From Paenibacillus sp. FSL K6-0276 (GTDB lineage Bacteria > Bacillota > Bacilli > Paenibacillales > Paenibacillaceae): DNA of 64,000 nucleotides. The notes beneath the pieces are model-generated. The model did not search any database, had not been told where the DNA came from, and saw only the letters and a list, made by a program, of their open reading frames with translations. Below, one piece after another: positions 1 through 64,000 of the stretch. Both the position numbers and the translations under genes were made by a program. The stretch is taken from contig NZ_CP150276.1 of assembly GCF_037977235.1 (NCBI RefSeq), forward strand, positions 1,178,001-1,242,000, given 5' to 3'. Each line of letters begins with the position of its first letter. Positions within the stretch are counted from its first letter, which is position 1.

Positions 1-777
1 AGTGTATATTCCACTTCAATGGGATTGTTCGCATCGTTAGCATCAGGTATTAGTATTCCTCTAGCCAATGATCTCAAGCTTGGGTGGGAGGGAGCTTTAA
101 TTGTATGGGGAGTTCCGGCAATCATAGCGATCTTGGTCTGGATCCTTCTTCTTAGGTTAAATCCAGCAAAAGGTAATGCAGTAAAAAGCGTAAGTATCAG
201 CGCTAAGCAAATCTGGCGTTCACCACTCGCTTGGAAAATAGCCTTATTCATGGGATTTCAGTCTTCATTATTTTATATAACGATGTCTTGGTTACCTGAA
301 ATCTTATATAACTATGGCATAAGTAGGGGTACAGCAGGCTGGTTACTATCCTTCACACAAATTGTTGGCGTACCTGCTAGTTTTCTTGTTCCTATTCTTG
401 CAGGACGACTACGCTCTCAAGTGTGGATTGCATTCGCATTAGGCATGTGCTCCATTGTTGGTTATGGTGGACTATGGATGGGCTCATCTTATCCAATAAT
501 GATCATAAGTATTATCTTAATTGGTATCGCTTTAGGAGGGAATTTTCCACTGGCCTTAAGTTATATCGGAATTCGTGCCCGAAATGGAAATCAAGCTGCA
601 GAATTATCTGGAATGGCTCAATCAACGGGATACATGCTTGCAGCAATTGGACCTATATTGATCGGGTATTTATACGATATGACCCAGGTGTGGACGATTC
701 CACTTATCACACTGATCGTTATTTCTGGAGTCGTGATGACGTTTGGAATGTTGTCTGGTCGAAATGAGTATGTATAA
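1..777 (+). CDS. MFS transporter, CynX/NimT type, 5'-truncated by window edge
   Basis: The reading frame is open from base 1, so this is the C-terminal part (about 258 residues) of a longer protein. It is very hydrophobic, with about seven membrane segments. The stretch around SWLPEILYNYGIS followed by a GWLLS helix resembles the CynX/YycB (cyanate/nitroimidazole) branch of the major facilitator superfamily. Such carriers move small anions or nitrogen compounds through the cytoplasmic membrane. Its place beside a PucR regulator and a ureide-type operon suggests a nitrogenous substrate, but that is inference. It converges on the pucR-type gene. Family assignment is fairly sure; the substrate is unknown. 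Confidence 0.8.
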   Translation, partial: SVYSTSMGLFASLASGISIPLANDLKLGWEGALIVWGVPAIIAILVWILLLRLNPAKGNAVKSVSISAKQIWRSPLAWKIALFMGFQSSLFYITMSWLPEILYNYGISRGTAGWLLSFTQIVGVPASFLVPILAGRLRSQVWIAFALGMCSIVGYGGLWMGSSYPIMIISIILIGIALGGNFPLALSYIGIRARNGNQAAELSGMAQSTGYMLAAIGPILIGYLYDMTQVWTIPLITLIVISGVVMTFGMLSGRNEYV

Positions 778-799
778 ACATGAACAAGTAGTAAATTAT

Positions 800-853
800 G
801 CTCCCCATACGGTAGACAGGTGAAATAATTAAACCTGCTGCTGTAAGAGGAGC
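800..853. terminator. Nested hairpin between convergent genes
   Basis: An outer GCTCC/GGAGC stem encloses an inner CAGGT/ACCTG stem. It lies between the converging MFS and PucR genes, so it probably ends transcription from one or both sides. The T-run is weak (TTATTTAT on the plus side, AT-rich on the minus side). Confidence 0.4.
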
Positions 854-863
854 TTATTTATAC

Positions 864-2558
864 TCAAATCGTTTTATTTAAAATACTAAATATCTTTAAT
901 GCTAATTGAATTCGCAGTAATTCTTCGGAATGCTTTAAGTCCAGATTTAGTATTTCCTTTATTTTCTCAATTCGATAGATAAGCGTGTTTCTGTGCAAAA
1001 ACATGGCCTTTGAAGTTTCCGTGACATTAAGATTGTTAATAAAGTAATTTTCTAAAGTTAACATATAACTTGTACCATGTAATTGATCATGATCAAACAC
1101 TTTACCTAGACACTTTCGGAAAAATTCTTCTAATGCAACGACTTTGATATTTGCTTCCAACAGGTGGTAAACCGAATAATCTTCGAAATGTGAGACCTTG
1201 TTTTGAAGGTTTTTTTGTTGCATCAATTTAATCATTTCGTTCGCCTCAGAAAAGCTTTTATGTAACGAGCTTATTGTACTGTATTGCTGACCAATGCCTA
1301 TTAAGAGCGTTTCCTTCGTTCTTTGAATAAGTACCTCGAGTAGTTCATTTGCATATAGCTTGGCATCACTAATCGAAACAGGAGGTTTTTCTTCATTTTG
1401 TCCTACTAGAATGATGACTCTATTATTTCTATAAAAGCACTTAATTTCTCCAATCGCTTGATGCGACAAGTCATAAATGATATCCACACACTTTTTTGCA
1501 ATGGACTCCATTTTGTACTTTCCAATAATCATATCTTCAAACTTGTCTGCTTCATTCATTTCAATATTTATCACCATACTGTAATACATATAGCTCGGAT
1601 TTAATCCATGTAAATAACATAAGGTTTGCAGCGCTTCATGAGATGATATTTTCCCCGAGAGTAAATCATCAATGGAGTCCTGCTTAATTCGTATTTCAAG
1701 TTCGCTAATTTCCTTAGCTTTTATCAGTTCGAGTGCCATGATGGTGGAGGCTTGCTGCAAAATAATGTAATCAAATTCAGATAGTTCTTGCACCGTCTGC
1801 CAAATAACAATGTATCCATAAATATAGTTGGAAGCAGCGACAGGAATAACTGGACATTTTATTTCAGCGCCTTCTGAATGATAAATCCTCTTAATAGACT
1901 TTTTCATTTCATTTAGATTTGTAGGAATGGTATCGATGAACTCTTTATTAAAAACAGGCTGTTGATTTGAAAAATCAAGATAATACTCGAGAGGACTGTT
2001 GTTCTTCGCATGTTCTGTGTGATGCAATAATCGCCAATCCTTGTCAACGATAATAATAGGATTACTGATCGTTTCGGATAACATGGAAGTTATTTTTGCA
2101 ATACCGCCGCCTTCAAGTGTAATTTTGAAGAACAAGTTATGTACATCTAAAGTTTTTCTATTGAGCAAATCATATCTTCCGGAAACCTTCTCATTAATGA
2201 TCGAGATCACGTTTGAAAGTGTATATTCAAAAGGCAGTTCTAGAAGTGGTAACCCATACTTATTAGCTTCATCAATCATGTTCTGAGGAAGCTTGTCAAA
2301 GTACCGCTTCATTTTCACAACCAATCCTGAACAGTTAAGCTCTGCAAGTTCCTTAATAATTCGATTTTGTAATTCTACATTATTTTTGAAGATATAGCCT
2401 GTTGATAAAAGTAGTTCGTTTGGTGAAAGCCAGTCAAAGGCATCGGGATTCTCAATAATGTTAACGATGGATATGGATTTATCAATTCCTTGTTCTCCAG
2501 CAACAATCTTTATTCCCTCTATAGCCTTGATTTTCATTAAGTCTTTAACGGTTAGCAA
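864..2558 (-). CDS. PucR family transcriptional regulator
   Basis: This 564-residue protein has the two-ended layout of the PucR/CdaR regulators. An N-terminal PucR sensing domain (about residues 8-125, starting TVKDLMKIKAIEG) is followed by a long middle region and a C-terminal helix-turn-helix (about 505-550, containing MFLHRNTLIYRIEKI). Family members activate purine, allantoin or other nitrogen catabolic genes. The start is TTG, chosen because GAGGAG stands 11 nt upstream and no better ATG is available. The gene diverges from the DUF2877-FdrA operon, which is its likely target; TTGGTT-type boxes in the shared 260-bp spacer fit this. The effector is unknown. Confidence 0.9.
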   Translation of the reverse strand: MLTVKDLMKIKAIEGIKIVAGEQGIDKSISIVNIIENPDAFDWLSPNELLLSTGYIFKNNVELQNRIIKELAELNCSGLVVKMKRYFDKLPQNMIDEANKYGLPLLELPFEYTLSNVISIINEKVSGRYDLLNRKTLDVHNLFFKITLEGGGIAKITSMLSETISNPIIIVDKDWRLLHHTEHAKNNSPLEYYLDFSNQQPVFNKEFIDTIPTNLNEMKKSIKRIYHSEGAEIKCPVIPVAASNYIYGYIVIWQTVQELSEFDYIILQQASTIMALELIKAKEISELEIRIKQDSIDDLLSGKISSHEALQTLCYLHGLNPSYMYYSMVINIEMNEADKFEDMIIGKYKMESIAKKCVDIIYDLSHQAIGEIKCFYRNNRVIILVGQNEEKPPVSISDAKLYANELLEVLIQRTKETLLIGIGQQYSTISSLHKSFSEANEMIKLMQQKNLQNKVSHFEDYSVYHLLEANIKVVALEEFFRKCLGKVFDHDQLHGTSYMLTLENYFINNLNVTETSKAMFLHRNTLIYRIEKIKEILNLDLKHSEELLRIQLALKIFSILNKTI

Positions 2559-2631
2559 TTTTCGGCACGCTCCTCAGACACACTTTTAACACATTCGCTT
2601 GTATAACATGCACAAATAGGATGCACTGTTT

Positions 2632-2637
2632 TTGGTT
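2632..2637 (+). promoter_or_regulatory. Possible PucR box 1
   Basis: TTGGTT preceded by a T-run, in the spacer between the regulator and its divergent operon. B. subtilis PucR binds sites containing TTGGTTAA, as I recall. The match is short, so it is suggestive only. Confidence 0.3.
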
Positions 2638-2681
2638 CGCTTAAACGATGACGATCCCCACTACTATATTATATATTAAGT

Positions 2682-2698
2682 GCGTAAGGTAATTACGC
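2682..2698. promoter_or_regulatory. Inverted repeat, candidate operator
   Basis: GCGTAA, five bases, then TTACGC: a perfect 6-bp inverted repeat near the middle of the divergent pucR / ureide operon spacer. Flanking AAG and CTT extend the symmetry weakly. It could bind PucR or another dimeric regulator. Confidence 0.4.
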
Positions 2699-2720
2699 TT
2701 ATAGTTACTATTGTACGATG

Positions 2721-2733
2721 TAACCAAATTATA
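2721..2733 (-). promoter_or_regulatory. Possible PucR box 2
   Basis: On the minus strand the bases read AATTTGGTTA, matching seven bases of the TTGGTTAA core attributed to B. subtilis PucR. It lies about 95 nt upstream of the first operon gene, a plausible activator position. Confidence 0.35.
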
Positions 2734-2822
2734 TTATTCAATCCATTTATTCAACTTTAGAAGTGAAAAGGAGGTCAATCACCTTTTTGAAAATATAAGG
2801 AATTAAAACAGAGGTGACTCTA

Positions 2823-3689
2823 GTGAGACTTGCAAAATACGGTGATGGCGATTTTATTCAGCGAATAATTCATCATAAGTTTCATGGTTTTGTTCATAGC
2901 ACGTTTAATCGTACACTCAATATTCAATGTTTGGATAGTGGAGATTTGTATACTATTGCGTGTAAAGGAATAGATAATGCTCCTAATACACTTATTATTG
3001 ACTTAGACAGCTTTGAAGAAGCAGATGTTGTAGTGAATGATAATGTAAGTTCAGATCATTCGATTCTAACGATTGCTAATAAGATGTCTATAACACTGGA
3101 CGGTGCTATGAAATGGAATTGTGTATTGCCCATCTACCCTGCAGAAACTGATGTCTTAAAAATGAATGTATTCACAATGAAGCAATATATCAATCTCCAC
3201 GGAAATAACAGCAGATTTGAAAGGGCTTTCAAAAGTGGTAATCCTTTTGACGATGAAATGTCTAAAATGCTTAATGAACGGACGCAGTTACTTGTATTGG
3301 AATTGCAAAACAAGCGAATGTCTACTGCAATCACACATGCAACTTCACTCATAGGCCTTGGACCAGGCTTAACACCAGCCGGCGATGATTTCTTGGTGGG
3401 ATTGTTTACCGTCTTCAACATCGAGAATAATCGATACTTTTCACACAAATCGTTTTGTGAAGAAGTCGTCTTACATGCGAAGCCTTTAACCAATGACATC
3501 AGCTATATGGCATTAGCTAAAGCAGCAGTTGGTCTGGTAAGAGAGTCCATTAGTGACTTAATGGAGGCTTTATTTAGAGGTAGCGAAGAGGAATTAAAAT
3601 TGTCTTTACGTAGGGTATTGGCTATAGGATCCACTTCGGGTACAGATATAGCCCTAGGAATTGTTGCAGGGCTGGAAATGAACATGTAA
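2823..3689 (+). CDS. DUF2877 protein (YahE/AllH family), transcarbamoylase subunit candidate
   Basis: This 288-residue protein carries the family signature GLGPGLTPAGDDFLVG (about residues 176-191). In E. coli the DUF2877 protein AllH works with FdrA (AllF) and AllG as the oxamate carbamoyltransferase of allantoin breakdown; YahE is its uncharacterised paralogue. I chose GTG at 2823 because the GAGGTG ribosome site (2811-2816) lies 6 nt before it and overlaps the earlier in-frame GTG at 2814. It is the first gene of the operon and is followed at once by fdrA. The family call is firm; the substrate of this complex is not known. Confidence 0.85.
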   Translation: MRLAKYGDGDFIQRIIHHKFHGFVHSTFNRTLNIQCLDSGDLYTIACKGIDNAPNTLIIDLDSFEEADVVVNDNVSSDHSILTIANKMSITLDGAMKWNCVLPIYPAETDVLKMNVFTMKQYINLHGNNSRFERAFKSGNPFDDEMSKMLNERTQLLVLELQNKRMSTAITHATSLIGLGPGLTPAGDDFLVGLFTVFNIENNRYFSHKSFCEEVVLHAKPLTNDISYMALAKAAVGLVRESISDLMEALFRGSEEELKLSLRRVLAIGSTSGTDIALGIVAGLEMNM

Positions 3690-3704
3690 ATGGGAGGTAC
3701 AAGT

Positions 3705-5252
3705 ATGACTGTTCAAGTTTTAGTAAAACCAAACACTTATATCGATTCCGTATCTTTGATGTCACTCTCAACAAAAGCGAATCAGATCGAAATCGTAGAA
3801 CAAGCCATTATTGCAATGGGTACTGAAATGAATAAAGAGGTCATTAGAAATGTGGGCTTGATGACACCTGAAGTGGAAAGTGCCAAAACAAGTGACTTAG
3901 TGATTATTGTGAAGGCTGCCTCAGAAGAGCTGTGTGAGGGCGCTTTCGAAAGTATCAATGAATTATTAACGAAGAAGAAAGATTCATCTAAAGGAAAGAG
4001 TGAGGTTAAATACTCAACCATTACCTCAGCTGTAAACGGTATTCCTGAAGCTAATTTAGCGATTATTGCTGTAAATGGGAGTTACGCTCCTAGAGAAGCA
4101 AGAAAAGCTCTTGAAAATAATCTTCACGTCATGTTATTTAGCGACAATGTAAGTATTGAAGATGAAATTCAATTAAAGACTTTAGCACAAGAAAAAGGCT
4201 TGTTAATGATGGGACCAGACTGTGGTACTGCGATTATTGGTAATGTCGCTTTATGCTTTGCAAATGCCGTGAGAAAAGGCAATATCGGGATCGTTGGCGC
4301 ATCAGGAACAGGTAGCCAAGAGGTAACGGTTCGTATTCATGAATTTGGCGGTGGAATCACACAGTTGATCGGTACGGGCGGTAGAGATCTAAGTGAAGAA
4401 GTTGGCGGCATTATGATGCTGGCTGGAATTAAAGCGTTAGAAGAGGACGATGCAACAAAGGTTATTGTCCTTGTATCTAAACCTCCAGCACCAAGTGTAG
4501 AAGAGAAAGTACTAGCACAAATTAAACAATGTAAAAAACCAGTTGTGGTTTGGTTTGTGGGTGGGAATGAAGAAAAGGTCACCCAAGCTGGCGGTCACTT
4601 TGCAAAAATGTCAAAAGAAGCTGCACTTAAGGCGGTACTTTTAGCTGGAGCAGACGAATCCAAGCTTAACAAACGAGCGTTAAATCTTCCGCTTATTGAA
4701 GAAGTACGTGCGAAGTTAAATCCTGAGCAAAAATATATCCGTGGACTATTTAGTGGCGGTACGCTCTGTGATGAAGCGATGCACATTGCTATGGAGAAAT
4801 TCGACAATGTCTACAGTAACATTCAGAGAGAGCCTGAATATCGCTTAAAAGACGTTAGAGTAAGCCAAGATCATACCTTTATTGATTTTGGAGACGATCA
4901 ATTTACACAAGGTAAGCCACATCCAATGATAGATCCATCTACTCGGATTGAAAGATTTATTCAAGAAGCGAAAGATCCTTCTGTTGGTGTCATTGTTATG
5001 GACTTTGTTCTAGGCTTCGGAGCACACGAAGATCCTGTAGGCGCAATGCTTCCAGCGATTATCGAAGCGAAGCAAGTAGCTGAAGAAGAAGGTAGACATC
5101 TGGAGGTTATTGGATACATTCTTGGAACCGAGCTAGATAGTCAAAATATTGAGGGTCAAATTAATAAATTGTTAGCTTCTGGTGCTACACACGCTAGCAG
5201 CAGTCAGAACGCAGGTCTACTAGCAAGAGAATTTGTTGTGAAAGGAGAATAG
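3705..5252 (+). CDS. fdrA: FdrA/YahF family protein (acyl-CoA-synthetase-like fold)
   Basis: A 515-residue member of the FdrA family, related to succinyl-CoA synthetase alpha/beta subunits. A nucleotide-fold segment with GPDCGTAIIG (about 169-178) and IGIVGASGTGSQE (about 195-207) is followed by a ligase-type half containing SGGTLCDEA (about 352-360). With DUF2877 and DUF1116 partners it probably transfers a carbamoyl group from a ureido substrate to phosphate. The start at 3705 follows GGGAGGT at 3692-3698; an in-frame ATG at 3690 overlaps that site. The length equals E. coli YahF as I recall it and is shorter than FdrA (about 555 aa). It lies 2 nt before the next gene. Confidence 0.88.
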   Translation: MTVQVLVKPNTYIDSVSLMSLSTKANQIEIVEQAIIAMGTEMNKEVIRNVGLMTPEVESAKTSDLVIIVKAASEELCEGAFESINELLTKKKDSSKGKSEVKYSTITSAVNGIPEANLAIIAVNGSYAPREARKALENNLHVMLFSDNVSIEDEIQLKTLAQEKGLLMMGPDCGTAIIGNVALCFANAVRKGNIGIVGASGTGSQEVTVRIHEFGGGITQLIGTGGRDLSEEVGGIMMLAGIKALEEDDATKVIVLVSKPPAPSVEEKVLAQIKQCKKPVVVWFVGGNEEKVTQAGGHFAKMSKEAALKAVLLAGADESKLNKRALNLPLIEEVRAKLNPEQKYIRGLFSGGTLCDEAMHIAMEKFDNVYSNIQREPEYRLKDVRVSQDHTFIDFGDDQFTQGKPHPMIDPSTRIERFIQEAKDPSVGVIVMDFVLGFGAHEDPVGAMLPAIIEAKQVAEEEGRHLEVIGYILGTELDSQNIEGQINKLLASGATHASSSQNAGLLAREFVVKGE

Positions 5253-5254
5253 TC

Positions 5255-6682
5255 ATGAGTAAAATCAATGAACTTTTTACGAATAAACTAAATGTCATTA
5301 ATGTAGGCATTGAGAATTTCAGAGATGATTTGTTTAAACAAAACGCGAGTGTAACTCACTTGGATTGGACGCCGCCAGGCAGAGGGAATCCAGAATTAAT
5401 TGCTGCGCTTGATAAGCTTGAAGATCCAAGCGTAACAGATAAGATCGAAGCTGCTAACAAGGCGGCCGTTGAGAGAATTATTAACTCGCAACCGGTACTG
5501 ATTGGCTTTGACCAAGCGATTAATGTAGTTCCTGGTATGACGAAAAATACGATTTTACATGCTGGCCCACCAATCACTTGGGACAAAATGAATGGTCCGA
5601 TGAAGGGCGCAGTAACAGGGGCCATTGTATTTGAAGGACTTGCCCCCAATATTGAAGAAGCAGCTGAACTAGCCGCGTCGGGAGAGATTATCTTCTCGCC
5701 ATGTCATGAACATAACTGTGTAGGTTCCATGGCTGGTGTAACATCGGCTTCCATGTTTATGCATATTGTTGAGAATAGAACCTATGGAAATATTGCTTAT
5801 ACAAATTTAAGTGAGCAGATGTCCAAAATCCTTCGTATGGGTGCCAATGACGAGAGTGTTATCCATCGTTTGATTTGGATGCGTGATGTATTAGGTCCTA
5901 TTTTAAGAGATGCGATGAAACTAAGTCCAAATGGAATTGATTTGCGCTTAATGCTGTCACAAGCGCTTCATATGGGCGACGAATGTCATAACCGAAATGT
6001 AGCTGGAACAACCCTGCTCATTCAAGCGCTAACGCCTTATATTATCCAAACGAATTTCACTGTTGAACAGAAAAAAGAAGTGTTTGAATTCGTTAGCAGC
6101 AGCGACTATTTCTCAGGTCCGACATGGATGGCGCTTTGTAAATGTGCCCTTGATGCTGCTCATGGCATTGAGAATAGTACAATTGTTACCACAATGGCTC
6201 GTAACGGAGTGGAATTCGGTATTCGCGTGAGTGGAATAGCTGGAAACGTGTGGTTTACAGGTCCTGCACAACAAGTTATTGGTCCTATGTTTGCTGGATA
6301 CAAACCAGAAGATTCTGGTCTTGATATTGGTGACAGTGCGATCACAGAGACCTATGGAATTGGTGGATTTGCTATGGCAACTGCACCAGCCATTGTTTCG
6401 CTTGTGGGTGGTACCGTTGATGATGCAATCAGCTACACCACAAAAATGGCAGAAATCACAACAATAGAGAATCCTAACGTGACGATTCCAATGCTTGACT
6501 TTATAGGTATTCCAACAGGTATTGATATTCAAAAAGTCATTCAAACAGGAATTATGCCGATTATTAATACAGCCATTGCACATAAAGATGCAGGAATTGG
6601 AATGATTGGTGCGGGTATCGTTAACCCTCCAATTGAAGCATTTGAAAAAGCATTACTTGCATTAAGTGAAGAAATTAAATAA
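5255..6682 (+). CDS. DUF1116 protein (YahG/AllG family)
   Basis: A 475-residue DUF1116 protein. The N-terminus (about 8-60) reads NVINVGIENF then LDWTPPGRGNPEL, a small module that in E. coli FdrA sits at the C-terminus, as I recall, and in YahG at the N-terminus. The main domain has HAGPPITWDKM (about 102-112), a CHEHNCVG segment (about 150) and GDSAITETYGIGG (about 359-371). AllG is a subunit of oxamate carbamoyltransferase; this one is closer in layout to YahG. ATG at 5255 is preceded by AAAGGAGA. It is co-transcribed with fdrA. Family firm, reaction inferred. Confidence 0.87.
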   Translation: MSKINELFTNKLNVINVGIENFRDDLFKQNASVTHLDWTPPGRGNPELIAALDKLEDPSVTDKIEAANKAAVERIINSQPVLIGFDQAINVVPGMTKNTILHAGPPITWDKMNGPMKGAVTGAIVFEGLAPNIEEAAELAASGEIIFSPCHEHNCVGSMAGVTSASMFMHIVENRTYGNIAYTNLSEQMSKILRMGANDESVIHRLIWMRDVLGPILRDAMKLSPNGIDLRLMLSQALHMGDECHNRNVAGTTLLIQALTPYIIQTNFTVEQKKEVFEFVSSSDYFSGPTWMALCKCALDAAHGIENSTIVTTMARNGVEFGIRVSGIAGNVWFTGPAQQVIGPMFAGYKPEDSGLDIGDSAITETYGIGGFAMATAPAIVSLVGGTVDDAISYTTKMAEITTIENPNVTIPMLDFIGIPTGIDIQKVIQTGIMPIINTAIAHKDAGIGMIGAGIVNPPIEAFEKALLALSEEIK

Positions 6683-6718
6683 GAAGAGGGTCCTAACTTG
6701 TATAGGACCGCTATTCTT
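6681..6718 (+). terminator. Intra-operon hairpin
   Basis: A 7-bp stem GGTCCTA/TAGGACC (6689-6709) sits inside a further AAGAA/TTCTT pairing. No T-run follows, so this may be a partial attenuator or mRNA-stabilising structure separating the three enzyme genes from the ankyrin gene and what follows. Confidence 0.45.
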
Positions 6719-6769
6719 ATTTCGAATTAGACGAACATCTCGTGCTAGGTTGTGAGGGAGTGAATAATT

Positions 6770-7930
6770 TTGGATAATCTATCCTTGAATACAAAACTTA
6801 TTGAGGCGAGTGAACAGGGAGAACTGACTTTTGTTGAGAAACTGTTAGACGAAGGTGCCAGCATTGATTATAAAGATGCTGCGGGACGAACAGCGTTAAT
6901 GGCGGCAACTCAAAACAATCAAATCGCTATTGCTAAAAGTTTAATAGAGGCAGGAAGTGACGTAAACACAAGAGATATTACACAACTATCACCGTTTATT
7001 TGCTCAGCAGCAAATGGTTTTTATGAAATCCTGCGTCTCATGATTGCTGGTGGAGCTGATTTGAAAAGCGTTAATCGTTTTGGAGGAACAGCACTGTTAC
7101 CATCGAGTGAAAAAGGTTATTTGAAAACCGTAGAGGTGTGTATTGATGCTGGGGTTCCAGTGAATCATGTCAACAACTTAGGCTGGTCAGCCCTGCTTGA
7201 GGCAGTCATATTGGGGAATGGTGGTCGATTATATTCTGACATTATTGAAGCGCTGGTTCATGCGGGGGCAGATGTGCATTTGCCTGATCGAGATGGGCTC
7301 TCATCCCTACAACGTGCTGAAGAGAACGGTCAGTATAAAGTCGTGAAGATTCTAGAAAAAAGCATTCAAGCAAATAACGAATATGTGAAGCAGGCAAAGG
7401 CTCTTGCTAAAAATGATCAATATGAAGAAGCCATATCCGTCATTAACAGAGCGTTGGAATTGGACCCTAACAACCTGGACTTCATCTATTATAAAGGTTA
7501 TTTCTTGCAAGAATTAAAGAGATACGAAGAGGCACTTTATTGCTATGAAAGCGTTTTATCGATTGATCCTGCTAATTTAGAATGTTATTTTTACACAGCA
7601 AATTGTTTAAGACTGTGGAACAAACCGGAGGAAGCTCTTCAGGAATATGATAAAGCATGTGAGCTAGCGCCTAATGAAACGTTCTATCGCTACCACAAAT
7701 CCAATTATTTAAGAGAACTTGGGCGACATGAAGAAGCAGTTGTCGAGATGGATAAACTGCTAGCACTTCAGCCGAATAGATATGACTTCTCCTTCCATAA
7801 GGCGAACAGTCTAAGATCGCTAGGTAAGCATGAAGAAGCCATTGAGGCCATCGAGAACGCGATTAAGAATGATCCAACCAATCCGTTATACCATTCACAC
7901 AAAAAGCAATCCCTTGAATTAATCGGTTAG
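6770..7930 (+). CDS. Ankyrin-repeat / TPR fusion protein in the ureide operon
   Basis: A 386-residue soluble protein. Residues 1-200 contain about five ankyrin repeats (for example GRTALMAATQNNQIAIAKSL, a shorter FGGTALLPSSEKGYLKTVE, then GWSALLEA), and residues 205-386 contain about five tetratricopeptide repeats (YEEAISVINRALELDP and similar). Both are protein-binding scaffolds; no catalytic motif is seen. The start is TTG at 6770 with GAGGGAG 9 nt upstream. It lies between the DUF1116 and carbamate kinase genes. E. coli yahD, beside yahEFGI, is also an ankyrin protein, so the link is conserved across phyla. It may assemble or regulate the transcarbamoylase; that is inference. Confidence 0.85.
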   Translation: MDNLSLNTKLIEASEQGELTFVEKLLDEGASIDYKDAAGRTALMAATQNNQIAIAKSLIEAGSDVNTRDITQLSPFICSAANGFYEILRLMIAGGADLKSVNRFGGTALLPSSEKGYLKTVEVCIDAGVPVNHVNNLGWSALLEAVILGNGGRLYSDIIEALVHAGADVHLPDRDGLSSLQRAEENGQYKVVKILEKSIQANNEYVKQAKALAKNDQYEEAISVINRALELDPNNLDFIYYKGYFLQELKRYEEALYCYESVLSIDPANLECYFYTANCLRLWNKPEEALQEYDKACELAPNETFYRYHKSNYLRELGRHEEAVVEMDKLLALQPNRYDFSFHKANSLRSLGKHEEAIEAIENAIKNDPTNPLYHSHKKQSLELIG

Positions 7931-7961
7931 ATCATAAAAATTGCAACATAGGAGGCACTAA

Positions 7962-8912
7962 ATGGAAGAAATTGTAATCGTTGCTATTGGCGGGAACTCA
8001 TTGGTCAAGGAAAATGGCCTGGATTCGATTCATGACCAATCTGAAGCAGTAAAAGAAGTTGTCGTTAATATTGTTGATATGGTTCAAGAGGGCTACAATG
8101 TCGTCGTTACACACGGTAATGGACCACAAGTAGGATTTGGACTAAGAAGATCTGAAATTGCACATGAAATTGCAGGTATGTCTCCTGTTCCACTAGTGAA
8201 TTGTGGAGCCGATACACAAGGTGGGATAGGTTATTTAATCCAACAAGCTTTAATTAACGAATTTGCAGTTAGAGGGATCAATAAGAATGTTGCTACAGTT
8301 ATTACGCAAGTTGAAGTAAGTTCAGAAGACCCTAATTTCAAGAATCCGACGAAACCAGTTGGATCCTTCTTTTCCCTAGAACAAGCTGAAGAAATGAAAA
8401 AAGAACATCCTGAATGGAGTTTTGTAGAAGACTCTGGCCGAGGGTATCGTAGAGTGGTTCCATCACCAAGACCTATAGATATTGTGGAGAAAGATGCGAT
8501 TAAGTCATTAATCGAAGGGGGCTTTGTCGTTGTCGCTGCGGGTGGTGGAGGTATCGCAGTCGTGAAGTCTGATGATAATACGTACAAAGGTATTGATGCA
8601 GTAATCGATAAGGATTTTGCTACGAGTCTTTTAGCAGAACAAATCCATGCGGAGACGTTGATTATTACAACGGGAGTTTCTAGAGTTTGCATCAACTATG
8701 GTAAGCCGAATCAAAAGGAACTCTCCAAAATGACGGTTGATGAAACCAAACAATATGTGCTAGAAAATCACTTTCCAGCAGGAAGCATGCTGCCTAAAAT
8801 TGAGGCGAGTTTAAGCTTCTTAGAGAAAAGCGGAACGCGAGTTATTATTACGAATCCGGAAAGCTTGAAAGATGCGATCAATGAAAAAGCAGGCACTCAT
8901 ATCGTGAAGTAA
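7962..8912 (+). CDS. arcC: Carbamate kinase
   Basis: A 316-residue amino-acid-kinase-fold enzyme with AIGGNSL (6-12) for phosphate binding, THGNGPQVG (about 49-57) and a VVAAGGGGIAV segment (about 190-200) typical of carbamate kinases. It converts carbamoyl phosphate plus ADP into ATP, ammonia and carbon dioxide. In this operon it would harvest carbamoyl phosphate from the FdrA/DUF1116/DUF2877 complex, as AllK and (presumably) YahI do in E. coli. ATG at 7962 has AGGAGG upstream. No arginine deiminase genes are nearby, so a ureide role is more likely than arginine fermentation. Confidence 0.92.
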   Translation: MEEIVIVAIGGNSLVKENGLDSIHDQSEAVKEVVVNIVDMVQEGYNVVVTHGNGPQVGFGLRRSEIAHEIAGMSPVPLVNCGADTQGGIGYLIQQALINEFAVRGINKNVATVITQVEVSSEDPNFKNPTKPVGSFFSLEQAEEMKKEHPEWSFVEDSGRGYRRVVPSPRPIDIVEKDAIKSLIEGGFVVVAAGGGGIAVVKSDDNTYKGIDAVIDKDFATSLLAEQIHAETLIITTGVSRVCINYGKPNQKELSKMTVDETKQYVLENHFPAGSMLPKIEASLSFLEKSGTRVIITNPESLKDAINEKAGTHIVK

Positions 8913-8935
8913 TTTAAGCGAGGGGAAGTGTAGAT

Positions 8936-10390
8936 ATGGATCAAGCAAAATTGGAACAAAATTATGATAGGTACAAATCATACGGTTACGGTGAGGAATT
9001 ACTGCCCAAAAAGCCTGAGCAAAGAGACTGGGGAATGTCCAACTATATAACACTCTGGATGGGCGCTGTTCATAATATTATGTCGTATATGACAGTCGCA
9101 GGTTTCTTCGTCCTAGGACTGGATACAACACAGGTGCTCTTTGCCGTTATGCTTTCAGCGATTATTGTCTCTGCGTTTTATGCTTTAAATGGGTATTCTG
9201 CATCCAAATATGGACTTCCATTCGCGATGTTGCTTCGAGATTCTTTTGGAGTAAAAGGAGCTATTATACCCGCATTAATACGTGGACTTGTTGCCGGATT
9301 AGTATTCTTTGGAACCACTACCGTTGTAGGTGCAGAATCATTAAATGTTATATTTGCGAGATTTATTCCGAATTACATGGATTTAGGCGGTGGTTTTACA
9401 CTATTCGGGTTAGCATTCCCGACAATGATCTCCTATGCAATTCTTTGGACAGCGACTGTTCTGTTGTTCTTAGGTGGAATGAAAACATTAGGTAAGTTCG
9501 GTAACTGGTCATCCCCAGTAGTATATGTGTTTATCATTGGTGCTGCTGTTTGGGCGATCAAGATTGCTGGAGGTTTTGGCCCGATTTTAGAGTATGTACC
9601 AGCGAACCCAAGTTCAAGTCCATTGGTCTTTATTGCTTGCGTAAGTGCATTAGTATCTAACTGGGCGGGTCCTGTTGTTAATATGTCGGACTTCACGCAT
9701 CGTGCGAAATCACCAAGAGCGGCTATGATTGGCTTGCCAGTAGGCTTTATCCTATCTTATATTCTTTTTGCCATCACTTGTGTGGCTTTAATCGCGGGTA
9801 CTGAAATTGCGTTTGGTGAGCCGATCTTCAATATCGTACACGCCATTGATAAAATTGAAAACACTTTCGCTGTTGTTGTGTTGATTCTAGCGCTAAATGT
9901 AGGAGCAATCGCCTTCGTAGTGTTTGCAAACTTATTGCCAGCTGGCTTGCAAATGTCATCTCTTTTCCCGAAAAAATTCACTGTAAAGACTGCGGGTGTC
10001 TTAACAGCCGTTGTTGGAACTTTGATTTTACCATGGAAGCTTGTAGAAAGTACGACGACATTATTTTTCTTCTATAGCTTTATTGGGTCCATCTTTGGTC
10101 CAATTGCTGGTATTATGCTTTCAAGCTTCTTTATTCATCGGAAAAGAGTATTAAATCTTGACCATATCTATGTCCCAGCAGGCAGCAATGGTGAATATAA
10201 GAATGGCTACAATCCCGTTGCAATGGCTGTTCTAGCAGTCAGCTTCATCCTTCCTATGTCAGGTGCGTTTCTAAAGGGTGTACCCTTCCTAGCTAGTATG
10301 AATGATTTTGCTTTCTTCAGCGGTTTAATTGTTTCGTTTGTTCTATACACCATCTTTAGCAAAACACTAAAATCATCCCAATTAAACTAG
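8936..10390 (+). CDS. NCS1 family purine/cytosine/allantoin-type permease
   Basis: A 484-residue membrane protein with about 12 helices and the NCS1 pattern: an N-terminal RDWGMSNYITLWMGAVHN, then NGYSASKYGLPFAMLLRDSFG, and later GPVVNMSDFTH. Relatives are PucI (allantoin) and CodB (cytosine). It would import the nitrogenous heterocycle or ureide used by this operon. A ribosome site (GAGGGGAAG) precedes ATG 8936, 23 nt after the kinase gene. Substrate cannot be read from sequence. Confidence 0.88.
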   Translation: MDQAKLEQNYDRYKSYGYGEELLPKKPEQRDWGMSNYITLWMGAVHNIMSYMTVAGFFVLGLDTTQVLFAVMLSAIIVSAFYALNGYSASKYGLPFAMLLRDSFGVKGAIIPALIRGLVAGLVFFGTTTVVGAESLNVIFARFIPNYMDLGGGFTLFGLAFPTMISYAILWTATVLLFLGGMKTLGKFGNWSSPVVYVFIIGAAVWAIKIAGGFGPILEYVPANPSSSPLVFIACVSALVSNWAGPVVNMSDFTHRAKSPRAAMIGLPVGFILSYILFAITCVALIAGTEIAFGEPIFNIVHAIDKIENTFAVVVLILALNVGAIAFVVFANLLPAGLQMSSLFPKKFTVKTAGVLTAVVGTLILPWKLVESTTTLFFFYSFIGSIFGPIAGIMLSSFFIHRKRVLNLDHIYVPAGSNGEYKNGYNPVAMAVLAVSFILPMSGAFLKGVPFLASMNDFAFFSGLIVSFVLYTIFSKTLKSSQLN

Positions 10391-10405
10391 AGGAGGAATT
10401 TTGAA

Positions 10406-10858
10406 ATGGATTACATGAAATTGGCGGTAGACGCAACGATCGAAGGTATGAACAAGAAATTTGGAGGCCCGTTTGGTGCAACGATTGTTCGAGGCGATGA
10501 AGTGATTGCAGCGGTTAGCAATACAATGATGAGAGATACGGATCCTTCTGCACATGCAGAAATGGTAGCTATCCGAGAAGCGTGTAAAAAGTTAGACACC
10601 ATGGACTTATCGGATTGCGTAATTTATGCAACCTGTGAACCGTGTCCAATGTGTATGGGCGCTATTATTTGGTCAGGTGTTAAAGAAGTTCATTATTGTA
10701 GCACTAGAGACGATGCGAAAGAGCATGGCTTCTCTGACATTCACCTTCGCGAATATTTTGTGGGTCATGATGAGAGTGTTGTTAATATGATTAAAGTGGA
10801 AGCTAGAGAAGATTGCGATCATTTATGGACGCATTTCCACGAATTAAACAAGAAATAA
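10406..10858 (+). CDS. Nucleoside/guanine deaminase (CDA fold, GuaD-like)
   Basis: A 150-residue zinc deaminase. The zinc and catalytic signature is HAEMVAIREA (HAE at about 50-52) plus CEPCPMCMGAI (about 77-87). It resembles B. subtilis GuaD (guanine to xanthine) in length and in the GGPFGATIV segment near residue 20. AGGAGG lies 9-10 nt before ATG 10406. As last gene of the operon it probably deaminates an amino-purine or related heterocycle that the NCS1 permease imports. A tRNA adenosine deaminase (TadA) is less likely given the operon. Confidence 0.85.
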   Translation: MDYMKLAVDATIEGMNKKFGGPFGATIVRGDEVIAAVSNTMMRDTDPSAHAEMVAIREACKKLDTMDLSDCVIYATCEPCPMCMGAIIWSGVKEVHYCSTRDDAKEHGFSDIHLREYFVGHDESVVNMIKVEAREDCDHLWTHFHELNKK

Positions 10859-10880
10859 TTCATGTATGATCATATATTTT

Positions 10881-10907
10881 CCGGCACTATTTTAGTGCCG
10901 GATTTTC
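10881..10907 (+). terminator. Intrinsic terminator of the ureide operon
   Basis: CCGGCACTA and TAGTGCCGG pair around a TTT loop and are followed by ATTTTCC, 22 nt after the deaminase stop codon. Confidence 0.85.
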
Positions 10908-10931
10908 CTGTTCAAATATAAGAATTTATAA

Positions 10932-11011
10932 GTTTCACGCTATACATTATCCTTATATTTCTACGAGAAACGGTTATCGTCTTTAAAAGACGACAACGTC
11001 GTTTCTTCTTG
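10932..11011 (+). repeat. 80-nt two-hairpin dispersed repeat, copy 1
   Basis: Starts GTTTCACGCTATACATTATC and ends TTCTTCTTG. The 3' half folds into two tandem hairpins, CGTCTTT/AAAGACG and CGAC/GTCG. It is about 80% identical to 46921-47000, with changes that keep the stems paired (there CGTCCTT/AAGGACG and CGCC/GGCG). It lies between two converging genes. Confidence 0.75.
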
Positions 11012-11021
11012 TTTTACATAC

Positions 11022-11894
11022 TTACTCTGCAAGATGAAGCTGGAGAAAATCAATCACCTGATGAAGAGCCTTTTGCACAACAGGGTTATCAAAATCTTTA
11101 TCGAATACATGCTCTCCATTAGGAATGGTAATAAGCTTTGCGGTTACCCCTTCTTTCATTAGCGCAGCTCTCATAAATACAGATTGCTCATACGGTACAT
11201 CTACATCATTTGTTCCGTGCAATAACAATGTAGGAGGGAAGTCTTTAGTCACATGATAAATAGGACAGAATTTGAAGAGTTCTTCCTTATGTAGAGAAGG
11301 ATTTAAGCCCGTCACTTCTTGAATCCAATGACCGGATTGTCTAGCATATAAATAGAGAAGAAAACGCTCGTCAACGCTTGCGTTCGTAATAATTTGATCG
11401 GATACTGTTCTTTTTGCAATATCCATGGAGACGTTATCTTTTTCACAATAGAATTTACTTGGTTCTAGTGCCCATTGTGCACTAATATCACCATATCCAT
11501 AGAAGGAGACAATCGCGCGTGGTTTGTTGGTAAACATTCCTGTGCACAGGGCAAGGAAACCACCTGCCGAACTTCCCACCACAGCAATCCTTGAGGGATC
11601 AATGGAGAATTGTTTTGGTCCTTCATTCACTAACCAAAGAAGGCTATCTTGGACATCTTCAAGGATGTCAGAAAGTGTTGATCTAGGGGCCAATCTATAG
11701 TCAATCGAAAATAGCGCAAAGCCATTGTTGGTGTAAAGTTGTATCATTTCCTCGGATAGATCATCTCTATCCCCCCAAAGTAGGCCGCCTCCGTGAATGT
11801 ATACAATAGTAGGGGCATGGGGACGGTTTGTTTCATGAAAATCAGCCTTAATTGTAAATTGATAATTTTCTTTAAAAATAATGGTCTTCTTCAT
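11022..11894 (-). CDS. Alpha/beta hydrolase (esterase, HSL-like)
   Basis: A 290-residue alpha/beta-fold hydrolase with the oxyanion motif HGGG (34-37), nucleophile elbow GSSAGG (about 107-112), and likely acid/base residues in HGTNDVDVP (about 226) and NGEHVF (about 262). This is the carboxylesterase/hormone-sensitive-lipase pattern. No signal peptide, so cytoplasmic. It is on the opposite strand to the ureide operon and diverges from the M20 hydrolase gene, so a role in the same pathway (for instance hydrolysing an ester or amide intermediate) is possible but unproven. Confidence 0.82.
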   Translation of the reverse strand: MKKTIIFKENYQFTIKADFHETNRPHAPTIVYIHGGGLLWGDRDDLSEEMIQLYTNNGFALFSIDYRLAPRSTLSDILEDVQDSLLWLVNEGPKQFSIDPSRIAVVGSSAGGFLALCTGMFTNKPRAIVSFYGYGDISAQWALEPSKFYCEKDNVSMDIAKRTVSDQIITNASVDERFLLYLYARQSGHWIQEVTGLNPSLHKEELFKFCPIYHVTKDFPPTLLLHGTNDVDVPYEQSVFMRAALMKEGVTAKLITIPNGEHVFDKDFDNPVVQKALHQVIDFLQLHLAE

Positions 11895-12015
11895 AACTAT
11901 CCATTACACCTCATCAAGTAAGTGATTTTTAAAGATTAGCACTACCTCTATTGTATATCATTCACGAATTTTGATGAAACCATAATCATGAATACCCAGG
12001 ATTGGAGATATTGGC

Positions 12016-13257
12016 ATGGATAGAAAGAGAAGATATCAGGATTTATTTGATAATATTAATCAATATAACTCGGGTGACAAGGGCATCACTAGAATTGCCT
12101 ATACAAATGAAGAGCAGACATGCACGAGTGCTTTTATGCGGATGTGTAAGGCTGAAAACTTAGACATCCGAATGGATCATTGCGGAAATGTGATTGCTAG
12201 AAGAAATGGGAAAATAGAGGGACTTCCGCCTGTTGTAATGGGCTCTCACTTGGATACGGTTTACCAAGGAGGGAAATACGATGGGGTAGTAGGTGTAACG
12301 GCTGCTTTGGAAGTGATCAAACGTCTAAATGAAAAAGGGATTGAAACGGATCATCCCATCGAAATTATTTCATTTGCCTGTGAAGAATCCTCGCGGTTTG
12401 GTATTTCAACAGTAGGCAGCAAAGTAATGGCAGGGTTATTTCAGAAGGAAAAATACAAACATTTAAAGGATAAAGATGGGATTACCATGGAAAAGGCATT
12501 TTCGCTATGCGCACTAGATTATAACAGTATTGATCAGGCGAGTAGAGGGAATGAAGAATTAAAAGCGTTTTTCGAACTACATATCGAGCAAGGTCCCGTC
12601 TTAATAAACAATAATAAGAAGATTGGTATTGTGACTGGAATTGCTGCACCCGTGAGGCTTCATATTCAAGTATGGGGGAAAGCATCCCACTCCGGAACGA
12701 CACCTATGAATATGAGAAAAGATGCTTTTCTAGGTGCCTCAGAAATAGCACTAGAGCTTGAAAAAGCAGCCAAACTCGAACAAGATTTTGGAACCGTTGC
12801 GACCCTCGGGGTGATAGATATCTTAAATGGCGCCATGAATGTGGTTCCTGGAGAGGTTGAATTAAAAATTGATATCAGATCTACTTCAGTGATATCCAGG
12901 CAACGTGTGTTAGACCATTTGTATCAAACGATATCTTCAGTACAAGAGAGTAGACAACTTGAGATTGAGAGTACGGAAATCATTTCGGAGGAACCTGTCC
13001 TATTATCGGATGAGATCAGTCATGTTCTAGAATCAATTTGTGAAGAGAAGGGGATATCAAATCAACGGATGATCAGTGGGGCAGGGCATGATGCCATGAA
13101 CATGAACAGACTTTGTCCAGTAGGGCTTATCTTTGTACCCTCCGTAGATGGACTTAGTCATCATCCCAATGAATATACGGATTTAGATGATATCATTATG
13201 GGGATTGATATCCTAGAGGAAGCTGTTCTTCGTTATGCGTTCGTAAGACAAACCTGA
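12016..13257 (+). CDS. M20 family allantoate amidohydrolase / N-carbamoyl-amino-acid hydrolase
   Basis: A 413-residue zinc amidohydrolase of the hydantoinase/carbamoylase group. Metal-binding segments are GSHLDTVYQGGKYDG (about 75-89), CEESSRFG (about 125-132) and HIEQGPVL (about 191-198); AGHDAMNM appears near residue 357. Family members remove the carbamoyl group of allantoate, ureidoglycine or N-carbamoyl amino acids, releasing ammonia and carbon dioxide. TTGGAGA precedes ATG 12016. Next to a PucR-controlled ureide operon it may generate or consume the ureido compound. PucF/AllC or HyuC cannot be told apart here. Confidence 0.88.
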   Translation: MDRKRRYQDLFDNINQYNSGDKGITRIAYTNEEQTCTSAFMRMCKAENLDIRMDHCGNVIARRNGKIEGLPPVVMGSHLDTVYQGGKYDGVVGVTAALEVIKRLNEKGIETDHPIEIISFACEESSRFGISTVGSKVMAGLFQKEKYKHLKDKDGITMEKAFSLCALDYNSIDQASRGNEELKAFFELHIEQGPVLINNNKKIGIVTGIAAPVRLHIQVWGKASHSGTTPMNMRKDAFLGASEIALELEKAAKLEQDFGTVATLGVIDILNGAMNVVPGEVELKIDIRSTSVISRQRVLDHLYQTISSVQESRQLEIESTEIISEEPVLLSDEISHVLESICEEKGISNQRMISGAGHDAMNMNRLCPVGLIFVPSVDGLSHHPNEYTDLDDIIMGIDILEEAVLRYAFVRQT

Positions 13258-13259
13258 AA

Positions 13260-13311
13260 CAGAACAGCCCTGCTCAATATGTTTCTTCACATACTGAACA
13301 AGGCTGTTCTG
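13260..13311 (+). terminator. Long hairpin after the M20 hydrolase gene
   Basis: CAGAACAGCC at the base pairs with GGCTGTTCTG, and the pairing continues with few mismatches for about 23 bp to a short loop. There is no T-run after it. It probably ends or stabilises the upstream transcript. Confidence 0.6.
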
Positions 13312-13332
13312 CATATCTATTATAGTGATTTG

Positions 13333-13374
13333 TTGACAACAATAAAGGAGTATGTTAAATTTATCTTAAGATAA
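13333..13374 (+). promoter_or_regulatory. Upstream promoter with palindrome
   Basis: TTGACA (13333-13338) and a weak TTAAAT (13355-13360) make a sigma-A-like promoter, followed at once by the 14-bp palindrome TTATCTTAAGATAA (13361-13374). This is a candidate second regulated promoter for the dioxygenase gene. Confidence 0.45.
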
Positions 13375-13450
13375 AGATAATTAATGTAAAGATAATTTTC
13401 TGGAATAGTGTTCTGTGAAACATAGGATGAAATGGTGGAAAGAAAATTTT

Positions 13451-13480
13451 TTGACTAATATCTTAACGTTAAGATATTTT
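13451..13480 (+). promoter_or_regulatory. MhqR-like operator inside the dioxygenase promoter
   Basis: A perfect palindrome with core ATATCTTAACGTTAAGATAT (13458-13477) fills the gap between TTGACT (13451-13456) and TATTTT (13475-13480, 18-bp spacer). TATCT, eight bases, AGATA is the geometry I recall for B. subtilis MhqR sites. A repressor bound here would block RNA polymerase. Confidence 0.65.
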
Positions 13481-13546
13481 AATTAATCTTTCTTGATCTA
13501 GGGAATTATATTATAAAATCAAACTAAACTTTAGGAGTGTATAATA

Positions 13547-14524
13547 ATGAGAAATTTAAAAGGGATTCACCACGTAACAGCCATCACAAGCAGCGCAGAG
13601 AAAAACTATGAGTTCTTTACTTACGTATTGGGAATGCGTCTAGTAAAGAAGACCGTCAACCAAGACGATATTCAAACGTATCACTTGTTTTTTGCAGATG
13701 ATAAGGGCAATGCCGGAACGGATATGACGTTCTTTGACTTCCCTAACATTCCTAAAGGTGTACACGGAACCAATGAGATCGCCAAGACATCCTTCCGAGT
13801 ACCAACAGATGCAGCATTAGACTACTGGGTAAAGCGTTTTGATCGCCTAGGAGTGAAGCATACCGGAATTAAAGAGCAGTTTGGCAAGAAGACTTTATCC
13901 TTTGTAGATTTTGATGACCAACAATATCAACTTATCTCGGATGAATTTAATGAAGGGGTTGCATCAGGCACACCATGGCAAAAAGGACCGATTCCTTTAG
14001 AGTTTGCGATAACAGGTTTGGGACCGATCTTTGTGCGAATAGCTGATTTCAACTACTTTAAAGAAGTTTTGGAAAAAGTCATGTTGTTTAAAGAAATCGG
14101 TCAGGAAGATGCTTATCATTTGTTTGAAGTCGGCGAGGGCGGAAATGGCGCGCAAATTATTGTAGAGCATAACGAGGACTTGCCGAATTCGCGTCAAGGT
14201 TTTGGTACTGTTCACCATGCTGCTTTCCGAGTAGAAGATCGGGCAATGCTAGATGAATGGACAGAGCGTTTTGAAGGTTTTGGATTCCAGACCTCGGGTT
14301 ATGTGGATCGTCATTTCTTCGAGTCGCTGTATACACGTATTGCTCCACAAATTTTGTTCGAGCTTGCGACAGATGGTCCTGGATTTATGGGAGATGAGGA
14401 ATACGAAACGGTTGGAGAGAAGCTTTCATTGCCACCATTCTTGGAGCCTAAACGTGAGCAAATTGAGAAATTAGTACGCCCTATTGATACCGTAAGAAGC
14501 ACGATCGATTTCGTGAAAGAGTGA
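13547..14524 (+). CDS. Ring-cleaving dioxygenase / glyoxalase family protein (MhqA/MhqE/MhqO-like)
   Basis: A 325-residue protein with two vicinal-oxygen-chelate modules. The first begins GIHHVTAITSSAEKNYEFF (5-23), and the second has a metal-ligand-like HHAAFRV (about 225). It matches the MhqO-type ring-cleaving dioxygenases of B. subtilis, which are induced by hydroquinones and catechols under MhqR. It probably opens quinol rings or removes quinone adducts in the cytoplasm. The MhqR-like palindrome in its promoter supports this. It overlaps or abuts the flavin reductase gene. Confidence 0.87.
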   Translation: MRNLKGIHHVTAITSSAEKNYEFFTYVLGMRLVKKTVNQDDIQTYHLFFADDKGNAGTDMTFFDFPNIPKGVHGTNEIAKTSFRVPTDAALDYWVKRFDRLGVKHTGIKEQFGKKTLSFVDFDDQQYQLISDEFNEGVASGTPWQKGPIPLEFAITGLGPIFVRIADFNYFKEVLEKVMLFKEIGQEDAYHLFEVGEGGNGAQIIVEHNEDLPNSRQGFGTVHHAAFRVEDRAMLDEWTERFEGFGFQTSGYVDRHFFESLYTRIAPQILFELATDGPGFMGDEEYETVGEKLSLPPFLEPKREQIEKLVRPIDTVRSTIDFVKE

Positions 14525-14541
14525 AGAAGGAGCTGGGGAGA

Positions 14542-15147
14542 TTGATTTCGATTGATCCAAAACAAAATAGTGAGCGGGAAAATTATAAATTATTAATTGG
14601 TACTGTAATTCCTAGGCCCATTGCCTTTGTCACCACACAATCAGAGGAGGGCATCTTGAATGGTGCACCGTTCAGCTATTTTAATATCGTCTCATCCAAT
14701 CCTCCGATGGTTTCACTGTCTATTCAAAGACCAGCGGGGCGATTAAAAGATACAGCCCGTAATATCTATAACAATCATCAGTTTGTTGTGCATATTGTAG
14801 ATGCTGAGAATGTTGGGAAGATCAATCAAACCGCTGCCTCAATACCAGCAACAGAAAGTGAAATTGAACTAGCGAATCTTACACCGGTCCAAAGTAAAAG
14901 TGTAGCTGTGCCTGGCGTATTAGAAGCGAAGGTTCGTATTGAATGCAAGCTAGTACAAGCTATTCCTCTAGGGGGAGAAGAACCTGGGAGTGACTTATTC
15001 ATCGGCGAAATTGTTCAGTTTCATATCGATGAATCGATCTATCAGGAGGGTCGGATTGACCCGAGAGCTCTAAACGCTGTGAGTCGTTTGGCGGGATCGA
15101 ATTACGCAACACTTGGTGAGATATTTTCAATAGAAAGACCGGAATAA
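14542..15147 (+). CDS. Flavin reductase family protein (DIM6/NTAB, FMN-binding split barrel)
   Basis: About 201 residues. The N-terminal YKLLIGTVIPRPIAFVTTQ is the standard opening of the FMN-binding split-barrel flavin reductase family, followed by NGAPFSYFNIVSSNPPMVSLS. Members reduce or bind FMN for partner oxygenases or reduce quinones. The start is uncertain: TTG at 14542 has AAGGAG nine bases before it, while GTG at 14521 overlaps the previous stop codon. It forms a two-gene operon with the MhqO-like gene, so a flavin-dependent step in quinone detoxification is likely. Confidence 0.82.
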   Translation: MISIDPKQNSERENYKLLIGTVIPRPIAFVTTQSEEGILNGAPFSYFNIVSSNPPMVSLSIQRPAGRLKDTARNIYNNHQFVVHIVDAENVGKINQTAASIPATESEIELANLTPVQSKSVAVPGVLEAKVRIECKLVQAIPLGGEEPGSDLFIGEIVQFHIDESIYQEGRIDPRALNAVSRLAGSNYATLGEIFSIERPE

Positions 15148-15157
15148 ACGAATACAG

Positions 15158-15206
15158 AATAGACCTGTTCAGTATGTGATGACACGTACGAAGCAGGTCT
15201 ATTTTT
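15158..15206 (+). terminator. Intrinsic terminator after flavin reductase gene
   Basis: AATAGACCTG pairs with CAGGTCTATT, followed by TTTAT, eleven bases after the stop codon and just before the IS. Confidence 0.8.
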
Positions 15207-15215
15207 ATATTATAA

Positions 15216-16283
15216 GACGGATTGTCAAGCTAAGTGCGACACTTCGGACATGAAAGATTCGTGAGCAGACTTCCACCCCAGACATTTCCGGGGGCGGTGG
15301 TTGATGAGATCTAGGGCGTGGGCAAGCTCCTCATCTGAAACTTGTGCAAAATCATGGCCTTTGGGAAAGAACTCTCGAAGGAGTCCGTTGCCATTCTCGT
15401 TAGACCCTCGTTGCCAGGACGAGTAGGGATCAGCAAAGTAGACATCCAGTCCATGAAAGGCTTCCAGAGCGCTATAGCAGGCGAATTCCTTTCCTCGATC
15501 CGCAGTAGCCGTTCGGAAAGTTTCTTGCGGATACTGGCTAGCCACAACACCAAAGGCGATCTCCATCGAATGAGCGGTACGGTCGGGCATCTTTACGGCC
15601 AGATACATCCGTGTCTTGCGCTCGATAAAGGTCGCGGCACAAGCACGGCTTTTTCCTCGGCTGGAAACCACCGTATCTAGTTCCCAGTGCCCGAAGGAAT
15701 CTCTCTTTCGTACTCCCTTTGGCCGTTGACTAATGGTTTTCCCCACGAGGAATCGACCACGTGTCTCCAGTGGTTTACGTCGTTTACCCTTATGCCGTAG
15801 CACCTTTACTTCGCCTGCAACCAGACGACCTGCATATAGCCAACGGTAGATCGTCTTGAAGCATACGAAGGGTTGACCACTGGCTCTACGCTGTTCAGCA
15901 ATCTGCTCGGGCGACCAGGTAAGTCGGAGTTTCTCATTGATCTCTCCGGCCAGTTCCGCGGTGAAACGACCTGTCGACTTACTCCCTTGTCGACGTTCGC
16001 TATACGCGATCTGAGCGGTCTCAGCAAGATAGGTATTTCCCTTGCCTCCTCGCTTCCGTTCTCTGGCAATGACGGAGTGATGACGTCCAAGTTCTGCCCC
16101 AATCGCTCGACTAGACCATCCCAATCCGTATAGTACTTCTAGTTTGCTTCGCTCCGTTATGCTAAGATGAGTGTAACCCATGGTGTGATTCTCCTTGTGT
16201 GAATGGTGTGTGGTAACTTCATTCTACACGAATCCCCATGGGCTTTCTCTGTTTAGCTGTCGCACTTCATATTACAATCCGTC
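15216..16283. mobile_element. IS30 family insertion sequence, complete, 1068 bp
   Basis: The left end GACGGATTGTCAAGCTAAGT... (15216-15240) and the inverse of the right end (16259-16283) match at about 20 of 25 positions, ending in GTGCGAC. They enclose one IS30-type transposase gene. ATAA occurs on both outer flanks (15212-15215 and 16284-16287), a likely 4-bp target duplication. The copy looks intact and recent. It landed behind a terminator and breaks no gene. Confidence 0.9.
15225..16181 (-). CDS. IS30 family transposase
   Basis: 318 residues. An N-terminal helix-turn-helix (HLSITERSKLEVLYGLGWSS, about 5-24, then IGAELGRHHSVIARER) recognises the ends. The C-terminal DDE integrase core shows WELDTV (about 165), TADRGKEF (about 227) and NENGNGLLREFFPKG (about 259-273). 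Full length with no frameshift, so probably active. It occupies most of the element defined by the terminal repeats at 15216 and 16283. Confidence 0.93.
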   Translation of the reverse strand: MGYTHLSITERSKLEVLYGLGWSSRAIGAELGRHHSVIARERKRGGKGNTYLAETAQIAYSERRQGSKSTGRFTAELAGEINEKLRLTWSPEQIAEQRRASGQPFVCFKTIYRWLYAGRLVAGEVKVLRHKGKRRKPLETRGRFLVGKTISQRPKGVRKRDSFGHWELDTVVSSRGKSRACAATFIERKTRMYLAVKMPDRTAHSMEIAFGVVASQYPQETFRTATADRGKEFACYSALEAFHGLDVYFADPYSSWQRGSNENGNGLLREFFPKGHDFAQVSDEELAHALDLINHRPRKCLGWKSAHESFMSEVSHLA

Positions 16284-16696
16284 ATAAGAAAATATAGTTT
16301 CACACTGCTAGAGTTCGTCCGCAATCTGGCGTTACTGGACATAGCAAAGTCGTAAAAGAATTGCCCGGTTGTTTCCAGAACTGCAGCACAGGCTTTATCC
16401 CGCTCTTTGAATACGTTGAACTTCACTTTCTTTAATGAACTTGAGGTATGTAAAAGAGAGTATGGAACATATGAACAAGATGAACAAGAGTAACGTCATT
16501 ACAGCTCCAGATGAATTCTGTACCATTCCCCTTACTGTAGAATGAAATCCTCGCCGATTATACCAGATTGGATTCTACACTGGATGGTCATTTCATCACA
16601 CAAAAAATACACCCCCTAGAATCGACCGGACAAACCATAGGTTTATCCAATGTCTATTCCAAGAGGTGTATTTCATAATATTAAAGGGGATTGATC
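16284..16696. other. Intergenic stretch after the IS
   Basis: No convincing gene. On the minus strand about 16311-16440 stays open and reads KVKFNVFKERDKACAAV and onward without a start, perhaps a decayed fragment. The right part holds the terminator of the FMN reductase gene. Confidence 0.4.
16602..16673 (-). terminator. Terminator of FMN reductase gene
   Basis: AAATACACC (16605-16613) pairs with GGTGTATTT (16665-16673) across a long loop. On the minus strand the stem is followed by a T-run. It lies about 25 nt after the stop codon. Confidence 0.6.
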
Positions 16697-17236
16697 TTAA
16701 CGAAGAGTCTTCAGCGCACCGCTCCAAGCCAATACTTGATCAAGCATGCCATTCACATTGGTAAGGTGCAGGTCTGCTGGTTTGAACACTGCTCCGTTCT
16801 CGAAATCAGTGAACAGTGACAGGGCTGGATGTACACGAACGTCTGCTACAGACAGTTCTCCCAAGATTCCACGTAAATGTTCAGCTGCACGAGCGCCGCC
16901 TACGGAACCATAACTTACGATACCCGCTGCTTTGTTGTTCCAAGCTTCACGTGCGTAATCGAGTGCATTTTTCAGTGATGCGGAAATACTGTGGTTGTAT
17001 TCTTGAACGATAAATACGAAACCGTCTAACGAAGCAAGCTTTGTATTCCAAGCAGTTGCTTGCTCAGTGGCATCTACCTCTCCCATAAGTGGAAGTTTGA
17101 AGTCCGCGATATCTACGATCTCATAATTAGCATCTCCACGTGCATCTGCAACCTTTTTAACCCATTCTCCTACTTGTGGGCTTAAACGACCTTGACGAGT
17201 ACTTCCTAGAATAATTCCGATGTTTAATTTTGACAT
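16697..17236 (-). CDS. NADPH-dependent FMN reductase (flavodoxin-like quinone/azo reductase)
   Basis: A 179-residue flavodoxin-fold protein. IGIILGSTRQGRLSPQVGEW at its start holds the FMN phosphate loop, and VQEYNHSISASLKNALDY (about residues 77-94) is the second flavin-contact motif. Members reduce quinones, azo dyes or chromate with two electrons. The start is the ATG at 17236 with GAGGAGG eight bases upstream; an earlier in-frame ATG at 17290 has no such site. Its promoter overlaps a MarR-type box and an MhqR-like box, so electrophile induction is likely. Confidence 0.88.
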   Translation of the reverse strand: MSKLNIGIILGSTRQGRLSPQVGEWVKKVADARGDANYEIVDIADFKLPLMGEVDATEQATAWNTKLASLDGFVFIVQEYNHSISASLKNALDYAREAWNNKAAGIVSYGSVGGARAAEHLRGILGELSVADVRVHPALSLFTDFENGAVFKPADLHLTNVNGMLDQVLAWSGALKTLR

Positions 17237-17354
17237 TGTTTGTTCCTCCTCGATTTTTGTTCTACCAAATAGTTTGTTTAGAAACCCCATGAATTACACA
17301 ACCTTCAAATAAATAATCTTAAGAGTGCTAAGCTCTAGTTGTCTTTAAGTTAAG

Positions 17355-17407
17355 TATCTTTAACATGAGATAATAATACCGGATTAAGTTTACTTTGTCA
17401 AGCAACT
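17355..17407 (-). promoter_or_regulatory. FMN reductase promoter with two operator types
   Basis: On the minus strand TTGACA (17396-17401) and TATTAT (17373-17378) are separated by exactly 17 bp. TTGTCAAGCAACT (17395-17407, plus) covers the -35. TATCT, eight bases, AGATA (17355-17372), like the palindrome at 13458, covers the start site. Two repressors may act here. Confidence 0.65.
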
Positions 17408-17439
17408 TAATAATAGTTAGTTTATAATTTTGTATCACC

Positions 17440-17481
17440 TTTACAAATTTAGTTGTCTAGAATATAATTGTCTAAGCAACT
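17440..17481 (+). promoter_or_regulatory. marR promoter and self-operator
   Basis: TTTACA (17440-17445) and TATAAT (17463-17468) are 17 bp apart. AGTTGTCTAGA (17451-17461) and TCTAAGCAACT (17471-17481) form an imperfect inverted repeat flanking the -10. TTGTCTAAGCAACT (17468-17481) nearly repeats the box at 17395, pointing to one MarR protein acting on both promoters. Confidence 0.65.
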
Positions 17482-17515
17482 ATTTAATAAGAAGATAATG
17501 AGAAGGGGTTCACTC

Positions 17516-17968
17516 ATGACGACAAAGCATAACCAATCCGAACTTTCGTTAGGATTTATGATGGGAACGACTTATCGTAAATTAAGCGCGTTATTTCAAA
17601 ATGGGCTAAAAGAGTATGATATAACACCAGAGCAATGGTCAGTCCTTTTTCAAGTAGACAGAACGGAAGGGCTAATTCAGAAGGACATCGCGGAGCGTTT
17701 GGGTAAGGATAAACCAACTACGACGAGAATTCTGGACCACTTGGAGGGGAAAGGACTGATCTATAAAAGAACCGGAGAGAATGATCGACGTTCTTTTAAG
17801 GTTTATATTACGGAAATAGGAAGAACCCTTATTAAGGAAACCTTTCCTATTGAGGGTCAGGTCACAAATGAGATTAAGAAATGTATTTCTAGTAACGAAT
17901 ATGAGCTGCTCATGGAGCTGCTTCTAAGAATAAATAGTCATATAGATCAAATAAATGATGGAGAGTAG
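17516..17968 (+). CDS. MarR family transcriptional regulator
   Basis: A 150-residue winged-helix protein with the MarR pattern: an N-terminal dimer helix, then EQWSVLFQVDRTEGLIQKDIAERLGKD (about 41-67, recognition helix) and the wing NDRRSFKVYITEIG. The start is ATG 17516 with AAGGGG upstream; the earlier in-frame ATG at 17468 lies inside the operator. It diverges from the FMN reductase gene and precedes an MFS gene by 11 nt, so it probably represses both and itself in response to a toxic ligand. Confidence 0.88.
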   Translation: MTTKHNQSELSLGFMMGTTYRKLSALFQNGLKEYDITPEQWSVLFQVDRTEGLIQKDIAERLGKDKPTTTRILDHLEGKGLIYKRTGENDRRSFKVYITEIGRTLIKETFPIEGQVTNEIKKCISSNEYELLMELLLRINSHIDQINDGE

Positions 17969-17979
17969 GAACGTAATTT

Positions 17980-19191
17980 ATGTCAGGCCAACAAGAACCG
18001 CGTACGAAACTTTGGACCAAATCTTTTATTGCTTTAACGATTAGTGCTTTATTATTATTTATGAATTTACAGATGCTGCTATCTTCATTTCCGTCTTACG
18101 TAAAAGGAGAATTTCAAGTCGGAGATATTATGGTCAGCCTAGTTACAAGCGTATTCGCATTATCTGCAATTGCCTCGCGTTTTATGACTGCTTTTCTGAT
18201 GCGGAAGGTTAGCCGTAATGTATTATTATATATTGGTTTAGCTATAGCGGTGGTTATAACCGGACTTTATGTTGTAGCAGATTCGATCGGGTCACTGCTT
18301 CTGATGCGCGTAGGTTATGGAATTGGGTTCGGGATCGGCAGTACGATTATTCCAACGATTGTATCACAGATTATTCCTAGCAAAAGAATGGGTGAAGGCA
18401 TAGGTTATTTCGGCTTATCTACCAGTCTTGCGATGTCAATTGGTCCTATGATTGGCTTAAACGTAATGAAACAATCGGGGTTCGGAACTCTGGCTATGGT
18501 CGGAACGTTCACTTTGCTTCTTGCATTTCCAGTTCTGTTCTTCTCACGCTCACTTCCAGCAGTGCCGAAAAAACGACCTGTCCCAAATTCAAGTGAATCC
18601 TCGCAACACCAGAAGGTTCCTTTTAATACACAGTTAGTATTGCCCGCAATACTGAACGTCATGTTGGCGATTACCTACGGGGGATTGCTAAGCTTTATCG
18701 CTTTGTTCGGTGAATCGGTACATTTAGAGCAAGTGGGTTTGTTCTTCTTATTTAACGCGATTACGATCATCATTATTAGACCTATTTCCGGCAGATTGTT
18801 TGATAAAAGAGGACCTGCTGCTGTTCTGATTCCCGCAGCGGTTTGTGTCGTCGCGAGCTTGACGGTACTTTCGTATACGACTTCCATGCCAATGCTCATC
18901 CTATCAGCGCTGCTATATGGACTCGGGTTTGGAGCCATCCAGCCTACTATACAGGCCTGGATGCTTCGGACCTCAACACCTGCACAATATGGTATGGCTA
19001 ACAGTATGTTTTATAACTCAACGGATCTAGGGGTAGCCGGTGGGGCTATTATTCTTGGAATAATCTCTGCGGCAACCAATTATGGGTTAATGTATCGTTA
19101 TTCTGCTGGATTCATGGTGTTGTTCCTTATGATATATATTGGGATTCAGATTACTAAGGCTAGAAATCACCCTTCAGCCTTAAGTCAATAA
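17980..19191 (+). CDS. MFS drug-efflux-type transporter
   Basis: 403 residues, about 12 membrane helices, major facilitator superfamily, DHA1-like. The motif-A-like loop is weak (MRKVSRNVLLYIGLA), and a motif-C-like GYFGLSTSLAMSIGPMIGLNV occurs near residue 145. It is co-transcribed with the MarR gene (11-nt gap), the usual layout of a regulated efflux pump. The substrate is probably a toxic aromatic or antibiotic; this is inferred from context. Confidence 0.85.
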   Translation: MSGQQEPRTKLWTKSFIALTISALLLFMNLQMLLSSFPSYVKGEFQVGDIMVSLVTSVFALSAIASRFMTAFLMRKVSRNVLLYIGLAIAVVITGLYVVADSIGSLLLMRVGYGIGFGIGSTIIPTIVSQIIPSKRMGEGIGYFGLSTSLAMSIGPMIGLNVMKQSGFGTLAMVGTFTLLLAFPVLFFSRSLPAVPKKRPVPNSSESSQHQKVPFNTQLVLPAILNVMLAITYGGLLSFIALFGESVHLEQVGLFFLFNAITIIIIRPISGRLFDKRGPAAVLIPAAVCVVASLTVLSYTTSMPMLILSALLYGLGFGAIQPTIQAWMLRTSTPAQYGMANSMFYNSTDLGVAGGAIILGIISAATNYGLMYRYSAGFMVLFLMIYIGIQITKARNHPSALSQ

Positions 19192-19201
19192 GAGATGTTT
19201 T

Positions 19202-19324
19202 CAGATTAAGCTAATCTTTAGTTACTATTCATATCGTTTTAAGCTAAGAGGGTTATAGTAATCACATAACCCCCTTAAATATAGACCTTGACCCTGCCGG
19301 ACGTTGGCAGGGTCCTTTTTTGTG
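19202..19324 (+). repeat. Tandem duplication with terminator, copy 1
   Basis: About 123 bp, some 93% identical to 19346-19469. It contains the inverted repeat AGATTA-AGC-TAATCT, a hairpin AGGGTTAT/ATAACCCCCT, and an intrinsic terminator GACCCTGCC/GGCAGGGTC followed by a T-run (19289-19320). Confidence 0.85.
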
Positions 19325-19345
19325 GATGAAGAGGGCAGAGATCGT

Positions 19346-19469
19346 CAGATTAAGCCAATCTTTATCTACTATTCATATTCTTTTAAGCTAAGAGGGTTAT
19401 AGTAATCACATAACCCCCTTATATATAGACTTTGACCCTGCCGGACGTTGGCGGGGTCCTTTTTTTGTG
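19346..19469 (+). repeat. Tandem duplication with terminator, copy 2
   Basis: Second copy, offset 144 bp from the first. The terminator keeps its stem (one pair becomes G-T) and T-run (19434-19466). Two terminators in series isolate the MFS gene from what follows. Confidence 0.85.
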
Positions 19470-19576
19470 TTCTTACGCCCTACTGAAAGCATAGGTAGTG
19501 TACAGATTTTATCCGCTAAGGACGGTATAATGAAGAAATATGGAGATGGCCAATGAAGTAGGGGAGAAGTTTTCGA

Positions 19577-20338
19577 ATGAATATGACATGGAATTTGGAT
19601 AGCTTATACCCTTCGTTTGAATCAGAGAAGTTGAGAGGGGATCGCGAGCTACTCAGTCAACATATACAAGATTTAAAGCTGTGGGCCGAGAACAATCTGA
19701 AGGGGACGAATGTTACGGTCGCTCCTGTCGAGGAATTTTTAAGACTCTACAACGATTATAAAAGCGTATATGTATGCTTATTAGCTTTTGCAGAGTTAAC
19801 GCTTAGTGCGGATAATAGCAGCGAGGAAGCCATGAATCTTGCTGATGATATTGAGAATTTGAATTCAGAGGTTACCGGGGTAGTTGTAGGTTTTAAGCGC
19901 TGGGTCAGCTCTTGTGATCATTTGGATATGCTTATCGCCAGCTCGCCTTACCTAATGGAACATCAATTCTATTTGAAGGAACTCCTGTTACAGTCTCGCT
20001 ATGAGTTGAGTGAAGAGGTCGAAGTAGCTATCACCAGAATGCAGAGCACAGGTTCCAAAGCATGGAGCAGACTCTACATGGAGAGGATTTCGAGTACACT
20101 TGCAGATATCGTGGTGGAAAGTGAAACCAGACAAGTGACCCTAGCGGAGCTAAAAAGTATGGCCTACGAGAATAATGCTGCATTAAGAAAAGTAGCTTAT
20201 GAAGCTGAGGCTGAAGCCTACAGTCGTATTGCTGATGTAGCGAAGACTATGGACGTGGATGTTCATTCCGTCGATTTCTGGAGAAATGCTTTGAAGCTGA
20301 TTGAGGATGATATAGCATTGCTTATCAACGCTATGTAG
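19577..20338 (+). pseudogene. Oligoendopeptidase F (M3) remnant with internal deletion
   Basis: 253 codons against about 590 in intact PepF-type M3 peptidases. Residues 1-215 match the N-terminal half (TWNLDSLYPSFESEKL, then a long helical region). It then jumps to HSVDFWRNALKLIEDDIALL, which looks like the extreme C-terminus (FWR...IEDDI pattern). The catalytic HExxH domain is missing, so the product cannot be a peptidase. The frame stays open, which suggests an in-frame deletion of about 1 kb. A palindrome array lies just downstream. Confidence 0.72.
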
Positions 20339-20796
20339 ATAGATTAGTCGAAGTTGTCTATATGTCATTGTAGTAAATGGAGAGCTGGATTTCAGAGTTT
20401 TAGGGAAAACCTCCCTATAATTTTGAAATTCATAGCTAACAGAAGCATATTTAGGGAAATACTCCCTATAATATGGCTGATTTTGATCATTAATAACGAT
20501 TTTGACTGATTTATAGGGAGGAATTCCCTAAAATCAATGATTTTCAGTATTTATTTGGTAATTATAGGGAGGTTTTCCCTAAAATATTTCAGCCTTGCTA
20601 TAGTCTCCACTCCATCAAACATAGGCCTGAAAAAGTTTCATTCATCGCTAATGATACATTGGTGCTCGTTAGCAGAATCTAGAGCAGACCGCCAACTTAT
20701 TCTCCAATTAATAAGTTCACTTTGGATTGCTTCTGACAGGAGAATTAGATATGATTTAAAAAATTCATTTTTAATTGTACAAAGGAGGTTGTGATT
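20339..20796. other. Intergenic stretch with palindrome array A
   Basis: The left part holds the four-palindrome array. The right part, about 20590-20780, shows no gene or clear signal apart from the ribosome site of the next gene. A weak 85-codon frame here has no coding character. Confidence 0.6.
20398..20587. repeat. Four-palindrome array A
   Basis: Four copies of a hairpin with consensus TTTTAGGGAAWWCCTCCCTATAA, stem AGGGA/TCCCT. Centres are at 20409, 20460, 20522 and 20573 (51, 62, 51 bp apart). The first two are in one orientation, the last two inverted. The DNA between units is not conserved with array B. Confidence 0.85.
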
Positions 20797-21324
20797 TTGA
20801 ATGTTCGTCTATTGAATTCTGCCGATGCGGAGATCTATCGGACCATTCGCCTACAGTCTCTACAGGAACATCCTGAAGCTTTCTTGAGCAGCTATGAAGC
20901 GGAAAAAGATATGCCGATAGAGACAACGCAGAGTAGACTGACCCTAAGCGAGGAACATTTTACGCTGGGTGGCTTTACTGAAAATGGTGAATTGGTTGGT
21001 GTGGTGACTTTTGTTCGTGAGAGCAGATCAAAGATCCGGCATAAAGGAAATGTAGTGGCCATGTATGTGGACCAGAAAGCTCGAGGACAGCGGGTAGGGT
21101 ATGCTCTAATGAAGGAACTGATCACAAGAGCAGAACAGCTTCCTGGCTTGGAGATACTCAATCTCAGCGTGGTATCCAGCAATGTTCCAGCGAAAAAACT
21201 ATACGAGTCGCTTGGATTCATCCTTTATGGGACAGAGCGAAATGCGATGAAGCTGGAGGATAGCTATCTGGATGAGGACTTTATGAGCTTGGAGCTGAAT
21301 CTATATAAAGGGAAGAATTTGTAA
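20797..21324 (+). CDS. GNAT family N-acetyltransferase
   Basis: About 175 residues. The acetyl-CoA-binding motif is VAMYVDQKARGQRVGYALMKEL (about 87-108), with the Q/RxxGxG/A core as RGQRVGYA, and the C-terminal NVPAKKLYESLGFILYG is the usual beta-bulge/helix. TTG at 20797 is preferred because AGGAGG (20783-20788) is 8 nt before it; the in-frame GTG at 20791 is too close. Acceptor unknown; a monocistronic gene. Confidence 0.85.
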   Translation: MNVRLLNSADAEIYRTIRLQSLQEHPEAFLSSYEAEKDMPIETTQSRLTLSEEHFTLGGFTENGELVGVVTFVRESRSKIRHKGNVVAMYVDQKARGQRVGYALMKELITRAEQLPGLEILNLSVVSSNVPAKKLYESLGFILYGTERNAMKLEDSYLDEDFMSLELNLYKGKNL

Positions 21325-21393
21325 GAGAGTTATAATTATTTTTCCTCAATCATATGTTGGTCTATCCGACTTGTACCAAAAGGAGTTGAAGGT

Positions 21394-22125
21394 TTGGAAA
21401 CTGCGCTTATAGGCAGCTTTGTATCAGCAATGGCTACGGTTCTTGGAGCATTTCCGATCCTGTTCGTGAAGAGGTTATCAGAGAAATGGAAGGACGTTCT
21501 CGTTGCTTTTACTGCAGGTATAATGGTATCAGCTTCTACATTTGGACTCATGCCCCAAGCGATTAAAGAGTCGGGGATTATCGCTTTAACCTTGGGCCTG
21601 ATTACAGGAGTGCTGCTGCTTGATTTAATTGAAAAAAACATCCCGCATATCGATGTGGAGAATAAACCTGGATATACCAATATGGATTCGAAGGCGCTGC
21701 TCGTTATGATCGCGCTGTTCATTCACAACATACCAGAGGGGCTTAGTACGGGATTCAGTTATGCTAGTGAACAGGCGAGTCTGGGTCCTACCGTGGCGAT
21801 AGCAATTGGTGCGCAAAATATGCCAGAAGGATTGATTCTCGCAGTCTTTCTGATGAATTCTAGAACAAGTAAGCTAAAGGCCTTGGGAATCGTTACGCTT
21901 ACCGGACTTATGGAAATGGTATCTGCGGTTATTGGGTATTTTACGGCGAGTTACCTACAGAATGTAGTGGGCTATGGTCTTGCTTTTGCAGCCGGGGCTA
22001 TGCTATTCATCGTCTACAAGGAGCTTATTCCGGAGAGTCACGGTCATGGTTATGAACGGCCTTCGACGTATTCGTTTATCTTTGGATTATTAATTATGGT
22101 GTATATTACGCAGATTTTTGGATGA
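21394..22125 (+). CDS. ZIP family metal (zinc/iron) transporter
   Basis: 243 residues with eight predicted membrane segments. HNIPEGLSTG (about 110-119) and QNMPEGLILA (about 138-147) are the two metal-pathway helices of ZIP/ZupT carriers. It moves divalent metal into the cytoplasm. TTG 21394 has AGGAG 8 nt upstream. It stands alone, ending in a bidirectional terminator. Confidence 0.88.
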   Translation: METALIGSFVSAMATVLGAFPILFVKRLSEKWKDVLVAFTAGIMVSASTFGLMPQAIKESGIIALTLGLITGVLLLDLIEKNIPHIDVENKPGYTNMDSKALLVMIALFIHNIPEGLSTGFSYASEQASLGPTVAIAIGAQNMPEGLILAVFLMNSRTSKLKALGIVTLTGLMEMVSAVIGYFTASYLQNVVGYGLAFAAGAMLFIVYKELIPESHGHGYERPSTYSFIFGLLIMVYITQIFG

Positions 22126-22130
22126 GTAGG

Positions 22131-22195
22131 AAAAAAACGGCCCATGAAGTGCCAGAGCAGCTTAAGCTGCCTGACCTCATTGGCCGTTTTTATAG
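22131..22195. terminator. Bidirectional terminator
   Basis: AAAACGGCC and GGCCGTTTT form the base and GCAGCTTAAGCTGC forms an inner hairpin. Runs of A on the left and T on the right serve both converging genes. Confidence 0.85.
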
Positions 22196-22207
22196 TTTAA
22201 TCTGGAA

Positions 22208-23200
22208 TTATCCTCGCAAAATCGTCTCGATTTGCTCCAGCTCTTCTGCGCTTAGCTCCGGTGCATTCAAGGAAGCGACTGCATCTTCAATCTGGCTCAC
22301 CTTACTTGCGCCGATCAAAGCTGAAGTGACTTTACCTCCGCGGAGTACCCAAGATAACGCTAGCTGAGACATTTTTTGTCCACGTGCTGCAGCAATCTCG
22401 TTCAGTTTGCGAACTTTGCCGATCGCCTCTTCAGTAATGGCATTCTCGGACAGGAATACACTTGGTCCAGCAGCACGAGAATCAGGAGCGATTCCGTTTA
22501 GATAGCGGTCGGTCAGAATGCCTCCTTGTAGTGGGGAGAACACAATCGAACCGATACCTTCCTCAGCCAATACATCCTGCAAGCCATCTTCAATCCAGCG
22601 AGACATCATGGAGTAGTTAGGTTGATGAATCAGGCATGGCGTTCCAAGTCGACGCAGAATTTGTGCCGCTTCGCGTGTCTGTTCAGGTCCGTAATTCGAG
22701 ATCCCTACATACAGCGCTTTACCTTGACGTACAATGAGATCCAGCGCAGCCATGGTCTCTTCAAGTGGTGTATTTGGATCTGGACGGTGGTGATAGAAAA
22801 TATCTACATAATCAAGTCCCATACGTTTCAAGCTTTGGTCTAGGCTGGAGACGAGATATTTCTTGGAGCCCCATTCGCCATAAGGGCCAGCCCACATATA
22901 ATATCCGGCCTTTGTAGAGATGACCATTTCGTCTCGATAAAGAGCCAGATCCTTCTTAAGAATTTGACCAAAGCTTTCTTCTGCGGAGCCAGCTGGCGGA
23001 CCGTAGTTATTAGCGAGATCAAAATGAGTGATTCCAAGATCGAAAGCTCTTCTTGCCATGGCGCGACCATTCTCAAATAAGTCGTTGCCGCCAAAGTTAT
23101 GCCATAGTCCTAGCGAGATCGCCGGAAGGAGGAGACCGCTTTTTCCAGTGCGGTTATATTTCATATTGTCATATCTGGTAGCGCTTGCGTTATACATCAT
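22208..23200 (-). CDS. Aldo/keto reductase (YghZ-like)
   Basis: 330 residues, TIM-barrel NADPH-dependent reductase. FDLANNYGPPAGSAEESFG (about 60-78) contains the catalytic Asp and Tyr, and ISTKAG (about 95) the Lys. The YHHRPDPNTPLEETM segment and the GSAEESFG loop place it with YghZ/Gpr, which reduces L-glyceraldehyde 3-phosphate and methylglyoxal. GGAGG precedes two adjacent ATG codons (23200, 23197). It sits next to an AraC regulator on the same strand. Confidence 0.9.
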   Translation of the reverse strand: MMYNASATRYDNMKYNRTGKSGLLLPAISLGLWHNFGGNDLFENGRAMARRAFDLGITHFDLANNYGPPAGSAEESFGQILKKDLALYRDEMVISTKAGYYMWAGPYGEWGSKKYLVSSLDQSLKRMGLDYVDIFYHHRPDPNTPLEETMAALDLIVRQGKALYVGISNYGPEQTREAAQILRRLGTPCLIHQPNYSMMSRWIEDGLQDVLAEEGIGSIVFSPLQGGILTDRYLNGIAPDSRAAGPSVFLSENAITEEAIGKVRKLNEIAAARGQKMSQLALSWVLRGGKVTSALIGASKVSQIEDAVASLNAPELSAEELEQIETILRG

Positions 23201-23291
23201 TATTTCCTCCTAAAAAGACTTATTTCTGATTACGTTACGTCCTTATTGTAGCGAAAGATCCCGGACAAACGTATGTCAGCAAGGAAGAAGT

Positions 23292-24155
23292 TTATAGCAC
23301 AATGTCATTTTCGAGATGACGGACACGGTATTCTTTTGGAGAACAACCTTTCACCTTCTTAAACATTCGTGAAAAGAGTAAGGGGTCCTGATAGCCGACG
23401 GAACGCGAGATCTCACCGATGGTACAAAGGGTCTCTGTCAGAAGCTCGCATGCTTTGGCGACTCGGTAATTTAATAAATACTGTTGCGGTGGCATACCAA
23501 TGGTCCGCTTGAATAAGGAAGATAAATATTTGCGATCCAGCTTGAGAGAAGAAGATAACATCTCCACCGAAATATTCTCACAATAATGCGTATGCAAAAA
23601 GTGCAGGCTTTGCTCGACGTAAATACTCTTTTGACGTGGTAAAGGAAGTACATCCGTAACAGCCGGCACCGCTTGAAGCAAGAGGGAGAAGAAATCATAC
23701 ATAATCGCTTTCAGCGGCAGGTCAAGACAATCCGAAGTGTCGGCTGCTTGTGTCAGGCGCTTGTAGAGATTAGGCATAAGCTGTTCATCCATCGGGAAGA
23801 TCGGCTGCTCAGGCGACAAGGAAGTTTTGGATAAAATATATTCCACTTGTTCTCCGGTAAAAGCTACCCAGGAATAGGTCCAGGGATTCGATAGGTCTGC
23901 TGCATAAGAAGTAACGATATGAGGGTAGGTAAGAAAAGCTTGTCCCGCTTGTAGAATATGGGTCTGTTCACCCACAGATACCTTGCCTGCTCCCTCATGA
24001 ATGAAATGTATTTTGTATACGTCACGAACCCCGGGTCCGAAATAATGTCCGGGAAGACAATGCTCCCGCCCCCAATAATGGAGATGCAGATCGGGATTGC
24101 TCCTGTAGGGCCGCTCAGAATTGTAATTGAAAATCGCCATGAATGCTTCAGTCAC
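23292..24155 (-). CDS. AraC family transcriptional regulator
   Basis: 287 residues. The N-terminal cupin-like ligand domain has HYWGREHCLPGHYFGPG then YKIHFIHEGAGKVSVG. The C-terminal double helix-turn-helix (about 185-280) ends with the typical GYQDPLLFSRMFKKVKGCSPKEYR. Such proteins sense sugars. The start is uncertain: GTG 24155 or the ATG five codons later, neither with a strong ribosome site. It may control the adjacent reductase gene. Confidence 0.88.
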   Translation of the reverse strand: MTEAFMAIFNYNSERPYRSNPDLHLHYWGREHCLPGHYFGPGVRDVYKIHFIHEGAGKVSVGEQTHILQAGQAFLTYPHIVTSYAADLSNPWTYSWVAFTGEQVEYILSKTSLSPEQPIFPMDEQLMPNLYKRLTQAADTSDCLDLPLKAIMYDFFSLLLQAVPAVTDVLPLPRQKSIYVEQSLHFLHTHYCENISVEMLSSSLKLDRKYLSSLFKRTIGMPPQQYLLNYRVAKACELLTETLCTIGEISRSVGYQDPLLFSRMFKKVKGCSPKEYRVRHLENDIVL

Positions 24156-24342
24156 TTTCTTTTATAGAGTTAATCAAGGGTGATTTTACCCGCTGTCTTC
24201 TATTATACAGCATATTTTAGAAGGAATATTAACTCAGAATTGTTAGCAAATTCAAAGATCTTAGTTTATCCCTGTCCAGTTTGGTTAAGTAAGCTATGAA
24301 GCTGAACGTATGAGCTAACTACATCAATAGGAGGTAATGGAG

Positions 24343-25011
24343 TTGAATAAGAGAATAGTGGGTGTCTTTGCCGCCGAATACGAGGCTTCGAGAGCTATTG
24401 AAGAATTGAAGCGTCAAGGTTGCAGAACGGAGGACATTTCGATTATCGCGAGAAATAAAGAGCATGCGGATACGCTTCGAGACGAATCAGGTACCCAAGT
24501 ACCGGAAGGTATGGCTACTGGTGCGGCGACTGGTGGTCTGCTGGGTGGAGTGACAGGGCTCTTGATGGGGATTGGCGCTTTGGCCATTCCTGGCATAGGA
24601 CCGATTATTGCAGTTGGACCTCTTACGGCAACACTGGCTGGAGCGGCGATAGGTGCTGGCAGCAGCGGTTTGGTCGGCGGGCTTATTGGTCTTGGAGTTC
24701 CTGAGGCGGAAGCAGAGAGTTACAATAACTACGTGGACGTAGGACATATTCTTGTAATGGTGGATGTGGAGGGCGAGCAGAAGGAGGAAGAAGTGAAGCG
24801 GATCTTCATACAGTACAATAGTCTGAACGCGGAGCGTTTTGAGGATATTGCTAAAATAAATACAGCTGAGAATCGAAATTATGATGGTAGTGTAAAGGAA
24901 AGCGATGCGCTCCGGGCAGCTGATCAACAAGAGGCGAGAAATCTAGCTCAAGCTACCGGAACCTTGGATGCCATGGATACCTTAGCGAGTGAGCGTATTA
25001 GAAATAAATAA
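24343..25011 (+). CDS. General stress protein, YflT/GS17M family
   Basis: About 222 residues. The N-terminal domain (VGVFAAEYEASRAIEELKRQ) is the heat-induced YflT domain. A glycine-rich hydrophobic stretch (about 50-110, GAATGGLLGGVTGLLMGIG and further) could insert in or bind membrane, and an acidic C-terminal half follows. TTG 24343 fits best, because GGAGGT ends at 24335; the ATG at 24337 is one base from it. Function in B. subtilis is a general stress response of unknown mechanism. Confidence 0.8.
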   Translation: MNKRIVGVFAAEYEASRAIEELKRQGCRTEDISIIARNKEHADTLRDESGTQVPEGMATGAATGGLLGGVTGLLMGIGALAIPGIGPIIAVGPLTATLAGAAIGAGSSGLVGGLIGLGVPEAEAESYNNYVDVGHILVMVDVEGEQKEEEVKRIFIQYNSLNAERFEDIAKINTAENRNYDGSVKESDALRAADQQEARNLAQATGTLDAMDTLASERIRNK

Positions 25012-25032
25012 GTAAAGATTAGCTATATCGTA

Positions 25033-25087
25033 AAAAAACAGACTATTTCACTAGCCATGGGTGAGCTGGTGAGATAGCCTGTTTTTT
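25033..25087. terminator. Bidirectional terminator
   Basis: AAAAAACAG and CTGTTTTTT form the base of a long stem that continues through CTAT/ATAG and TCAC/GTGA. It serves both converging genes. Confidence 0.85.
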
Positions 25088-25093
25088 GTGATT

Positions 25094-26089
25094 TTATAAA
25101 GAGGCAACATTCTGTCTAACGGTCTGTCCATCCGGTATTTCTTTGCCAGGAAGGAAATGAATGCTGCGGATGTAGCGGATCGTTCGGCTCTGTGCCCGCA
25201 TGATGACCGAATGCGTCTCGGCGCGTTCTTTGCCGATAAAACGAACACCGTTCAGGAATTCACCTGAGGTTACACCGGTAGCGGCAAAGAGTACGTCGCC
25301 CGTGCCAACCATGTCCTCCATGTACAGCACTCGCGTAGGATTGGCAATTCCCATGCGCACACAGCGCTGCTGCTCCAGAGGTCCATCAGGAAGTAGTCGG
25401 CCTTGCATTTCTCCGCCAAGACATTTCAGTGCAGCTGCGGCAAGGACGCCTTCAGGTGCTCCGCCGGAGCCCATGTACAAATCGACATCGCTATCCGGCA
25501 GGGCTGCCGCAATAGCGCCAGCTACATCTCCGTGACCGAGCAGCTTAATCCGTACACCCGCTTCTCGAAGGCTATGAATGAGCTGCTCATGCCGTTTGCG
25601 GTCAAGTACCATTACGGTTAGCTCGGAGAGGGACTTGCCGCTGAAGAGGCATGCTTTCTGGAGAGTGACCTCTACAGGGTCTTCAAGACTAAGCTTCCCG
25701 GCAAGCTCAGGACCGCAAGCGAGTTTCTCCATATAAATGTCTGGAGCATGCAGCAGGCTGCCCTTATCTGCTATGGCAATCACGGATTGGGCATTGTGCA
25801 GACCACAGGCTACCACTTCGGTGCCTTCCAGAGGATCGACGGCTACATCAACAGAAGGCCCCTTTTGATTCCCGACTTTCTCGCCAATATAGAGCATTGG
25901 CGCATCATCCATCTCTCCTTCACCAATGACGACGGTTCCGTCGATGGAGACCGAGTCAAACATGGAGCGGATGGCAGTCGTGGCTGCATCATCTGCCGCA
26001 TTTTTATCTCCTCGCCCGATCCAGCGAGCTGAGGATAATGCACCTAGTTCAGTTACCCGTACAATCTCAAGAGCCAGTTCGCGATCCAT
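25094..26089 (-). CDS. glpX: Fructose-1,6-bisphosphatase class II
   Basis: 331 residues, GlpX family. The metal/phosphate sites GEGEMDDAPMLYIGE (about 56-70), VDPLEGT (about 83-89) and GSGGAPEGVLAAAAL (about 186-200) are all present. It hydrolyses fructose 1,6-bisphosphate in gluconeogenesis. It lies third after ccpN and ppsR on the same strand, so expression is probably tied to the gluconeogenic switch those genes govern. Confidence 0.94.
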   Translation of the reverse strand: MDRELALEIVRVTELGALSSARWIGRGDKNAADDAATTAIRSMFDSVSIDGTVVIGEGEMDDAPMLYIGEKVGNQKGPSVDVAVDPLEGTEVVACGLHNAQSVIAIADKGSLLHAPDIYMEKLACGPELAGKLSLEDPVEVTLQKACLFSGKSLSELTVMVLDRKRHEQLIHSLREAGVRIKLLGHGDVAGAIAAALPDSDVDLYMGSGGAPEGVLAAAALKCLGGEMQGRLLPDGPLEQQRCVRMGIANPTRVLYMEDMVGTGDVLFAATGVTSGEFLNGVRFIGKERAETHSVIMRAQSRTIRYIRSIHFLPGKEIPDGQTVRQNVASL

Positions 26090-26133
26090 TCTAATTCCCT
26101 CCAGTGCAGTCCGTATATTTTATAATCCGAATG

Positions 26134-26940
26134 TTAGATATAACCCATTATAATGCCGGCAGTTTCTTCTATAGCTTTGTCGGTAATATCGATTACAGGA
26201 CAGCCTAGCTTATTGAACAGAGAAGAGGCATATTGCATCTCCTCTGTGATCCGCTCCAGACTTGCATATTGGGAGCCAGTCGGTAACCCCAGCACCTTCA
26301 GCCGTTCGGAGCGAATCTTCAGCATGCACTCCGGTTTCATGGTTAGTCCGATCAGTCGGTTCGGCGGCAAGCTTAACAGCTCTTGCGGAGGAGCAATTTC
26401 TGGAATAATCGGATAGTTAACGACCTTCTTCCCCCGATGGGCCAAAAAGATACTAAGCGGTGTCTTCGAGGTACGGGACATTCCTAGCAGAACGATATCG
26501 GCTTTTAGCATAGCGCCGAGATCGCGGCCATCATCACAGGCAACAGTGAATTCGATAGCCTCCATGCGGCGGAAGTAGTTCTCATCAAGCTGGTGCAATA
26601 GACCCGGCCGCTGCTGTGGAGCATCGTCAAACGTATCGATGAAAGCTTGCATCATGGGGCCCATGATATCTACGATACGAAGGTCAAGTCGTACAGCCTC
26701 TTCTTTAATCATTTCTCTTAGCTCCGGCTGCACCAGTGTATAGACGACAAAACCTTGATGCTGGGCGGCTTCTTCCATAAGCTTCCGGAGCTCATCTTCA
26801 TGTCTAATGTTCCCGTATCTTTTGATGGTGATCTGCTGATTCTGGAATTGGTGAATGACGGCCTGCACGACAGCTTCCGCCGTATCTCCTATAGAATCTG
26901 AGCATATCGTTATTAGGTTGGAAGATTGCTCGATGCTCAT
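26134..26940 (-). CDS. ppsR: Pyruvate phosphate dikinase / PEP synthase regulatory protein (PSRP, YqfL)
   Basis: 268 residues, DUF299. The N-terminus ITICSDSIGDTAEAVVQA and the nucleotide-loop GMSRTSKTPLSIFLAHRG (about 153-170) are diagnostic. It is a bifunctional ADP-dependent kinase and phosphate-dependent phosphorylase acting on pyruvate dikinase or PEP synthase. In B. subtilis the gene (yqfL) follows ccpN, as here. GGAGG precedes the ATG. No dikinase gene is in the window. Confidence 0.93.
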   Translation of the reverse strand: MSIEQSSNLITICSDSIGDTAEAVVQAVIHQFQNQQITIKRYGNIRHEDELRKLMEEAAQHQGFVVYTLVQPELREMIKEEAVRLDLRIVDIMGPMMQAFIDTFDDAPQQRPGLLHQLDENYFRRMEAIEFTVACDDGRDLGAMLKADIVLLGMSRTSKTPLSIFLAHRGKKVVNYPIIPEIAPPQELLSLPPNRLIGLTMKPECMLKIRSERLKVLGLPTGSQYASLERITEEMQYASSLFNKLGCPVIDITDKAIEETAGIIMGYI

Positions 26941-26952
26941 GAATTCCTCCTG

Positions 26953-27633
26953 TTATCCTTTGGCTTCAACTTCGAGGAGAAGTTTTACGATAGCAGTTTT
27001 CGTCAAACGTCCTATGACATCCAGTTTCGTACCACTGTCTTCAGTGGCGCTGGGAACAACTACCGGTAAACTATCTACCTCGTGAAAAATCATTTTATGT
27101 GCGGCATCAAGCACCGTCTCATCTGGTGAAGTTGTGACTACTTTGGGCTGGCGTGTCATGACCATGCTTACGGGCATGGAGACAGCACCCGGATTGCCAA
27201 GGGTTACCTTTAGGAAATCCTTACGTGAAGCAACACCGGTGAGCTTGCCCTCTTCATCACAAATAATAAGGGTGCCAACATCTTGTAGAAACAGCGTAAC
27301 TACAGCATCTTGAACCGTAGTAGTCTCACGGATAATAATAGGCACACTTTGAATCTCTTTAACCTTTGTCTCTTGCAATAAATAATTGCTTCCCAGACGA
27401 TTGGATGATTTGAGTCCCGGGAAGTAATCGACTTTAGGTTTAGCATCGATATATTTGAGCATAACCAGAACAGAGAGATCGGAGCGAATCGTTGGCCGTG
27501 TTAAATTCAGACATTCGGCAATCTGTTCGCCGGTAATCGGAGCTCTTTTGTTCACAATATCAATGATTTCTAGTTGACGTGATGTCAGTTCGATCGCAAT
27601 TCCCTCCACTTCAGATAAAAAGGCATTCCTCAA
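26953..27633 (-). CDS. ccpN: CcpN-type repressor of gluconeogenic genes (HTH plus CBS pair)
   Basis: A winged helix (ELTSRQLEIIDIVNKRAP then CLNLTRPTIRSDLSVLVM) is followed by two CBS domains (about 80-220) that would sense ATP/ADP. B. subtilis CcpN represses gapB and pckA in glucose. The start is unclear. The open frame begins at TTG 27633, whose first bases belong to a repeat copy and which lacks a ribosome site. The only good site, GGAGGG, lies 7 nt before an in-frame ATC some 39 nt inside. Family homology starts about there. Confidence 0.9.
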   Translation of the reverse strand: MRNAFLSEVEGIAIELTSRQLEIIDIVNKRAPITGEQIAECLNLTRPTIRSDLSVLVMLKYIDAKPKVDYFPGLKSSNRLGSNYLLQETKVKEIQSVPIIIRETTTVQDAVVTLFLQDVGTLIICDEEGKLTGVASRKDFLKVTLGNPGAVSMPVSMVMTRQPKVVTTSPDETVLDAAHKMIFHEVDSLPVVVPSATEDSGTKLDVIGRLTKTAIVKLLLEVEAKG

Positions 27634-27674
27634 CGCTTACCGTCTTTTAGGGACGCCGAAGGCGTTTTTGCTTG
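27632..27674 (+). repeat. Two-hairpin dispersed repeat, 3' half copy
   Basis: AACGCTTACCGTCTTTTAGG then GACGCCGAAGGCG...GCTTG matches the 3' half of 46921-47000. It keeps both hairpins (the first partly by G-T pairs). It spans the junction of two minus-strand genes and encodes the end of the EamA protein. Confidence 0.75.
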
Positions 27675-28587
27675 ACGCAGAAGTGCTGATCCTACGCTTT
27701 AGCATTAATTGCTTCAAGGCGTCAGCGTTGACCAGGATGGTCCCAGCAATAATGGTGAATACACCGAGGATCGTAACCCAATTCACGGCCTCATTATAAA
27801 AGAAAAAGCCAACCCCTACGGCAATCGGTGGAGAGATATAGAGCCAGGTAGAAGGAAACACAGGATTTGTCTTAGCGACGAGCCAGTAGAACAACGAATG
27901 ACCGACCATTGAGCCGATTACGATCAGATAAAGCAGTGAACCTGCAGTCTCGTAAGAGAGGAGAAACTCAGGATGTACATTTTCGGTGGCTAAGGAAAGA
28001 ATGAATAACAACACTCCACCATACATCATTTGGGCTGCATTTAGTGCGATTGGGGAGACCTCAGGCATACTATTGATTACTTTTTTAGAATAAATCGCAC
28101 CTACCGCGTAACAGCATTCCCCAATGAGGACAGCTGTGCAGCCGATGAGCCATAACGGTGAAATATCAACGACAAGATTAGGAAGAACGAGCAGCAGTAC
28201 GCCAGTCAATCCGATGATACAACCATATAGGGAGATGGCAGGTGCTTTTTGACGAAGAATAGAGGTTTGGAGCAACAGAATCATGATCGGACCAGTGGCA
28301 GAGAGTACGGCTGCAAGCCCAGAAGATACATATTGTTCAGCCCAGTAGAGACCTGCAAAGGTTCCGAAGGTCAGCGCAAACCCAGTGAAGAGCATTTCTT
28401 TGCGCAGGAGTAGGGAGAAGCTAGCCTTGCGTTTCCAGACCATCCATATAAATAGAACAGCGCCCGCAACAAAAAAACGTAAGCCTGCTGAGAAGAAGGG
28501 CGGCGCACCGGCATCCACACCGATTTTGATTGCTAGAAAGGTCGTGCCAAAAATCAGACATACAAGAGCGTAAGCAAATAAGATCAT
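27637..28587 (-). CDS. EamA/DMT family transporter
   Basis: 316 residues, ten membrane helices in two EamA halves (LIFGTTFLAIKIGVDAG near the start; IGLTGVLLL at mid-protein). Members export amino acids or metabolites. The start is ATG 28587 with AAAGGGG upstream; the open frame runs on to 28848, but that part is non-hydrophobic and lies across the divergent promoter. The last eleven codons (SKNAFGVPKRR) come from a repeat copy. It diverges from a MocR regulator, its likely controller. Confidence 0.87.
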   Translation of the reverse strand: MILFAYALVCLIFGTTFLAIKIGVDAGAPPFFSAGLRFFVAGAVLFIWMVWKRKASFSLLLRKEMLFTGFALTFGTFAGLYWAEQYVSSGLAAVLSATGPIMILLLQTSILRQKAPAISLYGCIIGLTGVLLLVLPNLVVDISPLWLIGCTAVLIGECCYAVGAIYSKKVINSMPEVSPIALNAAQMMYGGVLLFILSLATENVHPEFLLSYETAGSLLYLIVIGSMVGHSLFYWLVAKTNPVFPSTWLYISPPIAVGVGFFFYNEAVNWVTILGVFTIIAGTILVNADALKQLMLKRRISTSASSKNAFGVPKRR

Positions 28588-28751
28588 TATGAGGTCCCCT
28601 TTAATGTGTTTATATAGCCAATATTGAAGCATGCTGTTAATCATATAGGGGAGAACACAGAACAGATTATGTAGAGTAGAACAGATCAATTCGGAAATCG
28701 TGTACAATACTGTAAATAGGATTAGGATGTTCGGAGAGGAGTTGCAGTGAG

Positions 28752-30161
28752 GTGAAAAAGTCAGCGGGTGTGGAGCATAATCATCCCTTGTTTCGGCAGG
28801 TATATGAATTTCTGGTGAATCGCATGGAGCGAGGAGAGTGGGGGGCACATGATAAGCTTCCTTCTATACGGCTGCTGGCTGAGGAATTGAAGGTACACCG
28901 ACTGACGGTATTCAAAGCGTATAGAATGCTGACGGAGGATGGAAAAGTTTATGTAAAAGATAAATCAGGTTATTACATGTCGCCAGAAAGCCTGCTTCCT
29001 ACTGTAGAAGAGGGCGCAGCAGTGTCTGCCTATGCGCTCACTAATCCTCTTTCGGATATACAGAGAGTGCCTGCTAAGTATCAGTTCTCGCAAGCGCTGA
29101 TTGATCCGGGCCTCTTGCCGAATCTTTTTCTATCTGACTATGTCAAAAAAGTGTTCGATTTATATCCCAAGGTAATGGGGACGTACTCTTCGGTTCAGGG
29201 GGATGCCGAGCTACGAGAGACGCTAAGTCGTCATTTTCGGAAGAAACATCGGCTACAGCTATCCTCAGAAGAGCTGCTTATCACTTCGGGTGCGCAGCAG
29301 GCGATCAATCTGATTGCACGAATTGTACTCGGGCCTATGGACACAGTACTTGTGGAGCGACCAACCTACAGTGTGGCTATGGATGTTTTTCGCCGGGAGG
29401 GGGCGAGGCTAGTTCCGGTTGAGATTACTCCGACAGGTTATGATTTAGAAAAGGTAGAAGCTTTGATGAAAAAGCATAGGCCACGCATGTTCTATATCAA
29501 TCCGACCCATCATAATCCAACTGGATATACGGTGCCAGCGCAGCAACGCAAACTGTTGGTAGAGCTGGCCGAACGTTATCGCTGTCTGTTGGTCGAAGAT
29601 GATCCGTTCCGCGATATGTATTTTGAAGAGGAGCCACCGCCGCCTTTTTTTGCTTACGATACCGAGGGTTGGGTGATCTATATTAGCAGCTTCAGTAAAT
29701 ATGTGGCCCCAGGCTTACGGATCTGTGCGGTGGCTTGCCGATATCCGTTTATGGAGCGCTTGATCACGGCCAAATCACTCGCGGACAATGGTACTCCGCT
29801 GCTCAACCAGAAAATATTCCTACATTACTATACTTCACGACGCTTGCAGCAGCACCTTGGTAAGCTACGCATTGCGCTTCAGGTGCATAAGGAAATCGTA
29901 GAGGAGGAGTTGGCTGCGACTGGGTGGGAGTGGAAGCCTCCGCAAGGTGGATTAAATCTATGGGTGAAGCTGCCGGACCATCTTTCGGTGGATAGGTTAT
30001 TTGCATCAAGTATCGCGCAGTCGATCGCCTTTGTTCCTGGGGAGCTGTTTGATCCGCTCGGGGAGATGAAGTCGAGGATTCGAATAAGCTACTCCTTCGC
30101 AAGTGAAGGGGTGCTGCGTGAAGGAATCCAGCGGTTGATTGCAATCGCTCGAGGGTTATGA
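28752..30161 (+). CDS. MocR/GntR family regulator with aminotransferase-like domain
   Basis: 469 residues. The N-terminal GntR winged helix (HDKLPSIRLLAEELKVHRLTV, about 32-52) is joined to a class I aminotransferase fold (about 100-465). That fold has the PLP lysine region ISSFSKYVAPGLRI (about 313-326) and the YINPTHHNPTGY substrate loop (about 246-257). MocR proteins use PLP-bound amino compounds as effectors. GTG 28752 has AGAGGAG 10 nt upstream. It is divergent from the EamA exporter gene, a common regulator-transporter pair. Confidence 0.92.
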   Translation: MKKSAGVEHNHPLFRQVYEFLVNRMERGEWGAHDKLPSIRLLAEELKVHRLTVFKAYRMLTEDGKVYVKDKSGYYMSPESLLPTVEEGAAVSAYALTNPLSDIQRVPAKYQFSQALIDPGLLPNLFLSDYVKKVFDLYPKVMGTYSSVQGDAELRETLSRHFRKKHRLQLSSEELLITSGAQQAINLIARIVLGPMDTVLVERPTYSVAMDVFRREGARLVPVEITPTGYDLEKVEALMKKHRPRMFYINPTHHNPTGYTVPAQQRKLLVELAERYRCLLVEDDPFRDMYFEEEPPPPFFAYDTEGWVIYISSFSKYVAPGLRICAVACRYPFMERLITAKSLADNGTPLLNQKIFLHYYTSRRLQQHLGKLRIALQVHKEIVEEELAATGWEWKPPQGGLNLWVKLPDHLSVDRLFASSIAQSIAFVPGELFDPLGEMKSRIRISYSFASEGVLREGIQRLIAIARGL

Positions 30162-30294
30162 GTAGGTACAGTAGACATGAGGGATTAATGAAGACCAATT
30201 CGGACGGAATTTACTAGACTTGTATAACTACTTTGGAAATTGCTGTAACACTTTCTCCTTCTATTCCGTCTGTAGGGTAAAGAAGGAGGTTATT

Positions 30295-30975
30295 ATGATG
30301 TTTAAGGCCAATTTCCGCAATCCACTAATGATGTTCCTAAGTATAACGCTAATATTTATGGCCTTGCTAACGGTGCGCCCCTCCGTTACTTATGCGTGTT
30401 CCTGTGTTGTACCTGCGGAGCCACTTGAGGCGCTGGAGTCAAGTTCAGCCGTCTTTATTGGGAAAGTAGTGGACATAAAGGAGCCAAAGGGGACTATAAT
30501 CTCATCCGCGGATCCAGTAAAAGTAACCTTTGACGTCGATTCAAGCTGGAAAGGGGTTAAGGGGAATAAAGTTACATTGACCACTGCTTTATCGTCTGCC
30601 AGCTGCGGTTTTGAATTCGTGGAAGGGGAAAGTTATATCGTCTATGCTTATGCTAGTGACGAAGGGGACTCAGGTAAACTAGTGGCCAGTTTATGCAGTC
30701 GAACGAAGTTACTTGCTTCGGCATCGGAGGATCTGAAAAAGCTTGGACCTAGTATATCGGCAGGGTCACCCACAGCTTCTCCGGAGGTAACATCGAATAC
30801 TTCACCAAAATCAGGAGCTGGGAGTAATGAGTCTGATCTAACGGGGAAACCAGCTGAGGACAACGATTCCTTTCCACTTGTTAATGTGGGGATCAGTGGA
30901 GTAATTATCGTTCTGATAGCTATAGTTGGTGCTGTGTTGTACCGTCGTAGAAATGGTGGAACGCGAAAGAAATGA
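30295..30975 (+). CDS. Surface-anchored TIMP/NTR-like protein
   Basis: 226 residues. A signal peptide (about 1-33) ends before ACSCVVP, the cysteine-rich opening of tissue-inhibitor-of-metalloproteinase/netrin-like modules; further Cys at ASCGF and SLCSR could pair with it. A Ser/Thr/Pro-rich linker (about 150-190) leads to one membrane helix (VGISGVIIVLIAIVGAVLY) and a basic RRRNGGTRKK tail, so the domain faces outwards. AAGGAGG precedes ATG 30295; an earlier in-frame ATG at 30220 gives no signal peptide. Function unknown; protease inhibition is only a fold-based guess. Confidence 0.78.
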   Translation: MMFKANFRNPLMMFLSITLIFMALLTVRPSVTYACSCVVPAEPLEALESSSAVFIGKVVDIKEPKGTIISSADPVKVTFDVDSSWKGVKGNKVTLTTALSSASCGFEFVEGESYIVYAYASDEGDSGKLVASLCSRTKLLASASEDLKKLGPSISAGSPTASPEVTSNTSPKSGAGSNESDLTGKPAEDNDSFPLVNVGISGVIIVLIAIVGAVLYRRRNGGTRKK

Positions 30976-30985
30976 TGATGTAATG

Positions 30986-31026
30986 AAGCGGTCGCCCGGG
31001 AGTTATTCGGGCGACCGCTTATTTGT
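30986..31026 (+). terminator. Strong intrinsic terminator
   Basis: AAGCGGTCGCCCG pairs with CGGGCGACCGCTT, then ATTTGTTT. Confidence 0.9.
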
Positions 31027-31046
31027 TTGACCTTAAGTATCATCAA

Positions 31047-31236
31047 TAATTAGGGAAATCCTCCCTGTAATTTATCTTGTTTTACTCGATATCATCAATA
31101 TTCAGGGAAATCCTCCATGTAAATCTTCGGGAATTGCCCGTTTTGGTAATAATCCACTAGTTTATAGGGAGAAATTCCGCAAAAAGTTCAATGTGCTCTT
31201 TTAAGGTCCGAATTATAGGGAGAATTCCCTTAAACT
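31047..31236. repeat. Four-palindrome array B
   Basis: Same hairpin family as array A. Centres are at 31059, 31111, 31173 and about 31223.5 (52, 62, about 50 bp). Units 1-2 face one way, 3-4 the other. Units 2 and 3 have decayed right arms (TCCAT, TCCGC). Confidence 0.8.
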
Positions 31237-31294
31237 TAGTTTCAAGTGGGCCAGAATTCTGTGAAATGAGGTGAATTTAGGCCGTAAGCCTACA

Positions 31295-32704
31295 TCACAC
31301 CCACCCGAACAACCGAGCAAGCTGAGCGACGGCGAAGGTAACCCCGATGGCAATGCCGAGCGGGATGACAGCTGAGAGAACAGCCCACTTCATGCTTTTC
31401 GTTTCCTTGTAAATGTTCACGAGTGTGGTGCCGCAAGGATAGTGGAGCAGGGAGAATAACATCATATTAAGTGCAGTCAGCCAAGTCCAGCCGTGTGATA
31501 GAAAGACATCTTTGATGCTTCCAAGACTGTCGATATCGACCATAGCTCCTGAGGACATATAGCCCATAAGCAGGATGGGCAGTACGATTTCATTCGCGGG
31601 AAGTCCGAGAATAAAGGCCATGATGATAAAACCATCCATGCCGAGCAGTTGTGCAAATGGGTCGAAGAATGCAGCCATATGATTCAGGACAGAATCTCCG
31701 CCAATAAACAGGTTGCCTAAGATCCAGGTGATAATCCCAGCAGGGGCAGCAATAACGATTGCCCGAGTAAGTACGTTTAGGGACTTATCTTTGGAGGAAA
31801 TAAGTATGGTTTTCCAAATTTGCGGCCGGCGATAGGGTGGGAGCTCCAGGGTGTAATGTGTTGGAACACCGCGCAGCGCTGTTTTGGACATGACCCAGGA
31901 AACCGTCAGGGTAACAACGATGCCGATTAGCACCATCCCCATGAGTACAGAGGCGGTTGTAAGTGAACGGAGTGCGCCTGTCGTAGCAGCTCCTGCCATG
32001 AATAAAGAAGACAATAGAATCAATGTCGGCCAGCGGCCGTTACATGGAACGAAATTGTTGGTTAGGATCGCGAGCATCCGTTCACGCGGCGATTCGATGA
32101 TTCTTGTGGAGAGGATCGCGGCGGCATTACAGCCGAAACCCATGGACATGGTCAAAGCTTGTTTGCCGTGACCTCCTGATTTTTTAAACAACCGGTCCAT
32201 GTTAAAAGCAACCCTCGGCAGATACCCGAAATTCTCAAGTAGCGCAAACACTGGGAAAAATATCATCATTGGCGGCAGCATGACGCTGATTACCCATGAG
32301 GTTCCTCGATATAATCCGAGAACAAGCACGCCGTGTAGCCAAGCTGGGGCATTGATAGCCTCGAATCCGGCAGTCAGATAACCTTCAATGAAGCCGAAGA
32401 AAGTAGCAAGCCAGCTTGAAGGATAGTTGGCTCCGGCAATCGTAATCCAGAACACAATACCGAGGATGGCGAGCATAATGGGGAATCCCCATATTTTGGA
32501 GGTTAGGATATTATCGAGTTTATAAGTGCTGTTGAGCTTCTTCTTATCTTGATAAGTGACTGCATCTCCGCATATGCCTGCGGATACGCCATAAATGCCG
32601 CTGACAATCTCATCACGTATCGCTCCGCCGTCAGCGAGCTTCTTCGCTGTGGACAGCAAGGAATCTAGAGGATCTAATCCTTTAGTGATATGCGGTGACT
32701 CCAT
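31295..32704 (-). CDS. feoB: FeoB membrane (Gate/nucleoside-recognition) part, split FeoB
   Basis: 469 residues with about 8-10 membrane segments. It corresponds to the C-terminal two-thirds of FeoB: the GSSWVI-type region appears as GLYRGTSWVISVMLPPMMIFFPVFALLE (here split: GLYRGTSWVIS and MLPPMMIFFPVF), then MGFGCNAAAI and VPCNGRWPT. These carry the conserved Cys and Gly of the ferrous-iron pore. GGAGGT lies 8 nt before ATG 32704, and the gene overlaps the G-domain gene by 23 nt, so it is translated as its own chain. With FeoA and the G-domain it imports ferrous iron. Confidence 0.9.
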   Translation of the reverse strand: MESPHITKGLDPLDSLLSTAKKLADGGAIRDEIVSGIYGVSAGICGDAVTYQDKKKLNSTYKLDNILTSKIWGFPIMLAILGIVFWITIAGANYPSSWLATFFGFIEGYLTAGFEAINAPAWLHGVLVLGLYRGTSWVISVMLPPMMIFFPVFALLENFGYLPRVAFNMDRLFKKSGGHGKQALTMSMGFGCNAAAILSTRIIESPRERMLAILTNNFVPCNGRWPTLILLSSLFMAGAATTGALRSLTTASVLMGMVLIGIVVTLTVSWVMSKTALRGVPTHYTLELPPYRRPQIWKTILISSKDKSLNVLTRAIVIAAPAGIITWILGNLFIGGDSVLNHMAAFFDPFAQLLGMDGFIIMAFILGLPANEIVLPILLMGYMSSGAMVDIDSLGSIKDVFLSHGWTWLTALNMMLFSLLHYPCGTTLVNIYKETKSMKWAVLSAVIPLGIAIGVTFAVAQLARLFGWV

Positions 32705-33413
32705 GACCGATGACCTCCTTTGCTTCAGGTAAATCTTTATTCTTCATATTCTCTTTAAGCGAAGTTAGCAGGCTGTCATCACCGTCGAGCAGGCGCAGTG
32801 CAATCCAGCGAGCCGGATATTTGGTGCCGATGGTTTGTTCTACCAGTGGTGTAAGCTCTGCAATTCCTCGTTCGATCTCCTCATTGTAAGTAATACGTAG
32901 TGGTTGTGCAGTGAATGCGCCTGTAGCGACTCGCTCCACCTGATCCAATAACGATTCAATACCGATTTTATTTCGAGCCGATATCGCAACGACAGGCACG
33001 CCGAGACGTTTGGAGATGCGCTTCAGGTTGATGTCGATACCTAGTTTACGGGCTTCATCAATGAGGTTGATGCAGACAACAGCCCTTCCGGTAATCTCCA
33101 GCACTTGCAAGGCAAGGTTAAGATTGCGTTCTAGCGAAGTAGCGTCAAGCACTACTAGCGTAACGTCGGGCTGTTCAAAAATAATATAATCTCTAGCCGC
33201 TTCTTCATCAGCGGAATTCGAGTACAGGGAGTACGTACCTGGGAGATCTACTGCGCGGTACGAATGTTCTTTGTGCTTGAACTCACCTTCGGCAGTAATG
33301 ACGGTTTTACCTGCCCAGTTTCCAGTATGCTGGCGCATTCCGGTTAGCAGATTGAATAGCGTGCTTTTGCCAGTGTTAGGATTGCCTGCAAAAGCGACTG
33401 TGAAATGACTCAT
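32682..33413 (-). CDS. feoB: FeoB GTPase domain, split FeoB
   Basis: 243 residues. G1 GNPNTGKST (10-18), G3 DLPGTYSL (about 57-64), G4 NLID (about 116-119) and G5-like SARN (about 148) mark the FeoB small GTPase, followed by the helical GDI-like domain. It stops before any membrane helix. In most bacteria it is fused to the pore; here the pore is the next gene. It overlaps feoA by 4 nt (ATGA). It gates ferrous-iron uptake. Confidence 0.92.
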   Translation of the reverse strand: MSHFTVAFAGNPNTGKSTLFNLLTGMRQHTGNWAGKTVITAEGEFKHKEHSYRAVDLPGTYSLYSNSADEEAARDYIIFEQPDVTLVVLDATSLERNLNLALQVLEITGRAVVCINLIDEARKLGIDINLKRISKRLGVPVVAISARNKIGIESLLDQVERVATGAFTAQPLRITYNEEIERGIAELTPLVEQTIGTKYPARWIALRLLDGDDSLLTSLKENMKNKDLPEAKEVIGHGVTAYH

Positions 33414-33664
33414 GCTTCTACACCTCCGATTAATTCACCAAAAATTAAAGAGCTTTCTTCTCTACGCAGAGCAATGGTCGTGTTGCATACTCGAAAGGCT
33501 ATAGGATCTCCTAATGGACTGCGTCGCAACACCTCTACGGCATTACCGACTACAAACCCAAGGTCCAGTAATCTTCTTCTAAGTACACCCTGAACTTCAA
33601 TGCCGCTGATTCGCAGCGTGCTGCCTTTAGCCGCTTCTGATAATGGAATACTAGTTCCAGACAT
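33410..33664 (-). CDS. feoA: FeoA family protein
   Basis: 84 residues, SH3-like beta barrel. The RRRLLDLGFVVGNAVEVLRRSP pattern (split here as RRRLLDLGFVVG and VEVLRRSPLGDP) and the end LRREESSLIFGE match FeoA. It binds the FeoB GTPase or pore on the cytoplasmic face. The start is ATG 33664 with AAGGGGA upstream. First gene of the feoA-feoB(G)-feoB(pore) operon. I found no convincing Fur box upstream. Confidence 0.9.
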   Translation of the reverse strand: MSGTSIPLSEAAKGSTLRISGIEVQGVLRRRLLDLGFVVGNAVEVLRRSPLGDPIAFRVCNTTIALRREESSLIFGELIGGVEA

Positions 33665-33820
33665 AAGATCCCCTTCTTTCATTTATCATATATTTGTATT
33701 TTTATGGTTTTTATTTTGTGCATTAGAACCTTTTTTGTAGTCTGACACAATATTAGTATATGTGAACAACTTTGTCCTTGCAACAAAAATGTTTCCCTAA
33801 GGCAAAATAAATTTAGGCAG

Positions 33821-33871
33821 AAAAAAAAGCCCCTGACGGAAAGAAGGCTTGTGCTCTCCGTCCGAGGGGCT
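33821..33871 (-). terminator. Terminator of the SRPBCC gene
   Basis: AGCCCCT and AGGGGCT enclose a CGGA/TCCG inner stem. On the minus strand eight T follow. The next upstream gene on that strand ends at 33938. Confidence 0.85.
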
Positions 33872-33937
33872 AAGGTTGAGTCTCATAAGCTTGTCTTTAA
33901 TTGGAACAGTCAAATCTAAGTTTAATTTGCCGTGAAG

Positions 33938-34396
33938 TTATGTCCAGCTGCCAAAATCAAGTGTACGTCCGGTCTCCACCAAGGTTTTAGTATTACTTAG
34001 AACCTGCCACCAAGCGCTGATGCTGCCAGCATATGAAGGATCATCAGGATGCCATTCATCGTGGATAAGCGTAAGCTTAGTAGTTCCACCCACCGGTTCA
34101 AGCAGCCAAGATATACGCGATTCATATCTTTCTGTACCCTTATGATAGGAGGGGCCGACCTTATGCGTGAAGCGCAATGCTTTTTGTGGAGTGAACTCCA
34201 GCAGAGTACCATATACATGTATCGTTTCATCGCCATCTGCACCGGGACCAATGTATTCCAGCAATTCGCCTTCTTTAAAGGTTGAATGGATTACGCTCCC
34301 GTAGTAAATCTGTTTAGTACCTTCCGGAGAGATCAAAGTCTCCCATACCTGCTCAGGTGTTCCGCCAATATAAAATTCATAGTGAAGTTCTTTCAT
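33938..34396 (-). CDS. SRPBCC (AHSA1/START-like) domain protein
   Basis: 152 residues, one hydrophobic-pocket domain. HYEFYIGGTPEQVWETLISPEGTKQ at the start is the AHSA1 pattern (split: IGGTPEQVWETLISPEG). Such proteins bind small ligands or chaperones; the role here is unknown. AAGGAGG lies 8 nt before ATG 34396. It follows the WYL regulator gene on the same strand, across a terminator, and may be a regulated partner. Confidence 0.82.
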   Translation of the reverse strand: MKELHYEFYIGGTPEQVWETLISPEGTKQIYYGSVIHSTFKEGELLEYIGPGADGDETIHVYGTLLEFTPQKALRFTHKVGPSYHKGTERYESRISWLLEPVGGTTKLTLIHDEWHPDDPSYAGSISAWWQVLSNTKTLVETGRTLDFGSWT

Positions 34397-34455
34397 TCGT
34401 AATTCCTCCTTGGTTTGTACTTTCATTTATTCCCTCAGACTCATTTACACTATAC

Positions 34456-34492
34456 AAAAAGATCACTGACAACTACGGTCAGTGATCCTAAA
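34456..34492 (-). terminator. Terminator of the WYL regulator gene
   Basis: GATCACTGAC/GTCAGTGATC stem; on the minus strand TTTTT follows. Confidence 0.85.
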
Positions 34493-34501
34493 AATAATAT
34501 C

Positions 34502-35458
34502 TTAAGTTCTATAATGAGCTGCCAGATCGGTGGCTATAGAAGACAGCTTTTGTTTCAGAGCTAGAGGCTCCATGATGCGTAATGTGGTTCCATAAGGTAA
34601 CAGAAAGTACGGTACATAAGTCAGTAAAGAAGTTTCGTCCACTTGAAAGCGGGCTTGTCCGTCTTTGCGCTGGACCAGCGTATGCCCAAATAGCCAATGA
34701 CTGCATAGATCATTCAATATTCCCTCTTCTGATGCGATGACTACTGTAACTAGTGTCTCCTCGGTATTGCGTACAGGCAGTAAGCTGTTTAACAAAAAGT
34801 CACGTGCAGAGAAATCAGTGGGACGGGTAAAGATCGCTTCTGTGCGGTGCAATTCAACCATTCTATCGACCCGAAAACTGCGAATTTCTTGTCGCTGATG
34901 GCAGTAAGCTACGGTGTACCATTGTCCTTTCCATAGAACTAGACCGTAAGGATCAATGGCACGGGAGGATACAGTACCGCCATTTCTCTTATTGTATTCC
35001 ATTTGCAGGGTGTGTCCGTTCGCTGTCCCCAATTCCAACTCTTGAATCAGATGTGTAAGCGGCAGAGAAGGAGAGTGGATACTCTCAATACCGTTCTCGT
35101 GGCGCTCCATCTGTTCTAATTGCTGCGCATTGCTATACCTTTTCAGCTTGGAAATGGCTCGGTCCAGAGCTTCTACATAAGGGTATCCGGTTCCCCGGGC
35201 AAAGGAAGAAGCTTGTAGAAGGGAACGCTGCTCTTCAGAGTCAAAGAATAATGGAGCTTCGATAAAATGTTCCGGTAAGCTGTAACCGCCGCCAGTTCCG
35301 CTATCCGCGATAACGGGTACACCACTGATGCATAGCGCATCAATATAACGGTATACGGAGCGGACACTGATCTCTAACGCTTCCGCTAGTTCTCCGGCGG
35401 TTCTTCCCCGCTGCTTGAGCATCCATAGAATGGATAACATATGGTCGGCCTTGGACAT
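34502..35458 (-). CDS. HTH-WYL domain transcriptional regulator (YafY type)
   Basis: 318 residues. An N-terminal HTH_11 (GRTAGELAEALEISVRSVYRYIDAL, about 18-42) is followed by GVPVIADSGTGGGYSL and a WYL domain (about 150-230, PYGLVLWKGQWYTVAYCHQRQ) and a C-terminal extension. WYL regulators bind nucleic-acid ligands or small molecules and control stress, DNA-damage or metabolic genes. Upstream lies the large gene-free region. Target unknown; the SRPBCC gene downstream is a candidate. Confidence 0.9.
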   Translation of the reverse strand: MSKADHMLSILWMLKQRGRTAGELAEALEISVRSVYRYIDALCISGVPVIADSGTGGGYSLPEHFIEAPLFFDSEEQRSLLQASSFARGTGYPYVEALDRAISKLKRYSNAQQLEQMERHENGIESIHSPSLPLTHLIQELELGTANGHTLQMEYNKRNGGTVSSRAIDPYGLVLWKGQWYTVAYCHQRQEIRSFRVDRMVELHRTEAIFTRPTDFSARDFLLNSLLPVRNTEETLVTVVIASEEGILNDLCSHWLFGHTLVQRKDGQARFQVDETSLLTYVPYFLLPYGTTLRIMEPLALKQKLSSIATDLAAHYRT

Positions 35459-35707
35459 TAATCAGGAGCCTCCTTGCTACAGAAATTAGTAATTCAACTA
35501 TAGCAAAATGCTCATAGATCAGCCAGAATCCTTTCGATATGATCTTATTACTGTTTAACCATACGTTTCCTACCATAAGTTCCGAGTCGCCATAAATATT
35601 CTACTGGCCCCACGATTATACAGTAACACGGACAAGGAATGTGATGCAAAAAGGGAGAATTGATACCGAAAAATAATATGAGGTTTGAGGGAGGAGGGAC
35701 TGAATAG

Positions 35708-35756
35708 TTTGAGAAGTTTGAGAAGTTTGAGAAGTTTGGGAAGTTTGGGAAGTTTG
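35708..35756 (+). repeat. 9-bp short tandem repeat
   Basis: TTTGAGAAG repeated about five times, the last two units as TTTGGGAAG. Confidence 0.85.
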
Positions 35757-35850
35757 ATAGAGCTGATAGGGAGAGAAATTTGAAGCGGCAGACGAGGGAC
35801 ACTTGGGGGGATTAGCAGGCTGAAGGGGTACATTTCAGCCAAAGTCGCAG

Positions 35851-36040
35851 ATTTAAGTGTAGTTTATACATTTATTTCTGCCAAAATAGCTCATTCCGAT
35901 CCTTTAGTTGCACTTAGTGCAGCTATAAAGTGGAGATTCGGTGCTGAGAAAGGAAAATCAGGAATTTAGTTGCACGAAATACAACTAAAAAAATCTTGAG
36001 AGAGTATCACGAGGAATAGTGCACTTTTTGCAGTTAACAG
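35851..36040. repeat. Four-palindrome array C
   Basis: Hairpins of a second family, core TTGCAC-NNN-GTGCAA with variable but paired outer arms. Centres are at 35864 (decayed), 35915, 35977 and 36026 (51, 62, 49 bp). The unit at 35902-35930 pairs CTTTAGTTGCAC with GTGCAGCTATAAAG; the one at 35965-35989 pairs TTTAGTTG with CAACTAAA. Confidence 0.72.
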
Positions 36041-36188
36041 GTGCTTATGAGCTCCTATGGTTTTGGGATATACGGAACAGAGTACGCAAAGTGGAGTACA
36101 AGAGTCCCCTCAATTAAGAAGAGTAAGATGGGAATTGGCCGCATAGATGGTCAGATAGAGGTTGCATCAAAGTCACGCAGAGGAAACA

Positions 36189-36227
36189 CAAGTCACACAA
36201 GTCACGCGAGTTACACAAGTCACATAA
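36189..36227 (+). repeat. Short tandem repeat
   Basis: Three to four imperfect copies of AAGTCACAC, between arrays C and D. Confidence 0.6.
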
Positions 36228-36276
36228 GAGATCGCACAGAGATTAAACAGAGGCCATACAGAAGTCACACGCTCCT

Positions 36277-36466
36277 CTGATTGTACTTTGTACAATAAAT
36301 TCTATCAAAAAGACGTTGGAATTTGCTTCTATTGCACATTCTGCGATCAATTGTTATAAGAACGTATCATTATCACTAAAAGACCAGATTCTGATGCACA
36401 AAGTACAACAGAATCCCAATTACCTATAAAAAAGAATACTTCTATTGCACAAACTACAATAGAAGC
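36277..36466. repeat. Four-palindrome array D
   Basis: Second hairpin family. Centres are at 36288, 36339, 36401 and 36452 (51, 62, 51 bp, identical to array A). Stems: ATTGTAC/GTACAAT, a weak TTGCAC unit, GATTCTG/CAGAATC, CTTCTATTG/CAATAGAAG. The loop is T-rich in units 1-2 and AAA in 3-4, so orientation flips halfway. Confidence 0.82.
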
Positions 36467-36542
36467 ATCAAAAAAAGTATTCTTAGAAGCCGAAAAACGA
36501 AACGTAGCACAACGCTCGTACGTAGACGCTGATTAGGATGAT

Positions 36543-37697
36543 CTATTGATATTTAACCACAATCGCATTACTGATCTGACGTCCTGGGGGCGTGAGGTAT
36601 TTGCCATTGTAATAAAGTCCGCTTGATGCGCCGCCATCTAGATTCATGGCTTGATACGCACCAGCCTGTTTCATCATTTCTGCCAGCTGTGGGATAGTAG
36701 CTCCACCAGTGGTCAGCAGAATTAGCTTGTGGTCGCGAGTGAGGCCAAGTGCGCTGCGGGCTCCACCGCCTGTTAAGATTTTGGCATCCTTGAAGCCTTC
36801 TGCCACGACATTAAGGGATACCTTGCCATTCACAAGCAGACGTGGTCCGGCTTGGAGCGCCCCTTCTATAGATCCGGAAGCAAAATGGTTCGTAAACTCT
36901 AGTCCGGGAATAAGCGAGGCCAGATGATTGCTGTCATAGGTGAAAATCGTGCGGCGATCCCCGGAGCTATTTTTGAGCATTTTTCCACCACTAACCATAT
37001 AACCGTAAGGAGCTTTGTAAGCCCCTTTAGTGTAGGCATCAAAGAACGTACCATTAATAGCAACTACGGCATTATTGCGCTTGGCTAGACTGCTCAGTTC
37101 CTCCACTTTTCCCACCGTATTGCCTGCTAGTACAACGTCGAGCTTCACTTTAGGATGCAGTAGGGATACCGTAACCGTTTGGGCTTTGAAGGATCTGCCA
37201 CCTACCTTGAAAGTTTTACTAGCACTGACATCGGGGGAGGAATCTGCTTTGATAAGTGCGCCAGTCTGTACAGGAACAGTCGATGAAATATCGTTATTAG
37301 TAAGGGTTACAGAAGAGGCTTCCTGATTCCACTCTAATTGAAAGCCCAGCGTTTTGCTGACAAAAGACAAAGGGATATATACCGTACCGTTATCACTAAA
37401 AGCGGAGTCGGTTAGTGTAACTGGCTTATCGTTGACGAGCGCAGCTGCTTGTCCTAGAGTAAGTGTAATCTTAGTGTCTGCGTTCGTAATGGTTATACGT
37501 TTGTCACTAGCATTCCATTCAGCATGTATACCGGTGAGATTGTTTAAGAGACGTAGCGGGATGTACGAGTGATTATTCTTGGTCACATACACGGTGTTTT
37601 TAGGAACAGAAGCAGCGCCTGCAGTGAACGGACAAATTGTGAAGACCGGAATCAATAGTAGGAATGCGAGAAAGAAAGAGAACAGTAACTTTTTCAT
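36543..37697 (-). CDS. Secreted phosphodiester glycosidase (NAGPA domain) with stalk domain
   Basis: 384 residues. Signal peptide 1-27 (KKLLFSFFLAFLLLIPVF), then a copper-amine-oxidase-N/stalk domain (about 35-130, repeats of IPLRLLNNLTGIHAEWN and IPLSFVSKTLGFQLEWN). The phosphodiester glycosidase domain (about 165-383) has VAINGTFFDAY and MNLDGGASSGLYYNG. NAGPA-type enzymes uncover GlcNAc-phosphodiesters; in Bacilli the domain may trim wall polymers. ATG 37697 has GGAGA upstream. Exported, probably wall associated. Confidence 0.87.
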   Translation of the reverse strand: MKKLLFSFFLAFLLLIPVFTICPFTAGAASVPKNTVYVTKNNHSYIPLRLLNNLTGIHAEWNASDKRITITNADTKITLTLGQAAALVNDKPVTLTDSAFSDNGTVYIPLSFVSKTLGFQLEWNQEASSVTLTNNDISSTVPVQTGALIKADSSPDVSASKTFKVGGRSFKAQTVTVSLLHPKVKLDVVLAGNTVGKVEELSSLAKRNNAVVAINGTFFDAYTKGAYKAPYGYMVSGGKMLKNSSGDRRTIFTYDSNHLASLIPGLEFTNHFASGSIEGALQAGPRLLVNGKVSLNVVAEGFKDAKILTGGGARSALGLTRDHKLILLTTGGATIPQLAEMMKQAGAYQAMNLDGGASSGLYYNGKYLTPPGRQISNAIVVKYQ

Positions 37698-37871
37698 ATC
37701 AAACAAAATCTCCTTATCTTGTAGCTGTTGTAAAAAACGATAAGGTTTATTATACCTCAAGTTCTAGAACATGGATAATCCTGATTTTTTGAATGCTCAT
37801 AGAAGGTCTGATAGAATATAGATACCATTAAATGAATAGTACTAGAACTCAACAGCTAAAAGGAGATCTTT

Positions 37872-38450
37872 ATGACTACTATAGGTTTAATTCGCCATGG
37901 AAGTACAGCGTGGAATAAGGAAGGCAGAGCGCAAGGACATACAGATAATCCATTGGATACTGAAGGCTTGCAGCAGGCGGCTCTACTTGCCGAACGGCTA
38001 AGCACTGAACAATGGGACTACATATATTCAAGTGATCTGCTTAGAGCGCGGCAAACAGCAGAGGTTATTGCTAAAAGACTGTGCATGGAGATCGCCGGTT
38101 TAGTACCGGGTATCCGTGAGATGAACGCAGGATTAATTGAAGGTACTACGGAACAAGATCGTGTAGAACGTTGGGGAAACGAGTGGAAGACGTTAGATTT
38201 AGGACTGGAAAGTTCAGTGGCCAGTGAGATCAGAGGCAGTCAGGCCATCGAAGATATCGCGGAGAAACATCCGGGCAGTCGTATATTGGTCGTTAGCCAT
38301 GGTGCAATTTTACGGAGTACTCTTAGAAAGCTTATTCCAGAACTGAACGTAACCCTCTTGCTGAGCAATACGTCTATCACTCAGATTACTAAATCGGATG
38401 ACATTTGGAATTGCGGGCTGTACAATTGTGCGCAACATTTGAAGATGTAA
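37872..38450 (+). CDS. Histidine phosphatase family protein
   Basis: 192 residues. The catalytic RHG is at LIRHGSTAWNKEGRAQGHTD (about 6-25), and the second His is in VVSHGAIL (about 140-147), with a Glu in REMNAGLIEG. This is the phosphoglycerate-mutase-like phosphatase fold (PhoE/CobC). Substrate unknown. AAAGGAGA precedes ATG 37872. Followed after 40 nt by a diguanylate cyclase gene. Confidence 0.88.
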   Translation: MTTIGLIRHGSTAWNKEGRAQGHTDNPLDTEGLQQAALLAERLSTEQWDYIYSSDLLRARQTAEVIAKRLCMEIAGLVPGIREMNAGLIEGTTEQDRVERWGNEWKTLDLGLESSVASEIRGSQAIEDIAEKHPGSRILVVSHGAILRSTLRKLIPELNVTLLLSNTSITQITKSDDIWNCGLYNCAQHLKM

Positions 38451-38490
38451 CTAGTGTTCAGAAAATGTTCAGAGCATTTTAATATAGTAA

Positions 38491-39345
38491 TTGATCAGAA
38501 ATCTAATCATTTTTGTAGTCAGAAGGATGTGCGAATTTAAGGTGGCAGAGGTCCAGATTTACTTACAAACATTATTATCCATTCTCATCGCAGCAGCGGC
38601 TGGTTATTTAGTACTAAGACTTTACCGGGATATATCGTCTAAGACTCCTCAAAAAAGAGCGATTCATACCGGCCTTTCCATTATCATTATCGTCGTTGGG
38701 CTATGGACCATGCACCAGCTAGGCAGGAATACCTTATTAGGTAATGAAGAGACCGAAGGTGGGATCGTCGTACCACTGGTCGTCTACGGTCTTACGATAG
38801 CATTATTAATGTTTTTGCTTACACGAATGAACCTAGTATTGGCTGAAAGAGAGCAACTGAAAGAACTGGCTTATAAGGATGCTTTAACGGGGCTACTGAA
38901 TAAGAACGGAATGGATCATTTTTGGGATCGATGCAAAGTAAATGAGCAGCTTGCCGTTTTGTTTCTGGATCTGAATCGTTTCAAATCGATCAATGACAGC
39001 TTGGGGCATCATGTGGGGGACTTATTACTGCAAGAGGTGGGTAAAAAGTTAATTCAATTCTCCAGCAAAAGAAAACGTCATATTTTCCGCGTGGGCGGGG
39101 ATGAATTTGTGATTGTCGCCAAAGGTAGCACCCAGAAGGAAGCGGAGAAGCTTGCTGTGCGGATTCTGGAGAAGACGACTAAGAGTTACCAGCTTGGCGA
39201 GCATAACTTGTTCGTATCCATGAGTATAGGGATCAGCATAAGTCATGGTAAGGTGGATCATTTTAGGCTGTTAAATGAAGCAGATACAGCAATGTACGCC
39301 GCCAAACAGCTTGGTACGGGGCGTTACTCCGTCTATAAGAATTAG
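38491..39345 (+). CDS. Diguanylate cyclase (GGDEF), membrane bound
   Basis: 284 residues from the TTG. About three membrane helices (about 22-110) are followed by a GGDEF domain (about 125-284). It has DALTGLLNKNGM, LDLNRFKSINDSLGHHVGD, the intact active site RVGGDEFVIV, and the end ADTAMYAAKQLGTGRYSVY. It makes cyclic di-GMP at the membrane. The start is uncertain: TTG 38491, ATG 38527 and GTG 38542 are all in frame and none has an ideal ribosome site. No inhibitory RxxD five residues before GGDEF was noted. Confidence 0.88.
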   Translation: MIRNLIIFVVRRMCEFKVAEVQIYLQTLLSILIAAAAGYLVLRLYRDISSKTPQKRAIHTGLSIIIIVVGLWTMHQLGRNTLLGNEETEGGIVVPLVVYGLTIALLMFLLTRMNLVLAEREQLKELAYKDALTGLLNKNGMDHFWDRCKVNEQLAVLFLDLNRFKSINDSLGHHVGDLLLQEVGKKLIQFSSKRKRHIFRVGGDEFVIVAKGSTQKEAEKLAVRILEKTTKSYQLGEHNLFVSMSIGISISHGKVDHFRLLNEADTAMYAAKQLGTGRYSVYKN

Positions 39346-39366
39346 AAAGACTTTATGGAAAATACA

Positions 39367-39415
39367 AGCGGCAGCTATGGACTTGATAATAAGTCCTAGA
39401 CTGCCGCTGTTTTTA
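39367..39415. terminator. Terminator between convergent genes
   Basis: AGCGGCAG/CTGCCGCT with an inner GGACTT/AAGTCC stem, followed by GTTTTTA. Confidence 0.88.
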
Positions 39416-39444
39416 TTGGATCACCTATATCATTTGGGATGAAA

Positions 39445-40662
39445 TTATGCGACTGGCGAATGAAGCCTGTTAGTCTCTTCCTTGCGGCCTTTCATTAGGA
39501 ACAAGCAGAGAAGAGCAACTGCCATACTAATCGCTGCCACATAGAACAGGATGGAGTAATCAAAGATATCAATCATGAGTCCCAGTAGTGGAGGCGAACT
39601 AATGGCGGCAAGAGAAGAGACCAGATAATACATCCCAGTTCGTGTGCCTATACTCTCCTCTGTCCCCGTAGCTACAATGTAAGGATAGGAATTGATATTA
39701 ATACAAGCCCAGAAGATTCCACCGAGCAAGAGTAAACCTCGCAGGAGTAGCAGGTCCTTCGCAAAACCGACGAGAGCAAAGATGGTCATTAGTCCGCATA
39801 CGCCGATGATGATCATTTTTTTCTTCCCAAATCTTCCGCCCAACCAGCCGCTCGGAATGGCGAACAGCACAAAGGCCAAAGAGAAGAAGGTGAGCGAGAA
39901 AGAGGCCGCCTGTTCACTGAGACCGAGGTGATGTTTGCCATATAAGGTAAACAGTGTCTCAACGCCTTGATAAGCTACGAACCAGAAGAAAATCGCCGCG
40001 AGCAGAAAGACTGTCGTACGGTCAAGCTGACTTCGAAAGGAAATACGAGAGGGCTTGGTGGCAGCATCTGCTTCTGAAGGAAGCTTCATTTGCACATTTA
40101 CGCCATCCCGATTTTCTTTGATGAAGCGTGATACGATAAACAGACATAACAAGGTGATTAGTCCAGCAACGATAAACGGTAGCGCTGGGTTTGATTTATA
40201 CAGGATAGAACCTACGCCGAAAGCGAGAATAGAACCGAACCCACCCATGAAATTAATCAGCCCGTTTGCCTTCGTACGCTGCTCTTCAGGCGTAATATCC
40301 GGCATAAGGGCGACGGTTGGTGAACGGTATAAGCTCATGGCCAGATTCATCAGCATCATAAACAACAGAAGTGTAAATAGTCCGGTATGAAACGGAATCA
40401 GCATGGTTAGCACGGCAGCGAAAGGCATACCGATCATAAGATAAGGCATTCTGCGTCCAAAACGCGAGGTAGTGCGGTCACTACGGTTGCCGACCCAAGG
40501 CTGCAGGAATAAGGCAAAGTAATTATCAATCGTCATCAAGAAGCTGATAAGGGCCACACTATGTACGTATTTTTCTAGAAAAAAGGGTACGAATGCGTTA
40601 TACAGACTCCATGTAATGCTGATGCTGAAAAAGCCGAATCCGAGCAACCAGACTTTTTTCAC
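39445..40662 (-). CDS. MFS transporter (SLC45/GPH-like)
   Basis: 405 residues, 12 membrane helices. WVGNRSDRTTSRFGRRMPYLM (about 57-77, just the RSDRTTSRFGRR core matters) is the loop 2-3 motif seen in sugar-type SLC45/GPH carriers. GTG 40662 has GGGAG 9 nt upstream. It follows the glycerophosphodiesterase gene by 17 nt, so the two are an operon; a sugar or glycerophosphodiester-derived substrate is possible. Confidence 0.86.
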   Translation of the reverse strand: MKKVWLLGFGFFSISITWSLYNAFVPFFLEKYVHSVALISFLMTIDNYFALFLQPWVGNRSDRTTSRFGRRMPYLMIGMPFAAVLTMLIPFHTGLFTLLLFMMLMNLAMSLYRSPTVALMPDITPEEQRTKANGLINFMGGFGSILAFGVGSILYKSNPALPFIVAGLITLLCLFIVSRFIKENRDGVNVQMKLPSEADAATKPSRISFRSQLDRTTVFLLAAIFFWFVAYQGVETLFTLYGKHHLGLSEQAASFSLTFFSLAFVLFAIPSGWLGGRFGKKKMIIIGVCGLMTIFALVGFAKDLLLLRGLLLLGGIFWACININSYPYIVATGTEESIGTRTGMYYLVSSLAAISSPPLLGLMIDIFDYSILFYVAAISMAVALLCLFLMKGRKEETNRLHSPVA

Positions 40663-40679
40663 ACGTTCACACTCCCTTA

Positions 40680-41408
40680 TTATTTAGCTAGAAGTCCAGC
40701 CAGCACGTCTGGATGATCGGTAATAATACCTGACACTCCAGCTTCAATCAAAACCTTCATCCGCTCCGGATCATTAACGGTCCAAGGATGGTAGGCGATG
40801 CCATGCTTAGCCGCTTCTTCGACGAATTCAGGAAGTACCGCTTGATGATGAGCATGCAGTGCGTTCGCGCCAAGCGTAGCTGCATAATCCCAAGGACGAT
40901 ACAGACCCTCCCCGTATAGAATTCCAGTCTTGATCTCAGGTGCGATCGTTTTACTGTAAGCTAGGGAATAATGGTTGAAGCTCGAAAAAATCACACGATC
41001 GCTCATCTTGAACTCCCTTACAGCCGCGATAACCTTTTCCTCCATACCCGGGTAAAAAAAAGTACCATTTTTAAACTCGATATTCAGTATCGTATCTCGT
41101 CCTTGCAGCAGACTTAATAAATCTTCTAGCAATGGGAGTTTTTCGCCTTTGAATTCGGGACCGAACCATGAGCCCGCATCCACTTCCAATAATTCCGCAA
41201 GAGTATGATCCTTCACATAGCCACTTCCGCTTGTCGTACGGTTTAGGGTTTCATCATGAATAAGAACAAGTCCGCCATCCTTGGTCATTTGTACATCAGT
41301 TTCAATTCCGGTTGCACCTAACTCAAGACCTTTGCGGAATGCTGCCATAGTATTCTCCGGACACACTGCCGATGCGCCGCGATGCGCAAAATTAATGATG
41401 TTTCTCAT
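40680..41408 (-). CDS. Glycerophosphodiester phosphodiesterase
   Basis: 242 residues, PI-PLC-like TIM barrel. FAHRGASAVCPENTMAAFRKG (His at about 8; core HRGASAVCPENT), then ETDVQMTKDGGLVLIHDETLNRTT with the metal-binding Glu/Asp and second His (core ETDVQMTKDG, HDETLNRTT). No signal peptide, so it cuts glycerophosphodiesters in the cytoplasm to glycerol 3-phosphate and an alcohol. GGAGGG precedes the ATG. It is the first gene of a two-gene unit with the MFS carrier. Confidence 0.92.
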   Translation of the reverse strand: MRNIINFAHRGASAVCPENTMAAFRKGLELGATGIETDVQMTKDGGLVLIHDETLNRTTSGSGYVKDHTLAELLEVDAGSWFGPEFKGEKLPLLEDLLSLLQGRDTILNIEFKNGTFFYPGMEEKVIAAVREFKMSDRVIFSSFNHYSLAYSKTIAPEIKTGILYGEGLYRPWDYAATLGANALHAHHQAVLPEFVEEAAKHGIAYHPWTVNDPERMKVLIEAGVSGIITDHPDVLAGLLAK

Positions 41409-41493
41409 AAGATATCAATCCCTCCAATTTTGTGTTTGCTATCGCCCTGTAGATGAGGACTACTTGTCATATTCCACACAGAGTAAAGAAACC

Positions 41494-41522
41494 CTGTTTA
41501 GAAATACTGACAGGGCTCTATT
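41494..41522 (-). terminator. Terminator of the STM4015-4011 operon
   Basis: CCCTGT and ACAGGG stem; on the minus strand TTTCTTT follows. It lies about 45 nt after the last stop codon. Confidence 0.6.
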
Positions 41523-41565
41523 TCTTGAAATTTAACGTACAGTTGACCTTACAGCAATTTTCGGT

Positions 41566-42432
41566 TCAATGGTTCATAGCTCTATAAGGGATTCGTTCCA
41601 GTAATCCTGATCCGTAGATATCTTGCAGCTTCAGCTCTGGCATATGAATATAACCGATATAACAGTCGCACACCTTCATTCGGCAGCTTCTTATAGCGGA
41701 TAGACCTTCCAAGCCATCGCGGTAGAGATTGCCAATAACACCTCTGTCCTTATAGCAGCGTTTCACCAGTCCAGCGCCTTGTACATAAAAGACTTCATTT
41801 CCAGCATTACAGGTTTGACCAAGGCTTTCGTAATCCATAGCATTCACAGCAAAATGCGGATCAATCTTGCTCAGAATGGAAAGATCCTCGGCTATATAGT
41901 AATCTGGTTTATCTTTATAAGCATTGACCCATAGATATACACTCTCCGGTAATGCTGCGCGAAGCGAGGCTATAGCTGGAAAGGCGCTGCGTATCCCAAC
42001 GCTTCCTACACTGAAAGGAACAACGTTATCGTACAAAGTCATGCATTGCGTTAGAAACTTATCCTCGCTCACCTGTCCGGGGTGGTAAGTAGCCCAAAAG
42101 GCAGCTTTACTTCGATTCAGTTTGGAGATGAAATCAAGATTTGCTGAAAGGTTAGTCTGAATCGCCACCTTATCCACATGTTCCATATTGGAGAGCGAGA
42201 TCATAGCTTCTTTATACCAACGATGAATCAGACCTTCTCCATAAGGGTTGAAAAAGATAGACAGGCGATGGCCTGCCGCACCTTGCAAAGAGGCCCACTC
42301 TACAAAGCTCTCCAGCCCTTTCCGATCCTTCGCGAGAGTGGCTGCGCTGTCTCTTGTTTTGCCGAAAGGACAGTAGGGACAGTCGTAATTGCAGGAGGTG
42401 AGAGAGCCGCGGTAATAGAGAACCGCATTCAT
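41566..42432 (-). CDS. STM4011 family radical SAM protein
   Basis: 288 residues. The [4Fe-4S] motif CNYDCPYC sits at about 13-20, after LYYRGSLTS. The C-terminal part has Cys residues in CNAGNEVF, KRCYKDRG, RSCRMKVCDC, like a SPASM/twitch auxiliary-cluster region used by peptide-modifying enzymes. Last gene of the five-gene STM401x set. Its ATG at 42432 overlaps the STM4012 stop as ATGA, so the longer frame to 42483 is not needed. Reaction unknown. Confidence 0.88.
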   Translation of the reverse strand: MNAVLYYRGSLTSCNYDCPYCPFGKTRDSAATLAKDRKGLESFVEWASLQGAAGHRLSIFFNPYGEGLIHRWYKEAMISLSNMEHVDKVAIQTNLSANLDFISKLNRSKAAFWATYHPGQVSEDKFLTQCMTLYDNVVPFSVGSVGIRSAFPAIASLRAALPESVYLWVNAYKDKPDYYIAEDLSILSKIDPHFAVNAMDYESLGQTCNAGNEVFYVQGAGLVKRCYKDRGVIGNLYRDGLEGLSAIRSCRMKVCDCYIGYIHMPELKLQDIYGSGLLERIPYRAMNH

Positions 42433-43778
42433 GGCAATACGAACCTTTCCATTTGCTCCCGAATCTCCCCTGAAATAAACCAATCCCCAATGGAATCAGA
42501 ATAGCCCAGCCCTTCGGTAGTGAGGCTAAGTATGCCATCTTCTTCCTGTCCAAGGCCGGTATGAAGCAGGTTGGCCAGCTCAGGATAATCGGTCCAGAGC
42601 GAATTTCTGAATCGCAGGTAGTAATCTTCAATCCTCAGACCTTCACTATGTAGAATCGCCTTTAGAATAAAGCGGCGCTTCTGTTCTTCCAGACTTAGCG
42701 CAATTCCGTAATCTGCTGTATCGTAACGATCCGTTGCCACATAATTGGCAATAATACTCTCCGTTGCTTTACGACTCACTCCATAACGGGAAGCGTAATG
42801 TACGTTGCGAGTATAGGATCTAGCCCCGCATCCCAGCCCGACCATTCCTTCTTCCTGACAGCTGTAGTCAAGAATGCGTTTATCCGTTCCTGCGGTTTCT
42901 TTGGCGAAACGACGCATGGAATATTGACGATAACCTCTGGCTTTAAGCAGTTGCCCAGCGGCTTTATAGCAGTCTAGGCGAATATCCTCCTGACGCTGGA
43001 TATCACCTGGCTTCACGATGGTATGCTCACGGGTGTAGAGCGGATAAATAAAAATCTCCTCCGGATCATAGCTAAGCGCCTGATTTAGCGAATACAGCCA
43101 AGAGTCGACGGTCTGCCCCGGAAGACCATAGATCAGATCCAAATTTAGAATGGGAAAATCATATTTGCCCAGTAGCTCCAGTGCCCGATATACCTCATCC
43201 GGATTCTGAGGGCGATAGATGGCCGCTGATTCAGCAGCGACAAAACTTTGGATGCCCATACTGACCCGATCCACCGTATTTTCTTTTAGAATATTCAGCT
43301 TCTCTTCGTTGAGGGTCTCTGGTGAAGTTTCCACTGAGATGGAGGCCGAGCTCGTATCCAGTCCCATCGTATCAACGGCAATGCGGAACAAGCGACGAAG
43401 CTGATCTGCCGCCAACAGTGTAGGAGTTCCACCACCAATCGCGAAGCGGGCATAAGGTTTATGTCTAGTGAACTCGGCCCACTGCTTGGCTTGACGTTCT
43501 AGCGCGTCTACGTAAGTAGCGTGAACATTCGCGCGTTTATCAGGTAAGGTGAACAGGTTGCAAAATCCACAGCGAGCGCCGCAAAACGGGATATGCATAT
43601 ACAGAAAAAAGGATTCTGCAGGCTCATCCCGCCATAAGGATTCTAGTGGAATCGGAGGCTGTAGATCCCTGTAAGCCGTTTTGTGTGGATAGGAATATAG
43701 ATAAGATCTGTAAGGGTGAGCAGTAATGTTGTCTTTCCATTTGTGAAGCTCTTCTAAAGAGAAGGACGATAACGTCAT
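42429..43778 (-). CDS. STM4012 family radical SAM protein (HemN-like)
   Basis: 449 residues. YMHIPFCGARCGFCNLF carries CxxxCxxC (about 60-67). IGGGTPTLLAADQL, SVETSPETLN, RVSMGIQSF and DLIYGLPGQT follow the oxygen-independent coproporphyrinogen oxidase/HemW layout, with a HemN-type C-terminal domain. It is not expected to make heme, since its conserved neighbours are STM4011, 4013, 4014 and 4015. GGATGGAGA precedes the ATG. It is translationally coupled to STM4011. Function unknown. Confidence 0.9.
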   Translation of the reverse strand: MTLSSFSLEELHKWKDNITAHPYRSYLYSYPHKTAYRDLQPPIPLESLWRDEPAESFFLYMHIPFCGARCGFCNLFTLPDKRANVHATYVDALERQAKQWAEFTRHKPYARFAIGGGTPTLLAADQLRRLFRIAVDTMGLDTSSASISVETSPETLNEEKLNILKENTVDRVSMGIQSFVAAESAAIYRPQNPDEVYRALELLGKYDFPILNLDLIYGLPGQTVDSWLYSLNQALSYDPEEIFIYPLYTREHTIVKPGDIQRQEDIRLDCYKAAGQLLKARGYRQYSMRRFAKETAGTDKRILDYSCQEEGMVGLGCGARSYTRNVHYASRYGVSRKATESIIANYVATDRYDTADYGIALSLEEQKRRFILKAILHSEGLRIEDYYLRFRNSLWTDYPELANLLHTGLGQEEDGILSLTTEGLGYSDSIGDWFISGEIREQMERFVLP

Positions 43779-43820
43779 AACAGTTCTCCATCCTTTCCTT
43801 GAAATATAATAAAGTATAAA

Positions 43821-44603
43821 TTATAGAATAAATTCCCGATAAGGGACGTTCCATACGGTCTCGTGGGCAAGGCGATGCCCCTGATATCCATCTTCGCCAT
43901 AAGCGGTTCCATGATCCGAAAAAGCTAGGCAGAAGACAGGATTACCGCGTTCTCGGAACGCATCGAATAACCGGCCCAGTTCACCATCCACATAACGGAG
44001 TGCGGCGCGCTGGCTGTCTACGGAGTCTTTTTTAGCACCCGGCACAAAATAATGATTCGGCCCGTGGATGGCAGAGACATTAAGGAACATGAACAGTCTT
44101 TGCTCGCGCGGAGTATCCGTCAGCAGCTTCAAGGCATGATTCACCTGATGCTCTGTGGAACGCGGATTGGTGACGCCGAACGTCATCCGCCAGTAGCTTT
44201 GCTGGAAATAGCTTGGTAACACACGCGCGAGTGGATTTTTTTTGGTGAAAAATATAACGCCCCCAATACAAACCGTACGGTAACCCTCGGCAGCAAGCCC
44301 AGACACAATGTCCGGTGTATCGAACAGCCAGGTGTGGGGATGCGTCTTCATTCCAGTGTTCCGGGAATGGAACATGCGGATATGCTCCGTCTTATCCGTT
44401 GTTGCTGGAGTAGGCAAGAAGCCGCCGAAGAAGGCATGATGGGCAGCATAGGTGAAGCTGCCCGGGGTATGTCTTTTCTCCCAAGGTCCGGTTCCGCACA
44501 AGTTCGGGCAGTTGACTTCCTCCATAGTTGCGGCATCGTACCGAAGGGTATCGAGTGTGATCATTAGAATGTCATGGGTGCCGACGATGGTGTTCATATC
44601 CAT
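43821..44603 (-). CDS. STM4013/SEN3800 family hydrolase (alkaline-phosphatase/sulfatase fold)
   Basis: 260 residues, short for a sulfatase. Metal-binding features are ITLDTLRYD (about 14-22), a likely Thr nucleophile in GSFTYAAHHAFF (about 47-58), and FSDHGTAYGED (about 227-237) with a following GHRLAHE. No signal peptide. It may remove a phosphate or sulfate, or act as a phosphotransferase, on the cluster product. Its ATG overlaps the STM4014 stop by one base (TAATG) with AAGGAAGGA upstream. Confidence 0.88.
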   Translation of the reverse strand: MDMNTIVGTHDILMITLDTLRYDAATMEEVNCPNLCGTGPWEKRHTPGSFTYAAHHAFFGGFLPTPATTDKTEHIRMFHSRNTGMKTHPHTWLFDTPDIVSGLAAEGYRTVCIGGVIFFTKKNPLARVLPSYFQQSYWRMTFGVTNPRSTEHQVNHALKLLTDTPREQRLFMFLNVSAIHGPNHYFVPGAKKDSVDSQRAALRYVDGELGRLFDAFRERGNPVFCLAFSDHGTAYGEDGYQGHRLAHETVWNVPYREFIL

Positions 44604-45892
44604 TAAGATGATCCTTCCTTTATAAGCGGTGTTGAGGGATGCGTGATATAATCTCTAGCCGACAACACCTTCATTTCCCATTCGTAGGTGCTACATCCAC
44701 GGTATTTCACATCGTATAGTAGATCGCCAAATGGATTTACATCAGCGACAAAACATTGCTGCGACCCCCCGGATACCAGTACATCTATTCCTGCTACCCC
44801 GGAATGGGGGAAAGCCGCCAGTGCTTGCACCGCGGTATTTCGCACCTGCTCCTGAATGGGTTCAGACAGGCCGGCTTCCGAAAGAGACATCCGCTGGTTG
44901 CGTAAATGCAGATTTGTAATCGGAGTAGGACTGACACGTGCAATAGCGTGACAGGCTTCGCGGAGAACCACTAGCTGGCGAATATCAAAGGCTTTTCCTT
45001 TAAGTCCTGCTTTAGGGATCCATTGCTCGGCATAAGCACCATGCCGATAAATCCAGTTAAAAATTCCGGAGATGGTGGCGGTATCCGTATACCGTCGTAG
45101 TTTACCGGAATTATAGTAAATGGGTGGTCGAGTGATATAATTCTCGACCCCCACTGTAGTTAAGGCAATCTCGGCACCCGTCACGGGATGAATCTGATAG
45201 GCGATCACCCCAGAAGCCGCAGAGCCGAAGGCCAGCTTAATGAATACCCGGTGCATTCGCCGGGATAACATCATCTCACGGAGAGAGGCATAATCCGTAG
45301 GTTGCTGATCCTCGCCTACTGGGCGAGGGATTGGAAGGCCCGCTTCGCTCAGGATCTTTTGTGTCTGGCGTTTATCGGTCATGGCTACTATGTCAGCAGG
45401 GTCATTTAACCATAGCGAACCTGGACAAGCGGCTTTGGCTTCGCGCTGTAGTCTAGCCAGCATCCGGCAGTAACCGCGGAACCATTGGGATGGATGATGC
45501 AAGACACCTTGCATATCATTCAATTGACGGGCTACCTTCACGCGAAGTGGCCGCGGATCAGGTCTCTCGGCGTAGGGATGAAGCGAATCGTCAATATCAT
45601 CCGAATCTGGTGCGCCTAGAGCGATTAAGGCTCGTTCTACCTCGAAGCTGCTGCCAGGTGATTCTAGTCTCAGTAGCGGGGGAGCTGCACTGAGATCTAT
45701 TCCGTTATAAACGGAGGACTGACTGGATAACTGCTTCTTCTGCTCTTCCATAAGATCACCTAACGATCTACCTTGCAGAAACTCAGCGTACGATAAAATA
45801 ATGGCAGGGGGCATTCCGAGATCGGAACGCGCTTGCTGGATGCCGCTGGTCCGTTTATCACCGGGAATACCGATAACAATCATCGGTCTCAT
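44603..45892 (-). CDS. STM4014 family protein, ATP-grasp-like
   Basis: 429 residues from ATG 45892. MRPMIVIGIPGDKRTSG opens the protein. The centre has SEAGLPIPRPVGEDQQ and RVFIKLAFGSAASGVIAYQ (the ATP-grasp lysine/glycine loop), and the end has GVAGIDVLVSGGSQQCFVAD then VNPFGDLL, the Mg-binding Asp/Asn of RimK-type ligases. It probably forms an amide or ester at the cost of ATP. It starts 7 nt after the STM4015 stop; the longer frame to 45979 would overlap that gene. Confidence 0.85.
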   Translation of the reverse strand: MRPMIVIGIPGDKRTSGIQQARSDLGMPPAIILSYAEFLQGRSLGDLMEEQKKQLSSQSSVYNGIDLSAAPPLLRLESPGSSFEVERALIALGAPDSDDIDDSLHPYAERPDPRPLRVKVARQLNDMQGVLHHPSQWFRGYCRMLARLQREAKAACPGSLWLNDPADIVAMTDKRQTQKILSEAGLPIPRPVGEDQQPTDYASLREMMLSRRMHRVFIKLAFGSAASGVIAYQIHPVTGAEIALTTVGVENYITRPPIYYNSGKLRRYTDTATISGIFNWIYRHGAYAEQWIPKAGLKGKAFDIRQLVVLREACHAIARVSPTPITNLHLRNQRMSLSEAGLSEPIQEQVRNTAVQALAAFPHSGVAGIDVLVSGGSQQCFVADVNPFGDLLYDVKYRGCSTYEWEMKVLSARDYITHPSTPLIKEGSS

Positions 45893-45899
45893 GAGAGGC

Positions 45900-46745
45900 T
45901 CACTCTGTGATGGAAGGATAACGCCAGTCTTCCTCATCATCGCTTTCCTGCTTGTCGCTAACATCAACAGGCAATCCACTCTGCTTCCAACGGTTAATCA
46001 TCTCGTCAGACATATAATGATGGCTTAGGTTTAATGCTTTTAATCCTTTGATTCTGTCGCTGGCTAGAAGCAATTCTGCACCCTCGTCGCTTAGGATACC
46101 AAGCGACAGATCGAGCGTATCCAGTTGATCCAGAATAGGAGCATTTGCTAATGCACCTGCGATCTCATCTTGGATTTGGCTATTTTTTAAACCAAGATAA
46201 GTAAGTTTAGGGAACTTTCCTACTTCAATAAGAGGGAGAAGATCTGCGAGGCCTCCGTCAAAACCGTAATCATCTACACCTAGATAGAGCTCCAGCTTGC
46301 GCAAATTCGGCAATTGGCTGGCTGCAATATTTTCAAGTACGGTTTTACTTAAGCCTCCACTAATAATAATCAGTTCTTCCAGCTTATCGTGCTTTAGTTC
46401 TGCGAGGCTCAGTTCATTCCCGCCTTGAATAGTGAGTGATTGTAGCTCTGGAAAAGCGGGGAGCAGCGGTGATAGATCGCTTTGAGTAATCCAAGAAATC
46501 TCGCATTCCTCAGAGTCCATCTCGCCTATAAAAAGCTTGCGCAAAGCAGGGAAGCTAGCGCTATGCGTAACCAGTGCCTCTACAACCTCTTCTGAACTAT
46601 TTTCGTAGGCTTGCCCCCAATCACCAATAATTAGGCTGGTCAGCGAAGAACTTTCAGGGCTATTGCTAAGCTTCTCAATTTCCGTGCCAATTCTTTGGCC
46701 TTCTTCGAATTCGTCGTATCCAATGCTAAGCTTTACTTCCGTCAT
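45900..46745 (-). CDS. STM4015 family leucine-rich-repeat protein
   Basis: 281 residues. About eight leucine-rich repeats (for example FPELQSLTIQGGNELSLAEL, LPNLRKLELYLGVDDYG, FPKLTYLGLKNSQIQDEI, LDTLDLSLGILSDEGAELL, GLKALNLSHHYMSDEMI) are followed by an acidic, probably unfolded tail, SDKQESDDEEDWRYPSITE. No catalytic motif. First gene of the STM4015-4011 operon. ATG 46745 is chosen because GGAGGGA is 6 nt upstream and touches the earlier ATG. It may be the scaffold or the substrate of the modifying enzymes; inference only. Confidence 0.86.
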   Translation of the reverse strand: MTEVKLSIGYDEFEEGQRIGTEIEKLSNSPESSSLTSLIIGDWGQAYENSSEEVVEALVTHSASFPALRKLFIGEMDSEECEISWITQSDLSPLLPAFPELQSLTIQGGNELSLAELKHDKLEELIIISGGLSKTVLENIAASQLPNLRKLELYLGVDDYGFDGGLADLLPLIEVGKFPKLTYLGLKNSQIQDEIAGALANAPILDQLDTLDLSLGILSDEGAELLLASDRIKGLKALNLSHHYMSDEMINRWKQSGLPVDVSDKQESDDEEDWRYPSITE

Positions 46746-46920
46746 GGGCATTCCCTCCAGGAAAAATTTAACTTCGAAAATACCCTATCATCTGTAGCGG
46801 AGGGAGTCAAATAACAGTTTAAAAAAATTATAGTCAAATTCGTCATGTTATTGTGCTAATCATTTATGGTAGGTTTATGCTAGGGGGAATTACATTATTT
46901 TGAAATATAAAAAAGTATAC

Positions 46921-47000
46921 GTTTCACACTATACTTTATCCTTATATTTCTCGCTAAACGCTTACCGTCCTTATAAGGACGCCGAAGGCGATTATACTTG
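46921..47000 (+). repeat. 80-nt two-hairpin dispersed repeat, copy 2
   Basis: Begins GTTTCACACTATACTTTATC. The 3' half folds as CGTCCTT/AAGGACG and CGCC-GAA-GGCG. It ends at the ribosome site of the amidase gene, so it forms that gene's leader if transcription starts upstream. Confidence 0.78.
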
Positions 47001-47014
47001 AAGGAGTTGCTCTG

Positions 47015-48490
47015 GTGAAGATCAAACTTCAGGAATGGATTATAGAAGCGGATATCGCAAAGCTGCAAGCGGCTATGGAAGCAGGAGTAGTCAGCTCAGA
47101 AGATGTGGTAGCAGCATATTTGGAACGGATTCATAAGTACGATATAGACATAAATTCAATCTTAGAAATCAATCCAGAGGCTATAGAAATCGCGAGAGCA
47201 CTGGATAATGAACGTAAGGAAAAAGGAAGTCGGGGAAGTCTACACGGCATTCCTATATTGTTGAAGGATAATATAGATACCGCGGATAAGATGCATACGA
47301 GTGCTGGTTCAGTAGCTTTAGCAGGATCATTTGCGGCAAAAGATTCATTCGTAGCTGCGAAGCTTCGGTCGGCAGGAGCTGTTTTGCTTGGAAAGGCGAA
47401 TATGTCGGAGTGGTCTAACTTTATGTCTAGTTCAATGCCGGCGGGGTATAGCTCACGAGGTGGTCTAGTACTTAATCCATATGGACCAGGGAATGTATTT
47501 GTCAGTGGTTCAAGTTCTGGGCCAGCGGCAGCTATTGCGGCGAATTTGGCAGCGGCATCGATCGGAACCGAAACAGCGGGATCAATCGTCGGCCCAGCCA
47601 GTCAGCATGCTCTCGTTGGGATCAAACCAACGGTTGGATTGGTCAGTCGTACTGGAGTGATTCCTATTTCGGTTAGCCAAGACACCCCTGGACCTATAGC
47701 TAAAACGGTTACGGATGCGGCGATTATTTTGGGGGCATTAACGGGAGTGGATGACAAGGATGAAGCAACATTTTCGAGCGAGAAGCATGCTTTTACGGAC
47801 TATACTCCATTTTTAGATAAAAACTTTATACGACAAGCAAGAATAGGTATCCCACGGCATTATTATAACCATTTAGATGCAGAGCGACTTTCAATTATGG
47901 AAGCAGCTATCCAGACTTTGAAGAACGAAGGGGCTACGATTATAGATCCAGTTACGCTTTACGTTGAAGAACAAAACTGGAATAATAATGTGATCTGTTA
48001 TGAATTTAAAAAGGGGCTCAATGCGTATTTATCCCAAGTAGATGATTCCGTTCCGATTCACTCTTTGCAAGAACTGATAGCGTATAATGAAAGCCATGCT
48101 GAAATCGCATTACAATATGGGCAAGACACATTAACTAGGTCAGAAGAAGTAACATTGACTGAAGAAGACTATCAGCAAAAGAAACAAGAATACAGGGCAT
48201 TAGCGCTCGAGCAAGGAATAGATTACGTGTTGGAACAATATAGCTTGGATGCATTATTACTGCCTGGTGATGTAGATGGTATGTATATTGCGGCACGCTT
48301 GGGGTATCCGTTAATTACCGTTCCGGCAGGGTATGTAGCACAGGGCATTATTGATGCTGACGGTGATCCTACCAGGGGTCCCTTTGGTGTTGTTTTTTCC
48401 GGCAAAGCTTATAGTGAGCCTACGCTCATATCTTTAGCATACGGGTTTGAACAAGCCACACACCATCGTATTCCACTGCAACTGGAATAG
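47015..48490 (+). CDS. Amidase signature family protein
   Basis: 491 residues. The catalytic Lys is in PILLKDNIDT (about 74-83). The Gly/Ser-rich signature is VSGSSSGPAAAIAANLAAA (about 168-186) with the cis-Ser, and the nucleophile Ser is in ETAGSIVGPA (about 190-199). It hydrolyses amides in the cytoplasm; substrate not predictable (peptide amidase or GatA-like paralogue without GatCB). GTG 47015 has AAGGAG upstream. It follows a repeat copy and is divergent from the STM4015 operon. Confidence 0.9.
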   Translation: MKIKLQEWIIEADIAKLQAAMEAGVVSSEDVVAAYLERIHKYDIDINSILEINPEAIEIARALDNERKEKGSRGSLHGIPILLKDNIDTADKMHTSAGSVALAGSFAAKDSFVAAKLRSAGAVLLGKANMSEWSNFMSSSMPAGYSSRGGLVLNPYGPGNVFVSGSSSGPAAAIAANLAAASIGTETAGSIVGPASQHALVGIKPTVGLVSRTGVIPISVSQDTPGPIAKTVTDAAIILGALTGVDDKDEATFSSEKHAFTDYTPFLDKNFIRQARIGIPRHYYNHLDAERLSIMEAAIQTLKNEGATIIDPVTLYVEEQNWNNNVICYEFKKGLNAYLSQVDDSVPIHSLQELIAYNESHAEIALQYGQDTLTRSEEVTLTEEDYQQKKQEYRALALEQGIDYVLEQYSLDALLLPGDVDGMYIAARLGYPLITVPAGYVAQGIIDADGDPTRGPFGVVFSGKAYSEPTLISLAYGFEQATHHRIPLQLE

Positions 48491-48526
48491 GTTTTGACTA
48501 CTTTATTATAGAAGGAAGCGATCAGC

Positions 48527-49060
48527 TTGAAATATTGCCTAGAATGTGGAACAGCGTTAGTAATGAAAGAAAGCGATGGGGAAGGGCAGGTACCTTATTG
48601 TAATGCATGCGAAATGTTCAGATTTCCTATTTTCAGCACAGCAATCAGTACAGCAGTATTAAATAGGGATATGAATAAGATTTTATTGATCCAGCAGTAT
48701 AACCGACCAGATTATATATTGCTTGCAGGGTACGTGAATAAAGGTGAAGATGCGGAAACAACTCTTATTCGTGAGGTAAAAGAAGAGGTAGGTCTTGATA
48801 TTGTAGCCTATGAATATATGCGCAGCTTGTATTTCGCACCTTCTAATACGCTAATGCTGAATTTTATAGGCGTTGCAGATTCGGAGGACTTAAGTCAGGT
48901 GAGTGCTGAGGTTGATCATGCAGAATGGTTTACTTTGGAAGAGGCCGTCAGAGCCATTAAAAAGAATAGTCTAGCCGAAACCTTCTTATTGGCGATTATT
49001 GAGAAATTGAATGCGGGACAGGTACAGGTGAATCCAGTATCCGTAGGAGGAACGGTGTAA
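48527..49060 (+). CDS. Nudix hydrolase with zinc ribbon
   Basis: 177 residues. An N-terminal zinc ribbon (CLECG ... YCNACEMF, about 4-29) precedes a Nudix fold. The box GYVNKGEDAETTLIREVKEEVGL (core GEDAETTLIREVKEEVG, about 72-88) is complete. The layout is like NudC-type NAD(H)/nucleotide pyrophosphatases. TTG 48527 with AAGGA upstream. Two bases before the cupin gene, so an operon. Confidence 0.9.
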   Translation: MKYCLECGTALVMKESDGEGQVPYCNACEMFRFPIFSTAISTAVLNRDMNKILLIQQYNRPDYILLAGYVNKGEDAETTLIREVKEEVGLDIVAYEYMRSLYFAPSNTLMLNFIGVADSEDLSQVSAEVDHAEWFTLEEAVRAIKKNSLAETFLLAIIEKLNAGQVQVNPVSVGGTV

Positions 49061-49061
49061 G

Positions 49062-49433
49062 ATGCGAGTATATAGCTTTGCCAAAGAAGCCGGTAAATCT
49101 ATTGATGCGTTCGGCAGCCAGCAGCTTTATATGTCGAGAATACTGTCAAAGGCAGATTCTCCTCACGTAGGTTGTATGCACCTGGGTGTGAATGGACTTG
49201 TTGGCTGGCATCAGGCTCCGGTTCCACAGCTGTTTCTGGTCGTTAGCGGAGAAGGTTGGGTCAGAGCAGGGGAAGAAGCGGGAATTCCAGTTAGCGCTGG
49301 TTCTGCCGTGTATTGGGACAAGGGCGAGTGGCATGAGACACGCACAGAGACAGGACTAACAGCGATAGTAATCGAAGCGGAGGTAAAACAATGTTTAATC
49401 AAGAGGAAAGAACAATTACGACCGAAAGATTGA
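49062..49433 (+). CDS. Cupin domain protein
   Basis: 123 residues, a single small beta barrel. WHQAPVPQLFLVVSGEGWV (about 47-65; core VVSGEGW) and VYWDKGEWHETRTETGL (about 86-102) carry the likely metal-binding His. Function unknown. GGAGGA lies 10 nt before ATG 49062. Its last 43 bases overlap the next gene in another frame. Confidence 0.83.
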   Translation: MRVYSFAKEAGKSIDAFGSQQLYMSRILSKADSPHVGCMHLGVNGLVGWHQAPVPQLFLVVSGEGWVRAGEEAGIPVSAGSAVYWDKGEWHETRTETGLTAIVIEAEVKQCLIKRKEQLRPKD

Positions 49434-49945
49434 TTTTGAGACCCTTTGAATTAGCTGATGCAAAGCGTGTCTCTGAGCTCTGTAATAATTATAATATCTA
49501 CAAAAGTACGTTGACTCTTCCTTATCCATATTCTATTGATTGTGCAATATCCTGGATTGAAGCTCATGAAGAGAATTTTATCAATAATATGTATTATGAG
49601 TTTGCGATTACTGATAAAAGTACAAACGAGCTCTATGGAGCTATAGAACTGACAAATAATCAAACACACAGAAATGGTGAAGTTGGATATTGGATCGGTG
49701 AGGAAAATTGGGGTAAAGGATACGCGACTGAAGCAACAAAAGCTATCATTGCGTTTGCATTTTCAGAAAAGCATTATCATAAAGTATATGCGAGATACTT
49801 TGCTTCAAATCCCGGCTCTGGGCGGGTGATGCAAAAATGTGGAATGGTGAAAGAAGGCATTTTATTACAGCATATCTATAAAGAAAATAAATATGATGAT
49901 CTTATTCATTATGGAATTATAAACACTGAAGGCAAAACTACATAA
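49391..49945 (+). CDS. GNAT acetyltransferase, RimJ/RimL type
   Basis: 184 residues. ERLILRPFELADAKRV near the start and GYWIGEENWGKGYATEATKAI (acetyl-CoA loop in WGKGYATEA, about 114-122) with NPGSGRVMQKCGM at the end are typical RimJ/RimL features. It acetylates an N-terminus, drug or metabolite. GGAGG lies before ATG 49391 inside the cupin gene, so the two are translationally coupled. Confidence 0.9.
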   Translation: MFNQEERTITTERLILRPFELADAKRVSELCNNYNIYKSTLTLPYPYSIDCAISWIEAHEENFINNMYYEFAITDKSTNELYGAIELTNNQTHRNGEVGYWIGEENWGKGYATEATKAIIAFAFSEKHYHKVYARYFASNPGSGRVMQKCGMVKEGILLQHIYKENKYDDLIHYGIINTEGKTT

Positions 49946-49975
49946 AGTGAATTTTTAAAGTTCTTACAAGCAAAT

Positions 49976-50017
49976 AGACAAGCAGAAAGGAGCCGATTGG
50001 CTCCTTTCTGCTTGTCT
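49976..50017. terminator. Perfect 19-bp hairpin
   Basis: AGACAAGCAGAAAGGAGCC and its complement around a GATT loop, between converging genes. No T-run on either side, but very stable. Confidence 0.75.
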
Positions 50018-50054
50018 ACTATTGACCATTGCTAAACAGATACAGTAGGCTCGA

Positions 50055-51743
50055 TTAGCTAAGCTTATAAACACGAGCTTCGTATGGACGAAGATGAATC
50101 GTGTTTAGTTCTTCTTCTGGGTTTACCTCGTAGTTGGCAATGAGCAGTTCCTTCTCTTGGAATTTCACAGTGGAAGGAAGCTCGAATACCGTAGAATCAC
50201 CGAAGAAATTCAGTACAACTAACAGCTGCTCTTCTCCGAGAGAACGCTGATAAGCATATACTTTCTCGTTCTCCTCGGCCAAGATTGTATAATTTCCGTA
50301 TACGATAATCTCATGCTGCTTACGCAGCTCAATTAGCTTCTTATAATAGTGGAAAATGGAATCTGGATCGGCCAGCGCCTGCTCCACATTAATTTCCTTG
50401 TAGTTAGGATTCACAGTCAGCCATGGAGTGCCTGTGGTGAAGCCTGCTTGTGCTTCCGAGTTCCATTGCATCGGCGTACGGGCATTGTCCCGACCTTTAA
50501 TGTAAATGGAATTCATGATTTTATCTTCCGAATGTCCGGCAGCCAAGTATTCTTTATACATATTTAGGATTTCAATATCTTTGTACTCGTCGATAGAATT
50601 AAACTTTACATTCGTCATGCCGATTTCTTCGCCTTGATAGATGTAAGGTGTACCTTGGAGTGTGTGAAGCAGCGTTGCCAGCATTTTGGCAGACTCTTTC
50701 GGATAACGCTTATCATCCCCAAAGCGGGATAGCATACGCGGCTGATCGTGGTTGTTCATATACAAGCTGTTCCAACCTTTACCGTCCAGTGCGACTTGCC
50801 ACTTGGAAATGATCGACTTAATGTCCGCCAGCTTCCAAGGCTGTACATTCCATTTGCCTCCGGGTCCGGAATCGACGTCCATGAGCTCGAAATGGAATAC
50901 CATGTTCAGCTCGTTCCGATCCTCGGAAACGTACATTGAAGCCTCTTCGGGAGAGACATTAACGGCTTCACCCACTGTCATGATATCGTACTTGGACAGT
51001 ACCTCACGGTTCATTTCCTGCATATATTCATGTACGCGTGGACCGTTAACGAAATAATCTCCTCCGAAGTGGTAGGAAGGCTGTTCCCCGTTTTTTTCCC
51101 CAGAAACGCTAGGTAATTCCGGTACTTTGGAGATCAGGTTGATTACGTCCATGCGAAATCCGTCAATTCCTTTATCCAGCCACCAGGTCATCATATCGTA
51201 GATTTCCTGGCGCAGCTTGGGATTGTCCCAATTCAGGTCCGGTTGTTTTCTGGAGAAGAGATGGAGGTAATATTCTTCCGACTTCTCATCGAATTCCCAA
51301 GCCGATCCATTGAAGAAGGAGCCCCAGTCGTTAGGCGGCTGTCCGTCCTTACCAGGACGCCAGATATAATAATCACGATAAGGATTATCCTGCGATTTGC
51401 GGGATTCCACGAACCAGGCATGCTCATCTGAGGAATGGTTGACCACGAGATCCATAATTAGCTTCATGCCGCGGCTGTGAAGTCCAGCTAACAGTTTCTC
51501 CCAATCGGAGAGCGTTCCGAAATCATCCATAATCGTTTGATAATTACTGATATCATAGCCGTTATCATCATTAGGCGACTCGTACACCGGACATAGCCAG
51601 ACTACGTCGACGCCAAGATGATTTAAATAATCGAGTTTTGAGATAATCCCTTGCAGATCACCGATGCCATCCCCGTTACTGTCTTTGAAGCTGCGGGGGT
51701 AAATTTGATACACTACGCTTTCTTTCCACCATTTCTTATCCAC
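50055..51743 (-). CDS. Alpha-glucosidase / oligo-1,6-glucosidase, GH13
   Basis: 562 residues. VVYQIYPRSFKDSNGDGIGD (core) starts the barrel. Catalytic Asp in GFRMDVINLI (about 195-204), Glu in TVGEAVNV (about 252-259) and Asp in NNHDQPR (about 324-330). No signal peptide, so it splits imported isomaltose, maltodextrin or similar glucosides in the cytoplasm. GTG 51743 has AGGAGAT upstream. It ends the ABC importer operon. The exact linkage preference is not certain. Confidence 0.92.
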   Translation of the reverse strand: MDKKWWKESVVYQIYPRSFKDSNGDGIGDLQGIISKLDYLNHLGVDVVWLCPVYESPNDDNGYDISNYQTIMDDFGTLSDWEKLLAGLHSRGMKLIMDLVVNHSSDEHAWFVESRKSQDNPYRDYYIWRPGKDGQPPNDWGSFFNGSAWEFDEKSEEYYLHLFSRKQPDLNWDNPKLRQEIYDMMTWWLDKGIDGFRMDVINLISKVPELPSVSGEKNGEQPSYHFGGDYFVNGPRVHEYMQEMNREVLSKYDIMTVGEAVNVSPEEASMYVSEDRNELNMVFHFELMDVDSGPGGKWNVQPWKLADIKSIISKWQVALDGKGWNSLYMNNHDQPRMLSRFGDDKRYPKESAKMLATLLHTLQGTPYIYQGEEIGMTNVKFNSIDEYKDIEILNMYKEYLAAGHSEDKIMNSIYIKGRDNARTPMQWNSEAQAGFTTGTPWLTVNPNYKEINVEQALADPDSIFHYYKKLIELRKQHEIIVYGNYTILAEENEKVYAYQRSLGEEQLLVVLNFFGDSTVFELPSTVKFQEKELLIANYEVNPEEELNTIHLRPYEARVYKLS

Positions 51744-51780
51744 GGTTGTAATCTCCTATCTCTATATAGATCTAGCTATT

Positions 51781-52599
51781 TTATTTAATGGACCCTGATG
51801 TTAGTCCGCTGATAATCCATTTTTGCGCGAACAAATAGACGATGAGCATCGGGGTTAATGCGAGCAGATATGAAGCAAAAGCTAAGTTGAAATCTGTGCT
51901 GAACTGCCCCTGGAAGACATATTGTACAAGCGGAAGTGTGTAGGAGTCCTCGCCGAGCAGAATAAGCGGTAGCATAAAGTCATTCCAAGTGGATAGACAA
52001 GACAGGATACCGATCGTTGCACTAACGGGAGCAAGGAGTGGGAAAATAATCTTCCAAAATGTACCGAATGTTGATGCACCGTCTACTGTAGCCGCTTCTT
52101 CCAGTTCATACGGAATGGAGCGGATATAACCGGTGTATACAAACACGTTAAAGGCCAGACCATAAACGACGTATAGAATAATAATCCCTACAATGTTGTT
52201 CATGTGCAGGTCCGTAGTCACTTTGACCACAGGCAGCATGATAATCTGGAAAGGGATAAACATGGCGCTGATAAAATAGAAGTAGAGCACTTTGAAAAAT
52301 CTTCGCTTCATATTACGTGCAATAGCATAGGCTACCATGGAGTTGGTAAGCAATATGAACACGACTGTTGTAATAGTAATCACGGTACTATTTCCTAATG
52401 CATTGAAGAAATTCGTTGCCTTAATCGCATTGCTGAAGTTCTCAAAATGCAAGCCAGTCGGCAGTGAAAAGATAGATTGAGCCATTTCCTCGGGATTCTT
52501 GAGTGCGATGGCAATGGTCATGTAAAGCGGAAACAGGATCAGTAGTGAGCCTAGGGCGATAAGAATCGTTACAGGCCAGTTAGTTGATTTTTTGATCAT
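51781..52599 (-). CDS. Sugar ABC transporter permease, MalG type
   Basis: 272 residues, six membrane helices. The EAA loop is at ELEEAATVDGASTFGTFWKI (core EAATVDGAS, about 166-174), where the ATPase would dock. The gene overlaps the MalF-type permease by 4 nt. No ATPase gene is present; as in other Bacilli a shared MsmX-like ATPase is expected elsewhere. Confidence 0.93.
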   Translation of the reverse strand: MIKKSTNWPVTILIALGSLLILFPLYMTIAIALKNPEEMAQSIFSLPTGLHFENFSNAIKATNFFNALGNSTVITITTVVFILLTNSMVAYAIARNMKRRFFKVLYFYFISAMFIPFQIIMLPVVKVTTDLHMNNIVGIIILYVVYGLAFNVFVYTGYIRSIPYELEEAATVDGASTFGTFWKIIFPLLAPVSATIGILSCLSTWNDFMLPLILLGEDSYTLPLVQYVFQGQFSTDFNLAFASYLLALTPMLIVYLFAQKWIISGLTSGSIK

Positions 52600-53465
52600 A
52601 AGTCCATCTCCCGTTTCTGCAGAAATTTAAGCTGAAGGGCGGAGATAACGACGATCACGATAAAATAAATCACGGCGTTCGCCGATTGGTAGGCAAATTC
52701 TCCGCCTTGGAAGCCGCCTGTGTAGATTAAGTGGGCAATGGATTGAGTTGAACGTCCAGGACCACCGCCTGTCAAGGCGACGATTTGGTCGAATACCATC
52801 AGACCACCCTTCATCGCGAGCACCATGTTGATCGTGAAGAAGGAAGCAAGCATTGGAAACGTAATGCTCCAGAATTCTCTCCAGCGGCTAGCGCCGTCCA
52901 GATTGGAAGCCTCGTAAAGATCATGAGGAATGGTTTGTAGACCCGCCAGATAGAGAATCGTGTTATAAGCAATTCCCTGCCAAACGGCTACAATAACGAT
53001 ACCGATCCAGGCCCAGTCGGAGTTACCGAGAATGTTCTGCGAAAGGAATTCGCTGCCGAGCTTCGCACCCCAGATAGGGAATACATTTGCGAACAAGTAG
53101 TTGAAAATAAAGCCGACAATTAGAACGCTGAGGATATTAGGCAAGAAATATACACCGCGGAAAAAGTTTTTGGCTTTAATTTTGGCATTTAGTCCTAGTG
53201 CAATCAACAAGCTGATGACGTTGATGAGAATAGTTGTTATGATGGCATATTTAAAAGTGAACAAATATGAATTCAACACATTTTCGTCTTGAAAAATGTT
53301 AACGAAGTTCTTAAATCCTACGTAATCAAAGCTGTCACTAAAGCCGTCCCAGTTTGTGAACGAATAATAAATACCTTGTATTGCAGGAAAGGTGTGAAAG
53401 GCAAAGAAAAGAAGCAATGCCGGTATTGTCATCAGATAAAAGGCGACTCGGCGTTTGGCCATCAT
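52596..53465 (-). CDS. Sugar ABC transporter permease, MalF type
   Basis: 289 residues, six helices. The EAA-type loop is DLYEASNLDGASRWREFWSI (core EASNLDGAS, about 183-191). GAGGAGG precedes paired ATG codons. It forms the inner-membrane channel with the MalG-type protein. Confidence 0.93.
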   Translation of the reverse strand: MMAKRRVAFYLMTIPALLLFFAFHTFPAIQGIYYSFTNWDGFSDSFDYVGFKNFVNIFQDENVLNSYLFTFKYAIITTILINVISLLIALGLNAKIKAKNFFRGVYFLPNILSVLIVGFIFNYLFANVFPIWGAKLGSEFLSQNILGNSDWAWIGIVIVAVWQGIAYNTILYLAGLQTIPHDLYEASNLDGASRWREFWSITFPMLASFFTINMVLAMKGGLMVFDQIVALTGGGPGRSTQSIAHLIYTGGFQGGEFAYQSANAVIYFIVIVVISALQLKFLQKREMDL

Positions 53466-53544
53466 ATAATCCTCCTCGTTGTAAAAGCGAAAGAGAAGAG
53501 GGGAAACCCTGTTCTCTTTCGCGGTTCAAGTATGTCTGATCGGG

Positions 53545-54810
53545 TTATTTCCGGTTAGCTACCTTATCCCATTCCGTATCAAGCTGTTTTAGGTAAGCAT
53601 TAATATCTTTCTTTTGCAAGAAGGACTGATTGATGGTTTCCACTTTCATTGCACTTGGGATGTAGTGGTCAGCAAAGTCAGCTAGTTTGCCGGATTCAAA
53701 GGATTCTTTGAATCCGTCCATCGTTGGATCATCCTGCGTTACACCTTGTACAGCTGGGAATGCTTTTTGCTCGCTGATGTAAAGGCTGACATTCTCAGGC
53801 TGGAGCAGGAAGTCTACGAATTTCTTTGCTTCTTCTTTATGCTTAGTGTTCTTGGAAATGGTCAGCAATGTGTCTACACCAGAAATGACCTTATTATCGG
53901 CAGCATCATTTGTCGCTGGGAACGGGAATACGCCAAGTTCAATGGATGGATTGGCTTTCACGATTTCTGGGATCGCCCATACGCCTTGCAGGTACATTGC
54001 TGATTCGCCTTTAGCGAATGCTGTGTTGCCGTCATTGTAATTTTTGCCAAAAATATCTTTCTGTCCGTATTCCGTCAGCTTAAGCAGCTTTTCAGCAACC
54101 TCGTTGAAGCTGTCTGAGAAGGTTACAGTGCCTGCTGTACGCTCCTTGAAGAAATCATTACCTTTAATGATTGTCGTGAGGGAATTGAAGGGTGTAAGTG
54201 TTGTCCAAGCATCCTTAAATGTTAGATAGAAAGCATTCTTACCGCTGTCTTTGAACTTTTGAGCGACGGCAATGAACTCATCCCAGGTTGTTGGTACGGT
54301 AACGCCAGCTTCAGCGAACATCGCCTTATTGTAAATGACACCACTTGCATTAGAGGAGAATGGAAGACCATTCAGCTCACTCGAACCGGTTAAATCTTTC
54401 AGCATTTGGACATATGCAGGTTGAATATTCTTAGCGAGCGGATCAGTAGTGAAGTCTTCAAACAGACCGCTTGCGGATAAAGTCTTGTAGGTATCGGTGG
54501 CGCCGATTCCCACCACGTCAGGAATGTCTTTCTTAGCAGCACGGGTCTTCAGTACGGTCTCAGCATCCGGTGGATTTACTTGAGTGACTACAATGTTCGG
54601 ATTGGCTTCATTGAATTTCGCAACCAGCTTGTCGAAGGTAGCTTTGGCTTCGGACTTATTTTGGAAAAATTCGATTTTCACTTTTTCACCGGAGGCATTT
54701 CCACCGCTATTCGTGTTGCCAGCCGCATTGTTGCTGCTATTGCTTCCACAAGCACTAAGTACGGACATAGCCAGTACGCTAACCACTACGGGTTTGATTG
54801 TTTTTTTCAT
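53545..54810 (-). CDS. Extracellular sugar-binding lipoprotein
   Basis: 421 residues, CUT1 family binding protein. The lipobox is LSAC (Cys 21), followed by an Asn/Ser/Gly-rich linker. VKIEFFQNKSEAKATFDKLV opens the first lobe and FVDFLLQPENVSLY is near the end. It captures the glucoside outside the membrane. GGAGGA precedes ATG 54810. Two LacI-type palindromes lie upstream. Confidence 0.92.
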   Translation of the reverse strand: MKKTIKPVVVSVLAMSVLSACGSNSSNNAAGNTNSGGNASGEKVKIEFFQNKSEAKATFDKLVAKFNEANPNIVVTQVNPPDAETVLKTRAAKKDIPDVVGIGATDTYKTLSASGLFEDFTTDPLAKNIQPAYVQMLKDLTGSSELNGLPFSSNASGVIYNKAMFAEAGVTVPTTWDEFIAVAQKFKDSGKNAFYLTFKDAWTTLTPFNSLTTIIKGNDFFKERTAGTVTFSDSFNEVAEKLLKLTEYGQKDIFGKNYNDGNTAFAKGESAMYLQGVWAIPEIVKANPSIELGVFPFPATNDAADNKVISGVDTLLTISKNTKHKEEAKKFVDFLLQPENVSLYISEQKAFPAVQGVTQDDPTMDGFKESFESGKLADFADHYIPSAMKVETINQSFLQKKDINAYLKQLDTEWDKVANRK

Positions 54811-54857
54811 GATTAAATCCTCCTAATAATTTGTTGGTATTATGAACATGTAAGAGA

Positions 54858-54869
54858 GTAAACATGTAC
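54858..54869. promoter_or_regulatory. LacI-type operator, imperfect
   Basis: GTAAACATGTAC, ten of twelve bases symmetrical, about 50 nt upstream of the binding-protein start. Confidence 0.5.
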
Positions 54870-54932
54870 GTAAATGAAATTAATTGATATTCTGGCTACT
54901 TATAGGCGGCAGATATGCATTGCCAATAGAGA

Positions 54933-54944
54933 GTAAACGTTTAC
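54933..54944. promoter_or_regulatory. LacI-type operator, perfect palindrome
   Basis: GTAAACGTTTAC with central CG, between lacI and the binding-protein gene. Likely site for the adjacent LacI repressor (or CcpA, whose site is similar). Confidence 0.7.
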
Positions 54945-54963
54945 GTAAAAGGGGTAAAAAGAC

Positions 54964-55968
54964 TCAGGTAAGTGATCTTACCGTTTGTCTTTCCACGATG
55001 GAGTGATCGACAATTTTGCTATCCACAGTCTCGCCTGTTTCAATCATCTGAATAAGCTTCTCCACGGCGATCTTACCAATATCGTACAGCGGTTGACGCA
55101 CTGTAGTTAACGGAGGAATAATCATTTTTGCTATTCCAAGATCGTCATAACCCATTATGGATATATCCTCGGGAACACTTAAACCATTTTTGATGACAGT
55201 GGAAAGAGCACCAATCGCCATTTCATCACTAGCGGCAAAGACGGCAGTGACATCAGGGGCTTGCTCCAAGAGAGCTTCCATTGCAATGCTCCCGCTTTCA
55301 TACAGAAAGTCTCCAAAGGTGAGATAGCGGCTGTCGAAAGGAATTCCATTCGCTTCAAGCGCTTTACGATATCCCTCGGCTCTGGGTACACCAGCGATAG
55401 CATCGCTTGGATTTCCGCTGATCATGGCGATTTTGCTATGACCTTTGGAAATTAAGTAGAGAGTAGCATCATAGGCAGCCTGATAATCGTCTACTTTCAC
55501 GTAAGGTACACTGGCAAATTCCGTTTGGGAAGAAACCAACACAACTGGGATCTTCATGGTTTCTAGCACATCGTAATACTCTTTCTTCAAGACCTCACTA
55601 GAGTAAATAATGCCATCGACCTGCTTCTCTCTTAGGAGCTGCAAGTACTTTAATGTTCGTTTACCATCCTGATCGGTATTACAGACCATCACACTGTAAT
55701 TGCGGTCATTGGCCAATTCCTCAATGCCTTTAAGCAGATCGGAGGAGAAAGCTCCAGATACACTTGGAAACATTACACCTATGGTCTGCGTACGCTTATT
55801 GATTAGGCCACGAGCAATCGCGTTAGGTTGATAGCCGAGTTCTTTGATGGCTTCATTTACCTTTTGTTTCGTCTTGTCGGAGTACCCACTTAAATTGTTT
55901 AGCACGCGAGAGACTGTCGCAATGGAAACGTTCGCTTTTTGTGCAACATCTTTAATTGTCGGGTTCAT
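54964..55968 (-). CDS. LacI/GalR family repressor
   Basis: 334 residues. The N-terminal helix-turn-helix TIKDVAQKANVSIATVSRVL (4-23) and hinge NAIARGLINKRTQTIG precede a periplasmic-binding-like sensor domain (about 60-330). AAGGAG lies 9 nt before the ATG. It directly precedes the alpha-glucoside importer operon on the same strand and is flanked on both sides by GTAAACG(C/T)TTAC palindromes, so it should repress that operon and itself. Confidence 0.93.
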   Translation of the reverse strand: MNPTIKDVAQKANVSIATVSRVLNNLSGYSDKTKQKVNEAIKELGYQPNAIARGLINKRTQTIGVMFPSVSGAFSSDLLKGIEELANDRNYSVMVCNTDQDGKRTLKYLQLLREKQVDGIIYSSEVLKKEYYDVLETMKIPVVLVSSQTEFASVPYVKVDDYQAAYDATLYLISKGHSKIAMISGNPSDAIAGVPRAEGYRKALEANGIPFDSRYLTFGDFLYESGSIAMEALLEQAPDVTAVFAASDEMAIGALSTVIKNGLSVPEDISIMGYDDLGIAKMIIPPLTTVRQPLYDIGKIAVEKLIQMIETGETVDSKIVDHSIVERQTVRSLT

Positions 55969-56003
55969 TCATACGTGCTCCTTAGATTACGGTTAGCCTT
56001 AGA

Positions 56004-56015
56004 TTAAACGTTTAC
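56004..56015. promoter_or_regulatory. LacI-type operator upstream of lacI
   Basis: TTAAACGTTTAC, one base from the perfect palindrome, about 36 nt upstream of the repressor start. Confidence 0.6.
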
Positions 56016-56048
56016 GCTTTGAGTAATGAAATTACTTAAAACTATAAC

Positions 56049-56060
56049 GTAAACGCTTAC
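56049..56060. promoter_or_regulatory. LacI-type operator
   Basis: GTAAACGCTTAC, 45 bp from the site at 56004 (centre to centre), a spacing that could allow looping or two dimers. Confidence 0.6.
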
Positions 56061-56289
56061 CCTGAATATAAATCCTGGTAGGTATTCTTGTCAACTCTAT
56101 TAAAAAATAAATGAATAATAAAAACCGTGAAAGGCAAATGATTTTTAAATAGAATGAAACCGATTAATTTACCAAAAAATCTCTTTTAAAATGGGGGTGT
56201 AAGAGAGCTGAAAGGTAGTAGGAGCAGGATATAAGGAATCATATGACCTAGAATTGACAAAAGAATATTAGAGGGCTAACATTTAGTGA

Positions 56290-56301
56290 GTAAACGCTTA
56301 C
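56290..56301. promoter_or_regulatory. LacI-type or cre-like operator before the AraC operon
   Basis: GTAAACGCTTAC again, 65 nt upstream of the AraC start, suggesting that the LacI protein or CcpA also controls the divergent operon. Confidence 0.55.
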
Positions 56302-56365
56302 GCAAATATCGGATTGACATGTTCAACGTTTGTTTTAGTGTTTAACCGGATAAGGAGCTGCGCTT

Positions 56366-57319
56366 ATGAATATTTATCTCGAAATTCCTGATGTGGATAA
56401 GCACTTTCCCTTTAGAAGTTTACTTTGTGGAGGAGATACGCTGTGCTATCCGCATTGGCATAAAGAAATTGAAATTATCTATGTAACTAAAGGAAGTCTA
56501 AATCTGGGAATTAATGATACCCCTATTCACATGGAGCAGGGTGAGGTTCAGTTTATCAACGGTGGGGATGTACATTATTTTCTCGCCTCACCTGAGAGCG
56601 AACGGGTAGTAATTCAATTCGATCTTAACCTGTTTCAGGAAGTCGCAGCTTTGAGCGGAAATGACTATTCGCTTCGTGAGGTTTTTACGCTTATGGAGCA
56701 TTCTAGTTCAAAATGGCCCGAGGCAACCGCCGCGAAGATCAAAGGGCTGATTGAGAGTATTTACGAGGAAGACGTGCAGCGAAGAGAAGGGTACGCCTAC
56801 TTAATCAAAGCTAGATTATTTGAACTACTGACTGTTATTTTGCGGGAGGTGCCGAAGAGCACAGTCAATAAACAGCCTAAGTTCTCGGAAGATACGCTGA
56901 ACCAGTCCAGAGAAACGCTGGAGAGATTAGAGCGGATTTTTATCTATGTGGAGCAGCATTATCAGGAGGCCATTACGCTGAATGAGGTAGCGAATTACAT
57001 GGGCTTCAGTCCGTATTATTTTACCAAACTATTCAAGAAGAACACGGGCATGACCTTTATAGCATTCTTAAATGAATATCGACTTAACAAAGCCAAATGG
57101 ATTTTGATGAATGATGATCTGCCGATGTCCGCGGTGGCGGAAGAAGCTGGGTTTGGCAGCGTGAAGACCTTTCATCATTTCTTCAAGGAAGCTACAGGGA
57201 TATCCCCGCTTAAATACCACAAGACAATATTCGGGAATAATACAGCAAGAATGCAGGAAGAAAGACGCCCCCGGGCTTTGTATGATAGAGATATCAAAAC
57301 AGGAACAAGTGGAGGTTAG
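56366..57319 (+). CDS. AraC family regulator
   Basis: 317 residues. The N-terminal cupin (PHWHKEIEIIYVTKGSLNLGI, core HWHKEIEI) is followed by two helix-turn-helices (about 200-300, ITLNEVANYMGFSPYYFTKL and AGFGSVKTFHHFFKEATGIS cores). It senses a sugar and likely activates the downstream genes. GGAGCTG precedes ATG 56366. The next gene begins 7 nt after its stop and its ribosome site overlaps the end of this gene. Confidence 0.92.
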   Translation: MNIYLEIPDVDKHFPFRSLLCGGDTLCYPHWHKEIEIIYVTKGSLNLGINDTPIHMEQGEVQFINGGDVHYFLASPESERVVIQFDLNLFQEVAALSGNDYSLREVFTLMEHSSSKWPEATAAKIKGLIESIYEEDVQRREGYAYLIKARLFELLTVILREVPKSTVNKQPKFSEDTLNQSRETLERLERIFIYVEQHYQEAITLNEVANYMGFSPYYFTKLFKKNTGMTFIAFLNEYRLNKAKWILMNDDLPMSAVAEEAGFGSVKTFHHFFKEATGISPLKYHKTIFGNNTARMQEERRPRALYDRDIKTGTSGG

Positions 57320-57326
57320 AACAAAG

Positions 57327-58403
57327 ATGACATTAACAGTAGGAATTATCGGCTGTGGAGGCATTGCGAACGGCAAACATATGCCAGCGCTATCAAAAGT
57401 GGAAGGTGCTCGAATGGTTGCTTTTTGCGATATCGTTCCTGAGCGTGCCGAGAAGGCAAAAGCGGAGTTCGGGGATGAGAGCTCCGTGGTTTACTCAGAT
57501 TATAAAGAGCTTCTTAAAGATGCAAGTATAGATGTGATTCATGTATGTACACCAAACATTTCCCATGCAGAGATTTCCATTGCGGCAATGGAGGCAGGCA
57601 AGCATGTAATGTGCGAAAAGCCGATGGCTAAGACCACAGCAGAAGCGCAAGCCATGATCGATGCCTCAAAGCGAACTGGGAAGAAGCTGACCATCGGTTA
57701 CCAAAACCGTTTCAGACCAGATTCAGCTTATCTGCATACGGTATGCGAGAATAATGGTCTTGGAGAGATTTATTATGCTAAAGCTAAGGCGATCCGTCGT
57801 CGTGCCGTTCCAACGTGGGGCGTGTTTCTGGATGAGGAAGCGCAAGGCGGAGGTCCATTGATTGATATCGGTACTCATGCCCTCGATTTGACCCTTTGGA
57901 TGATGGATAACTACAAACCTAAATATGTTGTGGGTAACGCCTATCATAAGCTGTCCGGTCGTAAAAACGCTGCGAACGCTTGGGGCCCGTGGGATCCTGA
58001 GAAATTTACAGTTGAGGATTCCGCCATTGGATTCATTACTATGGAGAATGGAGCTAGCATCGTTCTCGAAGCAAGCTGGGCGCTGAATACACTCGATGTT
58101 GGTGAAGCTAAGACGGTTCTTTGCGGTACTGAAGGTGGAGCGGATATGGAGAACGGTCTGCGCATTAACGGAGAAGAATACGGTAAGACATTCGAGAAGC
58201 ATATTAGCTTGGAAGCCGGTGGTGTTGACTTTTATGATGGCGCAGGAGATGATCCTGCGGTGACAGAGGCTACTCAGTGGATCGACAGCATTGTAAATGA
58301 CACCGATCCTGTAGTGAAACCGGAGCAGGCACTGGTTGTCACCCGCATCTTGGAGGCTATCTATAAATCCTCAGAGACTGGAATGCCTGTATTTTTTGAA
58401 TAA
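57327..58403 (+). CDS. Gfo/Idh/MocA family NAD(P)-dependent sugar dehydrogenase
   Basis: 358 residues. The Rossmann loop is VGIIGCGGIANGKHMPAL (5-22; GCGGIA core), EKPMA (about 97-101) is the catalytic Lys loop, and GGGPLIDIGTHALDLTLW (about 172-189) has the catalytic Asp/His. It oxidises or epimerises a sugar or inositol derivative. The start is ATG 57327 with GGAGG upstream. Operon with ThuA-like and isomerase genes. Confidence 0.92.
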   Translation: MTLTVGIIGCGGIANGKHMPALSKVEGARMVAFCDIVPERAEKAKAEFGDESSVVYSDYKELLKDASIDVIHVCTPNISHAEISIAAMEAGKHVMCEKPMAKTTAEAQAMIDASKRTGKKLTIGYQNRFRPDSAYLHTVCENNGLGEIYYAKAKAIRRRAVPTWGVFLDEEAQGGGPLIDIGTHALDLTLWMMDNYKPKYVVGNAYHKLSGRKNAANAWGPWDPEKFTVEDSAIGFITMENGASIVLEASWALNTLDVGEAKTVLCGTEGGADMENGLRINGEEYGKTFEKHISLEAGGVDFYDGAGDDPAVTEATQWIDSIVNDTDPVVKPEQALVVTRILEAIYKSSETGMPVFFE

Positions 58404-58454
58404 CCTATCAATTTTAAGTGGCATAGATATCTATGAACTAGGAGTGTGTCCAAA

Positions 58455-59186
58455 GTGACCAGAGTAACGGTATGGAATGAATTCCGTCATGAACGGCAGG
58501 AAGAGAGAATTCTCAAGGTCTATCCGCAAGGGATTCACGGACAACTGGCAAGTTTCCTTCAGGAAGCTGGACTGGACGCTCAGACAGCTACGCTGGATGA
58601 ACCGGAACACGGATTGACACAAGAAGTGTTGGATAATACAGATGTACTGGTCTGGTGGGGACATGTCGCCCATCAAGAAGTTAGTGATGAGATTGTAAAC
58701 CGTGTCCACCAAAGAGTGCTGCAAGGCATGGGGCTAGTGGTGCTTCATTCAGGTCATATGTCCAAAATATTCATGAAATTAATGGGCACCAGCTGCGATC
58801 TAAAGTGGCGTGAAGCAGGGGAGAAAGAGCGCCTCTGGGTCATGGACCCAAGTCACCCGATTGCTGAGGGTATCGGAGAATATATCGATCTGGAGCAAGA
58901 AGAGATGTACGGTGCACATTTTGATGTACCAGCACCAGAGAGTCTTATCTTTGTCGGCTGGTTTGAGGGCGGCAATGTGTTCCCAAGCGGATCGACCTAT
59001 CGTCGTGGGAACGGGAAGATCTTTTACTTCCAGCCCGGTCATGAATCTTACCCAACCTATTACAACAAAGAGATTCAAAGAGTAATCATCAATGGCGTGA
59101 ACTGGTGTGCACCAACGAAGCGTGCTTATCCAGTTTACGGACATTCCGAAGCTTTGGAACCCATTAAAGAAAAGGTGGTAATGTAA
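58455..59186 (+). CDS. ThuA-like protein (class I glutamine-amidotransferase fold)
   Basis: 243 residues, trehalose-utilisation ThuA family. [17 protein letters not shown] opens it, then [18 protein letters not shown] and [13 protein letters not shown], where the nucleophile position of true amidotransferases is not Cys. ThuA in rhizobia takes part in 3-keto-disaccharide metabolism. GTG 58455 is 10 nt after GGAG; the GTG at 58446 is too close. It ends exactly where the next gene begins. Confidence 0.88.
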
Positions 59187-60155
59187 ATGAAGTTAGGTGT
59201 ATTCGATCCTGTATTTGGAAGTTTAAGTCTCGAAGAGATGCTTGATAAAATCGCGGCCGCAGGTTTGAATGCGGTGGAGATCGGTTCAGGAGGCAATCCC
59301 GGAAATGCCCACTGTCCTACGGATGAGCTGCTTGCGAGCGAGTCAGCACGTAAGGAATATTTGGAGCAGTTCACGAAACGTGGCATTATGATTAGTGCTT
59401 TCAGTTGCCACAACAACCCAATTTCGCCAGATAAAGAAGAAGCTCGTGAAGGCGACGAAATTCTGCGTAAATCGATCAAGCTGGCTTCGCTGATGGGAGT
59501 TAAGGTAGTTAACACTTTTTCGGGAACCGCAGGTGACAGTGATGAGGCAAAAGCACCGAACTGGCCAGTTACACCTTGGCCAACCGTATACAGCGACATC
59601 AAAACCTGGCAGTGGGAACATAAACTGATCCCTTACTGGAAGGAAATCGGTAAGCTGGCCGAGGAGCATGGCGTTAAGATCGGTATCGAGCTTCACGGCG
59701 GTTTCCTATGCCATACTCCTTACACGATTCTAAAGCTTAGAGAAGCAACCTGCGATGCGATCGGCGCGAACCTAGACCCGAGCCATCTGTGGTGGCAAGG
59801 CATCGATCCTGTGGGCGCGATCAAGATTCTTGGTAAAGCCGGCGCAATTCATCATTTCCATGCTAAGGATACGTACCTGGATCAGGACAATATTAATATG
59901 TATGGTCTGACGGATATGCAGCCTTACGGTGATGTACAGACCCGCGCTTGGACTTTCCGCTCCGTTGGCTGTGGACACAGCATATCTGAATGGTCGGATA
60001 TCATGAGTGCGCTGCGTACTTACGGTTATGATTATGTAGTCAGCATCGAGCATGAAGACCCTCTTATGACGGTAGACGAAGGCTTCCATCGTGCAGTAAC
60101 CAATTTGCAATCCATTCTTATTCGCGATCAACCTCAGGGTATGTGGTGGGCGTAA
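59187..60155 (+). CDS. Sugar phosphate isomerase/epimerase (TIM barrel)
   Basis: 322 residues, xylose-isomerase-like barrel (AP_endonuc_2). Metal ligands are probably the Glu in IGIELHGGFLCH (about 152-163), Asp in GANLDPSHLWW, His in IHHFHAKDTYL and Glu near SIEHEDPL. It interconverts keto-sugars for the upstream dehydrogenase. It begins at once after the ThuA-like stop, so the two are translationally coupled. Substrate not determined. Confidence 0.9.
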   Translation: MKLGVFDPVFGSLSLEEMLDKIAAAGLNAVEIGSGGNPGNAHCPTDELLASESARKEYLEQFTKRGIMISAFSCHNNPISPDKEEAREGDEILRKSIKLASLMGVKVVNTFSGTAGDSDEAKAPNWPVTPWPTVYSDIKTWQWEHKLIPYWKEIGKLAEEHGVKIGIELHGGFLCHTPYTILKLREATCDAIGANLDPSHLWWQGIDPVGAIKILGKAGAIHHFHAKDTYLDQDNINMYGLTDMQPYGDVQTRAWTFRSVGCGHSISEWSDIMSALRTYGYDYVVSIEHEDPLMTVDEGFHRAVTNLQSILIRDQPQGMWWA

Positions 60156-60176
60156 GGAATATTTTAAGAACTGAAG

Positions 60177-60216
60177 GTCTTGATTCTCTAGTTTAGAGGA
60201 TCAAGGCTTTTTTTTG
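60177..60216 (+). terminator. Intrinsic terminator of the ThuA operon
   Basis: TCTTGATTCTCTA pairs with TAGAGGATCAAGG, then eight T. Confidence 0.88.
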
Positions 60217-60529
60217 CGTGTTTATGCGGATGTGGGATCTGCTTAGCTTTGATTAGATTTTTGGTTAGGTTACAATGTGATGCACCGTGGTCGTTGGAGT
60301 AAGACTAACGGATGGGCTCATAGGCACCATAGTTCATCGACCTTCCTCTCCAGCCGCAGTTGCAGTATTGACGGACCCTAGTATTTTTATCTGTTGTGGT
60401 GCGGCGCGTACGCTGTATGTCTGGCTAACGGGCAGGCTAGCTAATGCACCAAGAGTATGCAAATAAAGACACCATATTTTAAGGCCGCCTTTAGTTTTGG
60501 GTTTTTCTCTGTCAAAACATTGATGTAAC

Positions 60530-60572
60530 GGGAAAGGGCGTAGTGACGCGAAAGGGCGTAGTGACGCGAAAG
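60530..60572 (+). repeat. 18-bp tandem repeat
   Basis: GGGCGTAGTGACGCGAAA occurs twice in tandem with a partial copy before it. Confidence 0.75.
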
Positions 60573-60664
60573 AGGGTCCGAGCAGATAAGGTTTTCGTTG
60601 GAATAATTCTGAATTCAATGGTTATAATAACCGAAATTGGAATGAACATGGGTGGAGTGGATAG

Positions 60665-62188
60665 ATGAGTCTTTTAAGGACATTATTAAAGAAAAAACCG
60701 ACAGAAAATAAGCCGAATGAGAGAATGAGTGTTTATTCTTCGTTACAAGAAAATAAGGAGTACGTTGAAAATCAGCTGTTTCATTCAAGCGATTTAAAAT
60801 GGAGAAGCATTAGATTTAATCAAACGGAGGGTCTTATTGTTTTTCTAGAATCCCTGGCGGATCTACAGAAAATTCAAAAAGAGATCATCCAGCCTCTAGA
60901 AGGAAAAAGTGAAGGAAACGTGGATGAAGTCATAACTTCTGTGGAGATTACGAAAAAATCGGATCTCAACGAGGTGCCTTACGCCTTAATTCAAGGGAAT
61001 TGTGTATTGTTATTTGAAGGTATAGTAGAAGTCTTTATTGTCGATGTAGCTGCAGTTAATACACGAAATATTTCGGAGCCAGTGAACGAAGGGGTTATTC
61101 GCGGCGCGCATGATGGATTTATAGAGCACCTCATGACGAATCTTTATCTGGTTCGGAAGCGCGTCGAGAATCCGAATCTGGTCGTTCGTTATTATCAGAC
61201 CGGAAAGGAAACCAAAACAAAATTAGCTCTTCTCTATATGCAGGATCTGGCGAATCCGGATCTGGTCAAAGAAGTGGATCAAAGAATCGGTTCCATTACG
61301 ATGGACATCACGATCTCGCCTGGATTCATTGCCGAATTGATTGAAGATAACCCATTTTCTCTATTTCCGCAAATCTTATATACAGAAAGAACGGACCGGG
61401 CGGCAGCTCATCTCATGGAAGGCCGTGTCGTTATTATAGCTGATGGAGACCCGTCTGCGCTGATTTTACCGGTGACTTTCTTTGCTTTCTATCAAAGCCC
61501 TGACGATTACCACAGCAGGTGGATTGCCGGATCGTTTGTTCGTTTGCTTCGTTTTGTGAGCTTTATCATCGCAACTCTTATACCTGCTTTATATATAGCG
61601 GTTATTGGCTTTCACCCTGAAATTCTTCCTGAAAATTTGATTTTTTCCGTGAAGAGCAGTGTAGACAGGATTCCATTTCCGCCTATAGTGGAGGCTCTTA
61701 TTATGCAGATTACCTTAGAAGTACTGCGTGAAGCAGGGGTTCGTTTGCCGAGCCGGGTAGGTCAAACCATCGGTATTGTTGGCGGTCTGGTCATTGGTGA
61801 TTCAGTCGTGCGTGCAGGATTGATATCCTATCCCATGGTTATCGTCGTCGCCTTAACGGCTATTTCCTCTTTTGTCGCACCGTCTAATGAAATAAGTACA
61901 GCAACACGCATTCTGGGCTTTCCGCTCATGATCCTGGCTGCGATGTTCGGTTTGATCGGGATTACGTTCGGCATGTTATTCATCTTGATTCACTTATGTA
62001 AATTAGAAAGCTTTGGTACACCCTATTTTTCGCCTGTCATGCCTCTTCGAATGAAAGATATGAAGGATACATTTGTGCGTTTTCCGATCTGGAGTCTCAA
62101 TCAACGTCCTCATGATGCGCATCCCCAAAAGTATGTTCAAGAAAGAAATTCAAGAGGGTGGGAACAGGATGATCCCGGAAAAGAGTAA
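60665..62188 (+). CDS. gerAA: Spore germination protein, GerAA family
   Basis: 507 residues. The N-terminal soluble domain contains EPVNEGVIRGAHDGFIEHL (core VIRGAHDGFIE, about 141-151). The membrane half (about 285-450) has PALYIAVIGFHPEILP, then LREAGVRLPSRVGQTIGIVG. This is subunit A of a nutrient germinant receptor in the inner spore membrane. GGAG precedes ATG 60665. First gene of gerAA-AB-AC; expected forespore (sigma-G) expression, though I did not define its promoter. Confidence 0.93.
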   Translation: MSLLRTLLKKKPTENKPNERMSVYSSLQENKEYVENQLFHSSDLKWRSIRFNQTEGLIVFLESLADLQKIQKEIIQPLEGKSEGNVDEVITSVEITKKSDLNEVPYALIQGNCVLLFEGIVEVFIVDVAAVNTRNISEPVNEGVIRGAHDGFIEHLMTNLYLVRKRVENPNLVVRYYQTGKETKTKLALLYMQDLANPDLVKEVDQRIGSITMDITISPGFIAELIEDNPFSLFPQILYTERTDRAAAHLMEGRVVIIADGDPSALILPVTFFAFYQSPDDYHSRWIAGSFVRLLRFVSFIIATLIPALYIAVIGFHPEILPENLIFSVKSSVDRIPFPPIVEALIMQITLEVLREAGVRLPSRVGQTIGIVGGLVIGDSVVRAGLISYPMVIVVALTAISSFVAPSNEISTATRILGFPLMILAAMFGLIGITFGMLFILIHLCKLESFGTPYFSPVMPLRMKDMKDTFVRFPIWSLNQRPHDAHPQKYVQERNSRGWEQDDPGKE

Positions 62189-63254
62189 GATTACGCAAGG
62201 TCAGTTCATGTTTTTTATCGTACAGACTCAAGTGGGGGTTGGTATTTTAACGCTTCCTCATACAATGCAAGCAAGCGCCAAGGGAGGAGGGTGGATTTCT
62301 GTCCTCATCGCGGGATCGGCTGTACAAGTTATTATTTTGATTCTATGGGCTCTTTGCAGACGATTTCCTTCCGATACGATATACGATTTCTTGCCGAAGA
62401 TTACCGGGAAGCTTCTTGGGAATCTGCTTAGCTTTCTTTATATTGGCTATTTTCTGTTTTCTGCAGGAACGGTTCTGGCCAAGTTTGCCGATGTCGTAGG
62501 AAGGTGGGTGCTGCTATCAACGCCTAGATGGGCATTATTAATTCTCGCCCTTCTCACTTGTATGTACTTGGCTAAAGAAAACCTTCGGGTGATTGCCAGG
62601 CTGTTCGTTATCTCTTCATTAACGATCATTGTATTGGTGGCATTATCCTTGAGCGGTTATGTCAATGCGGACTTCAGTTATATTTTTCCTATAACCGAAG
62701 CGGGATGGGGGAATATCTTCAAAGCTGCGAATGAGGCATTGTTTCCTTTAGTAGGGTATGAAGTGATATTGGTGCTTTATCCTTTCGTTGAAGGGAAGAG
62801 CGGCGGAAAATTAAAGGCAGCTTCTTTAGGCAGTATGGTGATTACACTTTTTTACACCTTTGAGGTGTTTACCAGTTTAGTCATTTTCAGCCCGGCGGTC
62901 ATGCCCGCGGTTTCAGAACCTCTCCTCTACATGCTGAAAGGTTTTTCTTTTCAGATCATCCAACGGATCGACTTGATCTTTTTGTCGTTATGGGTCTTTG
63001 TAGTTAGCAATGCCATTGTCTCTTGGATATATATGGCAACGGTTGGATTGGGTCACTTCTTTCACCAAGGCGAACATAAAAAGGCCGTCCCCTATACCAT
63101 ATGCATACTCTTTATTCTGGCTATGATTGCTCAAGAACCATCGGTCATTGACTTCTACGATCAAGTAATTAAGATTATTCATTATACATTTGTAATTGGA
63201 CTTCCTGTGATCCTGCTTTGTTTCGCGTACTTTATGAGAAAAAGGGGGACGTAA
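62169..63254 (+). CDS. gerAB: Spore germination permease-like protein, GerAB family
   Basis: 361 residues, about ten membrane helices, amino acid permease (APC) fold. ITQGQFMFFIVQTQVGVGIL (about 7-26) is the family opening. It binds the germinant. The start is ATG 62169, with GAGGGTGG upstream and a 20-nt overlap with gerAA; the longer frame to 62073 lies inside gerAA and is not used. Confidence 0.92.
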   Translation: MIPEKSKITQGQFMFFIVQTQVGVGILTLPHTMQASAKGGGWISVLIAGSAVQVIILILWALCRRFPSDTIYDFLPKITGKLLGNLLSFLYIGYFLFSAGTVLAKFADVVGRWVLLSTPRWALLILALLTCMYLAKENLRVIARLFVISSLTIIVLVALSLSGYVNADFSYIFPITEAGWGNIFKAANEALFPLVGYEVILVLYPFVEGKSGGKLKAASLGSMVITLFYTFEVFTSLVIFSPAVMPAVSEPLLYMLKGFSFQIIQRIDLIFLSLWVFVVSNAIVSWIYMATVGLGHFFHQGEHKKAVPYTICILFILAMIAQEPSVIDFYDQVIKIIHYTFVIGLPVILLCFAYFMRKRGT

Positions 63255-63259
63255 GTCAG

Positions 63260-64000
63260 ATGAAAAGAATCTGCTTTTTGTGTATGGTTATGTCCCTCCT
63301 CCTATTTATAGCTGGCTGCTGGGATCAAGATCTATTAAAAGATGCTCGTCTGCTCTATGGAGCGGGGGTTGATCTCGCGCCGAATGGTAAGCTTCGAGCA
63401 ACTTTTGTCATTCAGGACGTGCCATCAGGCGAACAACAGAGTCCTAAAAACGATATTATATCCACAGATGGCAATACGCCTATGGAAACCCGCAGTTATG
63501 CAGACGATCAGATATCACGGCATCTTCGTGCTTATAAAAACCGGTTTTTTCTCATTGGAGAAGAACTGGCCAAACAAGATATTTATCCGATCCTCGAAGT
63601 GTTCTACCGTGACCCGAAGAGTGCCTTAAACGCCAGGATCGGAGTGGTCCAAGGGACAGCGGAAGATATACTTTCCCTAAAGAAAGTAGGGAATGTCTTG
63701 ATCGCAGAAGAAATTGATGAATTAATCAAGAGCAAAGAAGAGACAACAACCGTTCCCAAGGTGACACTTGAAAAGATCTACCCTGTGATGTTGGACCCAG
63801 GGGAAGATTTTGTTCTTCCTTACCTGATGGAACAAGGGGCTCGTGTGAATGTTTCTCGTATTGCCATGTTTCATAACCATAAGTTTACAGGTACACTGAG
63901 TCCTGAAGAATCAACAATGTACTTATTATTGAAAGGCAGCAAGGGGAAAGTGACGAGATACACCCAAAATATGAGCACTGCAGGGGAAATGGGTACTACA
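63260..64000 (+). CDS. gerAC: Spore germination lipoprotein, GerAC family, 3'-truncated by window end
   Basis: 247 codons are present, open to the last base. The signal peptide ends in lipobox IAGC followed by WDQDLLKDARLLYGAGVDLA (core CWDQ typical of Ger(x)C). The N-terminal domain includes SRHLRAYKNRFFLIGEELA (core). The lipoprotein subunit C of the germinant receptor. ATG 63260 is 5 nt after the gerAB stop codon. The frame continues beyond the window. Confidence 0.92.
   Translation, partial: MKRICFLCMVMSLLLFIAGCWDQDLLKDARLLYGAGVDLAPNGKLRATFVIQDVPSGEQQSPKNDIISTDGNTPMETRSYADDQISRHLRAYKNRFFLIGEELAKQDIYPILEVFYRDPKSALNARIGVVQGTAEDILSLKKVGNVLIAEEIDELIKSKEETTTVPKVTLEKIYPVMLDPGEDFVLPYLMEQGARVNVSRIAMFHNHKFTGTLSPEESTMYLLLKGSKGKVTRYTQNMSTAGEMGTT

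Follow-up and report, generated by a model that had tools for sequence, protein, structure and literature searches.

Which process brings together two radical SAM enzymes, an alkaline-phosphatase-superfamily enzyme, an ATP-grasp ligase and a leucine-rich-repeat (LRR) protein in one compact gene cluster, and on what do these enzymes act? In the Paenibacillus window (the whole 64,000-nucleotide stretch of DNA analyzed here), the five genes STM4011-STM4015 form five open reading frames (ORFs) at positions 41566-46745, all on the minus strand:

45900..46745, minus strand: STM4015, leucine-rich-repeat protein of 281 aa, proposed substrate (NF038076, 357 bits; cut-off 275)
45903..45926, minus strand: C-terminal tail W-RYPSITE of STM4015, directly before the stop codon, proposed modification site
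45903-45905, minus strand: terminal Glu codon of STM4015, proposed modification site
44603..45892, minus strand: STM4014, ATP-grasp ligase (NF038074, 391 bits; cut-off 175)
43821..44603, minus strand: STM4013, alkaline-phosphatase-superfamily enzyme (NF038075, 400 bits; cut-off 250)
42429..43778, minus strand: STM4012, HemN-like radical SAM enzyme with a HemN_C domain (NF006067, 580 bits; cut-off 380)
41566..42432, minus strand: STM4011, radical SAM enzyme with SPASM-like C-terminal cysteines (NF038073, 386 bits; cut-off 200)

A five-gene set conserved across bacterial phyla

All five window proteins exceed the curated NCBIfam cut-offs and are, by this measure, members of NF038073, NF006067, NF038075, NF038074 and NF038076. 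A first, sequence-only reading of this DNA had described the genes as tightly coupled, and the ORF coordinates and sequence match the spacings it gave: a 7-nt gap between STM4015 and STM4014, a TAATG overlap at 44603 between STM4014 and STM4013, a 42-nt gap between STM4013 and STM4012, and an ATGA overlap at 42429-42432 between STM4012 and STM4011. For STM4015, position 46745, which follows a GGAGGG by seven bases, looks a better start than an in-frame ATG at 46751. The same reading had remarked that the family names are nothing more than Salmonella locus tags, which holds for the NCBIfam names; the NCBIfam descriptions shown for STM4011-STM4015 supply a name and no function. Our literature searches found no published function for the set, which may nevertheless have been mentioned earlier: in PMC3844500 and PMC2784778, STM4013 or STM4015 appear in tables only, PMC4632510 lists STM4010, and a term search of PMC4431377 and PMC8939145 gave zero occurrences of LRR or sulfatase.

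Co-occurrence establishes the linkage of the five genes and supports the proposal that they form a functional unit. All five are present in 75 of the 80 loci found with STM4015, in the order 15-14-13-12-11 in 73 of them, and many bacterial phyla, Salmonella included, carry the five families together. Among 121 Streptomycetaceae genomes, 59 contain sequence of all five, three contain STM4015 alone, and in 59 STM4015, STM4014, STM4012 and STM4011 all fall below cut-off; the set is damaged in two of the 59 five-gene genomes, one with STM4011 and STM4013 fragmented and only half of STM4012 (G365), the other with STM4011 split into two pieces (G456). As to whether the families also occur independently of each other, the five are mostly found together, but STM4013 also occurs outside the set: 20 of the 121 Streptomycetaceae genomes, nine of them without the operon, carry members of a second STM4013 clade that score lower (264-363 bits) yet above the cut-off. 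Among six second-clade loci compared, four (L020, L152, L154 and L160) lie in a different cluster, and L151 and L153 do not.

STM4015 ends in a conserved and specific C-terminal tail

The sequence-only reading had seen no classic precursor peptide in the cluster, and in this it missed the main clue: the last seven residues of STM4015 itself form a conserved tail closed by a nearly invariant Glu, and this makes the LRR protein the likely substrate of the enzyme set, judging from its sequence. The protein ends in R-[YF]-x-[AS]-[VIL]-[TSGA]-E-COOH, preceded by a variable acidic linker. A census of 113 STM4015 proteins from eleven phyla (STM4015 matches above 100 bits, without the short or duplicate copies of loci L001-L007 and L012) found the terminal Glu in 108, Arg at -7 in 99 and Tyr or Phe at -6 in 107, with Phe in 16 and Ser or Ile in six; Thr or Ser occupies -2 in 80, and Lys is not among the common residues in the last eight positions. 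All 11 phyla show the Glu end; nine of them have the strict tail pattern, as do 91 of 112 proteins. Calculated over 112 STM4015 proteins scoring above 150 bits, the information content of the linker is 1.2-2.1 bits per position. The proteins measure 281 aa in the window and 306-425 aa (including the stop sign) in seven translated plasmid copies, and a relative with a solved structure is available from Bacteroides fragilis (PDB 2ra8, E 3.8e-100); its chain extends eight residues past the matched end (362 against 354), probably owing to a tag at the C-terminus, in which case its Glu would not be free.

Conserved ends are not particular to STM4015 within the operon: toward the STM4012 C-terminus, individual positions reach up to 3.9 bits.

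The tail pattern is specific to STM4015. Among 19,062 terminated and partly overlapping ORFs in the loci, it closes 158 STM4015 ORFs and one other, itself an STM4015 remnant. A codon pattern of the tail has two matches in the 6.1 Mb genome of the window, of which only STM4015 has a real stop, the second ending in TGG. Searches of six further genomes gave 30 matches, 26 of which fall at the end of an STM4015 (in two cases a short or remnant copy), compared with two matches for a reversed control pattern. Of the four remaining matches, one ends in TGG rather than a stop, another ends a seemingly non-coding frame of 242 residues, and the last two lie at the ends of frames of only 11 and 53 residues. 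The codon patterns thus revealed no convincing tail-bearing protein besides STM4015 in the genome of the window and the six others, in searches that are not exhaustive since the patterns do not cover every codon (TCN for Ser at -2, for instance, is missing from the one used on the genome of the window) or every tail variant.

A conserved Tyr/Phe and Glu next to a SPASM-like radical SAM enzyme (STM4011) recall PQQ, which derives from the Glu and Tyr of PqqA. The tail could accordingly be converted in place, or excised to give a peptide-derived cofactor, as happens for PQQ or mycofactocin; Tyr -6 and Glu -1 would then react, and the ATP-grasp enzyme would have a secondary role. However, the replacement of Tyr by Phe in 16 of 113 proteins and by Ser or Ile in six makes Tyr-specific ring chemistry unlikely and, together with the failure to recognize a recurrent peptidase near the operon, leaves us very doubtful of this route.

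STM4014 is placed near ligases that act on C-terminal glutamates

The ATP-grasp-like ligase of the sequence-only reading keeps its fold, and its placement can be sharpened to the neighborhood of LysX, ArgX and RimK, which both profile and structure matches point to. STM4014 matches LysX (1uc8) in a profile search at 3e-6 and has the DxR and ITN motifs in common with it. For the predicted model (pLDDT 92.7), the nine best structural rows among the matches listed are ArgX (from ArgX-LysW), LysX and RimK, with Z 21.0-22.9, rmsd 2.9-3.2 and 263-280 aligned residues. This placement is a preference and not proof, because glutathione synthetase (Z 20.9) is level with the lowest LysX/RimK row (21.0) and the first match in the sequence-profile search is a D-Ala-D-Ala ligase; other ATP-grasp enzymes reach Z of about 19-20.8. 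STM4014 scores 25.7 bits against the rimK_fam cut-off of 143.4 and 22.9 bits against the LysX_arch cut-off of 275.6. From the modeled fold we therefore prefer, with that reservation, to view STM4014 as an enzyme that may work like the C-terminal Glu ligases LysX, ArgX and RimK, though it is not filed as a member of their NCBIfam families; a partner protein with a C-terminal Glu, as such ligases have, is present in STM4015.

LysW is a small carrier whose partners are a kinase, a reductase, an aminotransferase and a peptidase. RimK adds glutamates to a ribosomal protein, and we know of no case in which it works with radical SAM enzymes. LysX and ArgX, whose ATP-grasp fold is near that of STM4014, join an amine to the C-terminal Glu of LysW; RimK, similar in fold to STM4014, also acts on a folded protein, ribosomal protein S6 (RpsF), at its C-terminus. 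The present system differs from that of LysW in its LRR partner, its two radical SAM enzymes and its alkaline-phosphatase-fold enzyme, and it does not belong among the amino-group carriers, which are small and bear a C-terminal Glu extension, whereas STM4015 is a 281-aa LRR protein. PMC9303977 describes AmCP carriers as joined via the gamma-carboxylate of the C-terminal Glu, and pearlins as a case in which, likewise, the C-terminus of a gene-encoded chain is extended by a group that radical SAM and further enzymes go on to rework; pearlins differ in having an aminoacyl-tRNA-dependent ligase instead of an ATP-grasp enzyme, a short carrier peptide and a protease that frees the product (PMC9303977). 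A family scan of the five operon genes and two window neighbors found no PEARL gene.

Foldseek lists the graspetide ligase PsnB among the structures that match STM4014 (E 1.6e-10); its absence from the best 50 rows of a second structural alignment excludes nothing. STM4014 might on this basis link the terminal Glu to a second tail side chain as a lactone or lactam. A graspetide precursor is a short peptide with a Thr/Ser and Glu/Asp core, whereas the partner here is an LRR protein whose tail lacks an invariant nucleophile: Thr or Ser stands at -2 in only 80 of 113 proteins, Phe replaces Tyr at -6 in 16, and Lys is uncommon. We regard such a ring closure as highly improbable.

The remaining enzymes and a possible link to phosphate chemistry

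STM4013 had been called a sulfatase-fold hydrolase. The fold stands (predicted model pLDDT 94.9, with alkaline-phosphatase-superfamily structural neighbors), but the sulfatase nucleophile does not. Sulfatases carry their formylglycine nucleophile in the motif [CS]-x-[PA]-x-R. An alignment of 24 STM4013 sequences has D18, T51, D230 and H231 invariant, and within FTYAAH both T51 and H55 are invariant; we reject the sulfatase reading because the nucleophile position, Cys or Ser in sulfatases, holds an invariant Thr. STM4013 has the fold of phosphoethanolamine transferases and sulfatases in common, differing from them in its size of about 260 aa and in lacking the sulfatase Cys/Ser motif. Its Asp, Thr and Asp-His positions fit the metal ligands and nucleophile of EptA/MCR-type enzymes, and STM4013 is a probable phospho-transferase or phosphohydrolase.

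STM4012 combines Pfam Radical_SAM and HemN_C domains, and its CxxxCxxC motif is invariant in 22 sequences. It falls short of the NCBIfam equivalog cut-offs for HemN coproporphyrinogen oxidase (132 bits against 325) and HemW (158 bits against 205), and we reject both assignments on these scores. In STM4011, CX3CX2C and the cysteines C208, C226, C250, C255 and C257 are invariant in an alignment of 28 sequences; its match to SkfB is weak (E 0.016), and Pfam SPASM gives only a sub-threshold hit, in one of five relatives scanned.

Neighboring genes add phosphate-related functions that are lineage-specific. An HAD-IIB phosphatase is fused to STM4011 in five long frames hand-picked for scanning, and its gene overlaps STM4011 in Salmonella; an HAD-IA protein sits between STM4014 and STM4013 in six loci; and an APS kinase lies immediately past STM4011 in 19 of the 31 Paenibacillaceae loci scanned. 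In the window, neither an HAD nor an APS-kinase gene adjoins STM4011. A survey of genes within 3 kb of the operon in 93 loci, based on a coarse clustering that weakly conserved families would escape, returned clusters from at least two phyla comprising ABC transporter ATPases of mixed type (nine loci, three phyla), HAD-IA proteins (six loci), DUF6745 proteins (three in this cluster) and beta-lactamase-fold proteins (two loci). One three-locus cluster aside, no peptidase was recognized among these clusters.

The HAD phosphatases, the APS kinase and the fold of STM4013 point to phosphate chemistry on small molecules, the ligase neighborhood and C-terminal Glu are as in AmCP systems, and nine loci have ABC transporter ATPases nearby. 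A small molecule might thus be built on the C-terminal Glu of STM4015 and then released, the LRR protein being recycled as a carrier. Such a scheme has to do without a recognized peptidase among the conserved neighbors, and several diverged STM4015 paralogs per genome are hard to explain by it; we consider it unlikely.

Diverged STM4015 paralogs mostly retain the tail

The 59 five-gene Streptomycetaceae genomes carry up to seven STM4015 copies above cut-off, while STM4011, STM4012 and STM4014 are single-copy, with the exception of one genome with two STM4012. The paralog bodies have 41-72% identity and most tails are nevertheless retained, also on copies that lie on a different contig or at distances of 100 kb to megabases. 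There are exceptions: in Herpetosiphon, four first paralogs in intact operons lack the tail, as do divergent single STM4015 copies in two enzyme-bearing genomes (L145 and L147). The only STM4015 outside Herpetosiphon without a terminal Glu comes from a metagenome-assembled genome (L051) and ends in RYPAVTV; a search for STM4013 did not find it in that genome. In three Streptomycetaceae genomes without the other enzymes, STM4015 still ends in Glu (PRHVAVEE, WRYAAVTE and QRYTAVDE), so that evidence for tail decay in the absence of the enzymes is mixed.

LRR proteins often serve as binding proteins, and a Glu end kept in the absence of the enzymes would suit a docking tag: the four enzymes would make a free metabolite, and STM4015 would be a regulator, sensor or immunity protein binding one of them via its C-terminus. 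A docking motif, however, need not be exactly C-terminal with a free Glu, as is the case in 108 of 113 proteins, and the folds nearest to STM4014 modify such protein ends; this arrangement seems to us quite unlikely.

A proposed C-terminal modification pathway

We propose instead that STM4015 is the substrate of the other four products and is modified at its C-terminal tail, a reading to which we give about even odds (roughly 0.5). The sequence-only reading had suspected a modification pathway, which we now grade as likely. Because distant bacteria conserve the seven residues at the end of STM4015, the enzymes probably assemble something there, in other words carry out a protein modification. 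The LRR body would be the recognition or targeting part and the tail the site worked on. STM4014 would phosphorylate one carboxylate of the terminal Glu, using ATP, and then join an amine-bearing group to it, as LysX and ArgX do on LysW and RimK on S6. STM4011, STM4012 and STM4013 would make or rework the attached group, with STM4013 acting on the building block at a phosphate or a related ester and the two radical SAM enzymes, SPASM-like STM4011 and HemN-like STM4012, performing radical chemistry on the tail or the attached group, which would remain attached to the LRR protein, either as a modification or as a prosthetic group. We infer the carboxylate and the amine used, the order of the steps and the retention of the product. 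The group probably stays bound because a single enzyme set accompanies as many as seven diverged paralogs and a recurrent peptidase was not recognized next to the operon; a diffusible product may alternatively be freed by an unlinked peptidase. More tentatively, the STM4015 proteins could be interchangeable LRR targeting modules that carry the same enzyme-built prosthetic group on the C-terminal Glu, their different bodies presenting it to different partners; this would constitute a new class of protein modification, produced by a phospho-ester enzyme, a ligase and two radical SAM enzymes.

With a likely substrate and residue named, a direct test on STM4015 becomes possible. If the proposal is true, it would bring radical SAM enzymes into the C-terminal modification of full-size LRR proteins.

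A conserved five-gene operon with patchy distribution

The sequence-only reading had placed the five closely spaced genes of the window in families STM4011, STM4012, STM4013, STM4014 and STM4015. Each open reading frame exceeds the curated NCBIfam cut-off of its family, and the gaps and overlaps reported between the genes agree with the coordinates and the sequence. With Pfam, STM4012 shows Radical_SAM and HemN_C domains, STM4013 a Sulfatase domain and STM4015 a single LRR model above cut-off; the radical SAM match of STM4011 and the ATP-grasp match of STM4014 lie below threshold.

Operon and neighboring genes in the window
40680-41408, reverse strand (as the cluster): glycerophosphodiester phosphodiesterase
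41566-46745, reverse strand: the STM4011-STM4015 cluster
47015-48490, forward strand (opposite to the cluster): amidase

The proposal that the five genes form a functional unit is borne out by their co-occurrence. Using an STM4015 alignment whose pattern sits in the LRR body, outside the C-terminal tail described below, we scanned 84,980 species, one genome each. Among the best 80 of 268 relatives, all five genes are present at 75 loci, in the order 15-14-13-12-11 at 73. The incomplete loci are two short contigs (L062 and L095, 3.8 and 6.4 kb), two rearranged loci (L090 and L076) and L051, where STM4015 stands alone and a search of the genome found no STM4013. Genome G473 has STM4015-14 at one site and STM4015-13-12-11 at another, while genome G472 carries STM4013 at a separate site and has STM4014 joined to STM4012 in a single open frame; at L076 such a frame spans 10665-13391, with STM4013 elsewhere in the genome.

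Among 121 genomes of Streptomycetaceae (the L059 genome belongs to this family), STM4015 occurs in 62, STM4014 (above cut-off) and STM4012 in 59 each, and STM4011 above cut-off in 58 and in pieces in one more (G365). Compared by eye, these lists coincide in 59 genomes, the same 59 that hold an operon-type STM4013; G360, G376 and G414 have STM4015 without the other enzymes. Fragments at G365:C1:817414-820552 (four of STM4011, two of STM4013, and half of STM4012) and G456:C1:2874490-2875315 (two of STM4011) reflect either genuine gene breakage or errors in sequencing. The system's distribution is wide but patchy, since STM4015 exceeds its cut-off in 5/199 genomes of the window's phylum (its own genome counted) and in 3/149 of L059's phylum.

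Streptomycetaceae also carry a second cluster around an STM4013 paralog (L018:3860-7309; also L020, L152, L154 and L160), encoding a MoaA-like radical SAM enzyme, a dTMP-kinase-like P-loop kinase, the paralog itself, a NUDIX hydrolase and a 159-aa protein without Pfam match; L151 and L153 match the paralog only. Ten Agrobacterium plasmid records (matches H16-H25) list a sulfatase-like protein that shares about 25% identity with STM4013.

STM4015 proteins share a C-terminal tail

In an alignment of ten STM4015 proteins from distant bacteria, the final Glu is invariant and follows a linker of variable length. Of the 113 proteins in our census, 108 finish with Glu at -1. Thr or Ser occupies -2 in 80, Val, Leu or Ile -3 in 110, and Ala or Ser -4 in 90; further inward, -6 is Tyr or Phe in 107 and -7 is Arg in 99. 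The five without the final Glu are L051 and, in each of four Herpetosiphon genomes, the first paralog. The strict pattern, R-[YF]-x-[AS]-[VIL]-[TSGA]-E-COOH, is found in 91/112 proteins; Salmonella STM4015, outside the census, ends in YMNAMYTE. By manual assignment from record titles, the loci span eleven phyla (Bacillota, Actinomycetota, Pseudomonadota, Deinococcota, Bacteroidota, Cyanobacteriota, Chloroflexota, Planctomycetota, Myxococcota, Verrucomicrobiota and the Abditibacterium phylum) plus one unclassified. Bacteroidota and the Abditibacterium phylum are each represented by a single protein, which has the final Glu but departs from the strict pattern.

When each phylum is given equal weight, information content is 2.1-4.2 bits across positions -7 to -1 (1.8 at -2), 1.2-2.1 bits in the linker ahead of them and at most 1.0 over the final 14 residues of STM4011 and of STM4014. 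Such conservation is not unique to the tail, as one near-end position of STM4012 holds 3.9 bits and STM4013 has up to 2.0. The loci contain 19,062 terminated ORFs of at least 50 aa, though they partly overlap, so that counts are not independent. R[YF]x[ASEMY][VIL][TSGA]E is the end of 158 STM4015 ORFs and of a single further ORF, which coincides with a weak 33-bit STM4015 match and is therefore a remnant. Searched at codon level for R[YF]Pxx[TSAG]E-stop, the window's 6.1 Mb genome yields two matches, STM4015 and a site ending in TGG. Six other genomes give 30 matches, and by position 26 of these coincide with STM4015 ends (two being short or remnant copies; G201 was placed through L087); the reversed control gives 2.

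A predicted ligase encoded beside the Glu-tailed protein

Searching the PDB with an STM4014 profile gives D-Ala-D-Ala ligase (1.5e-6), LysX (3.1e-6) and RimK (1.8e-5); DxR and ITN motifs are common to STM4014 and LysX in their alignment. The top Foldseek match of the predicted model (46 sequences, mean pLDDT 92.7) is ArgX in complex with the carrier protein LysW. In a second structural alignment, the nine best rows are ArgX, RimK and LysX (Z 21.0-22.9), with glutathione synthetase next at 20.9. We do not file STM4014 in the RimK or the LysX family, because it falls far below those families' cut-offs.

Our main argument is that a probable ligase from the ArgX/RimK/LysX neighborhood is encoded next to a protein whose C-terminal Glu is nearly invariant. 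We favor, at roughly even odds, modification of the STM4015 C terminus by the other four gene products, in which STM4014 would load the terminal Glu. That the ligase assignment leads by a small Z margin counts against this model, as does the Glu end that STM4015 keeps in three genomes without the enzymes; that the tail is a mere docking tag seems quite unlikely to us. Literature searches, which fell short of most subscription papers, returned no function for the set and no account of the tail or of this enzyme combination; the enzyme kinds themselves are already known.

Radical SAM, phosphatase-like and accessory genes

STM4013 keeps D18, T51, D230 and H231 in 24/24 sequences, and its model (pLDDT 94.9) has phosphoethanolamine transferases as nearest neighbors in Foldseek; a second alignment puts choline sulfatase and related enzymes nearest. 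We rejected a formylglycine sulfatase: under the catalytic roles that we assume, the Thr of FTYAAH fits a phospho-enzyme instead. STM4011 has CX3CX2C and five more invariant Cys (28 sequences) and weakly matches the SPASM enzyme SkfB. STM4012 is HemN-like, yet misses the cut-offs of both HemN and HemW. Under C-terminal modification, the two radical SAM enzymes would remodel a building block, which in phosphorylated form would be processed by STM4013 and accessory phosphatases or a kinase; an intramolecular cross-link in the tail is highly improbable in our estimate.

The accessory genes point to phosphate chemistry. A HAD-IIB gene overlaps STM4011 in Salmonella, lies about 1.4 kb downstream in Deinococcus and is fused to STM4011 at five loci listed below. 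HAD-IA stands between STM4014 and STM4013 at four Undibacterium and two Myxococcales loci, one of them scanned for the domain. In the scan, a CysC-like APS kinase directly follows STM4011 in 19/31 Paenibacillaceae loci (L021-L050, L054), with fewer independent cases because nine look closely related by sequence; four were checked with family models. It lies about 1 kb away in L023. In the window and L008, a glycerophosphodiester phosphodiesterase takes its place.

Accessory and neighboring genes at other loci
STM4011-HAD-IIB fusions: L011:3348-4793, L016:10195-11772, L058:11071-12570, L088:5464-7113, L091:9563-11065
APS kinase directly downstream of STM4011: L021, L022, L028, L029, L031-L033, L036, L038-L040, L042, L043, L045-L049, L054
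DUF6745 and small protein: L013:1168-2632, L014:2504-3829, L015:9009-10306 and others

Also near the operon, mostly in Actinomycetota, are a DUF6745 protein (24 loci) and a small protein starting like MYRQGD (22 loci); the L069 match is doubtful, as it overlaps STM4015 on the opposite strand. ABC transporter ATPases of mixed type recur within 3 kb of the operon (9 loci), so export may occur; a released small molecule with STM4015 as its carrier is, in our view, unlikely. No peptidase was recognized within 3 kb among clusters recurring in two phyla (coarse clustering of 93 loci, all but one small cluster scanned), and we consider a cofactor derived from the tail very unlikely.

One enzyme set, many tailed paralogs

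STM4011, STM4012 and STM4014 are single-copy in the 59 Streptomycetaceae genomes, except for a second STM4012 in G444, and STM4015 reaches seven copies above cut-off per genome (G355, G381). The tail is retained on copies that sit on separate contigs or at distances of 100 kb to megabases from the operon (L148, L150, L155, L156, L157); two divergent copies, in G371 and G383, are without it (L145, L147). Paralog bodies are 41-72% identical and most tails agree, save in Herpetosiphon, where the first paralog ends in YLA or YLQD beside three tailed ones (L082, L085, L087, L093); such tailless copies within intact operons count against C-terminal modification. One enzyme set with many tailed paralogs fits a common modification placed on proteins with differing binding surfaces.
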